From NCBI GenBank assembly GCA_016204695.1, contig JACQKD010000002.1, positions 1 to 42,706 on the forward strand: a DNA stretch of 42,706 nucleotides. The letters are read 5' to 3'. Under the pieces are notes generated by a model. That model saw only the letters and a list, made by a program, of their open reading frames with translations, was not told the origin of the DNA and ran no database searches. The position numbers and the translations under genes were made by a program. This DNA is from Candidatus Kaiserbacteria bacterium (GTDB taxonomy: Bacteria > Patescibacteriota > Minisyncoccia > Phycocordibacterales > UBA918). Of this stretch, positions 1 through 42,706 are shown in pieces; position 1 is the stretch's first letter, and each line of letters begins with the position of its first letter.

Positions 1-978
1 CATACTCGTTGGTGACGTGGGTGACGGCGGTGGTGGCGATGGGGGTGGGTGATGGTGGTGGTGCAGAAGGTTGTGCAACAGGAGTCGTGGTGACCAACAC
101 GTCACCGGTTGTTTCTTCTTCGCAGGGGAAGCCGAAGAGTGAGGTGGTGGTGCAGTACAGGGTGGACCAAAATCCTGAGGACGCTTGAGCATATTGACCA
201 TGCATCGCCGCGTCCGTAACGATATCGGTCAACGTGTGTGTACCCCGAGACAGCAAGCGACCGACGCTAGCGATAGGTTCCACAACGCTTTCGGCGATAA
301 ACGAACGCGCGGACGTAAGCGCCTGTAGCGCCTTGTCATTCGGCTGCATATACAGTAACAAACCGACCATGCTACCTACAAAAACCACGCCGAATGCAGA
401 CGCAAGAGTACGCGCGCGCCTTGCAAGCTGTGCACTCGGAAATAATTTTGGAAGTCCGACCTCTTCCGCAGAAGCAAAAATTTGCTGTTCCGCTTTACGT
501 TGTTTCCGAATCGCCTCACCGCGTACCGCTTTCTTTTTTCCCACGGACGCAATAAAGGAAACGAGAGTTTGCTTGTCCACGAACCATTCGCGACCGATGC
601 GCTGTCCGGTAATTTTCTTCTCGCGAGCAAGACGCGATATGTAATCCCCCGTATACCCAAAAACGGAAGCGGCCTCGCTCGCTGACATACCGCTTCGTTT
701 CAATTCTTGACGTGCTTTACGCTCTAGCCTGCGTTCGGCACGAATCGCATTCCTGCGGGCCGCTTCTTGCTCAGCAACTTTGGAAACAAAAACAGCAAGT
801 GATTGCGGATTGACGAACCATCGATTGCCAATACGCTTACCCTCCACCTTCTGCTCTCGCACAAGAGATGCCACATAGTCGCGGGTATAATTAAAGAGAC
901 GCCCGGCATCACCTGCCGGAATATATTCGGCTCTCTGACCAGAGTCATTTTTCAGTAGCGAATGCGAAGGTTCAGCCA
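1..978 (-). CDS. Membrane-tethered protein with two tandem HTH-like (excisionase/MerR-type) domains, one TM helix and Ser/Thr/Pro-rich tail; 3' end truncated by window edge
   Basis: Minus-strand frame from ATG at 978 is open to the edge (not in ORF track): MAEPSHSLLKNDSGQRAEYIPAGDAGRLFNYTRDYVASLVREQKVEGKRIGNRWFVNPQSL...SASEAASVFGYTGDYISRLAREKKITGQRIGREWFVDKQTL...ASAFGVVFVGSMVGLLLYM... Confidence 0.8.
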
Positions 979-1127
979 TGTGTGCGGATATCCTAACTGT
1001 CTAGATATCATATAGTCTTTTCGTGTTTTTCTTGCCTCATTTTTGTTTCAATACTGTGGACAAGTTTTTTCTCAAAAAAATAAGAGTTTTCAAAGAAAAC
1101 CTTTTCCTTTCAAATCCCGTAACGGAA

Positions 1128-1330
1128 GATCAAAAAAACAGTAAAACCGACCGCCCGTCCATCCCGAGAAACAGTCTCCGTACACTGTTTCTCCAAGCGG
1201 GCAGGGCATTGGTGGACGGCATCGGGACATTTCTGGCGTCCGACCAGTAAAAACCAAACCGCCCGTCCACCCCCGTAACAAAGCTGATGAGGTATTGGCG
1301 GGCGGTTGTCGGGGTGTTTTTTTGCTAGCA
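1128..1330. ncRNA. Candidate structured RNA / multi-hairpin intergenic element
   Basis: GAGAAACAGT-8nt-ACTGTTTCTC hairpin nested in a CCGTCCA/TGGACGG stem; separate AACCGCCCG...CGGGCGGTT hairpin; T-tracts at both ends, so orientation is ambiguous; no convincing ORF. Confidence 0.4.
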
Positions 1331-1416
1331 GAGGAAGGGGCTCCGCCGCTACATGTGTTTTATAACCTCTTATCCTCCAAACAGAGCTACGAGGCATTTT
1401 CGACAGACTAGTAGAC

Positions 1417-1456
1417 AAATATAGATATAGATATCTCGGTCAGCCGAGATATCTAT
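1417..1456. terminator. Bidirectional terminator-like hairpin downstream of the 1473-2387 gene
   Basis: ATATAGATATCTCGG-TCAG-CCGAGATATCTATAT, 15-bp perfect stem, T-rich on both sides. Confidence 0.5.
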
Positions 1457-1472
1457 ATTTTTGAATACGTAA

Positions 1473-2387
1473 TTAGTCTTTCTTGAAAGCTGTAAGTATT
1501 GAATCCAGGGAAGCGAGGTGGTAGGTGGTATGAAAAGATGTTTTTTTCTGTCCGGAAGTACTATATGCCCACGTGCTCTCGAGGACCACATTAGCGACAA
1601 GGAAAATTATAAGAATGAGAATGGCAACCGGTACCAAACGATATGAACGCTTTTTAGACGATCTTCGCGGGAGAACATGACGATCGGGCTCTTGGAAGTC
1701 GTCGTCGTCTTCCTCAACGTAGTCATCTCTCTCCCGTGCAGTTCGGTACTCATGGACGAATGCTCTATCCGGTTGCCTGACGGGAGCCGGATCCTGAATC
1801 TTCCGTATGGGTACTGCAACCTCTTGATCTTCCGCATAGTTTTCTTCTTGAGGATACTCTATTTCCGGATCTGGCGGATCATATTCATCCTTATCTTCAT
1901 ATTCCTTATTGTGAAGCGGTTCCTCTTGCGGAGAGACTTCTTGGGATACTTCTGGCGTTGATAGATTTTCCATTTCGTCTTCCTCCGAGGGGTACGCCTC
2001 AAAATCGGACATTACCATCTCCGACTTCCCAATAACGGCAGGCAACAGCTCGTCCGTGTCTCTGGTGTAACGAACATCGGTGTCCCCAAAACGCTTCCTA
2101 TGGTCGACCCCTGACGACACAGGGGTATACTCTACGGCTTGTTGCGAAACAAGAGCATCTTTCTGCTTTTCAACGTCGCGTTTGGTAATTCCCGCATTTG
2201 TACGGCTTTGAGAATTTTTGTGTGCAAGGAGAGATTCTTCGGAGACATACCATGTTTTCCCCAAGATGATAGCGTCCAGCAGACCTTTCCGACATAGCTG
2301 ACCAACGTAATCGGGAGCATAGCCCACCCCGTCTGCCGCTTTTACGGCTTTGATATAGATCTTTCCATCAAGCGTGACGGTATCCAT
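1473..2387 (-). CDS. HTH-domain protein with acidic linker and C-terminal TM segment
   Basis: ORF track start is 2396; ATG at 2387 (MDTVTLDGKIYIKAV...) is preferred because TATAAT (2395-2400) lies 7 nt upstream. TM: LVPVAILILIIFLVANVVL. Confidence 0.8.
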   Translation of the reverse strand: MDTVTLDGKIYIKAVKAADGVGYAPDYVGQLCRKGLLDAIILGKTWYVSEESLLAHKNSQSRTNAGITKRDVEKQKDALVSQQAVEYTPVSSGVDHRKRFGDTDVRYTRDTDELLPAVIGKSEMVMSDFEAYPSEEDEMENLSTPEVSQEVSPQEEPLHNKEYEDKDEYDPPDPEIEYPQEENYAEDQEVAVPIRKIQDPAPVRQPDRAFVHEYRTARERDDYVEEDDDDFQEPDRHVLPRRSSKKRSYRLVPVAILILIIFLVANVVLESTWAYSTSGQKKTSFHTTYHLASLDSILTAFKKD

Positions 2388-2421
2388 ACGGGCCATTATA
2401 CCCCAAGAGAAGGATATATCG

Positions 2422-3867
2422 CTAAGCCGAGGTGTTTATTTTTCGAATTAAAAGCTCTTTGAGTACCGCCGGATTTGCAGCTCCTTGTGTTGCTTTCATG
2501 CTTTTGCCAATAAGGAATTGCAGGGAGGAATCTTTACCGGCCTTATATTCGGCAACCACGAGCTCATATTCTGAAAGTATCTTTTCAACAATAGGAAGAA
2601 GCTCCCCTTCTCCGCTCTGTTGAAGAAGTCCTCGTTCCTTGGCTACTTTTTCAGGATCTTCGCGGCCAAAAAGGGACTCCGGAATGAGGTCCTTGGCAAC
2701 TCTGGAGTTTATTGCGCCTCCGATAAGGAGATGCATCAGCTTTGCAAAACGTACCGGGGAGGCGTTTTCAAGTGACAAAGGCACTGCTCCTTGGGAAAGA
2801 TACCCGAGGATGTCTGTCGTAATGTAATTGGCGACTTTCTGCCGATCATCTGATGCGATACCTCCTCGTAGTGATTCTAACTCGGACAGAGATCTTTCAT
2901 AGAATTTTCTCAAATCACGATTGTAGACAAAAGTCTCGATCGTATCACTCGTTAATCCGAGATCATGTAATTTTATCCTTATTTTTGAAGGAGTTTCTGG
3001 TATAAGCTCGTCTAGACGAGATTCTGAAAACTCGTGGAGACTTTCAATGTCAAGCTTCGGCAGATCGGGGTCCGGGAAGTAGCGGTAGTCATGCGAGGAT
3101 TCCTTTTTGCGCTGAGAAATCGTCACTTCTTTAATCTCATCCCATCCTCTCGTTTCCTGGACTATCAGACCCCCTTTTTCAAGCATATTGACTTGACGAT
3201 CAATTTCGTGGGCTATTGCCGCCTCGACCGATCGAAAGGAATTGAGATTTTTGATTTCCACCTTGGTACCCATGGTACCGGAATCGCTCATCGAAATATT
3301 AACCTCGACTCGCATCTCCCCTTTTTCCATATTGGCATCGGACACTTCAAGCGTACGCAGTAAGAGCTGGAGCTCCCGGGCAAATAGACTCGCCGTTTTT
3401 GCATCGTGTATGACCGGTTCGGTCACGAGTTCCATAAGCGGTACGCCCGCACGATTAAAATCGATGAGACTCCCCGCCCCTTTGTCATGCAGGGAACGGG
3501 CGGTGTCTTCTTCGAGATGTACACGCGTGATCGTAACTCCCGCAAGTGACCCGCCCGAGACAAACGGGTACGCGTATTGGCTGATCTGATATCCTTTCGG
3601 AATATCGGGATAAAAGTAGTGCTTGCGGTCGAATTCACTGTACGTGGCTATGCGCGCCTCCAACGCCCGTCCAACAAGCAGAACCTTCCGGACCGCCTCT
3701 TTGTTTGCGGTCGGGAGCGTACCGGGGTGCCCCATGCAGACGGGACAAATGTGCGTATTGGGAACTTCTTCATGCGGCGCATTCCTGCATCCGCAAAACA
3801 TCTTGGTTTTTGTCTTGAGTTCGGCGTGAATCTCAAGCCCGATCGTCGGCGTATATCTGGCAACCAT
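2422..3867 (-). CDS. gatB: Aspartyl/glutamyl-tRNA(Asn/Gln) amidotransferase subunit B
   Basis: YTPTIGLEIHAELKTKTKMFCGC, CPVCMGHPGTLP, DYRYFPDPDLP motifs. Confidence 0.97.
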   Translation of the reverse strand: MVARYTPTIGLEIHAELKTKTKMFCGCRNAPHEEVPNTHICPVCMGHPGTLPTANKEAVRKVLLVGRALEARIATYSEFDRKHYFYPDIPKGYQISQYAYPFVSGGSLAGVTITRVHLEEDTARSLHDKGAGSLIDFNRAGVPLMELVTEPVIHDAKTASLFARELQLLLRTLEVSDANMEKGEMRVEVNISMSDSGTMGTKVEIKNLNSFRSVEAAIAHEIDRQVNMLEKGGLIVQETRGWDEIKEVTISQRKKESSHDYRYFPDPDLPKLDIESLHEFSESRLDELIPETPSKIRIKLHDLGLTSDTIETFVYNRDLRKFYERSLSELESLRGGIASDDRQKVANYITTDILGYLSQGAVPLSLENASPVRFAKLMHLLIGGAINSRVAKDLIPESLFGREDPEKVAKERGLLQQSGEGELLPIVEKILSEYELVVAEYKAGKDSSLQFLIGKSMKATQGAANPAVLKELLIRKINTSA

Positions 3868-4002
3868 ATGGGCACTATACTAGCAAAATTTTTTCAGAAA
3901 GCTATCGGGCGAGGATATACCCCTTGCCGCACAGAACCACATCCGTAAAAACGACTGCCCGCACATCCGGCACCGGAGAGCCGAGAGACATTCTCGGCAA
4001 AC

Positions 4003-4040
4003 CTGTAAAAGAAAAAACCGGGCGGTCAGAGTGACCGCAG
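4003..4040 (-). terminator. Intrinsic terminator overlapping obg stop codon
   Basis: Minus: GCGGTCA-CTC-TGACCGC then CCGGTTTTTTCTTTT; the obg TGA lies inside the stem. Confidence 0.75.
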
Positions 4041-4988
4041 GTACCCGACAAGTGCATCGCTCAATCGTTTGATTGACGCGGCATCAGCTTGAGAAATTGC
4101 AAATACTTTTTTGTTTCTGAAAAGCGACATCGTCTCAAGAACATGCTTTTGCGGGACGCTGTCCGTTTTGGTAAGTACAATCCATTCGGGACGGTCGGTA
4201 AGCGTCGGATCGAACACGGCAAGCTCTCGGCGGATGGTTTCGTAACTCCGACGCGGATCATCATCGGTAAGCGCAACGCAGTGGAGAAGCATCTTCGTCT
4301 TTTGAATATGACGCAAAAATTTGTGCCCGAGTCCCTTCCCTTCCGCCGCGCCTTCGATGAGACCGGGAATATCCGCGAGAATAAAACCGAAGAGATCGCC
4401 GAGTTCCGGCTCAAGTGTCGTAAACGGATAGGCGCCGATACGAGAACGAGCGTTGGTGAGTGCATTAAGAAGTGTCGATTTGCCTGCGTTCGGCAGGCCG
4501 ATAATGCCGACGTCGACAATCAGCGAAAGTACGAAGTGCAGGATCGATTCTTCTCCCGGTTTACCTTTGGTGGTCTGCGTCGGCGAACGGTTTGTGGAAG
4601 ACTTGAAAATCTCATTCCCAAGCCCTCCGTTGCCCCCTCGGAGGATACATCTCGTTTCCCCTTCCTCGATAAGTTCGTATGTCTTTCCGGTATCGGCGCG
4701 CGTAATCGCCGTTCCGACCGGTATGTCTATCGTGAGGTCTTCCCCGCCTCGGCCATGTCTGCTTGAGCTCTCTCCCGGCTTGCCGTCCTGCGCTCGAAAC
4801 TCCTTGGCGCCGGTATATTTGGCAAGCACGTTTATATTGCGAACGGCGCGCACATACACGTCGCCGCCCTTGCCACCGTTACCGCCCGCAGGTCCGCCAA
4901 GAGGCATACGCTTCTCGTGGCGCCAGCGCTCCACGCCGTCGCCTCCCTTCCCTGCGCGCGCATGGATTGTCAGTTCATCTACAAACAT
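4026..4988 (-). CDS. obg: GTPase Obg
   Basis: MFVDELTIHARAGKGGDGVERWRHEKRMPLGGPAGGNGGKGGDVYVRA; GLPNAGKSTLLNALT. Confidence 0.97.
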   Translation of the reverse strand: MFVDELTIHARAGKGGDGVERWRHEKRMPLGGPAGGNGGKGGDVYVRAVRNINVLAKYTGAKEFRAQDGKPGESSSRHGRGGEDLTIDIPVGTAITRADTGKTYELIEEGETRCILRGGNGGLGNEIFKSSTNRSPTQTTKGKPGEESILHFVLSLIVDVGIIGLPNAGKSTLLNALTNARSRIGAYPFTTLEPELGDLFGFILADIPGLIEGAAEGKGLGHKFLRHIQKTKMLLHCVALTDDDPRRSYETIRRELAVFDPTLTDRPEWIVLTKTDSVPQKHVLETMSLFRNKKVFAISQADAASIKRLSDALVGYLRSL

Positions 4989-4991
4989 AGC

Positions 4992-5010
4992 TAGACCCTA
5001 TCTCAAAATA
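4992..5010. repeat. Solo copy of the shared terminal repeat (TAGACCCTATCTCAAAATA)
   Basis: Close match to AGAACCTATCTCAAAAATA ends at 8692 and 29264; no partner seen nearby. Confidence 0.55.
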
Positions 5011-5040
5011 CGCTTCAATGCAAAGCGGTGCGAACGAAAT

Positions 5041-5376
5041 TCATTTGACGAAGCGGTTTCCGATCACACTTACGATTGAAACGAGAAGCAATCCGAAAAG
5101 TGCCGGTACAAACCCGTCGACTGAAAAACCGGACACAAGCGAGGCCGCCGCCGCAAATAGCGCCGCGTTTATGACGAAAATAAAAAGACCGAGTGTAAGC
5201 AGTGTGATCGGCAATGTCAACAGGACGAGTATGGGGCGTGCAATAAGATTGAGCAGGCCAAGTATAATCGCCGCAACAACCGCCGCACCGAAGCTCGACA
5301 CCGAGATACCCGGCACCAGATAGGCGCAGAACAGCAGCGCCCCGGCGGTTATGAGGATACGGAAGATAATCTTCAT
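5041..5376 (-). CDS. Phage holin family (4-TMS) membrane protein
   Basis: MKIIFRILITAGALLFCAYLVPGISVSSFGAAVVAAIILGLLNLIARPIL, typical of the family; start at the internal Met. Confidence 0.75.
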   Translation of the reverse strand: MKIIFRILITAGALLFCAYLVPGISVSSFGAAVVAAIILGLLNLIARPILVLLTLPITLLTLGLFIFVINAALFAAAASLVSGFSVDGFVPALFGLLLVSIVSVIGNRFVK

Positions 5377-5419
5377 GCTCCCATAATGCCCCAAACTCCT
5401 TAAGAAAGCCACCTGTCAC

Positions 5420-6118
5420 TTATGCTGTATGTTCTTTTTTAGCGAAGTACACCCAAAAGAAGACTCCCGTAGCGATATAAAAAAGTACATGGACCATAAA
5501 ACTATACGCGAAGCCATATCTAAACTGTGTAATCAGGGTGGGAAAAACGAGACCGGATAGCATCGCGAATATCGTGTAATAGAGACCGAAAAATCTTCCT
5601 GTGGTTTTGATGAGCGGCACATGTAAAACACCAAACAACACGACAAAACAGACGACAATGCCTGCCAAGGTCAACCCTGTTTTTTGCAAAAGCAACACCA
5701 GCACAAGGATGGTTGTTTGTTGGAAAAGTATTTCAAAATGCTTCGATATTATATAACGGTAATCCATTGGAAGATTGAAATCTTCGGGTTGCTCCGCCAT
5801 CGCTTTTTCCGGCTTTTTCAAAAAACGGCGAGACAAGAAATAGTTAAAAAAGAAAAGAGCAACAACGGCGACTACTGGAACGAGCAAAACAGACGAAAAA
5901 TTAACGACGATGGACTGTAACAAGTCTCTAAACGTCACTGCCGTAATCACTGAAAATCCGAGAAAATAGAAGGAAGTAAAAATGAATCGGTTTATATAGT
6001 GTATTCCGTTGCGAAGCAGTACTATCCACACAGTCCATCCGGTTACAAAAATGGCGAGCCATGCCGCGAAGAAGAACGGGAGCGATTCGTTGGTAAACTG
6101 TAGACCTATGTTATCCAT
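5420..6118 (-). CDS. Polytopic membrane protein, function unknown
   Basis: 232-aa ORF with several hydrophobic helices, in line with neighbours. Confidence 0.7.
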   Translation of the reverse strand: MDNIGLQFTNESLPFFFAAWLAIFVTGWTVWIVLLRNGIHYINRFIFTSFYFLGFSVITAVTFRDLLQSIVVNFSSVLLVPVVAVVALFFFNYFLSRRFLKKPEKAMAEQPEDFNLPMDYRYIISKHFEILFQQTTILVLVLLLQKTGLTLAGIVVCFVVLFGVLHVPLIKTTGRFFGLYYTIFAMLSGLVFPTLITQFRYGFAYSFMVHVLFYIATGVFFWVYFAKKEHTA

Positions 6119-6127
6119 TGCCGAACA

Positions 6128-8671
6128 TCACGATGAAACCAGTTTCCACGTGCCGGATGCGATGAGCGGTTCGGCTTTTTTGTATTTCATCTCCTTGGTC
6201 TCATTGCCGTCGGTGACGGTAACGAGATCGTTGCGGCCGATCTTCGGTTCGGCGCGCGCGGGCGCCGAACGGCGAGCGCCCCGCGCTTCCGCACCCTCCC
6301 CGGATGAATCACTACCGCCGAGGAGCTCGGCATTCTGCCGGACACGCTTCAGTTCGGCTTCTTCACGTTCAAGCATTTGGGCGGCGATATGCGGAATAAG
6401 CTCGGCAAGCCGCGCGATGAATGCCTCTTGCATCTCTTTAAAAAGACGATTGCCCTCCCTGCGATATTCGATAAGCGGATCACGCTGACCGTAGGCGCGC
6501 AGATTGACGCTTGAACGCGTATAATCCATGAGTTCCAGATGTTCCACCCACAACAGATCGGTTACCTGCAATGCGAGACGTCGCACGAGCACGTACCATT
6601 TCTCCGCTCCGAGCTGTCCCCGGCGCTCGTTCACCACAGTCTCAAGCGCCGGTTCAGCCGCCAGCACCTCCGCAAGCACGACATCGACCTCCGCGTCTGA
6701 ACCCAAGAGCAACTTTCGCCGCCGCGCATAGACCGACTGGCGCTGTTTGTTGAGTACATCGTCATACGCAAGCACCTGCTTGCGCGCATCGAAATGAAAA
6801 CCTTCGATCTTTCTTTGCGCGGTTTCAAGAGATCTGGTGATCATACGATTTTCGACCGGCTGGTCTTCCGGTATGCCGAAGCGTCCCATCATGTTTTTTA
6901 CCGCGTCGGCCGCAAAGACACGCATCAGGGTGTCTTCCATCGAAACAAAAAACTGCGTCTCGCCCGGATCGCCCTGTCGGCCGGCGCGACCGCGCAACTG
7001 ATCATCGGTACGTCGCGCCTCATGCCGCTCGGTGCCAAGCACGAAGAGGCCGCCGAGAGAAAGCACCTCGTCGTATTGCTCTTGTGTCGCATTCGTACCG
7101 CCGAGCTTAATGTCAACGCCGCGGCCTGCCATGTTGGTCGCAAGCGTTACCTTCCCTCTTTCTCCCGCGGCCGCGATGATCTCTCCTTCCCGCTCATGGT
7201 TCTTGGCATTTAACATCTCATGCGGAATGCCCGCGCGAGAGAGTTCGGCGGAAAGCGCCTCGTTGCGCTCAATGGATGCCGTGCCGATGAGCACCGGCTG
7301 ACCGCGCTCATGAAGCTCCCGCACCTTCCAGATGGCCGCAATGTACTTGCCTTTTTCCGTCTGGAAGATGAGGTCGTTATGATCGACACGCCCGCTTTGT
7401 TTGTTGGTCGGCACCGGGACGACCTCAAGCTTGTATACGGTATAAAATTCCTCGGCCGAGGTGAGCGCCGTACCCGTCATGCCCGCAAGCTTCTCATACA
7501 TGCGAAAATAATTTTGAAAGGTGACGGACGCGTACGTGCGCGATTCACGTTGCACCGTCACTCCCTCCTTTGCCTCGATCGCCTGATGCAGGCCTTCCGA
7601 CCAGCGCCGGCCCGGTTGGAGACGACCGGTATGTTCGTCGACAATGATCACCTCTCCGTCCCGCACCACATATTCTTTATCCCGGATGTAGAGCGCTCTG
7701 GCGCGCACGGCCGTCTCAAGATGATGAACATATTTGATGCCACGGTCCGTGTAGATGTTGTCGATGCCGAGAAGCTCCTGCGCTCGCTCGATGCCGGCAT
7801 CGGTAAGCGTCGCACTGTGCAACTTTTCATCAACGACAAAATGTTCATCGGCATCGAGTTTTTCCGCAACCTTGGCAAACACGGCATAAAGATTTTCGGA
7901 ATCCTGCGCGGGGGCGGAGATAATGAGCGGCGTACGCGCCTCGTCAATAAGTACGGAGTCCACTTCGTCGACAATTGCAAAGTACGGGTCGCGCTGGCGC
8001 AAATTCTCGATGTCGTACTCGATGTTGTCGCGCAGATAATCGAATCCGAATTCATTGTTCGTGCCGTAGGTGATATCGGCGCGATACGCTTCCCTTCGCG
8101 TCGACGGACGCAGGTAATCGTAGACGACACGAAACGATCCTTCAATGTCGCGCGCGGCATCCGCTTCTTTGTGTCCGGCATCATATATATATGACTCGTC
8201 ATGATTGATGACACCGACCGAAAGTCCCAAAGAAGCATAAATTTGTCCCATCCACACCGCATCGCGTCGCGCGAGATAATCGTTTACGGTCACAATATGT
8301 ACGCCTTTGCCGGTGAGCGCATTGAGATACGCAGGCAGGGTACCGACAAGCGTCTTCCCTTCGCCGGTACGCATCTCGGTAACCTTGCCGCGATGCAGAA
8401 GAATGCCGCCGATGAGTTGCACATCGAAATGACGCTGGCCGAGCGTGCGTCGAGCGGCTTCGCGCACCACCGCATACGCCTCCGGCAAGATATCGTCAAG
8501 CGTCTCCCCGGCCTCCAAACGGCCTTTGAAATAGGCCGTTTTCTCTCTCAATGCCTCATCCGCAAGACCTCGCACTTCCTCTTCGCGAGCATTAATGGCC
8601 GGCACGAGCGAACGCGCTTCTTTCAAGACCCCTTCGTATCCCTGCCTGAAAAAACGGTCGAGAAATGACAT
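6128..8671 (-). CDS. secA: Preprotein translocase subunit SecA
   Basis: MRTGEGKTLVGTLPAYLNALTG, VDEVDSVLIDEARTPLIIS, GTNNEFGFDYLRDN, NMAGRGVDIKLGG, GRAGRQGDPG. Start MSFLDRFF at 8671 preferred over 8683 (TATGCT 7 nt upstream). Confidence 0.97.
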   Translation of the reverse strand: MSFLDRFFRQGYEGVLKEARSLVPAINAREEEVRGLADEALREKTAYFKGRLEAGETLDDILPEAYAVVREAARRTLGQRHFDVQLIGGILLHRGKVTEMRTGEGKTLVGTLPAYLNALTGKGVHIVTVNDYLARRDAVWMGQIYASLGLSVGVINHDESYIYDAGHKEADAARDIEGSFRVVYDYLRPSTRREAYRADITYGTNNEFGFDYLRDNIEYDIENLRQRDPYFAIVDEVDSVLIDEARTPLIISAPAQDSENLYAVFAKVAEKLDADEHFVVDEKLHSATLTDAGIERAQELLGIDNIYTDRGIKYVHHLETAVRARALYIRDKEYVVRDGEVIIVDEHTGRLQPGRRWSEGLHQAIEAKEGVTVQRESRTYASVTFQNYFRMYEKLAGMTGTALTSAEEFYTVYKLEVVPVPTNKQSGRVDHNDLIFQTEKGKYIAAIWKVRELHERGQPVLIGTASIERNEALSAELSRAGIPHEMLNAKNHEREGEIIAAAGERGKVTLATNMAGRGVDIKLGGTNATQEQYDEVLSLGGLFVLGTERHEARRTDDQLRGRAGRQGDPGETQFFVSMEDTLMRVFAADAVKNMMGRFGIPEDQPVENRMITRSLETAQRKIEGFHFDARKQVLAYDDVLNKQRQSVYARRRKLLLGSDAEVDVVLAEVLAAEPALETVVNERRGQLGAEKWYVLVRRLALQVTDLLWVEHLELMDYTRSSVNLRAYGQRDPLIEYRREGNRLFKEMQEAFIARLAELIPHIAAQMLEREEAELKRVRQNAELLGGSDSSGEGAEARGARRSAPARAEPKIGRNDLVTVTDGNETKEMKYKKAEPLIASGTWKLVSS

Positions 8672-8691
8672 GCGACACAGCATACCACACT

Positions 8692-8874
8692 AGAACCTAT
8701 CTCAAAAATAATCGCGTAACGAGGCCGCCAAAACGCCACTCGACGCGACGCACTGGAGGATGAAGCAGTGACCTACGCTGAAGCCGAAGCGCGAGCGGAA
8801 GCGGCGTTTTGGCGGCCGTAGTAGCGAAATGGTTTTTGTATTTTATTTCCATGATTATTTTTGAGATAGGTTCT
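8692..8874. mobile_element. MITE-like non-coding element with 22-bp perfect TIRs
   Basis: AGAACCTATCTCAAAAATAATC ... GATTATTTTTGAGATAGGTTCT; inner IR GGCCGCCAAAACGCC / GGCGTTTTGGCGGCC. Confidence 0.7.
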
Positions 8875-8888
8875 AGCATGCATCTCAA

Positions 8889-8925
8889 AAATGAACCGCT
8901 CCTTCTCGGGAGCGGTTCATTTTGT
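8889..8925 (-). terminator. Intrinsic terminator of the histone-like gene
   Basis: Minus: AAAATGAACCGCTCC-CGAGAA-GGAGCGGTTCATTTTT. Confidence 0.8.
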
Positions 8926-8946
8926 GCGAGTCAGTGCGACTAACAA

Positions 8947-9060
8947 CTAGCGGCGCTTGCGCGAAGCGGATTTCCTTTTCGTTGTTGTCTTGCGCGCGGT
9001 GCTCTTGCGCTTTGGTGCAGCTTTCTTTTTTGCCGGTGCCTTTCGTTTCTTTGTTGCCAT
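8947..9060 (-). CDS. 37-aa Lys/Arg/Ala-rich histone H1-like DNA-binding protein
   Basis: MATKKRKAPAKKKAAPKRKSTARKTTTKRKSASRKRR; below ORF-track length cutoff; followed by a strong terminator. Confidence 0.8.
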   Translation of the reverse strand: MATKKRKAPAKKKAAPKRKSTARKTTTKRKSASRKRR

Positions 9061-9153
9061 AGTATGGTGAAATTTATTTTTTCAATTCGACCGCAGTGTC
9101 TTCTTTGTATGTGGAAAAGAAAACAATTGCCTTACTGCAATTATCAATCACGT

Positions 9154-9186
9154 TGCGCATGCGCACAATGCAAAAAATATTTTTTG
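9154..9186. promoter_or_regulatory. Two adjacent perfect palindromes upstream of the histone-like gene
   Basis: TGCGCATGCGCA (9154-9165) and CAAAAAATATTTTTTG (9171-9186) in an AT-rich intergenic region. Confidence 0.4.
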
Positions 9187-9266
9187 TGTGGATAACTAAA
9201 AAACTTTTTTAAAAAAATTTTCAGAATTTTTTGCGCGCGTCAAACTATTTTCTAGCCGACGCGTAT

Positions 9267-10313
9267 TTATGAAAGTTTTGTCACTTCCCATTCGACGACA
9301 ATTTCCGTCGCGTCAAAAATCTTTTGCGCGATATCGCGCGCGAACGTCTCAAGCTCCGCGCTTGTCGCATCACCGTAATTGACGACGACGAGCGCCTGTC
9401 CTTCGTATGTACCGACAGTGCCCGAGCGATATCCGCGTACATTCAGCACACGGTCAAGTATCCATCCGAGTGCGACTTTCACACCTTCGGGCGTCTTGTA
9501 GCCGGGCAACTCCGGAAAACGCTCAAGCAACGCGCTGAAATGTGCGTCGGAAATCGTGGGGTTTTTGAAAAAGGAGCCGGCCGTGCCGAGTACATTCCAA
9601 TCGGGAAACTTGCGCGAACGTATCGCGCACACCGCCGTGCGTATCTCCGTAAGCGTCGGCAGCTCGTTCGTTTTGTGCGCTTCATTCCATGCCGCCAAGT
9701 CGCGGTAATGGAGAACGGGAGCCGGTGTTTTGCTCAAGCGATATGTGACACGCGTCACAATGTACCGTTTGCCCTCCGCGTGCTTGAACAGCGAATCACG
9801 ATACCCGAAGAGACACGCGTCTCCGGTAAGTCGCACCGATGTATCCGTCTCCTTGTCGTACGCGTCCACAAACACGATGCGCTCCGCAACCTCCACGCCA
9901 TACGCGCCGATGTTTTGTATCGGTGTCGCGCCGACCGACCCGGGAATGCATGAGAGATTTTCAAGTCCCCACCACCCGCGCGACACCGCAAGCGCGACAA
10001 TGTCGTCAAACACTTCGCCCGCACCGATAGTGAGCAGTACCGCATCGCCCTCTTTGACGATTTCCCTCCCCGTGATGTGATTGTGAATGACAAGCCCGCG
10101 TACGCCCGCATCCGCCACGAACACGTTTGACCCGCCGCCGAGTACCGTAACCGGAAATTTTTTTGCTTTCGCCCACTGTACCGCTTTTCGCAATTTCTCT
10201 ATGTTCTCCACGCTTGTAAAATACTCCGCCGCTCCGCCAATATGAAAGGTGGTATAGGGCGCGAGCGGCACCTGCTCTTCTATGGAAATATCTCCCCGTG
10301 TTTCCTCATTCAT
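9267..10313 (-). CDS. murB: UDP-N-acetylenolpyruvoylglucosamine reductase
   Basis: PLAPYTTFHIGGAAEYFTSV, VLGGGSNVFVAD, LSCIPGSVGATPIQNIGAYGVE; start MNEETRGD chosen over upstream extension. Confidence 0.95.
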   Translation of the reverse strand: MNEETRGDISIEEQVPLAPYTTFHIGGAAEYFTSVENIEKLRKAVQWAKAKKFPVTVLGGGSNVFVADAGVRGLVIHNHITGREIVKEGDAVLLTIGAGEVFDDIVALAVSRGWWGLENLSCIPGSVGATPIQNIGAYGVEVAERIVFVDAYDKETDTSVRLTGDACLFGYRDSLFKHAEGKRYIVTRVTYRLSKTPAPVLHYRDLAAWNEAHKTNELPTLTEIRTAVCAIRSRKFPDWNVLGTAGSFFKNPTISDAHFSALLERFPELPGYKTPEGVKVALGWILDRVLNVRGYRSGTVGTYEGQALVVVNYGDATSAELETFARDIAQKIFDATEIVVEWEVTKLS

Positions 10314-10479
10314 AGGTCGCGCTTCTTTCCCCGCCACGGCGCATCTTTGAAAAACGTAGCCAAACGTCGTTTTTGTAGAGGGAGAAACAGTTCTGATTTG
10401 AGCGCCATGACTTTCATTACAGGAGAAACATACAACGTTCATCTCCATGTATGGCCGGCGGATGCGAGCTCCAAATAAG

Positions 10480-10669
10480 TGAAAGTCTATATTGTGAGTG
10501 CCGCCGCCAGCCGTACACAAAGACGAACTATACGAAAATATAACACACCGCACGCGAGCATCCTACAAAAGCAAAAGTCCCCACCCCGGGGACCTCTGCC
10601 TAGACTTTCACATCCGGTGCCGACACAAATCGGCACTCACACGCATAGTATACCGCCGGTGTAGAGTTT
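10480..10669 (-). promoter_or_regulatory. Structured murB leader: promoter, hairpin, terminator-like stem, long-range pseudoknot pairing
   Basis: Minus: TTGCAA-16nt-TATACT, predicted TSS about 10640; GTGCCGA/TCGGCAC hairpin; GTCCCC/GGGGAC stem then CTTTTGCTTTTG; crossing 10-bp and 11-bp complementary segments. Confidence 0.5.
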
Positions 10670-10689
10670 TGCAAACAAACACTGTCGCA

Positions 10690-11226
10690 TTAATCAATCT
10701 TCCGAACACACTGAACATAATTAGCAGGACTGCCCGGCCAAAGATACCCCGCGCCGCAAGTACCGCCAGGTTCCATCAACCAGTTAAGATACGCCCCGGT
10801 ACCACCCGCCTGAACCCCGGCATCCCAAGGGTTTATGTACAAAAACCCGCCATAACCTCGAGTGTTATCGCTCGGGTCTGTCGGCTTTTGAGATAAGACC
10901 GGAGCGAGGAACGTATCCACTGTCCCATTTGCCCCATACCCAGCCCAATTTTGATAGCATGTTGCGCCCACACATACCCAACCGCCACCAGTACTTGGGA
11001 ACGAACCGCTAGAATCGAGGCTCACATTAAACGCCTTATAGAGCGTATCTATACCCGCAAGTCGCGTCGCATTTCGCGCCTTGACACGCGCAGAATTGAG
11101 CGATGCCATCACTACGCTTGCCAACAGTCCGATGACTGCAATAACAACAAGAAGCTCTATCAAAGTGAAGCCTCCTTGCAGACTTGCTTTGATCGTGTTT
11201 GGGCGATTCGATAGTGACAGCCCCAT
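10690..11226 (-). CDS. Type IV pilin / type II pseudopilin-like protein
   Basis: Class III prepilin signal GGFTLIELLVVIAVIGLLASVVMASLNSARVKARNATR. Confidence 0.9.
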   Translation of the reverse strand: MGLSLSNRPNTIKASLQGGFTLIELLVVIAVIGLLASVVMASLNSARVKARNATRLAGIDTLYKAFNVSLDSSGSFPSTGGGWVCVGATCYQNWAGYGANGTVDTFLAPVLSQKPTDPSDNTRGYGGFLYINPWDAGVQAGGTGAYLNWLMEPGGTCGAGYLWPGSPANYVQCVRKID

Positions 11227-11269
11227 TACGCACGATTATACCGTCTGCGCCTGAAATCACGCAATGACA

Positions 11270-13561
11270 CTATTCACCAGCCCTCGGTTTTGTTCGGCTT
11301 GGCGACGCACTCATCTCCCGTATCAGCTGTTCGGCCTGCGGCCTGAAGCCGGAAATATCGTTAGCCGCCGACCGCAAGGTGCCGATAGCGCCGGTCGTGT
11401 CGCCCGACTCGCGCTGTACGGTCGCCTTCAAGATCCGCAACTGCGGATCGGACGGGGACTTCTCTATGCGCGCATCAAGCAGAGACAGGACGATATCGTA
11501 GTGTTTCAATACATAGTGCGTTTCGAGGATCACATCGCTCTCCCGGTACAACGCGTCGTAAGGGGGCGCCGACAATTCGGAGACGAGTGCCGCATCGTCC
11601 GCGTAGAGCGCCGCAACAATGTAGTACATGCGAGCGTCGCCATATTCGGGAGCAAGCTCAAAGGCCTTTTTGAATGTTTCTTTCGCCCTCACATAATCTC
11701 CTTGATCAATATGGAGTGAACCGATATCAAACAACGTACGCTGTTTGTTCGGCGACAAACGCTCGACTACTGCAAATTGTTCCAGCGCTTTTTCTTTTTC
11801 CCCGATGATTTTGTAAAACGCGCCGAGAAACGCATGCATGCGCGCTTGATTCGGCTGTTCCTGAACCTGTCTCTGCAACTCCGACTCCGCAAGACCGATA
11901 AATGCGAGCTTGATCGACACGCTCGCGCGCGGATCGACATAGACCCGCTCCGCCACCAAGGCGAGTTGTTCACGAATCTCCTGGTTGGCAAACGATCCGC
12001 GCGCGAGCGCGCTCTTAAACTCTCCCAATCCTCCCGCAAGCAATGCGTCATAGCTTACGAGCGCCCCGCCATTTGTCTTACTTGCGATATCCATCCACTC
12101 GAACGCATCCAAAATATCCTTCGCCGCGGCCATGGAGGGAACATTGACAAAATAGAGGGAGAGACACAGCGCCGCCGTGACGAGCGGCAGTGCGACCCGT
12201 TCCACCACATCCGCGCGTATATCCACGCTCCTCTTGGGGACGGTAGTGTGCGGCACTTCCCGCACAAGACGGGCGTGCAAGAATGCGAGCAGTGTCGCAA
12301 AGAGGAAATAGCTGATGAGATTGTCAAAGACGGCTATGTTGTGTATCCCGTAACCGACAAAGAGACCGATGAACAAGGAACGCTCCGCGATGGAAAAGTA
12401 TTCCCGCCCGCCGGACGTATTCGGCTTGCATGCAAGGGAATAGAGTGCCGCGATCCATATCCACAGATACGCCGCAAATCCGATCATCCCGCCCGCGATC
12501 AGCCAGTCGAGCGCGATGTTATGCACCCGATCAAACCACGGCTCCTGTGCGTAGAGGGACGGCTTGTAGTGGGCATCGAACACATAGTCGAAATTACTCT
12601 GACCCCACCCGAGAAGCGGCCGTTCCTTGACGCCTTCAAGTGCGAGATTCCAGATCGTTGATCGGGTCGAGAGTGCATCTTTCAACGAAAAGATCGAGGC
12701 GACCCGGCCGAGAATGGGACTCTGCTCTACAAACGGCGTATAACGGACCATGTAAAATATCCCGGTGAGAACAAGGACCGCCGTAACGCCGACAATCCCC
12801 GATCTCCGCACGACGGTGTTGCCTTTTGAAAAAACCAACGCGTACACACCTGCCGCCAAAAGGCCGGCCGCAAGCCCGAGTATCGTACCCCGCGTCCCGG
12901 TCTGCACGACCAAGAACATACAGATGAGTGCGAGCGTGCTGTAGAGCACGCGCAGACCGTTGCGCTTTGCCCGCGCGAAGAGGTGCAGTGCGATGAAAAC
13001 ATGAAAAAGCAGATACACGGCCAAATAGATGGCGTTACCGAGTCCCGCTTCAATGCGCACGCCTCCTTGGGCGATTTTGAGCACCCCGGCTATCTGCAGG
13101 AGACCGACGGCCGATACGAGTGAGGCGGCGGCAAGCGATGTATTGAAGAACCGATTCCACCAAACCTCACTGTTGAAAACACTGCCGACCACAATGAAGT
13201 AGAGGAGAAGATGAATAAGTGTTACCCATCCCTCCATGCGTTCATAATTGCTCCAGAGACTTTTTGCAGGTGTCTCGCCGAGAAGATCGGCGAGGAATAT
13301 CACGAAGACAAAAGCCGCAAGCGATGCAAATATCCACGAAAACCGCGGCCGGTACGCTTTCTCGTAGAGCGCAAGGAGCACCCACGCCGCAAATACCACC
13401 TCGACGATGATACGAAATACGAAATTCTTGCCCGTGATGTACGGGAAAAAGAACTGGCCGACGAACCAGCCTACGGGAAATCTCGGATCCGGCGCCAAGA
13501 GCGGCACGAACGGCAAGAGAAATATCCCCGCGATCACAATCCACTTCAGCGCGTCGCGCAT
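11270..13561 (-). CDS. O-antigen ligase/polymerase-like membrane protein with C-terminal TPR region
   Basis: Many TM segments, ligase-type loop (LLGWGQSNFDYVFDAHYKP), C-terminal TPR; ATG at 13561 (MRDALKW) preferred over TTG at 13570. Confidence 0.85.
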   Translation of the reverse strand: MRDALKWIVIAGIFLLPFVPLLAPDPRFPVGWFVGQFFFPYITGKNFVFRIIVEVVFAAWVLLALYEKAYRPRFSWIFASLAAFVFVIFLADLLGETPAKSLWSNYERMEGWVTLIHLLLYFIVVGSVFNSEVWWNRFFNTSLAAASLVSAVGLLQIAGVLKIAQGGVRIEAGLGNAIYLAVYLLFHVFIALHLFARAKRNGLRVLYSTLALICMFLVVQTGTRGTILGLAAGLLAAGVYALVFSKGNTVVRRSGIVGVTAVLVLTGIFYMVRYTPFVEQSPILGRVASIFSLKDALSTRSTIWNLALEGVKERPLLGWGQSNFDYVFDAHYKPSLYAQEPWFDRVHNIALDWLIAGGMIGFAAYLWIWIAALYSLACKPNTSGGREYFSIAERSLFIGLFVGYGIHNIAVFDNLISYFLFATLLAFLHARLVREVPHTTVPKRSVDIRADVVERVALPLVTAALCLSLYFVNVPSMAAAKDILDAFEWMDIASKTNGGALVSYDALLAGGLGEFKSALARGSFANQEIREQLALVAERVYVDPRASVSIKLAFIGLAESELQRQVQEQPNQARMHAFLGAFYKIIGEKEKALEQFAVVERLSPNKQRTLFDIGSLHIDQGDYVRAKETFKKAFELAPEYGDARMYYIVAALYADDAALVSELSAPPYDALYRESDVILETHYVLKHYDIVLSLLDARIEKSPSDPQLRILKATVQRESGDTTGAIGTLRSAANDISGFRPQAEQLIREMSASPSRTKPRAGE

Positions 13562-13608
13562 ACGGCCCAACTATATCACGGGCACTCCTTCTGATACCAT
13601 TACGGCAC

Positions 13609-14898
13609 ATGCACGAATCGATCAAACAACAAACCCTCAACGTCCTCTCAAAAGGCGGACGGCACCTCAACATAGACATGGTCTTCCTGGGAAAAGGCGG
13701 TTTCTGGCTTGGTCTTGGGCAGGTGTCGTCTTCTCTTTCTGGCCTTATCGTATCGGTGGTGCTCGCGAATGTTTTGCCGCAAGAGACATTCGGCACATAT
13801 AAATTCATCCTCTCGCTTGCGGCGATTATCGCCGTACCTGCGCTTGCGGGACTGAACACCGCACTGATACGAGCTCTCGCGCAAGGATATGACGGGACGA
13901 TACGCGCGGTATTGCATCGCAAGCTCGTGTGGGGCGCCGTCGCGTTTTTCCTCGGAATCGGCATAGGAACCTACTACGCCCTACACGGCAACACGGCACT
14001 CGCGAACGCCGTGTTTATCGCCGCGGCATTCGTCCCTCTGATGGAAATCGGCAATCTCTACAGCGCCATCCTGGTCGGCACGCAACAACTCGCGCGCCAT
14101 GCGCGATACACAGTGGTGCTCTACGCTATTGCGACCATACTCATTTCCGGCGTCGCACTGATGACCGACAATCTGTATGCCGTACTCCTTGCCTACTTCG
14201 GCTGGTGGGCGGCCGGCAGAACCTTCCTGCTGTATCTGACCCTACGGACATCCGCTCAAAAAACAAACGCCGTCTCATCCGAAGCGCTCTCGCTCGGGAC
14301 ACACTTGAGCATCATCGGCATCCTCGACATCATCGCGTCCCACATTGACCAGCTGGTCCTCTTTCATTTCCTCGGCCCGCTTGCCGTCGCCCGTTACGCC
14401 ATCGCGGCCGCCCCGGTCTTGCACATCGTCGGCTTCGTCCAGGTACTGAAGCCCCTTGCCGTCACCAAATTTGCAGGAAACAAAACACCCATGACACGCG
14501 CTTCCTATTTTCATAAGCTTGTCTTCTCGGCCGGAACACTCTTCCTCGCGGCCCTCTGTTACATACTCATCGCTCCTTTTTTGTTCCAGCTCTTGTTCCC
14601 CGGATACCTCGATGCGGTTGTATATACGCAGGTGTTGAGCATCGCCGTCATCGGCGGCATCTCGGCACTCAACTCGTCAATACTTGTATCACTGAACGCA
14701 ACACGGGAACTCTACCTCCAATCGCTCGCAAGCGATGCGGTACAAATCGTGCTCATAGCATTCGGCGCGTATGCATTCGGACTCTGGGGAGTACTCATCG
14801 CCTTTGTCACTGCAAAATTGTTCTCTCTCGTTTTCGGAACCGTCCAGACATCCATTCTTCTCTCGAAGAGAAACGGAACACACCAAGCACCTGTCTGA
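13609..14898 (+). CDS. Polysaccharide flippase (Wzx/MATE-like)
   Basis: About 12 hydrophobic helices, GQVSSSLSGLIVSVVLANVLPQETFGTYKFILSLAAI. Confidence 0.85.
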   Translation: MHESIKQQTLNVLSKGGRHLNIDMVFLGKGGFWLGLGQVSSSLSGLIVSVVLANVLPQETFGTYKFILSLAAIIAVPALAGLNTALIRALAQGYDGTIRAVLHRKLVWGAVAFFLGIGIGTYYALHGNTALANAVFIAAAFVPLMEIGNLYSAILVGTQQLARHARYTVVLYAIATILISGVALMTDNLYAVLLAYFGWWAAGRTFLLYLTLRTSAQKTNAVSSEALSLGTHLSIIGILDIIASHIDQLVLFHFLGPLAVARYAIAAAPVLHIVGFVQVLKPLAVTKFAGNKTPMTRASYFHKLVFSAGTLFLAALCYILIAPFLFQLLFPGYLDAVVYTQVLSIAVIGGISALNSSILVSLNATRELYLQSLASDAVQIVLIAFGAYAFGLWGVLIAFVTAKLFSLVFGTVQTSILLSKRNGTHQAPV

Positions 14899-14907
14899 AA
14901 AGAATGA

Positions 14908-15537
14908 CTATTTCCTCGCCACAAGGAAATATCCGAGCGGGATGCGTTTATTGAGCGCACGATACCTCTGTGACAATCGAAGAAACGCTCTGTCCATTCC
15001 CTTGCATGTGTACTTGAAAACTTCCTTGAGAAAACGAGTCGGGACGGCTCCTCCCACGGTTTGAAAAAGGAACGAGCAAAGTCCGAAGCCGAGCTCCTCT
15101 ACAGACACTTCCTTGAAACCGCTCTCGCGACAGAGCCGTTCAAGCGCCGAGCGAGTATAGCGGAAATAATCGTCCGGAGAAGCGTGAATCTGAAACAAGA
15201 ACGGAACGGAAACGACCAGCGTGCCGCCCGGCTTCAGCACCCGCGCGGATTCGCGGAATGCGTTATGAAAATGATACAGATGCTCGAAGAGATTGAGCGA
15301 CAGCACATGGTCGTAGGTCTCGTCCGCAATCGGCCATACCGCCTCCGCATCAAAGACCATGTCACAATCGTACGCAGGGTCGATGTTTGTCGTCGTAATG
15401 CGCTCCGGCTTCCGAAGCAGTTCATGGTATCCCGAGCGCTTGCTTCCGCCGATGTCAAGAACGCTTCCGCGAAACGGCGTTCGCGACAATCTCGCGTATT
15501 CCTCCTCCCGCAGAATTGAGTAACTGGCATTGCTCAT
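14908..15537 (-). CDS. Class I SAM-dependent methyltransferase
   Basis: GSVLDIGGSKRSGYH, YDHVLSLNLFEHLYHFHNAFRESARVLKPGGTLVVSVPF. Confidence 0.85.
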   Translation of the reverse strand: MSNASYSILREEEYARLSRTPFRGSVLDIGGSKRSGYHELLRKPERITTTNIDPAYDCDMVFDAEAVWPIADETYDHVLSLNLFEHLYHFHNAFRESARVLKPGGTLVVSVPFLFQIHASPDDYFRYTRSALERLCRESGFKEVSVEELGFGLCSFLFQTVGGAVPTRFLKEVFKYTCKGMDRAFLRLSQRYRALNKRIPLGYFLVARK

Positions 15538-16208
15538 GGTTTTTTCTCTGTACAAAAGAGCAGTGAGTGCGCAAACGGCATTTGCGCCGCACGGATGGGA
15601 ATCCAGCTGAATTTTTTTGAAAGAATGGGCCTGATTTCTGTTATGACAAACTCTTTTTCAAGCAGTCGCTTGAATTCGCGCCACCAAAAATGATTGATAT
15701 GCGTCGGGTCCTGAAGCGGCGTTCCGCGTTTCGTACCGAGCACGAGACGCATCCTGTTTTGCAGACTGAACGCGTGCGGAATGGAGCCGACGAGCATGCC
15801 GCCCGGCTTCAGGACAGCCGCTATTTTTTCGAGCACGACCTCGGGATAATAGAGATGCTCGATAACTTCAGCCGCGACAACCACATCAAATCCGCCAGCC
15901 GGCGGATTTTTCGGAATCTCATCCCACGGCCCGTTGAGGTCTGTGTGAAGCGTTCGTATGCCGAGCGTCTGTTCCGCGTGCGCAAGCGCCACACGGTCCA
16001 CATCGACTCCGAGCACATCATTCCCCTCCCGATACCACGCGGTCAAAGCGCCGTCGCGACAACCGACATCAAGTACGTTCTTTCCCGTGCCGACACACCG
16101 TTTGAGAAAACTTCCCCGTTCCTCTCCAAGCATCACAAACCCATCCCCCCGCCTCGTCTCGTGGTGATGGCGGTATATTTGTTCAATGCCGGTCGTGCCG
16201 TTTTCCAT
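15534..16208 (-). CDS. Class I SAM-dependent methyltransferase
   Basis: GKNVLDVGCRDGALTAWY, FDVVVAAEVIEHLYYPEVVLEKIAAVLKPGGMLVGSIPH. Confidence 0.88.
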   Translation of the reverse strand: MENGTTGIEQIYRHHHETRRGDGFVMLGEERGSFLKRCVGTGKNVLDVGCRDGALTAWYREGNDVLGVDVDRVALAHAEQTLGIRTLHTDLNGPWDEIPKNPPAGGFDVVVAAEVIEHLYYPEVVLEKIAAVLKPGGMLVGSIPHAFSLQNRMRLVLGTKRGTPLQDPTHINHFWWREFKRLLEKEFVITEIRPILSKKFSWIPIRAAQMPFAHSLLFCTEKKP

Positions 16209-16232
16209 AATCGTATATGCGCACCTACTATA

Positions 16233-17345
16233 CTACCGTTCGGATAAAAACTCATGGGTCGCGGCGACCACTCGCTCGACGCTGAACTCCTGAAGTTTTT
16301 TCTTTCCTCCGTCCGCAAGTTTCTGTGCAAGATGCTTGTCTGCAAGAACGTTGAGTACCGCGGTTTTGAGTCCGGCGGTATCATGGAGCGGAACGACAAG
16401 ACCGCTCATGCCGTCATCAATCACGCCCGCATTGCCTTCAATGTCGGTAGTCACGATCGGCGTCCCCGAGGCCATGACTTCGAGCAACTGATTTGAAAAC
16501 CCTTCGTAGCGGGTGTTGAGTACGAAGACGTCTGCGGCGCGCAAGTATCGCATAAGCATACCTTTTTCGAGTCGTCCGGTAAAAAACACCCGTTGTGTCA
16601 GATGCCGCTCCACAACCATACGCCGGAGCGTTTCGGCATCCGGCCCGTCACCGATAATATACAGCACAAAGTCGGGAACGGCTTTAAGTATTTCCGGCAC
16701 AACCTCGATGAGCTCCGCGAAACCCTTCCACGGCACGAGCCGACCGGCGCTCACCGCAACCGTACCCGATATGCCCAGTGACTCGCGTTCCGCCTGTCTG
16801 CCGACAGTCGCGGGGATTCCGGAAAAGCCGTTCGGAATAACGCTGACTCGTTCCGGCGCGATTCCCCAGCATGAAACAATTTTTTTCATGAACGCACCTT
16901 GTACTGCGACGCGCTTGGCGCATCGTGCCACCGCACGTTCTATCCATCGGAACATCGTTACCATCGGATGCCGTGCTCCATTCCCGCAGGCAAACTCTTC
17001 AAGCGAAGCCGTGACGCCGAAACGGAGCGTACCCTGCTCCCACGCATAATCTCCCCCCACGCGGAGAAAGAACGGTTTGCGAAGCATCTTCGCGGCGACA
17101 AGCGCGGGTACGCCGACCGATACGGGGTCTTGCGCGAATATGACATCCGCGTCTTTTGCCCTCCGCAGACACTTCGCGAAATATGCGACATGGCGAACGA
17201 CCTTCGGCAGATACCGTACATCTTTGAATGGAAGTACGGAAACGTCATATCCGTATTTCGGCAGATGCTCCTCAAGCATCTTCGTGTATGTTGCCGGTCC
17301 GCCGATGTCCGGAGGATATACTCCCGTGGCGATAAGAATCTTCAT
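16233..17345 (-). CDS. Glycosyltransferase family 4
   Basis: MKILIATGVYPPDIGGPATYTKMLEEHLPKYG; EGFSNQLLEVMASGTPIVTTDIEGNAGVI. Confidence 0.9.
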   Translation of the reverse strand: MKILIATGVYPPDIGGPATYTKMLEEHLPKYGYDVSVLPFKDVRYLPKVVRHVAYFAKCLRRAKDADVIFAQDPVSVGVPALVAAKMLRKPFFLRVGGDYAWEQGTLRFGVTASLEEFACGNGARHPMVTMFRWIERAVARCAKRVAVQGAFMKKIVSCWGIAPERVSVIPNGFSGIPATVGRQAERESLGISGTVAVSAGRLVPWKGFAELIEVVPEILKAVPDFVLYIIGDGPDAETLRRMVVERHLTQRVFFTGRLEKGMLMRYLRAADVFVLNTRYEGFSNQLLEVMASGTPIVTTDIEGNAGVIDDGMSGLVVPLHDTAGLKTAVLNVLADKHLAQKLADGGKKKLQEFSVERVVAATHEFLSER

Positions 17346-18411
17346 ATATTTTTTGACACTATCCCGAGGATGCGGGGAATAAGTTTTTCGAGACTATGCT
17401 CCGTGCGCACTTTTTCCGCAAGCGCCGCAACGATGTCTTGCCGGTCGGGCGCGCGATGAAGCTCAAGAATTCTCTCGGCAAGCAGAGCCGCATCGCCCTC
17501 CGGGAACATCAGACGGTCGGCGTATGCGCCCAAGATATGTTTGAATGCCGGATTGCAAGTGACGAGCGGCAAGCCCGAGACGAGTCCTTCGAGTCCCGCC
17601 TTGTCCAAACTCCCCGTTGCGCTTGCGTTTACAAACATGTCCGCCGCCCAGAGATACTCGGGAAGCACATCGTGCGCGACACCGCCGGTGAATACGACGA
17701 CATCCGTCAGGCCAAGCGCTCCGATACGCTCTTGGAGTGACGCGTAATACGCGGGGTCTGCGCCGGTATCTCCGACAAGCGTAACGAAGAATCGTTCTCC
17801 GCGTGCATTGAGTATGCCCGCCGCAGTGATAAGCACCTCGCAGTGTTTGACCGGCGAGATTCTTCCGGCATAGAATATGCGGATGAGCTCGGAACGGTAG
17901 CCGGACGCGCGGCGCGTAAATCGTTTGGTGTCTATCCCCTGTCCGACGACACGCACTTTCCCGCTCGAAATACGGAACCCTTCCGGCGTCGAAGTCACCA
18001 CCGCATGCGCCAGCGTTTCGGCAAGCCGCAGCGACGCGGATGTTGCCCCGTGCGCATACCAGAGCACGACGCGCTTCTTCCACGCCCGCCAGAAGATGCC
18101 GCCGAGCAGTACGTATATCTGATTCATATGGACAAAGACCGCATCATACTGCCGGCGATATTTCCAGATGTATAAGAAAAAACGAGCGAGGTAGCGGAGG
18201 CGTGTGTTAATGTGGGGTGAATTTTCTCACGCCTCCGCTCTTTCCCCAGCGACAATACCGTCACGTTCTCCGGAAGCGAATGCTCACCCTCAAACAGGCA
18301 CACCACAATCACTCGCTCGCAGTGCCGGGCGAACTCCGCAATCCACTCATGAAAAAACCCGAGCGTGGGATCGCCCCGATCCACCGTCTGGGTGCATATA
18401 AGCAATTTCAT
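17342..18411 (-). pseudogene. Glycosyltransferase split by a -1 frameshift at an A4 run (18222-18225); both halves otherwise intact
   Basis: MKLLICTQTVDRGDPTLGFFHEWIAEFARHCERVIVVCL...VLSLGKERRREK continues in another frame as NSPHINTRLRYLARFFLYIWKYRRQYDAVFVHMNQIYVLLGG...; one extra A restores one ORF. Confidence 0.75.
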
Positions 18412-18425
18412 ACGGAACCCGTGTT

Positions 18426-18613
18426 AGAACCTGTCTCAAATCTCATCGCAATCCAAAGTCCGGCAACATATGAGCGAAAATCGTGCGGAGGGAGGAGGTG
18501 AATCGGGATTCATCGACGACCGACAAGCGATTTGCAGCCATATGTTGCCGGACGACGATGCGAAATGAGTAATAACAGATTGTCTTCTCATGGTGAGATT
18601 TGAGACAGGTTCT
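18426..18613. mobile_element. MITE-like non-coding element with 20-bp perfect TIRs
   Basis: AGAACCTGTCTCAAATCTCA ... TGAGATTTGAGACAGGTTCT; inner IR TCCGGCAACATATG / CATATGTTGCCGGA; abuts stop codon of the 18613-20007 gene. Confidence 0.7.
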
Positions 18614-20007
18614 TATAACTTTTCTTCGGTAAATGTCTTCAGCATGCACGTCGTAAAGGTGTCTATGAATGCCCGACGATACGCGTCGACATCCTGCTCC
18701 ATCACGGAGAACACTTGGTCGCGGCTGTTGATCGAAAAAGCCGTGCGCAACTGATTGTCATTGAGGAATTCGCCGATGCGGGCCTGGAGGCAAACTTTGT
18801 CGTTTTCCGGACAAATAAACGCGTTCACGTTGTCCGTAAAAAGAGTATCGGCCATGCCGCTGTGCACCGTGAGTACCGGCAGGCCCGAGGCGGCCGCGGC
18901 CGCAAGAAGGGTGTCATTTTCTTCACTCGCGACCGGATTCAGCAGAAGATTCGACGACTTCATATGTGAGACAAGATCATCCGGATTCGATTCGACAACA
19001 ATCTGATTTTGGAGATTGAGACCGATGATCTTGCGCTCTATTTGTTTGCGCAACGGCCCTTCGCCCACGATCACAAGCCCGATCGTGACGTACTGTTGCA
19101 ATATCGGCGCACATACATCGATCGCGAATTCGACCCCGCTGCGCGCATCGAGCCGCCCGACGACGAGTACGATGAAGCGGAACCGCGGATACCGTTCATG
19201 CAGGTCGAAATGCGGCACTGCGTCTCGATACGCCGCAAGGTTGTGGAAGGCCGGCAGGACGTTGATGCGATCCGCAATATCGGAATACTCGGCATCAAGC
19301 TCCGTTTCAAGCGATTTTGAGCGTGCAAGGACGCATTCGGCGCGCGGTATGAGAAACTTCGCGACAAACAAGCGCCATCTGTTGCCATCCCGCTCTTCCG
19401 CGAATCCCTCCTCGAACGGGTTGACCGACAGTTGCAACTGGAGCGGGCGCTCATGTCGTCGCGCAACAATGTACGCGGCAACGCCCGCCTCAAACGCGTC
19501 GGTCGCCACGACCATGTCCGCGCGAAAATTATCACCAAACGCGATCTGACGTGATGTAATGCGATACGTATCGTAGACGGCAAACAACGAGGAACGGGAA
19601 TTGGTCGGATACACCCAGACGTTTGGCGCAAGGCGAAGCGGTTTGTAGGTCGCCTCACTGCGCTTTGTCATGACGATAACGTGCACCTCGTCGAGATAAT
19701 CGGCAAGTGCGACATACTCCGCGCCCGCCGCACTGCCGGGAGTGAGAAGGGAGGCATCGGTCGCAATGATAAGCACGCGCAATCGGCCGCGATCGGACGG
19801 CGGCTCCGGAGGCGGGGGCGGCTGAAGAGCGGGGGCAAGCGGTTCTTTCGGTTTGAGTTTCTTATCGAGTACGACGATATCCTCGGCATCATGATCTCCG
19901 GAGGAGATGACACTCTCAATACTGCGAACGGCGCGCTCCTCGGGAGTAACCCACGGCTCCTGCCGCTCGGCTTTTTTTCCTTTTGCCCAATGAGAAAAGA
20001 TCGCCAT
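18613..20007 (-). CDS. Glycosyltransferase family 4-like
   Basis: FIVLVVGRLDARSGVEFAIDVCAPILQQYVTIGLVIVGEGPLRKQIERKI; ASEENDTLLAAAAASGLPVLTV. Confidence 0.85.
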   Translation of the reverse strand: MAIFSHWAKGKKAERQEPWVTPEERAVRSIESVISSGDHDAEDIVVLDKKLKPKEPLAPALQPPPPPEPPSDRGRLRVLIIATDASLLTPGSAAGAEYVALADYLDEVHVIVMTKRSEATYKPLRLAPNVWVYPTNSRSSLFAVYDTYRITSRQIAFGDNFRADMVVATDAFEAGVAAYIVARRHERPLQLQLSVNPFEEGFAEERDGNRWRLFVAKFLIPRAECVLARSKSLETELDAEYSDIADRINVLPAFHNLAAYRDAVPHFDLHERYPRFRFIVLVVGRLDARSGVEFAIDVCAPILQQYVTIGLVIVGEGPLRKQIERKIIGLNLQNQIVVESNPDDLVSHMKSSNLLLNPVASEENDTLLAAAAASGLPVLTVHSGMADTLFTDNVNAFICPENDKVCLQARIGEFLNDNQLRTAFSINSRDQVFSVMEQDVDAYRRAFIDTFTTCMLKTFTEEKL

Positions 20008-20022
20008 AGGGATGCGATAACA

Positions 20023-21183
20023 TTATACGGCGTTCCCGCGACATCTCCCAAATATCTCGGTCCATACCCGCGCATACTCCGAGGAGGCGACGGCATATGC
20101 GGCACTGGCGCGCCGCGCGGCCTCACCGTACCTGCGGCGCATTATCGCGTCGCCGACAAGCGACTCGAGCGCTTGCGCGTATGCCTCCTCATCCGCAACC
20201 GGAACAATATACCCATGCTCCCCGTGCACGAACGCGTCTCCCGCACATCCGACATCGGTAACCACGCCGGGCAGACCGGCCGCCATCGCCTCAATGATGA
20301 TCCGTCCCCACCCCTCGCGGAACGACGACAGTGCGAAGATATCGGCGCTTTTCATGTACGAAGCGACATCGTCCGTCCAGGGAACAAACGTGATGTTGGA
20401 GGCAAGACCGCACTTCTCCGCAAGCGCGCGAAGCGCTTTCTCTTCCGGTCCGGATCCGACGATGACAAGACGCGCCGTCGGATGACCGGACACAACTCTG
20501 CCGAATGCTCTGATAAGAAGCGGAATATTTTTTTCCTTCACGAGCCGCCCGACGGCAATAACGATTGCCTCGGCATCAGGATATCGTGCACGCAGATCGC
20601 GCTCCGCACGGATCGGCGTTCCCGCCGCAAACGCCGACAGGTCGGAAGCGACCGCGAGTATCGAAATGCGGTCGAGCGGCACACCGAGTGCGACAAGATG
20701 CGTTCGCGCGCGCGATGAAACCGTACGTACGCAATCTGCGCGAAGCAGAACCCATTTTCCGAATACGTACCGAAGCCGATTCAGGAGCCGCTCCGTGCGC
20801 CACCAGGTGCCGCCGAAAAAGTCTCCGTGTTCTTGTATTTGAAGCGGCACGCCGTGGCGCAAACGAAGAAGCAAGCCGACAAAACCGGCCTCAAAGGGAT
20901 CTTGCGCTGAAATGACCCATGTCTCTCCGTGTGCGTCGCGCGCTTTGAGAATGCGACTGCCGATAGTGTACGCATCAAACAGCATCCCGACGCGCGAGCG
21001 CGAGTCGGTCGGATAGATATGTAACGTACCTTCGCGTACTGCCGCACACCCGTGCGCACGAAGTGAAAAGACGATTGCATGGAGCGCGCCGGCCGCGAGC
21101 GCGCATGCATGCATGCGCGCTCGCTCGCGATTGCCCGTCGTGAACACTTGCCGTCCGTATCCTATGGTGAGCACCGACATCAT
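20023..21183 (-). CDS. Glycosyltransferase family 4
   Basis: VIAVGRLVKEKNIPLLIRAFGRV; SSFREGWGRIIIEAMAAGLPGVVTDVGCAGD. Confidence 0.9.
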   Translation of the reverse strand: MMSVLTIGYGRQVFTTGNRERARMHACALAAGALHAIVFSLRAHGCAAVREGTLHIYPTDSRSRVGMLFDAYTIGSRILKARDAHGETWVISAQDPFEAGFVGLLLRLRHGVPLQIQEHGDFFGGTWWRTERLLNRLRYVFGKWVLLRADCVRTVSSRARTHLVALGVPLDRISILAVASDLSAFAAGTPIRAERDLRARYPDAEAIVIAVGRLVKEKNIPLLIRAFGRVVSGHPTARLVIVGSGPEEKALRALAEKCGLASNITFVPWTDDVASYMKSADIFALSSFREGWGRIIIEAMAAGLPGVVTDVGCAGDAFVHGEHGYIVPVADEEAYAQALESLVGDAIMRRRYGEAARRASAAYAVASSEYARVWTEIFGRCRGNAV

Positions 21184-22415
21184 AGACGATTTTCTTTAGC
21201 CGTGTGCGTGAGGCCGATTCCGGAAAACACGCGTGTCCGCATATCGTGCGCGATACGATCCCAGTCATATTTCTCTTTCACGAGCGCATACGCATTTTCG
21301 ACAATCTGCCCCGTCACTTCTCTGTTTTCAAGGTACGCAAGTATGGCGCGCGCGATTCCTTTCGGATCATGCGCGTCTACCGCCCGGCCGGTTGGCGCAT
21401 AGCCGGGATTGCGCTCCGGATCATAGAGAAAATCCGCGATGCCGCCGACCTGCGTAGCGACAACCGGCACTCTCGCCGCAAACGCTTCAATAAAGACGTT
21501 GCCCATGCCTTCCGACAAGGAAGGTTGCACGAATATGTCAGCCGCGTGGAAATATTTCGGCAACTCGGAATGGTCGATACATCCGAGAAATCGCACGCGG
21601 TCCGACACGCCAAGCTTTCCCGCATGCGCGACCAGCTTTTCTTTGTCAGGCCCGGCTCCTACTTGGACGAAAGAAATATCCGATGGCAAGTACGTCAGCG
21701 CCTCAATGGTATCTTCGATACCGTTTTTCGGCACGATCCTACCAACATGCAGAACGAGCGTCCCATCTCGGTCACCCAGACATTTCTTGCGGATCGCAGT
21801 GCGATCTTCGGGAGAGAGGGCTTTCGAAAAGAGCGACACGTCCACGCCGTTCGGAATAATCTCAAGCGGCCCGTCAAATCCCGCGCGGCGCGCCCAACCG
21901 CCGAGAAATGATGATATCGCCTGCACAACCGCCGCGTGCCGGATACCGTAGGTAAGAAGCGGCCGGACGAGACGGATACGCCATCGTTCGAATACGCGCC
22001 CGAAGGAATCCCCTTCTTGAAGCGTAAGCACGTATGGCAGGCGCACACCAACGAGGCGCAAGAGCGTGACGGGAAATGTCATATACGCCATCACCGCCCA
22101 CAACCCGTCAAAATGGTACGTGCGGTGAAGTGTTCGCGCCTTGAGTACCGCGAGCGGTATGAAGAGTATTTTTGCGAGATAAAACAGCGGGCCGTATGTT
22201 TCGGCGATATCGACTCTTTTCCGACCAAAACCGATCCGATGAACATGCACGGTTCCCACCCGTTCCGTTTTCGGCAAGGACGTGTCATATCGGTTGCAGA
22301 TGAGATGAAACTCGATATCGGACGGATTGATCCGGTCAGTGATCTCCCTCACGGCGATCTCGGCGCCGCTTACATGCGGATAATACGCCAAAGAGAAAAT
22401 GAGTATTCGTTTCAT
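21180..22415 (-). CDS. Glycosyltransferase family 4
   Basis: MKRILIFSLAYYPHVSGAEIAVREITDRI; PSLSEGMGNVFIEAFAARVPVVATQVGGIADFL. Confidence 0.92.
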   Translation of the reverse strand: MKRILIFSLAYYPHVSGAEIAVREITDRINPSDIEFHLICNRYDTSLPKTERVGTVHVHRIGFGRKRVDIAETYGPLFYLAKILFIPLAVLKARTLHRTYHFDGLWAVMAYMTFPVTLLRLVGVRLPYVLTLQEGDSFGRVFERWRIRLVRPLLTYGIRHAAVVQAISSFLGGWARRAGFDGPLEIIPNGVDVSLFSKALSPEDRTAIRKKCLGDRDGTLVLHVGRIVPKNGIEDTIEALTYLPSDISFVQVGAGPDKEKLVAHAGKLGVSDRVRFLGCIDHSELPKYFHAADIFVQPSLSEGMGNVFIEAFAARVPVVATQVGGIADFLYDPERNPGYAPTGRAVDAHDPKGIARAILAYLENREVTGQIVENAYALVKEKYDWDRIAHDMRTRVFSGIGLTHTAKENRL

Positions 22416-22433
22416 AGTGTCTTTCGATGCATT

Positions 22434-23852
22434 CTATACAAATCTGGGGACGTAGAGTGCGAGCACTCCCGCGACGAGCACGCCGACGAACACAAGCTGT
22501 GCGGCCACAGGAGAGAGTGCGGCCGACTTGCCGGTACTCGCGGTTGCCGATGCAAGGTGACGGAACGATTCGAGAGTTGATGTATCTGTATCCGTATCTT
22601 CGCCGACAGAAGACACCGATACCGCATCAAGCTCCTTTGCTTTGACAGACACACTCTTGCGAACCGGCCGCATGGCAACCGCGCGCGGAAGCGCCGTGGG
22701 CGCCGTTTCTATCGGATCCGCCACCGCCAATATGGCATTCCGATCCTCCGGGCGATAACTCGCAACCACTGTTCTCTGTCGATCGTAGAGCAAACCTTTC
22801 AATGCCACTCCAAAATCGCCATACTTCAGAGGAAATACGATCGATTCGCCGGACGCGAGATAGGTATGCTCCGGGACCGTAAACGAACGCACGCCGTCCG
22901 AAACGACAAAGCCGGAAATCTCGCTCTCGTGCGACGCGTCATTGTGTACTGTCAGATTGCCTTCCTCGTCACTGCCAAGCACGAGCGCAAGTGGAGAGAC
23001 GACCACTTCACTGCGTACCACGATCTCATGTCCCTGGCGCACAGCAATCCCGACGACAACGTATCTTCCGGGATACGCATACCGATGCACGGGAGTGCGT
23101 TCGGTCGACGTATACCCGTCGCCGAAACTCCACGAATACCGAACTGTCCGCAACTCGTTTTCTTCAAGACCGCTCGGCGTGGCGGCAAATTGCGCCGGCT
23201 GTCCCGCCGAGACGCGATTGGGATGACTGATGACGAGCGAGAGCGGATCGTGCTCGAACACTCTCGGCCCGGCAAGTGTCCCATTCCCTTTCTCAAGCGT
23301 ACTCTCGACGCTCGTAATCTCGGAAGATGTCCCCTGTGAAGCGGTCCCGCTTGTTTGCGCCGAGGTGTCCGACACTTCGTCTTCGCCGGCGACCGAAGCG
23401 GTACCGATCGCATAGGTTGCCTGCCACTCTACGCTCCAGCCATCAGCAGGACCATATCCCGCCTTGACCGTTATGGTCTCGCTCCCACTACCCGCACCCC
23501 GGTAGTAGAAATTCCGATTTGCACTGCCGGAAGAAATCCACGCCTGGACCAACGAGCCGGTCTGTCCGGTGAACGCGCCGGTACCGGAACTCGCAAACGA
23601 AAGACGGAGTGTCTCGGTCACATGACATGCGACGCCGCCGCTATCCTGTGCCTGTACCGCCAACGACATATTGGCATCACTCGTCTCCCAAGGACCCGAA
23701 ACAATGGCGATCTTCGCGACCGTGCAATGGGCCGCAAAAGCGGTATGCGAGAGAGCGTCGACCGCCAAGACCCCGCATACGAGAACCAAGATGCAGGTGC
23801 CGGATGTCATGATCTTTTGGCACGGTGCGAGCATATGCAGAATCTGCCTCAA
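22434..23852 (-). CDS. Secreted PKD-domain protein with possible lamin-tail-like domain and C-terminal TM anchor
   Basis: VRYSWSFGDGYTSTERTPVHRYAYPGRYVVVGIAV; signal-like N-terminus; C-term AQLVFVGVLVAGVLALYVPRFV. Confidence 0.75.
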   Translation of the reverse strand: MRQILHMLAPCQKIMTSGTCILVLVCGVLAVDALSHTAFAAHCTVAKIAIVSGPWETSDANMSLAVQAQDSGGVACHVTETLRLSFASSGTGAFTGQTGSLVQAWISSGSANRNFYYRGAGSGSETITVKAGYGPADGWSVEWQATYAIGTASVAGEDEVSDTSAQTSGTASQGTSSEITSVESTLEKGNGTLAGPRVFEHDPLSLVISHPNRVSAGQPAQFAATPSGLEENELRTVRYSWSFGDGYTSTERTPVHRYAYPGRYVVVGIAVRQGHEIVVRSEVVVSPLALVLGSDEEGNLTVHNDASHESEISGFVVSDGVRSFTVPEHTYLASGESIVFPLKYGDFGVALKGLLYDRQRTVVASYRPEDRNAILAVADPIETAPTALPRAVAMRPVRKSVSVKAKELDAVSVSSVGEDTDTDTSTLESFRHLASATASTGKSAALSPVAAQLVFVGVLVAGVLALYVPRFV

Positions 23853-23858
23853 CGAGGC

Positions 23859-25718
23859 TTACGGACGAAACGGCGGATTGTCGGCACCGGTAATACGGAG
23901 CATTCGTTCAATCTTTTTGCGTGAGACGTCACCTGATGCCGTGGGGGCGGATACCGCTTCCGAAAGGGAATCTTCCGCAGGAGGAGCGTCGTGTGCGGGC
24001 ACGTCGTCGACCGTCACCGAAGAAGTGTCCTCCTGCGGCCGAACGCGCGAGAGCACCTCCGACAACACCGATTTCAGATCAGATCCCGCCTCCGGCTGTG
24101 TATGTTCTTTCCCCGCAACCGGTTCTTGGCGGCGTTCCTCCCTCCGCGGCATATCGGATGTCTTGTCGCCCTTTGTGTCATTCTTGCCGTGCGCGATGGA
24201 ACGCAACACGCTACGGAGCTCCTCAACGCTCGGCGCACTGCGACGAACGGGCGATGTGCGATGCGCGGAGTCGGCCGGCATCTCAAGAGGTGTTTTTTGC
24301 TCACCGCCTTTCGAGTCCGCATCCGACTCAACGGGCGGTTCCGGACGGCTCTCCTGCGATACCGTCCTTTTCGCCGAAGACTGCCCTTTCTTCGCCTTTG
24401 GCTTTGCGGTAACCGGACGGTCTATAGGAGTGTGCCATGTATGGATGTCCGCTTCGACTTCCGCACGCGGTTTCGCGTACCGCTGTCTGCTTGCCGAGAT
24501 GATCTGATCTTGATAGGAAATCGGCGCCTGCTCAATCGGCGGAAGCGTCACTGCGGAAAACGGCCGCGAGCCGATGCCATCGATCATCAGCGAAAGATAT
24601 ATCTGCGCGAACCCGAGGTTTACCAGATCGGTCGCCAAAAACTGCGGCGTAAAGATGGTCTCGAGAAACTCGGCATCAAGCGGTCCCACACGAAAGGCGA
24701 TCGTCGTACCGACGTTGCCGAAGACCGCATCGCGCACTTCTTCCTCCATCTGTTCGATGTACTGGTGCGCGATGATCAGATTGAGTTTGTACTTGCGCGC
24801 CTCCGAGAGAATGTTCGCGAAAGTCTCGTTTGCGAATGATTGGAATTCATCCACATAGAAGTAGAAATTCGGCATCTTGGCAAGCTCGCTCCCGTTGAGA
24901 TTCGCCCGACTCATCGCCGAGAGATAGATGCGCGTGATGAGCATACTGCCGAGGAGATTGGCATTCGTCTCGCCGATAAGGCCCTTCGAGAGATTCATAA
25001 TGAGAATCTTTTTCTCGTCCATGATCGCGCGCACGTCGAAGCTCGACTTCGGTTGGCCGATGATATTGCGAATCAGGGGATTGGCGGTAAATTGCCCGAC
25101 TTTGTTTTTGATCGCGTCTCCCGCCTCTTGCATGTACCGCTCGTTGTATTTGGCAAACTCGTCGACCCAAAAGGACCGCACCGACGGATCCTTCACGTTC
25201 TCGACGACCATTTCACGATACGCCTGATCGGACAACATACGATTGACCCCGAGCAGTGTCGAGCCGGGATATTCGAGAAGCGCAAGCAGAGTGTTCGAGA
25301 GGATGTATTCCATGCGTGCGCTCCACGCGTCGACCCAAATTTTCTTGAAGGTCGACATCAGTCCCGACACCACAAGGTGCCGCTTATCCGCGCCGACATC
25401 CTCCATGACGTTGAAAGACACCGGATACTCCATGTCAAACGGCGCGAAATAGAGCACATCCTTGATGCGTTCCTCCGGCACGAATTCGAGGAGCTTCTCG
25501 GCGGTCGATCCGTGCGGGTCGATAAACGCGACTCCCTCCCCGCTCTGGATGTCCTGGATCGCCATGTTCTCAAGCAAGGTCGATTTGCCCATCCCGGTCT
25601 TGCCGATAACGTACATGTGCTTCGAGCGATCCTTGGCTTTAATACCGAACGGCACATTCTTCCCGCGCGCATCGGTCTTCGCAAACAACGTGATCTTTTC
25701 CGGATCAAATGGCATAGT
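23859..25718 (-). CDS. VirD4/TraD-like type IV secretion ATPase
   Basis: MYVIGKTGMGKSTLLENMAIQDIQSGEGVAFIDPHGSTAEKLLEFVPEERIKDVLYFAPFD; NFYFYVDEFQSFANETFANILSEARKYKLNLIIAHQYIEQM; start near MPFDPEKITL, exact start uncertain. Confidence 0.88.
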   Translation of the reverse strand, partial: TMPFDPEKITLFAKTDARGKNVPFGIKAKDRSKHMYVIGKTGMGKSTLLENMAIQDIQSGEGVAFIDPHGSTAEKLLEFVPEERIKDVLYFAPFDMEYPVSFNVMEDVGADKRHLVVSGLMSTFKKIWVDAWSARMEYILSNTLLALLEYPGSTLLGVNRMLSDQAYREMVVENVKDPSVRSFWVDEFAKYNERYMQEAGDAIKNKVGQFTANPLIRNIIGQPKSSFDVRAIMDEKKILIMNLSKGLIGETNANLLGSMLITRIYLSAMSRANLNGSELAKMPNFYFYVDEFQSFANETFANILSEARKYKLNLIIAHQYIEQMEEEVRDAVFGNVGTTIAFRVGPLDAEFLETIFTPQFLATDLVNLGFAQIYLSLMIDGIGSRPFSAVTLPPIEQAPISYQDQIISASRQRYAKPRAEVEADIHTWHTPIDRPVTAKPKAKKGQSSAKRTVSQESRPEPPVESDADSKGGEQKTPLEMPADSAHRTSPVRRSAPSVEELRSVLRSIAHGKNDTKGDKTSDMPRREERRQEPVAGKEHTQPEAGSDLKSVLSEVLSRVRPQEDTSSVTVDDVPAHDAPPAEDSLSEAVSAPTASGDVSRKKIERMLRITGADNPPFRP

Positions 25719-25787
25719 CGATAGTTCGTCCCAGTATAGCAAAAAGATCAAGGAAAACCGTCCCCCGTTCGTCCGGCGAACAGACTT

Positions 25788-27377
25788 CTATTGTTCCGGC
25801 ATTGCGCCGTTATAGGTGCGCTGGACGTGAGAGATGAGTGCCCGGGTGTCGGCGTTGCGGTCGGAGGAGTCGAGAAGTACGACCGCGAGTACGCGTTCGT
25901 TGCCGTCGATTTTGACTTTGAAAAGGAGTACCGCGCTCTCGCCGATGCTGTTCTTGCCAACTTTGCCGCCGACGAATCCATCAATGCCCGGTACCTCGTT
26001 GAAGTTTTGCAGATTGTCGAACGTCGTCACTTTGTAGAGCGTCGGCACCTCCCTTCCCGAGCTGATTTTCAGGATAAAACTGCGGTTGTTGTAGAGATAC
26101 TGCGCGAGCCGGAGAAGATCGGCGACCGTAGACACGTTGGTGTGCTCGGCACCCGCAGGGTCGGTCAATTCCGTGTCCTTCATGCCAAGCGCCTTGACCT
26201 TGTCATTCATGAGACCGATAAAGCGGTCGCGTCCGACATTGCGAGCGAGCACTTCAGCCGCTTCATTCGACGATTCGAGCAAGAGCGGTAGAAGAAGCGA
26301 GTAGGCGGAGATAGCGTCTCCCGCCTTGAGTCGCGGCACCGAAGTGGATGCGAGCGATCCCGGATCGATCACGATATCCTTGTCAAGATTGATATGCTCG
26401 GCGGCCACAAGCGCGGTGATGATCTTTGTCACCGACGCGATCGGGCGCACTTCGTCCATGCCTTTTTGTGCGAGCACGGTACCGTTGCCGATATCGAGCA
26501 CCGCATATTGCTTGGCGCTCACATTCACCGTATTGACGCTGTACATGAAACCGTCACTGCCGTAATCCTCTTCGTAGACCAAGACCGGCGTATGGACCGG
26601 TGCAAGATCGTAGAGTGCCCTCGCATCCGCGTCAGACAACCTGATGCAACCGCCCGAATAGGTGGACTCCACCGCCCTACCGTCCGGATACGTCGGCCAG
26701 CCGTGAATGAAGAAGTTCCCTTGAAATACCATATTCCATGGCGTATACACATGACCAAAGGACGAGAAGTGCTGTTCGGATTTTGACTGCACTTCATAGA
26801 GACCGGCGGGCGTCTCCCACCACGACCCCTCCTTCCCTTTTGTAAGGATGGACACCTCCTTCTCAAGCACACCCTCGCGATAGAAGCGCATCTTCATGTC
26901 CGACAGATTCGCCTCAAGAAATGTGGTCTTATTCTCGATAAATTTCTCCTTTACCTCTTTGAAAAAGTCGGGTTGCTGAAAAAGCGGCTGTTCGGCATCC
27001 GCAAACCTCCGCTCGGGGTTTTCGTCGAGCCCGGAAAAGACGATCTGCGATATCGACCGAGACGTATGCGCCCCATACCAATAGGAGCCGGATGCGAGGG
27101 CAAGGACGAGGACGGCGGTCCCCAGAGCACGCATAAAAGACAGACGCCGCGGACGCGCCGATTCTCCATCCGCACGAGCCGTAAGCACGCCAGAGGCGTA
27201 CTCGGGGGACATCTCCGCCTCGTCGACAGATTTCTTTCTGCGGATATGCTTTTTCGGCTGGTTCTCGACGCTGTCCATGTCGTTTTGATGTCGATCAATA
27301 GTATCGCGCCCCCTTATTTTCTCCAAATAACTATCTGGAGAGAAGGTGATATAGTGAGCGGTATGAGACGCGTCCAT
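25788..27377 (-). CDS. Fusion: N-terminal TM, L,D-transpeptidase (YkuD), C-terminal S11 D-Ala-D-Ala carboxypeptidase-like domain
   Basis: FIHGWPTYPDGRAVESTYSGGCIRLSDADARALYDL (YkuD); ASVTKIITAL (SxxK), SSNEAAEVLARN (SxN), GGKVGKNS at the KTG position. Confidence 0.88.
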   Translation of the reverse strand: MDASHTAHYITFSPDSYLEKIRGRDTIDRHQNDMDSVENQPKKHIRRKKSVDEAEMSPEYASGVLTARADGESARPRRLSFMRALGTAVLVLALASGSYWYGAHTSRSISQIVFSGLDENPERRFADAEQPLFQQPDFFKEVKEKFIENKTTFLEANLSDMKMRFYREGVLEKEVSILTKGKEGSWWETPAGLYEVQSKSEQHFSSFGHVYTPWNMVFQGNFFIHGWPTYPDGRAVESTYSGGCIRLSDADARALYDLAPVHTPVLVYEEDYGSDGFMYSVNTVNVSAKQYAVLDIGNGTVLAQKGMDEVRPIASVTKIITALVAAEHINLDKDIVIDPGSLASTSVPRLKAGDAISAYSLLLPLLLESSNEAAEVLARNVGRDRFIGLMNDKVKALGMKDTELTDPAGAEHTNVSTVADLLRLAQYLYNNRSFILKISSGREVPTLYKVTTFDNLQNFNEVPGIDGFVGGKVGKNSIGESAVLLFKVKIDGNERVLAVVLLDSSDRNADTRALISHVQRTYNGAMPEQ

Positions 27378-27641
27378 TTCATCACTCTCGTAGCATCTTT
27401 CCTGCTGACGCTTTTTGAGCCAACGTTATTGGTCCTGTTTATACCCCATGGCGTCTTTAACTATCGTGAACTTGCATGGTTTTTCGGAATCGGCTCAATC
27501 TTCTCGAAGACTTTCTCCGAGGGTATCAATGCCGACATCATCGTCGTCTTTTTCATATTTCTACTGCAATGGACGCTTACGTATTTCGTCTTACGGGTTC
27601 TCGTAACTGCGATTAAAAAAGTACGGGCGAGCGTGTACTAG
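27363..27641 (+). CDS. Small membrane protein (92 aa)
   Basis: MRRVHFITLVASFLLTLFEPTLLVLFIPHGVFNY...; TATAGT 7 nt upstream of ATG; two or more TM segments. Confidence 0.65.
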   Translation: MRRVHFITLVASFLLTLFEPTLLVLFIPHGVFNYRELAWFFGIGSIFSKTFSEGINADIIVVFFIFLLQWTLTYFVLRVLVTAIKKVRASVY

Positions 27642-27648
27642 TATAAAC

Positions 27649-28938
27649 TTATTCCGGCAGATACGCGTCGCGGGTATAGCGATTGGCGGGATCCCAGACC
27701 ATCCAACTCGTCAGTCCCGCATCATACGCCGCTTTGATCTGGGCACGGACTTCCGCAACTCCGTACTGCCCACCATAGTCAAAATCCTGCAACCATGGCC
27801 GAAGCTTTTGGATGGAATACGCGGGTTTCTTATACGTCGCCGGAGTTGAAGTGCCCACGCGCTCGTGCAAAAAGCCGTCAACCGGTGTGGTTGTCGCGGC
27901 CATTCGACGCGCGCCTTCCTTCATCGCAAAATGCACGACGTCGTACGGATAGTGGTTCGGATTGCCAAGACCGTTAAAACCATGTGGATAGTGCGACGGA
28001 TACACCATCGGCGCGACGAAGTCGAAATACGGCGCGGCGCGTTCCTGTACTTGGCCGATCGAAAGATCATCGGTGTTCGAAGTCGTCATCCCAAACAGAT
28101 CGACCGAGAGATACGGTGTCGCCGTATCTCGACCCGTGTTCTCGTGCCGGATGTGTTCATACCGACTCGGATCGCTCAAGGCGCCGTGCAGATATTCGAA
28201 GAATAGTTCGAGATTTTCCTGCTTGTTTTTGCCGCCGCTGTGCGTGAATGCGATATCCTGCATATTGCCGTCCGAGGGGTACCGCACATAGTCGAAGTTG
28301 AGTTCGTCAAAGCCAAGATCGTACGACTCAACCGCGAGTGTGACGATGTAGTTCCAATACGCCTTGGCGCCGACGTCGATGAACGAAAGTCCTTTGCGGT
28401 CCCGCCATACCGCGCCGTCAGACGCCCGCGTTACCGCAAGCTCCGGATGCCTCGCGCTATAGTACGGATCTTGGAATACCGTGATACGTCCGATGACATA
28501 GATGTTCTTTTGATGCAATATTTCGATAAATGCCTGCATGTCCCGCGCGCCGCAGTCGGCTTCATTCCACGCAGGCATGAGCTCGGGTGATGACGGGGCA
28601 AACGAAATCTTGCCCGAATAATCTTTGATATCGATGACAAGTGCGTTTATTTCCGTTTGTTCGACAAGCGACACGATACTGTCGCGAAGCGTCGGCGTAC
28701 CCACCGCACAGGCCGTCATATACGCGGCCTTCACCGCAGACGGCAGAGGCATATGTCTTCTCACAGAGCGAGCGGCCTCTGGAGGCGTTTCTTCCGACGC
28801 CGACAACGCATCCGTACGCACATCGGTCGAAGCCGCGCTTTCGTATGTCGTTTTTGTAATCTGGGGCAAGACGATATTCGACAATACGATCACTATCCCC
28901 ACGACAGCTATCCCGCCAGCGATAGTTCGATACCTCAT
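27649..28938 (-). CDS. Putative glycoside hydrolase (DUF4015-type)
   Basis: INALVIDIKDYSGKISFAPSSPELM, FDELNFDYVRYPSDG, APMVYPSHYPHGFNGLGNPN. Confidence 0.88.
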   Translation of the reverse strand: MRYRTIAGGIAVVGIVIVLSNIVLPQITKTTYESAASTDVRTDALSASEETPPEAARSVRRHMPLPSAVKAAYMTACAVGTPTLRDSIVSLVEQTEINALVIDIKDYSGKISFAPSSPELMPAWNEADCGARDMQAFIEILHQKNIYVIGRITVFQDPYYSARHPELAVTRASDGAVWRDRKGLSFIDVGAKAYWNYIVTLAVESYDLGFDELNFDYVRYPSDGNMQDIAFTHSGGKNKQENLELFFEYLHGALSDPSRYEHIRHENTGRDTATPYLSVDLFGMTTSNTDDLSIGQVQERAAPYFDFVAPMVYPSHYPHGFNGLGNPNHYPYDVVHFAMKEGARRMAATTTPVDGFLHERVGTSTPATYKKPAYSIQKLRPWLQDFDYGGQYGVAEVRAQIKAAYDAGLTSWMVWDPANRYTRDAYLPE

Positions 28939-29258
28939 AGCTTCATTCTTGTCCGCCGCGCCTTCGGCGCAACCATTCCGTCTTCGACAGTCATGCTCGA
29001 TATGGCAGTGTGCTCGACGGGTACGGTGTGTAAGATCGTTTCTTGCGGGGCTTGCTCGACGTACGCATCGGTCCTGCGTTCACCAGTACGACTCTCGATT
29101 GACCGCAAATATGCGTGCCGCCGCAATTGATAACCGAGCAGTATCAGTATCAAACCGAACGCCACGGAAATACCGTGCTTCCATGCGTTCGGGATTCCGA
29201 AAAACGGAAGCACCACAAGCAGTACGCCGAGAAAGAAAATAAACGTCTCCCGATTCAT
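28935..29258 (-). CDS. Small two-TM membrane protein
   Basis: MNRETFIFFLGVLLVVLPFFGIPNAWKHGISVAFGLILILLGYQLR; ATGA overlap with downstream gene. Confidence 0.75.
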   Translation of the reverse strand: MNRETFIFFLGVLLVVLPFFGIPNAWKHGISVAFGLILILLGYQLRRHAYLRSIESRTGERRTDAYVEQAPQETILHTVPVEHTAISSMTVEDGMVAPKARRTRMKL

Positions 29259-29263
29259 AATAT

Positions 29264-29475
29264 AGAACCTATCTCAATAAAAACCACACGACATAGCTCT
29301 CTCGCAGACAGGATATCCTGTCTGCGAGAGAGCTTGCTTGGCTGACGAAACCCCAAAAACACGGCTGCAACACGGCGCTTCGCGCTCGCCAGAGGTCACC
29401 ATGGCTCGCGCTCCAGCTTGTGTTTCGCTCGTGTTTTTGAAGTTTCGTCTTGCCATTTTTATTAAGATAGGTCCT
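29264..29475. mobile_element. MITE-like non-coding element with imperfect TIRs and long internal dyads
   Basis: AGAACCTATCTCAATAAAAA ... TTTTTATTAAGATAGGTCCT; inner GACGAAAC..CAAAAACACG / CGTGTTTTTG..GTTTCGTC. Confidence 0.65.
29295..29334. repeat. 40-bp perfect spacerless palindrome inside one arm of the 29264 element
   Basis: AGCTCTCTCGCAGACAGGAT|ATCCTGTCTGCGAGAGAGCT. Confidence 0.95.
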
Positions 29476-29545
29476 AGAAAGTATACCGCACACTCCGGAC
29501 TTTCCGGAACGCGGACATGCTGTGGATGCGGTCCCCGGATCAGTG

Positions 29546-30220
29546 TCACGTGGCCACAACTACTACGAATTCGCCTTTTTGTTTTTGCGGATTGCGAGCA
29601 AGACGCGCGTACAGCTCTTCGGCCGTTCCGCAGAGTGCTTCCTCATATATCTTCGTCAGTTCCCGAGCAAGGACAACGGAGCGGTCAGGAGCGATGCGCC
29701 GAAGCGCTTCGAGCGTTTTCATAATGCGGTGGGGAGATTCGTAGAACACAACGGTGCGTTCGGATTGTCCGATTTCTTTAAAAAGAGTTTCCCGACCCTT
29801 CTTGTGGGGAAGAAAGCCTAAAAAGAGAAAGTCCGATGTTTCGACGCCCGCCACCGAAAGCGCGGCGGTGAGGGCGCTCGGACCGGGAATGGCAACGATC
29901 GCCACATCGGCACAGTGTTCGCGGACTGCGGACACGAGATGGGCACCCGGATCGGAAATGGCGGGAGTACCCGCGTCGGTTACGAGCGCGAGATTCTTTC
30001 CTTCTTCGAGAAGTCCGATGATTTTCTCCATTTTCGCTTCGCCGCTTCGGGCATGGTATGAAAGCGTCGGCGTATGAATATCATGGCGCGCAAGCAGTTT
30101 CTTCGTCATGCGCGTATCTTCGGCTAGGATCAGGTCGGCTTCCTTGAGTACGCGCAGGGCGCGGAGCGTAATATCCTCCATATTCCCGATCGGCGTCGCG
30201 ACAATATACAGCGTTGCCAT
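29546..30220 (-). CDS. rsmI: 16S rRNA (cytidine(1402)-2'-O)-methyltransferase
   Basis: LYIVATPIGNMEDITLRALRVLKEADLILAEDTRMTKKLL; SDPGAHLVSA; VVFYESPHRI. Confidence 0.95.
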   Translation of the reverse strand: MATLYIVATPIGNMEDITLRALRVLKEADLILAEDTRMTKKLLARHDIHTPTLSYHARSGEAKMEKIIGLLEEGKNLALVTDAGTPAISDPGAHLVSAVREHCADVAIVAIPGPSALTAALSVAGVETSDFLFLGFLPHKKGRETLFKEIGQSERTVVFYESPHRIMKTLEALRRIAPDRSVVLARELTKIYEEALCGTAEELYARLARNPQKQKGEFVVVVAT

Positions 30221-30231
30221 GATTAGAGATT

Positions 30232-30876
30232 TTATGTAAGTAAGGTTTCCTTTCCTCCTTCTATTACAATTGCCTCTCCGTCTCGCAACGTCTTGTAAGG
30301 TATTTTTTGTTTTTCGAAATACTCTACTGTTTTCTCAATCCTCTCCGATTCATGATGATTCGAACGATAGTGGGGCGCTATCGAGTAAGGGATCAATCCT
30401 AGCCCACCCCAGCTGAAGTCTTCTCGGCCATCTCTATACGCAAGCGTTAGATCGTCAACGAACTCAATCCCTCTGAGCGTAGGAGCGGCCAGACATGCGC
30501 CCGCGCTATATCCGGCATACACGATACTATCCTCTAACAACAGCTTTTTGATTACAGGTTCAAATCCACTTTTCTCGACAGTCCGCTTCAAAACAAAGAC
30601 GTTCCCCCCGGCAATCCAAATTCCGCCAAACTCTTTAAGTCTCTCTTCCAACTCTTTCTCTCTACCAAAGAAGTTTCGTAGGTCGACTTCTTCTATATCC
30701 GTAAGACCGATTTTTTTCAGCTCCCCAACAGCTCGTTCAACGCTTTCTCTGCGATCCTCCGGTTCGGCATAATCTACTGCATTTCTAATAACCGCGACCT
30801 TCTTATTGTCTCCGAGCAACTCTAAAAAACGTTCAGGGTGATTACCTACTTTGTATGAAGATAGGTATAAACGCAT
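30232..30876 (-). CDS. Peptidase E-like (S51) protein
   Basis: GGIWIAGGNVFVLKRT, SIVYAGYSAGACLAAPTLRGIE; start MRLYLSSYKVG just after murC stop. Confidence 0.85.
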   Translation of the reverse strand: MRLYLSSYKVGNHPERFLELLGDNKKVAVIRNAVDYAEPEDRRESVERAVGELKKIGLTDIEEVDLRNFFGREKELEERLKEFGGIWIAGGNVFVLKRTVEKSGFEPVIKKLLLEDSIVYAGYSAGACLAAPTLRGIEFVDDLTLAYRDGREDFSWGGLGLIPYSIAPHYRSNHHESERIEKTVEYFEKQKIPYKTLRDGEAIVIEGGKETLLT

Positions 30877-30877
30877 A

Positions 30878-32203
30878 CTAGTCTTTACCCACCAATATCT
30901 CGGCAACCTTGTTTATCGGTCCGGCGCCGATAGTGATAATAAGGTCGCCGGCGCCGGTGTTGTCGCGGAGGTAGCCGGCAATCTCTTCATAACTGCCGAG
31001 CGCCCGCGCTTCTTTGCGTGTCTTTTTGACGACCGCCCGGGCGAGTTTCTCGGACGAGACTCCGTGATCCGCTTCTTTGCGCGCTTCAAATATCGGCGCA
31101 AGAATAATGTCATCGGCAAGCGCAAGCGCCTCCACGAACTGATCGAAGAAGTCCTTGGTGCGGCTGTGGAGATGCGGCTGAAAGGCGACGACCATGCGCT
31201 TGTCCGGATACTTCTCGCGAAACCCTTTCAAGGTCGCCTCGATTTCGGTCGGATGATGGCCGTAGTCGTCGTACACGACGGCGCCCTTCTCCGTTTCCCC
31301 GATGTATTCCGAGCGCCGCCATGTGCCGGCGAAATCTTCGAGCGCCTGTTTTGCGACTTCCGTATCGATCTTCAGCGCATGCGCGACGCCGAGTGCCGCG
31401 CCGGCATTGAGGAGGTTGTGCATGCCGGGCATCTTCAGGCGCAGGAGCGGGTCGATGAACTTCCGATAGTCAATGACCGACGCCGCGACACCTTCGAGCA
31501 CGGCCGCAACCTTCGGATCGTTCTGCGGACAGACGATGTATCCGTGTTCCGGCACGCGGCGCGCGAGCGTACGGAACGCATCCTGTATGTCGGCAAGATT
31601 TTTGTAGTAGTCGAGATGGTCCGCTTCAATGTTGGTGATAACGAGAATGTCGGGATTAAACGCCAGAAAATGCCGCCGGTACTCGTCCGCCTCAACAACG
31701 AAATACTTCCCCTTCCCCGCACGAAAATTACTCTTCGTCTTCGCCCTCAGCGAGCCGACTACGGCGGTCGGGTCGAGCCCTGCGGCTTCGAGCACATCGG
31801 TGACCATCGCCGTAGTCGTCGTCTTTCCGTGCGTGCCGGAAACCGGAATAACAAAGTAGCGATTGGCAACCACTCCGAGCATTTCGTAGTATGAGAGCGT
31901 CGGTTTTTTGGTTTTGCACGCCGCATCGACGACCGCAGGAAAATTGATCGGCCATGCGTCGCTATAGACATAGCAATCGGCCTCCGGCAGAGCAATCGGG
32001 TCGATACCGACCGCGATAGGCACTCCTTGCCGGCGCAATGCGGCGAGCGTCTCGGGACTTTCGGAATCGTTTGTCCCCGACACCTGTTTCCCTTCATGCA
32101 CCATCAGACGAGCAAGCGCCGAAATCCCCACCCCGCCGATGCCGATGAAATGCAGACGGGAAATGGTATTGAGATCGATGATATGTTTCTTCGGCATACC
32201 CAT
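30878..32203 (-). CDS. murC: UDP-N-acetylmuramate-L-alanine ligase
   Basis: HFIGIGGVGISALARLM, VSGTHGKTTTTAMV, DDYGHHPTEIEATLKGFRE. Confidence 0.97.
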   Translation of the reverse strand: MGMPKKHIIDLNTISRLHFIGIGGVGISALARLMVHEGKQVSGTNDSESPETLAALRRQGVPIAVGIDPIALPEADCYVYSDAWPINFPAVVDAACKTKKPTLSYYEMLGVVANRYFVIPVSGTHGKTTTTAMVTDVLEAAGLDPTAVVGSLRAKTKSNFRAGKGKYFVVEADEYRRHFLAFNPDILVITNIEADHLDYYKNLADIQDAFRTLARRVPEHGYIVCPQNDPKVAAVLEGVAASVIDYRKFIDPLLRLKMPGMHNLLNAGAALGVAHALKIDTEVAKQALEDFAGTWRRSEYIGETEKGAVVYDDYGHHPTEIEATLKGFREKYPDKRMVVAFQPHLHSRTKDFFDQFVEALALADDIILAPIFEARKEADHGVSSEKLARAVVKKTRKEARALGSYEEIAGYLRDNTGAGDLIITIGAGPINKVAEILVGKD

Positions 32204-33558
32204 TACTCTTGATGCTCGCGAATTAACGCAACAAACTGGTCGTTCCTTTGGTATTCATTCTGAAACATGCCAAACGATGCGAACGCCGGACTGAACAGGA
32301 GCACATCTCCGTCTTGCACAATCTCGAATGCTTCCGTCACGGCATCGCTAAGTGCAGTATACGGTCCGCGAATCCCAACACCACCTTTTTCTTTCAAAAC
32401 GGCATGAAGCCGGCCGGTACCGGTACCATCAATCAGCAGAACGTCTTTGCATGTCGCTCCTATCACCTTTACCAGCCGGTCGAGGTCAAGATTCTTTTCG
32501 GACCCGCCTGCGATTAACACGACTCGCCTCCCTTCGGGAGCAACCGCTTCGAGCGCCGCAATCGTCGCGTCCGGCGTCGTCGCATTGTTATCGTTGTATA
32601 TCTTCACGCCGTTGTGTTCGCCCAAGAATTCAAGCCGGCCGGGAAGCCCGGGAAACGTCTCGATGCCCGCGCGGATGACCTCGTCCTCAAGACCCATCGC
32701 GTGCAGTGCCGCGCGGGCAAGCGCGATGTTGCGGCGATTATGTACTCCCGGAAGCGGAAGCGCCCACTCATCCGGCACGAGCGATTCGTCGACCAGCACC
32801 ACTTCTTGCGGGAATGTCGCGCCGTGCGCTTTAGCGTACACTTCGGCACGCCCGAAGACCTCCGGTGTCGTCACGAACGTATCGCCCGACCCCTGGTGAA
32901 GAAATATCTGCGCTTTGTCCGAAAAATACTGCTCGCGGTCGTTTTTATAATAATTGAGATGGTCGTCGAGAAAGTTGGTAAACACCGCAACCTTCGGACT
33001 GATCTTCGATTCGCCGAAACCCTGCAACTGCCACGAGTCGAGCTCCAGTACCGCGACGCTGTCTTCTTTGACCTCATCCAGCAGGGCAAGATTTGACACT
33101 CCCCGCACATTCCCCCCGAGCAAGACACCGTCTCCGGTCGCGTGCGACAACACATGATGGATAAAGTGCGTCGTCGTAGACTTCCCCCGCGTGCCGGTAA
33201 CGCCGATAACCGGAATCCCCGAGAGTCGAGCAAAAAGCGCGGCGCTCATCTCAATCGGAATGCCGCATGCGCGCGCCTCGGCGATATACGGAGAATCGTT
33301 CGAAACGCCCGCGGCCTTGAGTATCATATCGCGACCGCGAAAATCCTCGAGACGATGCTCTCCGAGTACGTAGGTGATATTCGAAAACTCCGAAAGCTCT
33401 TCGAGCGAGGACGCAAGCTGTTCCTTCGTTTTTACGTCGGTGACGATAAGCTCCGCGCCGCATTTCGCGAGCGTCCGCACATCGCCAATCCCCCGCCCCA
33501 AAAGCCCCAGCCCCATGACGGTTATCTTCTTGCCTTTAAAATAATCGCAGTAGTTCAT
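32203..33558 (-). CDS. murD: UDP-N-acetylmuramoylalanine-D-glutamate ligase
   Basis: IPVIGVTGTRGKSTTTHFI, YNDNNATTPDATIAALEAV, LLFSPAFASFGMFQNEYQRNDQF. Confidence 0.95.
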   Translation of the reverse strand: MNYCDYFKGKKITVMGLGLLGRGIGDVRTLAKCGAELIVTDVKTKEQLASSLEELSEFSNITYVLGEHRLEDFRGRDMILKAAGVSNDSPYIAEARACGIPIEMSAALFARLSGIPVIGVTGTRGKSTTTHFIHHVLSHATGDGVLLGGNVRGVSNLALLDEVKEDSVAVLELDSWQLQGFGESKISPKVAVFTNFLDDHLNYYKNDREQYFSDKAQIFLHQGSGDTFVTTPEVFGRAEVYAKAHGATFPQEVVLVDESLVPDEWALPLPGVHNRRNIALARAALHAMGLEDEVIRAGIETFPGLPGRLEFLGEHNGVKIYNDNNATTPDATIAALEAVAPEGRRVVLIAGGSEKNLDLDRLVKVIGATCKDVLLIDGTGTGRLHAVLKEKGGVGIRGPYTALSDAVTEAFEIVQDGDVLLFSPAFASFGMFQNEYQRNDQFVALIREHQE

Positions 33559-33692
33559 GTTGCAGTCGTCCTAGCCCGCACTTCCCATCGCGGCATCCCC
33601 CACCAGTCTTTGTATGTGAGCCGCTTGCCAAGCAACAGGATAGACTGCGCAAAGACTCCGGCGATAAACGGCACGATCGTGCTTAATTCCAT
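33555..33692 (-). CDS. 45-aa small hydrophobic protein, ATGA-coupled to murD
   Basis: MELSTIVPFIAGVFAQSILLLGKRLTYKDWWGMPRWEVRARTTAT; below ORF-track cutoff. Confidence 0.6.
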   Translation of the reverse strand: MELSTIVPFIAGVFAQSILLLGKRLTYKDWWGMPRWEVRARTTAT

Positions 33693-33699
33693 AGCATAC

Positions 33700-34080
33700 C
33701 TACCCGCCCGAGAGAAAATACAGAGCGATAGTACCGACCAGTATGAGTATTCCCGCGATTGAAATCAAGCCGTCCTTTATGCGTACGCCGGTCGCCTTCC
33801 GGACAGCCTCCGCGATACACCCGTCCTCCGGCTTCCGATATGCCGGATCCGCCTGTTTGCGAAGATAGTGCTCAAGCTCTGTCGACGGACATTTCCCGAA
33901 CCAGGCAAACTGCGAAACAAGCACGACACCGATCAGCACGAGCTCATAGCGTGCGACCCCCGGCACAAAAAACTGGCCGATGAACCCTCCGACCACACAG
34001 AGCACCACGGCGAAATGAAATCGCCACAGAGCATCCGCCAACATGCGAAAAAAGCGTTTCGGGATTCTCCTATCCGCCAT
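33700..34080 (-). CDS. Small membrane protein resembling DUF2784
   Basis: MADRRIPKRFFRMLADALWRFHFAVVLCVVGGFIGQFFVPG...; TATAAT 6 nt upstream of this ATG. Confidence 0.7.
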   Translation of the reverse strand: MADRRIPKRFFRMLADALWRFHFAVVLCVVGGFIGQFFVPGVARYELVLIGVVLVSQFAWFGKCPSTELEHYLRKQADPAYRKPEDGCIAEAVRKATGVRIKDGLISIAGILILVGTIALYFLSGG

Positions 34081-34087
34081 CTGCGTA

Positions 34088-35431
34088 TTATATCGCCACT
34101 TCCTTGCCCCGCCCGAATGTTTTTTGAAACACAACCAACGATACGAGCGCCACCGGCAGAGAGATGACTGCCGTCTCGGGCGTAAGAACCCCGGCGACAA
34201 ACATTACAAGAACGCTCCCAAAACCGAGTACGAGGCTCCAAAACACTGCCTCTTCTTTGAGCTTCCAATAGAGCGATCCGAAGACAACCGGAAAGAGCAT
34301 AAGATTCAAACTCGCAAATGAGAACCCGAGCGCCAGTATGTCTTGGTAGAAAATCGCGACCGCGACCGCGCATGCGATGAACGCAACAAGGGAAAGTCGT
34401 GTCATTTTTCGCATTGATCCTTCGCTATATCGGCGAGTGTAGTTTTTGAGATCGCGCGTGACGATTGACGAAAGCGTAAATGTCATGGTGTCCGACGACG
34501 AGAGCGCCACCGCATACAGGAGCACCAATCCGAATTCCTTGAGACCAAACGGCAAAAGCTGTGAGAAACCGACGATCAGAGCGTCCTCCGGCAGAATGTT
34601 CGGAAAGAATACTTTCGTGGACAAACCTATCACACTGATCACCACGCCGAGCGCCAATAGAATGATCACCGCATAATTGAGTCCGCGCCGCAGATTGCGT
34701 TCGTCTCTTGTTGCGAACGTCCTCTGCCAAAGGTCGGGACTTATCATCGCTCCGAAACCGGCGAGTATGAGAAACCCAAGGATGTTCCCTGCGCCCATAG
34801 CTCCGAGATTAAGTTCGGAAGTCGGAATCGTGGTCTTATTAAAAAGAAACAGAGCGACCGTGACGCTCATGAGGAATGCGACCACGAGTTGGAAAAAGTC
34901 GGTGCGCACCACCGCCTTGAACCCCGCAAGCACGAGATAGGAGGCCACAATGAGTCCCCCGATAGCCGCCGATACCGCATACGAAACGGGAAAGATAGCC
35001 GACAATATCTTCGAGCTGATGATGAGATTGACCACAAGCAGAAGAAAAAACTCCAGTATAAGGATGGCCGAAAACATCATTCCGTTGCGTTTCCCCAGTA
35101 CTCTGAAAAAATATTCCGGCATCGAATACACCTTCAACTCATCGGCTTTCTGTTTTATGCGCCACGCATATTTTTTCAGGAGCAATAGGCCAATGCATGC
35201 TCCCACGAAAATCCAGATCGCGGAAAAGCCGTACTGGTAGACGTACGCGATGTATATCGCAAGGGTCGCACCATCGAACATTCCGGCGCTCATGGTTGCG
35301 GCCACTTGTGCGCCTTCCACTTTGCGTTCGGCAATCATGAAATCCTCCTCGGTCTCCTTCCGTGAGGAGACAATGCCGATCGCCAGTACGATTGCCGCGT
35401 ACAACACAAAAAATATCATCGAGAGTTCCAT
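34088..35431 (-). CDS. Sodium:solute symporter family protein
   Basis: Multiple TM; MIAERKVEGAQVAATMSAGMFDGATLAIYIAYVYQYGFSAIW; LVLLYAVALSSSDTMTFTLSSIVTRDL. Confidence 0.9.
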   Translation of the reverse strand: MELSMIFFVLYAAIVLAIGIVSSRKETEEDFMIAERKVEGAQVAATMSAGMFDGATLAIYIAYVYQYGFSAIWIFVGACIGLLLLKKYAWRIKQKADELKVYSMPEYFFRVLGKRNGMMFSAILILEFFLLLVVNLIISSKILSAIFPVSYAVSAAIGGLIVASYLVLAGFKAVVRTDFFQLVVAFLMSVTVALFLFNKTTIPTSELNLGAMGAGNILGFLILAGFGAMISPDLWQRTFATRDERNLRRGLNYAVIILLALGVVISVIGLSTKVFFPNILPEDALIVGFSQLLPFGLKEFGLVLLYAVALSSSDTMTFTLSSIVTRDLKNYTRRYSEGSMRKMTRLSLVAFIACAVAVAIFYQDILALGFSFASLNLMLFPVVFGSLYWKLKEEAVFWSLVLGFGSVLVMFVAGVLTPETAVISLPVALVSLVVFQKTFGRGKEVAI

Positions 35432-35492
35432 ATCTAAATGATAGCAACAAACAGAGCGATTGCACGCCCTCCGCGCGGCACATTATAAAAGC

Positions 35493-35522
35493 GGAGGCGG
35501 CGACATCATGATCGCCGCCTCC
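35493..35522 (-). terminator. Terminator-like hairpin overlapping the end of the 35506 ORF
   Basis: GGAGGCGGCGA-8nt-TCGCCGCCTCC. Confidence 0.5.
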
Positions 35523-35934
35523 AAGACCACTCCCGTCGATACCTATCGACCGAAATGATCGAAAAGCTAAAAGCCGCCCTCCTTGTTACCTTCAGGAAGG
35601 TATTGAAGTACTCCACTGCCCGCTTTACAAAAGCAAACAAAAAGAAGCGCGCCGACACCCGGAACTCCCGTTCCCGTCGAGCATAAGCGGGAGAGACTCT
35701 CCGCAAGACGAACAGTATCGTGTACGCGACGCGCAAGCTAATACCAAGCGTCGAAGCGTTACGAACACTGATTCGTGGAGTGATCACATATATGTCCAAC
35801 CACCATGTAATCCCTCCGCCGAATAGCGTACCCGCCAAGAGTTGTTCCAGAACGCGGAACGTGACACCCCAGACGAGAGACGCGACCGGGTACCACGCCA
35901 GTGCTCGCAAGAAAACTATCCACAATGCTCGCAC
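35506..35934 (-). CDS. Hypothetical membrane-associated protein
   Basis: VFLRALAWYPVASLVWGVTFRVLEQLLAGTLFGGGITWW; GTG start; stop inside a hairpin. Confidence 0.45.
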   Translation of the reverse strand: MRALWIVFLRALAWYPVASLVWGVTFRVLEQLLAGTLFGGGITWWLDIYVITPRISVRNASTLGISLRVAYTILFVLRRVSPAYARREREFRVSARFFLFAFVKRAVEYFNTFLKVTRRAAFSFSIISVDRYRREWSWRRRS

Positions 35935-36045
35935 TTTTCACCCCCCCCTTCATCTCGGGACGTACATCTAGGTTCTGATCATAGCGTAAAAATGGCCGTT
36001 ATCAACGACTGTTTTCTAATGCTGTATTTTTGCTACACTCGACGT

Positions 36046-37389
36046 ATGAACGAAAACACCAATTCCCCGCAATCAAACCAGCCAAAACCACGTCGGTTAC
36101 ATTCGAAACCAATGTTTGTCGGCGTTTTATTCCTTGCCGTTGTGGTTGTAGCTCTCCTGATTTACCGATGGCCGTCCGCAAAAAATAGCGTTTTGCCGAC
36201 GGCGGATACTCAACAAAATGTAACAACGAGTGACGACGGCGGTTTGCACGTGTACTACTACACCGTCGACGACTCGTCGCAACAGAACACCCGGTACAAC
36301 ATTTTCAAAGTGTCTCCGGATTTGGGAAAGCCCGATACGGCCACACATTCCTTTAGCATCATGGGGCGGTATCCATCGGTCGTCACCGACTCATGGAAAA
36401 AGGACACAATGTTATTCGTATCAAATGCGGAAACGCAAGCGATCATCTCTTCCGTTGATGTTTCCGCGCAAGATTCGCAACCCCAAACAGTACTGGCCGT
36501 TCCTCTTGATACGACAGAAAATGAAAGGGTTGCGGACGCAAGATTTGTCGATGGCGGAACGGCAATTGCCTTCATCATTGCGGATGGCAGGAACGAACGA
36601 GCGGAAAACTCCGTTTTGCATATTGTTTCATTGCAAGATCAGTCCAAAACAGAAAGGTATCCGTTAAGCGAAAAAAGCCCGCTGTACGCGGGTTTCGGAT
36701 TTTTGGTCGCCACGCCGGATAGTCACGCGATATACCTTCACGAAACCGGGGGCGACGGCGGATTCATCTGGTCACAGTGGTACAATGTCGACCGCACGAC
36801 AAAAACGGTCAAAAAAATGGAGGGGTTGCCGCCGATCCCACAAGGAGAAGAGAATCCGACCGCCTCCACTTTCAGTCCGGATCGGACCAAATTGGCATAC
36901 GCGGATTTTTCCGCGGTCGTTGATCCCGATGATGTAGGTCAAGAATATGAAGAGGGACAGTACGGCCGATGTTTACGTTTCGACACAAACCTGTTGCAAA
37001 AATACGCGTCATTCGGCGGAACCGTACTGGTGCGGGATTTGCGCACAGGAGCAACAAATGAAATCTTCCGGAATCTTTCCTATCAGGATAACTTTTGTAA
37101 AAATGTCGGAAACCGCATCATTTCCCTGCGATGGTTGGATGATTCCCTTCTCGCATTCGAGACGATTGACGGCGTATACGCAATCGATGTGAATTCCAAA
37201 CAGCGAAAAACTCTTTTCACTTTCGAGGAAACGGTATCGCCGGGACAACAGACACGGCCGGCACTGTTGTCCATACAGCAACCTTTTATCATCTTCTCCG
37301 ATCGAAGTATCGTACAAACCGGTACCAATAAACGACTGGAGCTTGTCACTCCCGACGCACAGCAAGGATATTTCTTTGTCTCTGAATGA
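36046..37389 (+). CDS. Membrane-anchored extracytoplasmic beta-propeller-like protein
   Basis: MNENTNSPQSNQPKPRRLHSKPMFVGVLFLAVVVVALLIYRW then repeated propeller-like strands; TACACT 6 nt upstream of ATG. Confidence 0.75.
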   Translation: MNENTNSPQSNQPKPRRLHSKPMFVGVLFLAVVVVALLIYRWPSAKNSVLPTADTQQNVTTSDDGGLHVYYYTVDDSSQQNTRYNIFKVSPDLGKPDTATHSFSIMGRYPSVVTDSWKKDTMLFVSNAETQAIISSVDVSAQDSQPQTVLAVPLDTTENERVADARFVDGGTAIAFIIADGRNERAENSVLHIVSLQDQSKTERYPLSEKSPLYAGFGFLVATPDSHAIYLHETGGDGGFIWSQWYNVDRTTKTVKKMEGLPPIPQGEENPTASTFSPDRTKLAYADFSAVVDPDDVGQEYEEGQYGRCLRFDTNLLQKYASFGGTVLVRDLRTGATNEIFRNLSYQDNFCKNVGNRIISLRWLDDSLLAFETIDGVYAIDVNSKQRKTLFTFEETVSPGQQTRPALLSIQQPFIIFSDRSIVQTGTNKRLELVTPDAQQGYFFVSE

Positions 37390-37514
37390 TGAGGAGACCA
37401 GCCACATTCCTCCCTGCAGGAGCAGTACACCTTGTAGCTCTTTTTGTTCCGCAAAGCTCACAAGGTCATACGGAAGCTCCAAGTTGTTCGCTTCCTCTCA
37501 CTTCGTTCGTCCTG

Positions 37515-37596
37515 TGGGCGTGGGGAGACTCGAACTCCCACGGGTTGCCCCATGCGCACCTGAAGCGCACGTGTATACCAATTTCACCACACGCCC
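37515..37596 (-). tRNA. tRNA-Leu(CAG)
   Basis: Minus: GGGCGTG acceptor, anticodon loop TTCAGGT, GTTCGAGTC T-loop, CACGCCC-A; CCA not encoded. Confidence 0.93.
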
Positions 37597-37671
37597 ATAG
37601 CTGTCATACTATATACCAAACGCGAGGTTTTGAAAGTTTCGAGCGATCGATCCGTTATCACCTTTACAACC

Positions 37672-39519
37672 ATGGCCGGAATGAACCCAATGTTTTCTCA
37701 TGTTATCGCGCTCTCGGCAATAGCGGCGGTTTTCGCGAGCATCCCCGTTCCGATCCTCGCCGCCGGGAACGAAATCCACTACCAGTCGATCGAGTCGGTG
37801 CGGGGTGACACCGCGATTGTCGCCGACCATAGCCCCGGGGGGAACGCGCGGTACACATGCAGCACCGAGAAAGGCGATTGCACCAAACTGAAGAAGGGTA
37901 CATCAGTATTACCCGAAATACAAGGAAAGACCGATTATCTGGCAAGCAAGGACGGTTCGTATGGCGTTCGTGAAAAAACGTCACGTTCAAAAGGCCGGAC
38001 GCGCACGACATTTACCATCTACGACATCAGCGGCGACTCGCCGAAGGAGGTCGGGTCGCTTTCCGTAACAGGGAATGTGATCAAGAAAGCGTTTTCGGGA
38101 GATGAAGATACGTTCGTTGTGGTAACGAACGACAGCACGGTGACAAGCTACGACATACCGACGAAAAAAAGCCGGACGATCCTGACGCTTACGGCCGACA
38201 TTCCCTTCTTCAACGTCTCATACAAAGGATCGTATATCAGCGCATACAACTACGACACCAAGACCCACCGTATATGGAACACCAAGACCGGTACACTCAT
38301 TGAGCTCAAAGGGACACCGGGCTACGTCGAATTTTCCGAATCCGAAGACGAGGCGGCCTTCCCGACCGATGATGACGGATTTAAAAATCTTATGATCGCT
38401 TCCGGCTTTGGCGACGGGTCGACGCAGATCGCTTCCGCCGCCTCCGGCAGATACCTTGTCGAGGATTATCTCTATGTCGGCGACACGCTATACTATCTCG
38501 CCAACAAAGCATCGCCCCTGTCGTGGAATCTCTACGCGCGTGAAGGAGACTCCGTCGTGGCAACCGGCGTGTCCTACGGCGAATACCTCAAGCGGGTCGA
38601 CGGCAAACTCGCCTACATCAAGATCGAGGGGAAAAACGCAAACGTCTATCTCTACGACCCGAAGTCGGAAAAACACGTTCGGCTTGCGGCCGCGCCATCC
38701 TCATCCGCAACCGCCGGCATCGAGCGGGAAGAGACGACGATTGCGGGACGAAGCGCGGCGCTCCTGACTCCGCTCTCGGCCGCAAAAAGCCGCTCTCGGA
38801 AGCCCAACCTGTTCTTGTGGCTCCACGGCGGCCCGCAACGCCAGACCTCGGTCGGATATCACCCCTACCTTTCATACGCGGTCTATGACGAACTTCTCGA
38901 ACGACTCGCATCGGCGGGAAACTATGTGCTGAAACTCGATTACTCGGGTAGCTGGGGATACGGTCAAGATTTCATCAATATGCTCGACCGGAACGTCGGC
39001 GTCGTTGAAATCGCTGATGTCAAAAATGCCATTGAGAAGTTTGCCAAGGATCATGACATCGAACACACGTATCTTATCGGCAACAGCTACGGCGGGTATA
39101 TGGCGATGAAGGGAGTCAATGATCTTACCGACACAGTCGACGGTATGGTTTCCATAAACGGCGTCTCCGACTGGGAGGAATTGATTCGCAGGATTCCCTC
39201 TTCTCCTTTTCGCGAGCTCTTTGACGGTGTGCCCGGCGGCGTAAACGGCACCCTTTATGCAAACGCATCCACCGTCTCCCACAGTGACAAAATTTCAAAA
39301 GATACGCCGCTTCTGGTGCTCTATGGCACTGCGGACAACATGGTTCCTACATGGCAGTCGACGGACTACACAGCCTTCATGAAAGCGCATGACAAGAACA
39401 TCATACTCAAGCAACTCAAGGGCGAAAAACACGTGCTCGAAAAGCGCAGTACGCTGACAACGCTCTGCAAGTCGGTCGTGAATGCACTTTCACTCACCGG
39501 CATATCGTGCTCAAAATAA
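37672..39519 (+). CDS. S9 family (prolyl oligopeptidase-type) peptidase
   Basis: LFLWLHGGPQRQTS, YLIGNSYGGYMAMKGVNDL (GxSxGG), LVLYGTADNMVPTWQS; start uncertain. Confidence 0.88.
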   Translation: MAGMNPMFSHVIALSAIAAVFASIPVPILAAGNEIHYQSIESVRGDTAIVADHSPGGNARYTCSTEKGDCTKLKKGTSVLPEIQGKTDYLASKDGSYGVREKTSRSKGRTRTTFTIYDISGDSPKEVGSLSVTGNVIKKAFSGDEDTFVVVTNDSTVTSYDIPTKKSRTILTLTADIPFFNVSYKGSYISAYNYDTKTHRIWNTKTGTLIELKGTPGYVEFSESEDEAAFPTDDDGFKNLMIASGFGDGSTQIASAASGRYLVEDYLYVGDTLYYLANKASPLSWNLYAREGDSVVATGVSYGEYLKRVDGKLAYIKIEGKNANVYLYDPKSEKHVRLAAAPSSSATAGIEREETTIAGRSAALLTPLSAAKSRSRKPNLFLWLHGGPQRQTSVGYHPYLSYAVYDELLERLASAGNYVLKLDYSGSWGYGQDFINMLDRNVGVVEIADVKNAIEKFAKDHDIEHTYLIGNSYGGYMAMKGVNDLTDTVDGMVSINGVSDWEELIRRIPSSPFRELFDGVPGGVNGTLYANASTVSHSDKISKDTPLLVLYGTADNMVPTWQSTDYTAFMKAHDKNIILKQLKGEKHVLEKRSTLTTLCKSVVNALSLTGISCSK

Positions 39520-39549
39520 AGCAGGGGGTGGGAATGGTACACTGACAAC

Positions 39550-40116
39550 ATGAACACGCGAATATTCAAAACCGCCGCAAGCGTCGTGTTTATCTTGCTC
39601 GTCATGGTCGGCTCTTTTGCGCTTGCGCATATTCTCAAGGACAGCGAAGTGGCGCGGTCGACCATTGAGCAGTTCGGCTACCGGGGCATGTTCGTCATCG
39701 CCGTGGTGACGGGGCTCAATCTCTTCATTCCCATTCCGGCGGCCACATTCGCACCGGTATTCGTCTCGGCCGGATTCCCGCTCCCGGCCATCATCGTGGT
39801 ACTGACCGCAGGTACGCTCGTTGCCGACATCGTCGGTTATCTTATCGGCGTAAGCGGGAGACACATCGCGCGGCACGCGCACCCCGGGCTTGAAGCGCGG
39901 ATCGAATCGTTCGCTCGCGTGCACCACAGTCTTGTCGTGCCGCTCGTCTTCCTCTCCTCCGCATTCGCGCCCTTCCCGAACGAAGTTGTGCTTATCCCGC
40001 TCGCATTCATCGGCATCCGATTCCGAATACTCTTCTTGCCGCTCCTTGCCGGAACTATCGTCTACAACACCCTCATCGCCTACGGCCTAACCGGCACATT
40101 CGAGTATTTCTTTTGA
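39550..40116 (+). CDS. VTT/DedA-like membrane protein
   Basis: FVIAVVTGLNLFIPIPAATFAPVFVSAGFPLPAIIVVLTAGTLVADIVGYLIGVSGRH. Confidence 0.75.
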   Translation: MNTRIFKTAASVVFILLVMVGSFALAHILKDSEVARSTIEQFGYRGMFVIAVVTGLNLFIPIPAATFAPVFVSAGFPLPAIIVVLTAGTLVADIVGYLIGVSGRHIARHAHPGLEARIESFARVHHSLVVPLVFLSSAFAPFPNEVVLIPLAFIGIRFRILFLPLLAGTIVYNTLIAYGLTGTFEYFF

Positions 40117-40131
40117 ATCCTTGCGTGCATT

Positions 40132-40686
40132 TTACGGGACACAAGGTTTCCACTGGTATCCTTGGCGTATACGCTCTTGGAGTATGACACCAAAGGGTCC
40201 TCCTCCTTCACGTTCGAGCATTTCTTCAATCGACATTGTACGCTGTGGGTGATAATAGATCGCCAGATCGTCTTCCACAATATTGACTTGGTTTAAAGAT
40301 GAATCCCATTCGATTTGAGAGCAACTTCGTTGCTGCACAAGAGCCTCTTGTGCCGAACGCGCTTTTAGTTCGGCGCTTTTAGATGGATAGGTGAGGAGAA
40401 TAAACACCGCATAGCCAAGAAGAGAAAAAACGATCATTACGATTTGCACCCTTCGTACCGCTTTTACAGCAAGCCCGAACGTACCGCCTATCCACGCGCA
40501 GACATACCAAATCGCGACACATGGATAAAAAAGAATATTGAACCAAAGCAACGCCCCATAGAACACTAGCGGATACAGAAAGAATGCCCCATGGATAAGG
40601 CTTGCAAAGAAACCCAAGAGTAAGAAATGAAAGACACTTAGTACCAGGAGCGGTACTGCCAACAAAAGAACTTTTTTGCGAGTCAT
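40132..40686 (-). CDS. Hypothetical membrane protein
   Basis: Four hydrophobic helices; TATACT 8 nt upstream of ATG. Confidence 0.7.
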   Translation of the reverse strand: MTRKKVLLLAVPLLVLSVFHFLLLGFFASLIHGAFFLYPLVFYGALLWFNILFYPCVAIWYVCAWIGGTFGLAVKAVRRVQIVMIVFSLLGYAVFILLTYPSKSAELKARSAQEALVQQRSCSQIEWDSSLNQVNIVEDDLAIYYHPQRTMSIEEMLEREGGGPFGVILQERIRQGYQWKPCVP

Positions 40687-40711
40687 GCAGTGCCAGTATA
40701 CCTTATTTTTG

Positions 40712-40784
40712 TGCGCGCTCTTGGGTTCGAACCAAGGACCTTTCGAGTATCAGTCGAATGCTCTACCAACTGAGCTAAGCGCGC
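40712..40784 (-). tRNA. tRNA-Ile(GAT)
   Basis: Minus: GCGCGCT...GCTCAGTTGGTAGAGC..TTCGA-CTGATAC-TCGAA..GGTTCGAACC..AGCGCGC-A. Confidence 0.95.
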
Positions 40785-40845
40785 TCGCGATGGCTCATAC
40801 TATACCAGAATTTGATGCCGTATCAAAGATGGTATGATGGAGGGC

Positions 40846-41274
40846 ATGAAAAAAGTATTCGTGATGCTTTGTGCCGTTGCCGCAACGCTCACCCCGGCAA
40901 CCGCGTTTGCGGCCACCTCCTCAATTCAACAGTTATTGAAAGACAGTATGTTGTTTGTCAATAAAACCCTCCTGCCGCTGTTATTTGCACTCGCGTTCTT
41001 GTTCTTTCTCGTCAATGTGGTGCGATATTTCATCGCTCACGGCGCCGACGAGAAAGGTCGCGAGCAGGCCAAGCGGCTTGCCGTCTGGGGCATCATCGCG
41101 TTCGTCCTTATGGTATCGATCTGGGGCATCGTCAATCTGCTGGTCTCTGGATTCGGCATTGACCGCAACAATGTAGTCTGTCCCGACTATCCGCCGGGGA
41201 ATCCCTGTCAGACCGGGTCCGGTCCAACGCCGATAGTCCCCTCGAGGGAGCTTTCCCCGACAACACCGATATAG
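40846..41274 (+). CDS. VirB2/TrbC-like pilin (signal peptide plus two TM)
   Basis: MKKVFVMLCAVAATLTPATAFAATSSIQQLLKDSMLFVNKTLLPLLFALAFLFFLVNVVRYFIAHGADEKGREQAKRLAVWGIIAFVLMVSIWGIVNLLV; TATGAT 7 nt upstream of this internal ATG. Confidence 0.8.
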   Translation: MKKVFVMLCAVAATLTPATAFAATSSIQQLLKDSMLFVNKTLLPLLFALAFLFFLVNVVRYFIAHGADEKGREQAKRLAVWGIIAFVLMVSIWGIVNLLVSGFGIDRNNVVCPDYPPGNPCQTGSGPTPIVPSRELSPTTPI

Positions 41275-41286
41275 GCCAAGAGAGGA

Positions 41287-41320
41287 TTCAAAATACCTCC
41301 CGTATGGGAGGTATTTTGAA
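41287..41320. terminator. Bidirectional terminator between the pilin-like gene and 16S rRNA
   Basis: TTCAAAATACCTCCC-GTAT-GGGAGGTATTTTGAA, 15-bp perfect stem. Confidence 0.8.
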
Positions 41321-41476
41321 ATTACGCACTCTCTTTTGCCGTATCCATGAGGAAGTCTTTCCTTCCAGCCGGATGATGTTTAGGACGATATCATCAGACG
41401 TCCGTTCTGCGCTCGATCGAGGCACAGAACATCGACCAATCAGCAACGTGTGCTTTACAGCACCGTGCGTTGTCCA

Positions 41477-42706
41477 ATTGGAATTAATCCACGACCAGGT
41501 TCCCCTAGCCGTGCCTTGTTACGACTTACTCCCTGTCATCGAGTTTACCGTAGGCCCCGCACTTTCCAAGCGTTCGCGCTTTTGGGCGCTGAACGCGCGG
41601 AAAGTGCGGGGACTTCGGGCACTCCCGACTCCCTTGAGTTGACGGGCGGTGAGTACAAGGCTCGGGAACGTATTCACCGCAGCGTGCTGATCTGCGATTA
41701 CTAGCGATTCCGACTTCATGAGGTCGAGTTGCAGACCTCAATCCGAATTGAGGATGCTTTTAAGGATTTGCTCCGTCTTGCGACATTGCGCCCCTCTGTA
41801 GCACCCATTGTAGCGTGTGTGCAGCCCAAGGCATCAAGGGACATGCTGACCTGGCGTCATCCTCACCTTCCTCTCCCGTGAGGGAGCAGTCTCGCCTGAC
41901 ACTTGTAACAGGCAACGAGGGTTGCGTTCGTTTCCCCACTTAAGGGAACAACTCAAGCCACGAACTGACGACGGCCATGCATCACCTGCCATACACCCTC
42001 GAAGGCTTCCCTGCTTTCACAGGGCGTGCAGTATGGTTTCTAGCCTTGGTAAGGTTTTTCGCTTAACTACGAATTAAGCCACGCGCTCCACCGCTTGTGC
42101 GAGCCCCCGTCTATTCCTTTGAGTTTTAAGCTTGCGCTCGTACTACCCAGGCGGCCCGCTTAACGCGTTAGCTTCGCCACTAAGAGGGTCGATACTCCTA
42201 ATAGCTAGCGGGCAACGTTTAGGGCGTGGAATACCGGGGTATCTAATCCCGTTCTCTCCCCACGCTTTCGTGCTTCAGTGTCAGGAATGCCCCAGCTGTC
42301 TGCCTTCGCTTTTGGTGTTCCCCATGATATCAACGAATTTCACCTCTACACCATGAGTTCCGACAGCCTCTGACATCCTCGAGTTGCGCCGTTTCCCTCG
42401 CGATCTTCGGGTTGAGCCCGAAGTTTTAACGAGAGACTAACGCAACCACCTACGCACCCTTTACGCCCAGTAAATCCGGGTAACGCTCGGGGCTTCTGTA
42501 TTACCGCTCCTGCTGGCACAGAATTGGGAGCCCCTTATTCATGCGCTGATCAATAAACTTTCTGGCGCATAAAAGATGTTTACGTCCCGAGGGACTTCAT
42601 CCATCACGCGGCGTCGCTCCGTCAGACTTTCGTCCATTGCGGAAGATTCTCGACTGCAGCCTCCCGTAGGAGTGTGGACCGTGTCGCAGTTCCACCGGTG
42701 GGGGTC
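41477..42706 (-). rRNA. rrs: 16S ribosomal RNA, partial (5' end beyond window; starts near E. coli position 305)
   Basis: Sense: ACACGGTCCACACTCCTACGGGAGGCTGCAGT, GTGCCAGCAGGAGCGGTAATAC, GGGATTAGATACCCCGGTA, AAACTCAAAGGAATAGACGGGGG, GTACTCACCGCCCGTCA, AAGTCGTAACAAGG. Confidence 0.97.

What the first reader, a model, noticed from the sequence alone, without database searches (positions are those of the whole stretch)
41477..41500. 16S rRNA 3' tail lacks the canonical anti-Shine-Dalgarno
The sense 3' end reads ...GGGGAACCTGGTCGTGGATTAATTCC, where bacteria normally have GGAUCACCUCC. Helix 45 is intact (CACGGCUA...UGGUCGUG), so the register is secure: GGAUCACCUCC becomes GGAUUAAUUCC by three substitutions, destroying CCUCC. 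No GGAGGTGATCC is present at the rRNA end, and the gene length fits an intron-free 16S. This predicts loss or retargeting of SD-based initiation.
Basis: partly seen in the sequence, partly recalled or inferred. Interest (0 to 1): 0.85.

Follow-up and report, generated by a model that had tools for sequence, protein, structure and literature searches.

The report
16S rRNA lacking anti-Shine-Dalgarno in Kaiserbacteria
The ribosomal RNA of this tiny uncultivated bacterium, and of its whole order as far as it could be read, has lost the short sequence most bacterial ribosomes use to find gene starts; many of its mRNAs instead seem to begin right at the start codon, a known but rare kind of change that is much more widespread in this group than the papers I found report.

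Summary
The 16S tail reads GGAUUAAUUCC after an intact helix 45, with no CCUCC. It is not an assembly fault: every relative in the family whose tail could be read (Candidatus Kaiserbacteria / Paceibacterota, over 25 species) carries GGATTAATTCCAAT(T/C)GGA. All 34 order members with a readable 16S end carry a CCUCC-less copy; in the class about 150 of 232 lack CCUCC by a strict pattern.

SD initiation looks lost, not retargeted. SD motifs upstream of genes are at background (3.0% vs 3.0%; E. coli, same caller, 15.8% vs 0.8%), and words complementary to the new tail are not enriched. Operon-leading genes carry a -10 box at exactly -12 (31/213, p=3e-18), the spacing expected of leaderless mRNAs. 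An aSD-bearing relative looks the same, so SD use probably faded before the aSD decayed.

The old aSD site still forms a small covarying hairpin with the bases just downstream, probably a pre-rRNA 3'-end processing element. YbeY and a diverged bS21 gene are adjacent; Era was not detected.

Bacteria lacking both aSD and SD are published, including single Campbellbacteria and Wolfebacteria genomes. So: a new member of a known kind. I found no report of the clade-wide extent, hairpin or leaderless signature.

The parts
41477..42706 (-). 16S rRNA gene, 3' 1230 bases; 5' part cut by the contig end
   Evidence: cmscan RF00177, 1116 bits, model 302-1533; only 16S found in the genome
41490..41513 (-). 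Helix 45 (CACGGCUAGGGGAACCUGGUCGUG), intact, with the GGAA loop that carries the dimethyladenosines in E. coli
   Evidence: sequence; pair swap relative to the family's GCGGAAGC loop region
41480..41490 (-). 16S tail GGAUUAAUUCC; 41480-41484 (AUUCC) is where CCUCC normally lies
   Evidence: conserved in the family
41473..41482 (-). Hairpin UCC-AAUU-GGA over the former aSD and the bases just downstream
   Evidence: covarying stem across the order: 0 of 2000 partner swaps reach the observed mean stem; pair types per level
41290..41317 (.). Inverted repeat AAAATACCTCCCGTATGGGAGGTATTTT between 16S and the convergent gene, terminator-like
   Evidence: read from the sequence; no separate test
40711..40784 (-). 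tRNA-Ile(GAT) downstream of 16S; a tRNA lies downstream of 16S in relatives too

Best explanation
The 16S rRNA truly lacks an anti-Shine-Dalgarno, and the organism starts translation without SD pairing. Shown: the tail, its conservation in family and order, absence of SD or tail-complementary motifs upstream of genes, and a -10 box at exactly -12 before many operon-leading starts. Inferred: many first genes are leaderless, so the ribosome takes a 5'-terminal AUG, while downstream genes rely on A-rich, G-poor upstream sequence with a pyrimidine at -1. Inferred order of events: Era (which binds GAUCACCUCC) and heavy SD use were lost early in Paceibacteria, and CCUCC then decayed. What selection still holds at the site is a short hairpin across the 3' end, most likely a pre-rRNA signal for maturation (the 3'-end nuclease YbeY is present).
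For: Tail and helix 45. Same tail in over 25 family members; all 34 readable order members have a CCUCC-less copy and about 150 of 232 class members lack CCUCC. SD motifs at background in own genome versus strong in E. coli with the same caller. No pairing with own tail. TANNNT at -12 in 31/213 leading genes, p=3e-18; also G019 21/120 and aSD-bearing G301 10/83; E. coli 0/83. GGAGG avoidance in coding regions weaker in aSD-less genomes: 0.86 and 0.92 versus 0.66 in G301 and 0.38 in E. coli. Hairpin covariation. YbeY found in the genome, next to a diverged bS21 gene. Era not found above cut-off.
Against: Gene starts come from a simple home-made caller on about 42% of the genome. No transcript starts or mature 16S end are known. 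The -12 box marks about 15% of leading genes, so other genes need another route. SD poverty before aSD loss rests mainly on one aSD-bearing genome; two small aSD-bearing samples agree, but aSD-less G227 shows a nominal SD excess (p=0.018, uncorrected, 81 genes). The bS21 match is below Pfam's cut-off (17.7 of 27 bits). The claim of specific coding-region SD depletion is itself disputed (PMC6107199).
Confidence: 0.8

Rival explanations
1. Retargeted SD: the ribosome still uses tail pairing, but with a new motif complementary to UUAAUUCC (for example GGAAUU).
For: The tail is strictly conserved in the family, as a functional pairing element would be.
Against: Complementary words are at background upstream of starts (2.0% vs 2.4%); duplex energy z = 0.3 against shuffled tails. 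The conservation is accounted for by the hairpin, whose sequence changes with compensation elsewhere in the order.
Confidence: 0.05
2. The tail stays folded in the mature 30S: the hairpin is a permanent extension of the 16S 3' end, with the diverged bS21 adapted to it, blocking any SD-like pairing.
For: The stem covaries across the order and overlaps the former aSD; a bS21 homologue is kept and diverged.
Against: Class members with CCUCC show a similar possible hairpin, CUCC-UUUCUA-GGGAG, around the expected 3' end, which suggests a precursor element removed on maturation; the stem has only 3-5 pairs and some tails lack it.
Confidence: 0.15
3. Artefact: assembly error, contaminating or decayed 16S copy, with a canonical copy missing from the assembly.
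For: The contig ends inside the 16S gene, its first 300 bases were not found elsewhere, and the genome is only 96% complete.
Against: Independent MAGs of over 25 species carry the same tail and next bases; h45 shows a compensated pair swap; none of the 34 readable order members has a canonical copy except G178, on a short stray contig beside its own CCUCC-less copy.
Confidence: 0.02

Closest known systems
[quoted passage not shown]
   Same: 16S tail without CCUCC after an intact h45, few or no SD motifs; the Campbellbacteria and Wolfebacteria entries are also CPR
   Different: Reported for isolated genomes; here the loss covers an order and much of a class, with a conserved hairpin and a leaderless-type -10 signal, none of which that paper describes in the sections read
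Flavobacteriia without aSD (Chryseobacterium, Elizabethkingia, Riemerella; PMC6107228)
   Same: Variant or missing aSD together with missing SD
   Different: Unrelated lineage; independent loss
Bacteroidetes with sequestered aSD (Flavobacterium johnsoniae, PMC6847099)
   Same: mRNAs lack SD although translation is normal; A-rich context near the start matters; bS21 present
   Different: There CCUCC is retained; here it is gone. No SD is seen before the bS21 gene in the loci inspected
Leaderless-mRNA prokaryotes (PMC5397173 and references in it)
   Same: Pribnow-box-like signal just upstream of start codons
   Different: Many of those keep an aSD; transcript starts are not mapped here
Mammalian mitochondrial small-subunit rRNA, which lacks an aSD (PMC10582724)
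   Same: Small-subunit rRNA ends after h45 without CCUCC
   Different: Organelle; not homologous as an event

Membership tests
aSD-less, SD-scarce bacteria (class iv of PMC10783764) | Helix 45 intact, tail without CCUCC | tested here: met
aSD-less, SD-scarce bacteria (class iv of PMC10783764) | Same variant in all 16S copies | tested here: inconclusive
   One copy found in a 96%-complete genome; gene cut by the contig end
aSD-less, SD-scarce bacteria (class iv of PMC10783764) | Variant shared by close relatives | tested here: met
   Over 25 family members with the same tail; order-wide loss
aSD-less, SD-scarce bacteria (class iv of PMC10783764) | No SD enrichment upstream of genes | tested here: met
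   3.0% vs 3.0% control; E. coli 15.8% vs 0.8%
Retargeted SD system | Motif complementary to the new tail enriched upstream of starts | tested here: not met
   2.0% vs 2.4%; z = 0.3
Bacteroidetes-type sequestered aSD | CCUCC retained in the 16S tail | tested here: not met
Bacteroidetes-type sequestered aSD | bS21 present | tested here: inconclusive
   Diverged 79-84 aa homologue next to ybeY, 17.7 bits against a cut-off of 27; relatives score up to 25.7
Leaderless-mRNA genome | -10 box at the fixed spacing expected if transcription starts at the AUG | tested here: met
   31/213 at -12, p=3e-18
Leaderless-mRNA genome | Transcripts that start at the A of AUG | not testable with these tools
   Needs transcript-start mapping

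The most novel reading that the evidence does not exclude
Across most of Paceibacteria the SD:aSD system has been dismantled, several times, and in this order the old aSD site has been taken over by a short hairpin that stays in the mature 30S, giving a ribosome with a permanently folded 3' tail that initiates wholly by leaderless or context-dependent recognition, with a bS21 adapted to the folded tail.
Probability: 0.15. Interest if true: 0.75.

Novelty: new member of a known kind. Interest (0 to 1): 0.55.

Why it matters
The CCUCC tail is among the most conserved sequences in prokaryotes (20,495 of 20,648 re-annotated 16S ends, PMC6107228). Its absence from a species-rich order, and from about two thirds of the class members sampled, means SD-independent initiation is a clade-level trait of a large branch of bacteria. 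Gene finders that lean on SD motifs may misplace starts here. Because the class holds both aSD-bearing and aSD-less families, it is a natural experiment on what keeps the aSD in place; the hairpin suggests that part of the constraint at this site is 3'-end processing rather than mRNA pairing.

Tried and rejected
Misjoin or base error: rejected by the same bases in dozens of relatives. Second 16S copy: none found. A canonical relative inside the order: G178 looked canonical on a 4-kb contig with a foreign-looking h45, but its own copy at C2:172180 reads GGAACATATCCAATTGG. Retargeted SD: no enrichment. Era loss as the trigger: Era was not found above cut-off in aSD-bearing or aSD-less Paceibacteria, so it can at most be permissive. 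An SD kept before the bS21 gene: not seen in the three loci inspected. Samples from G205 and G390 (9 and 4 genes) were too small to use; G487, G538 and G227 (65-81 genes) are weak evidence. The paper on smaller CPR ribosomes (PMC9297842) is not in the library.

Full report
Observation. The window ends inside a 16S gene on the minus strand (42706->41477, Rfam 1116 bits, model 302-1533). Its 3' end reads GTCGTAACAAGG-CACGGCTAGGGGAACCTGGTCGTG-GATTAATTCCAATTGGA. Helix 45 is intact, so the tail is GGAUUAAUUCC where bacteria have GGAUCACCUCC. It is the only 16S found in the 835-kb genome. The gene is cut by the contig end, so its full length and introns cannot be judged.

Not an artefact. In the same family every genome whose tail could be read, over 25 species, has GGATTAATTCCAAT(T/C)GGA. 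A scan of GTDB contigs for the h45-plus-tail pattern returned 43 records, mostly titled Candidatus Kaiserbacteria, Paceibacterota, Parcubacteria or Patescibacteria, with single Yonathbacteria, Nomurabacteria, Wolfebacteria and Elulimicrobium labels. A tRNA lies downstream of 16S in relatives as it does here, with no 23S nearby.

Extent. In a draw of 392 genomes of the class, 232 show the conserved 16S end and 82 have ..ACCTCC. About 150 therefore lack it by this strict pattern, which also counts single changes such as GGATCACTTCTT as lacking. In the window's order 34 of 41 drawn genomes have a readable end and all carry a CCUCC-less copy; the one canonical hit is a stray contig. In the other classes of the phylum a narrower pattern found one case in about 355 genomes. 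That pattern misses sites whose last base is G and demands two changed bases, so it is a lower bound.

Initiation signals. About 350 kb of the genome was analysed with a simple hexamer-based gene caller. Strong SD motifs lie at -20..-4 in 3.0% of genes against 3.0% in a control stretch; SD 4-mers in 8.4% vs 11.1%. The same pipeline on E. coli K-12 gives 15.8% vs 0.8% and 49.6% vs 5.3%. Words complementary to the new tail occur in 2.0% vs 2.4%, and duplex energies with the tail equal those of shuffled tails. In operon-leading genes TANNNT peaks at exactly -12 (31/213; background 1.9% per offset; p = 3e-18), where the -10 hexamer is expected if transcription starts at the AUG. The peak recurs in relative G019 (21/120) and in aSD-bearing G301 (10/83), but not in E. 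coli (0/83). Genes inside operons have A-rich, G-poor upstream sequence and a pyrimidine at -1.

Order of events. G301 has CCUCC yet no significant SD excess (3.6% vs 1.2%, p = 0.28), which suggests that SD use faded before the aSD was lost. Two more aSD-bearing samples also lack a significant excess; one aSD-less sample (G227) shows a nominal excess (p = 0.018, uncorrected). These samples have 65-81 genes each, so this step is inference. Avoidance of GGAGG in coding regions is weaker in the two aSD-less genomes (0.86, 0.92) than in G301 (0.66) and E. coli (0.38); PMC6107199 argues that such depletion is mostly not SD-specific, so I give it little weight.

What is still conserved. Across the order the tail and the next bases keep a hairpin: UCC-AAUU-GGA (window), UUC-AAAUU-GAA, UUCC-AAC-GGAA, UUUUA-AAGG-UAAAA. 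In 56 distinct tails the mean stem exceeds all 2000 partner swaps, and 1 of 2000 reaches it when Kaiserbacteria-type tails are left out. Pairs change in step, with C-G, U-A and A-U at tail position 10. Relatedness of the sequences inflates the swap test, and a few tails show no stem. Class members with CCUCC show a similar possible hairpin, CUCC-UUUCUA-GGGAG. I read the hairpin as a pre-rRNA 3'-end element that outlived the aSD. YbeY is encoded, directly after a diverged bS21 gene. Era, which binds GAUCACCUCC (PMC10582724), was not found above cut-off in 26 genomes of the order or in 30 class members with or without aSD, in line with PMC12641178; its loss may permit tail decay but is not enough to cause it.

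Literature. Joint loss of aSD and SD is known in Flavobacteriia, Mycoplasma and reduced symbionts (PMC6107228) and in a few CPR genomes including Campbellbacteria and Wolfebacteria (PMC10783764). No paper found in the open-access library describes the clade-wide loss, the hairpin or the leaderless signature in Paceibacteria; most subscription papers are outside that library.

Verdict. Loss of SD-based initiation is well supported by sequence evidence; retargeting is not. The kind is known; the scale and anatomy appear new.

Noticed in passing
window 41555-41611 (minus): The 16S has a roughly 42-nt extension in the helix 44 region, a long perfect-stem hairpin (CCCCGCACTTTCC...GGAAAGTGCGGGG), absent from eight relatives aligned.
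   Followed up: partly
L176:1208-1866 (G000:C10:42207-42865): Diverged bS21 gene directly followed by ybeY; the neighbourhood recurs in several relatives.
   Followed up: partly
L124:2478-4527 and G014, G015, G017, G026, G040: 16S genes interrupted by introns (a group I intron in L124; split matches) in the same family.
   Followed up: no
L055 / G178:C6: A 4-kb contig with a canonical 16S end in an order member whose own 16S is CCUCC-less: probable contamination.
   Followed up: yes
window 40834-41274 (+): A T4SS-pilin-type gene (PF18895) lies convergent to the 16S gene, with a terminator-like inverted repeat between them; 16S is not followed by 23S.
   Followed up: no
own genome, gene starts: Strong preference for a pyrimidine at -1 (T about 50%, C about 30%) in operon-leading and internal genes, also in aSD-bearing G301.
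   Followed up: partly
G227 (family f122): An aSD-less class member with a nominal excess of SD-like motifs upstream of genes (13.6% vs 2.5%, 81 genes); unexplained, perhaps chance.
   Followed up: no
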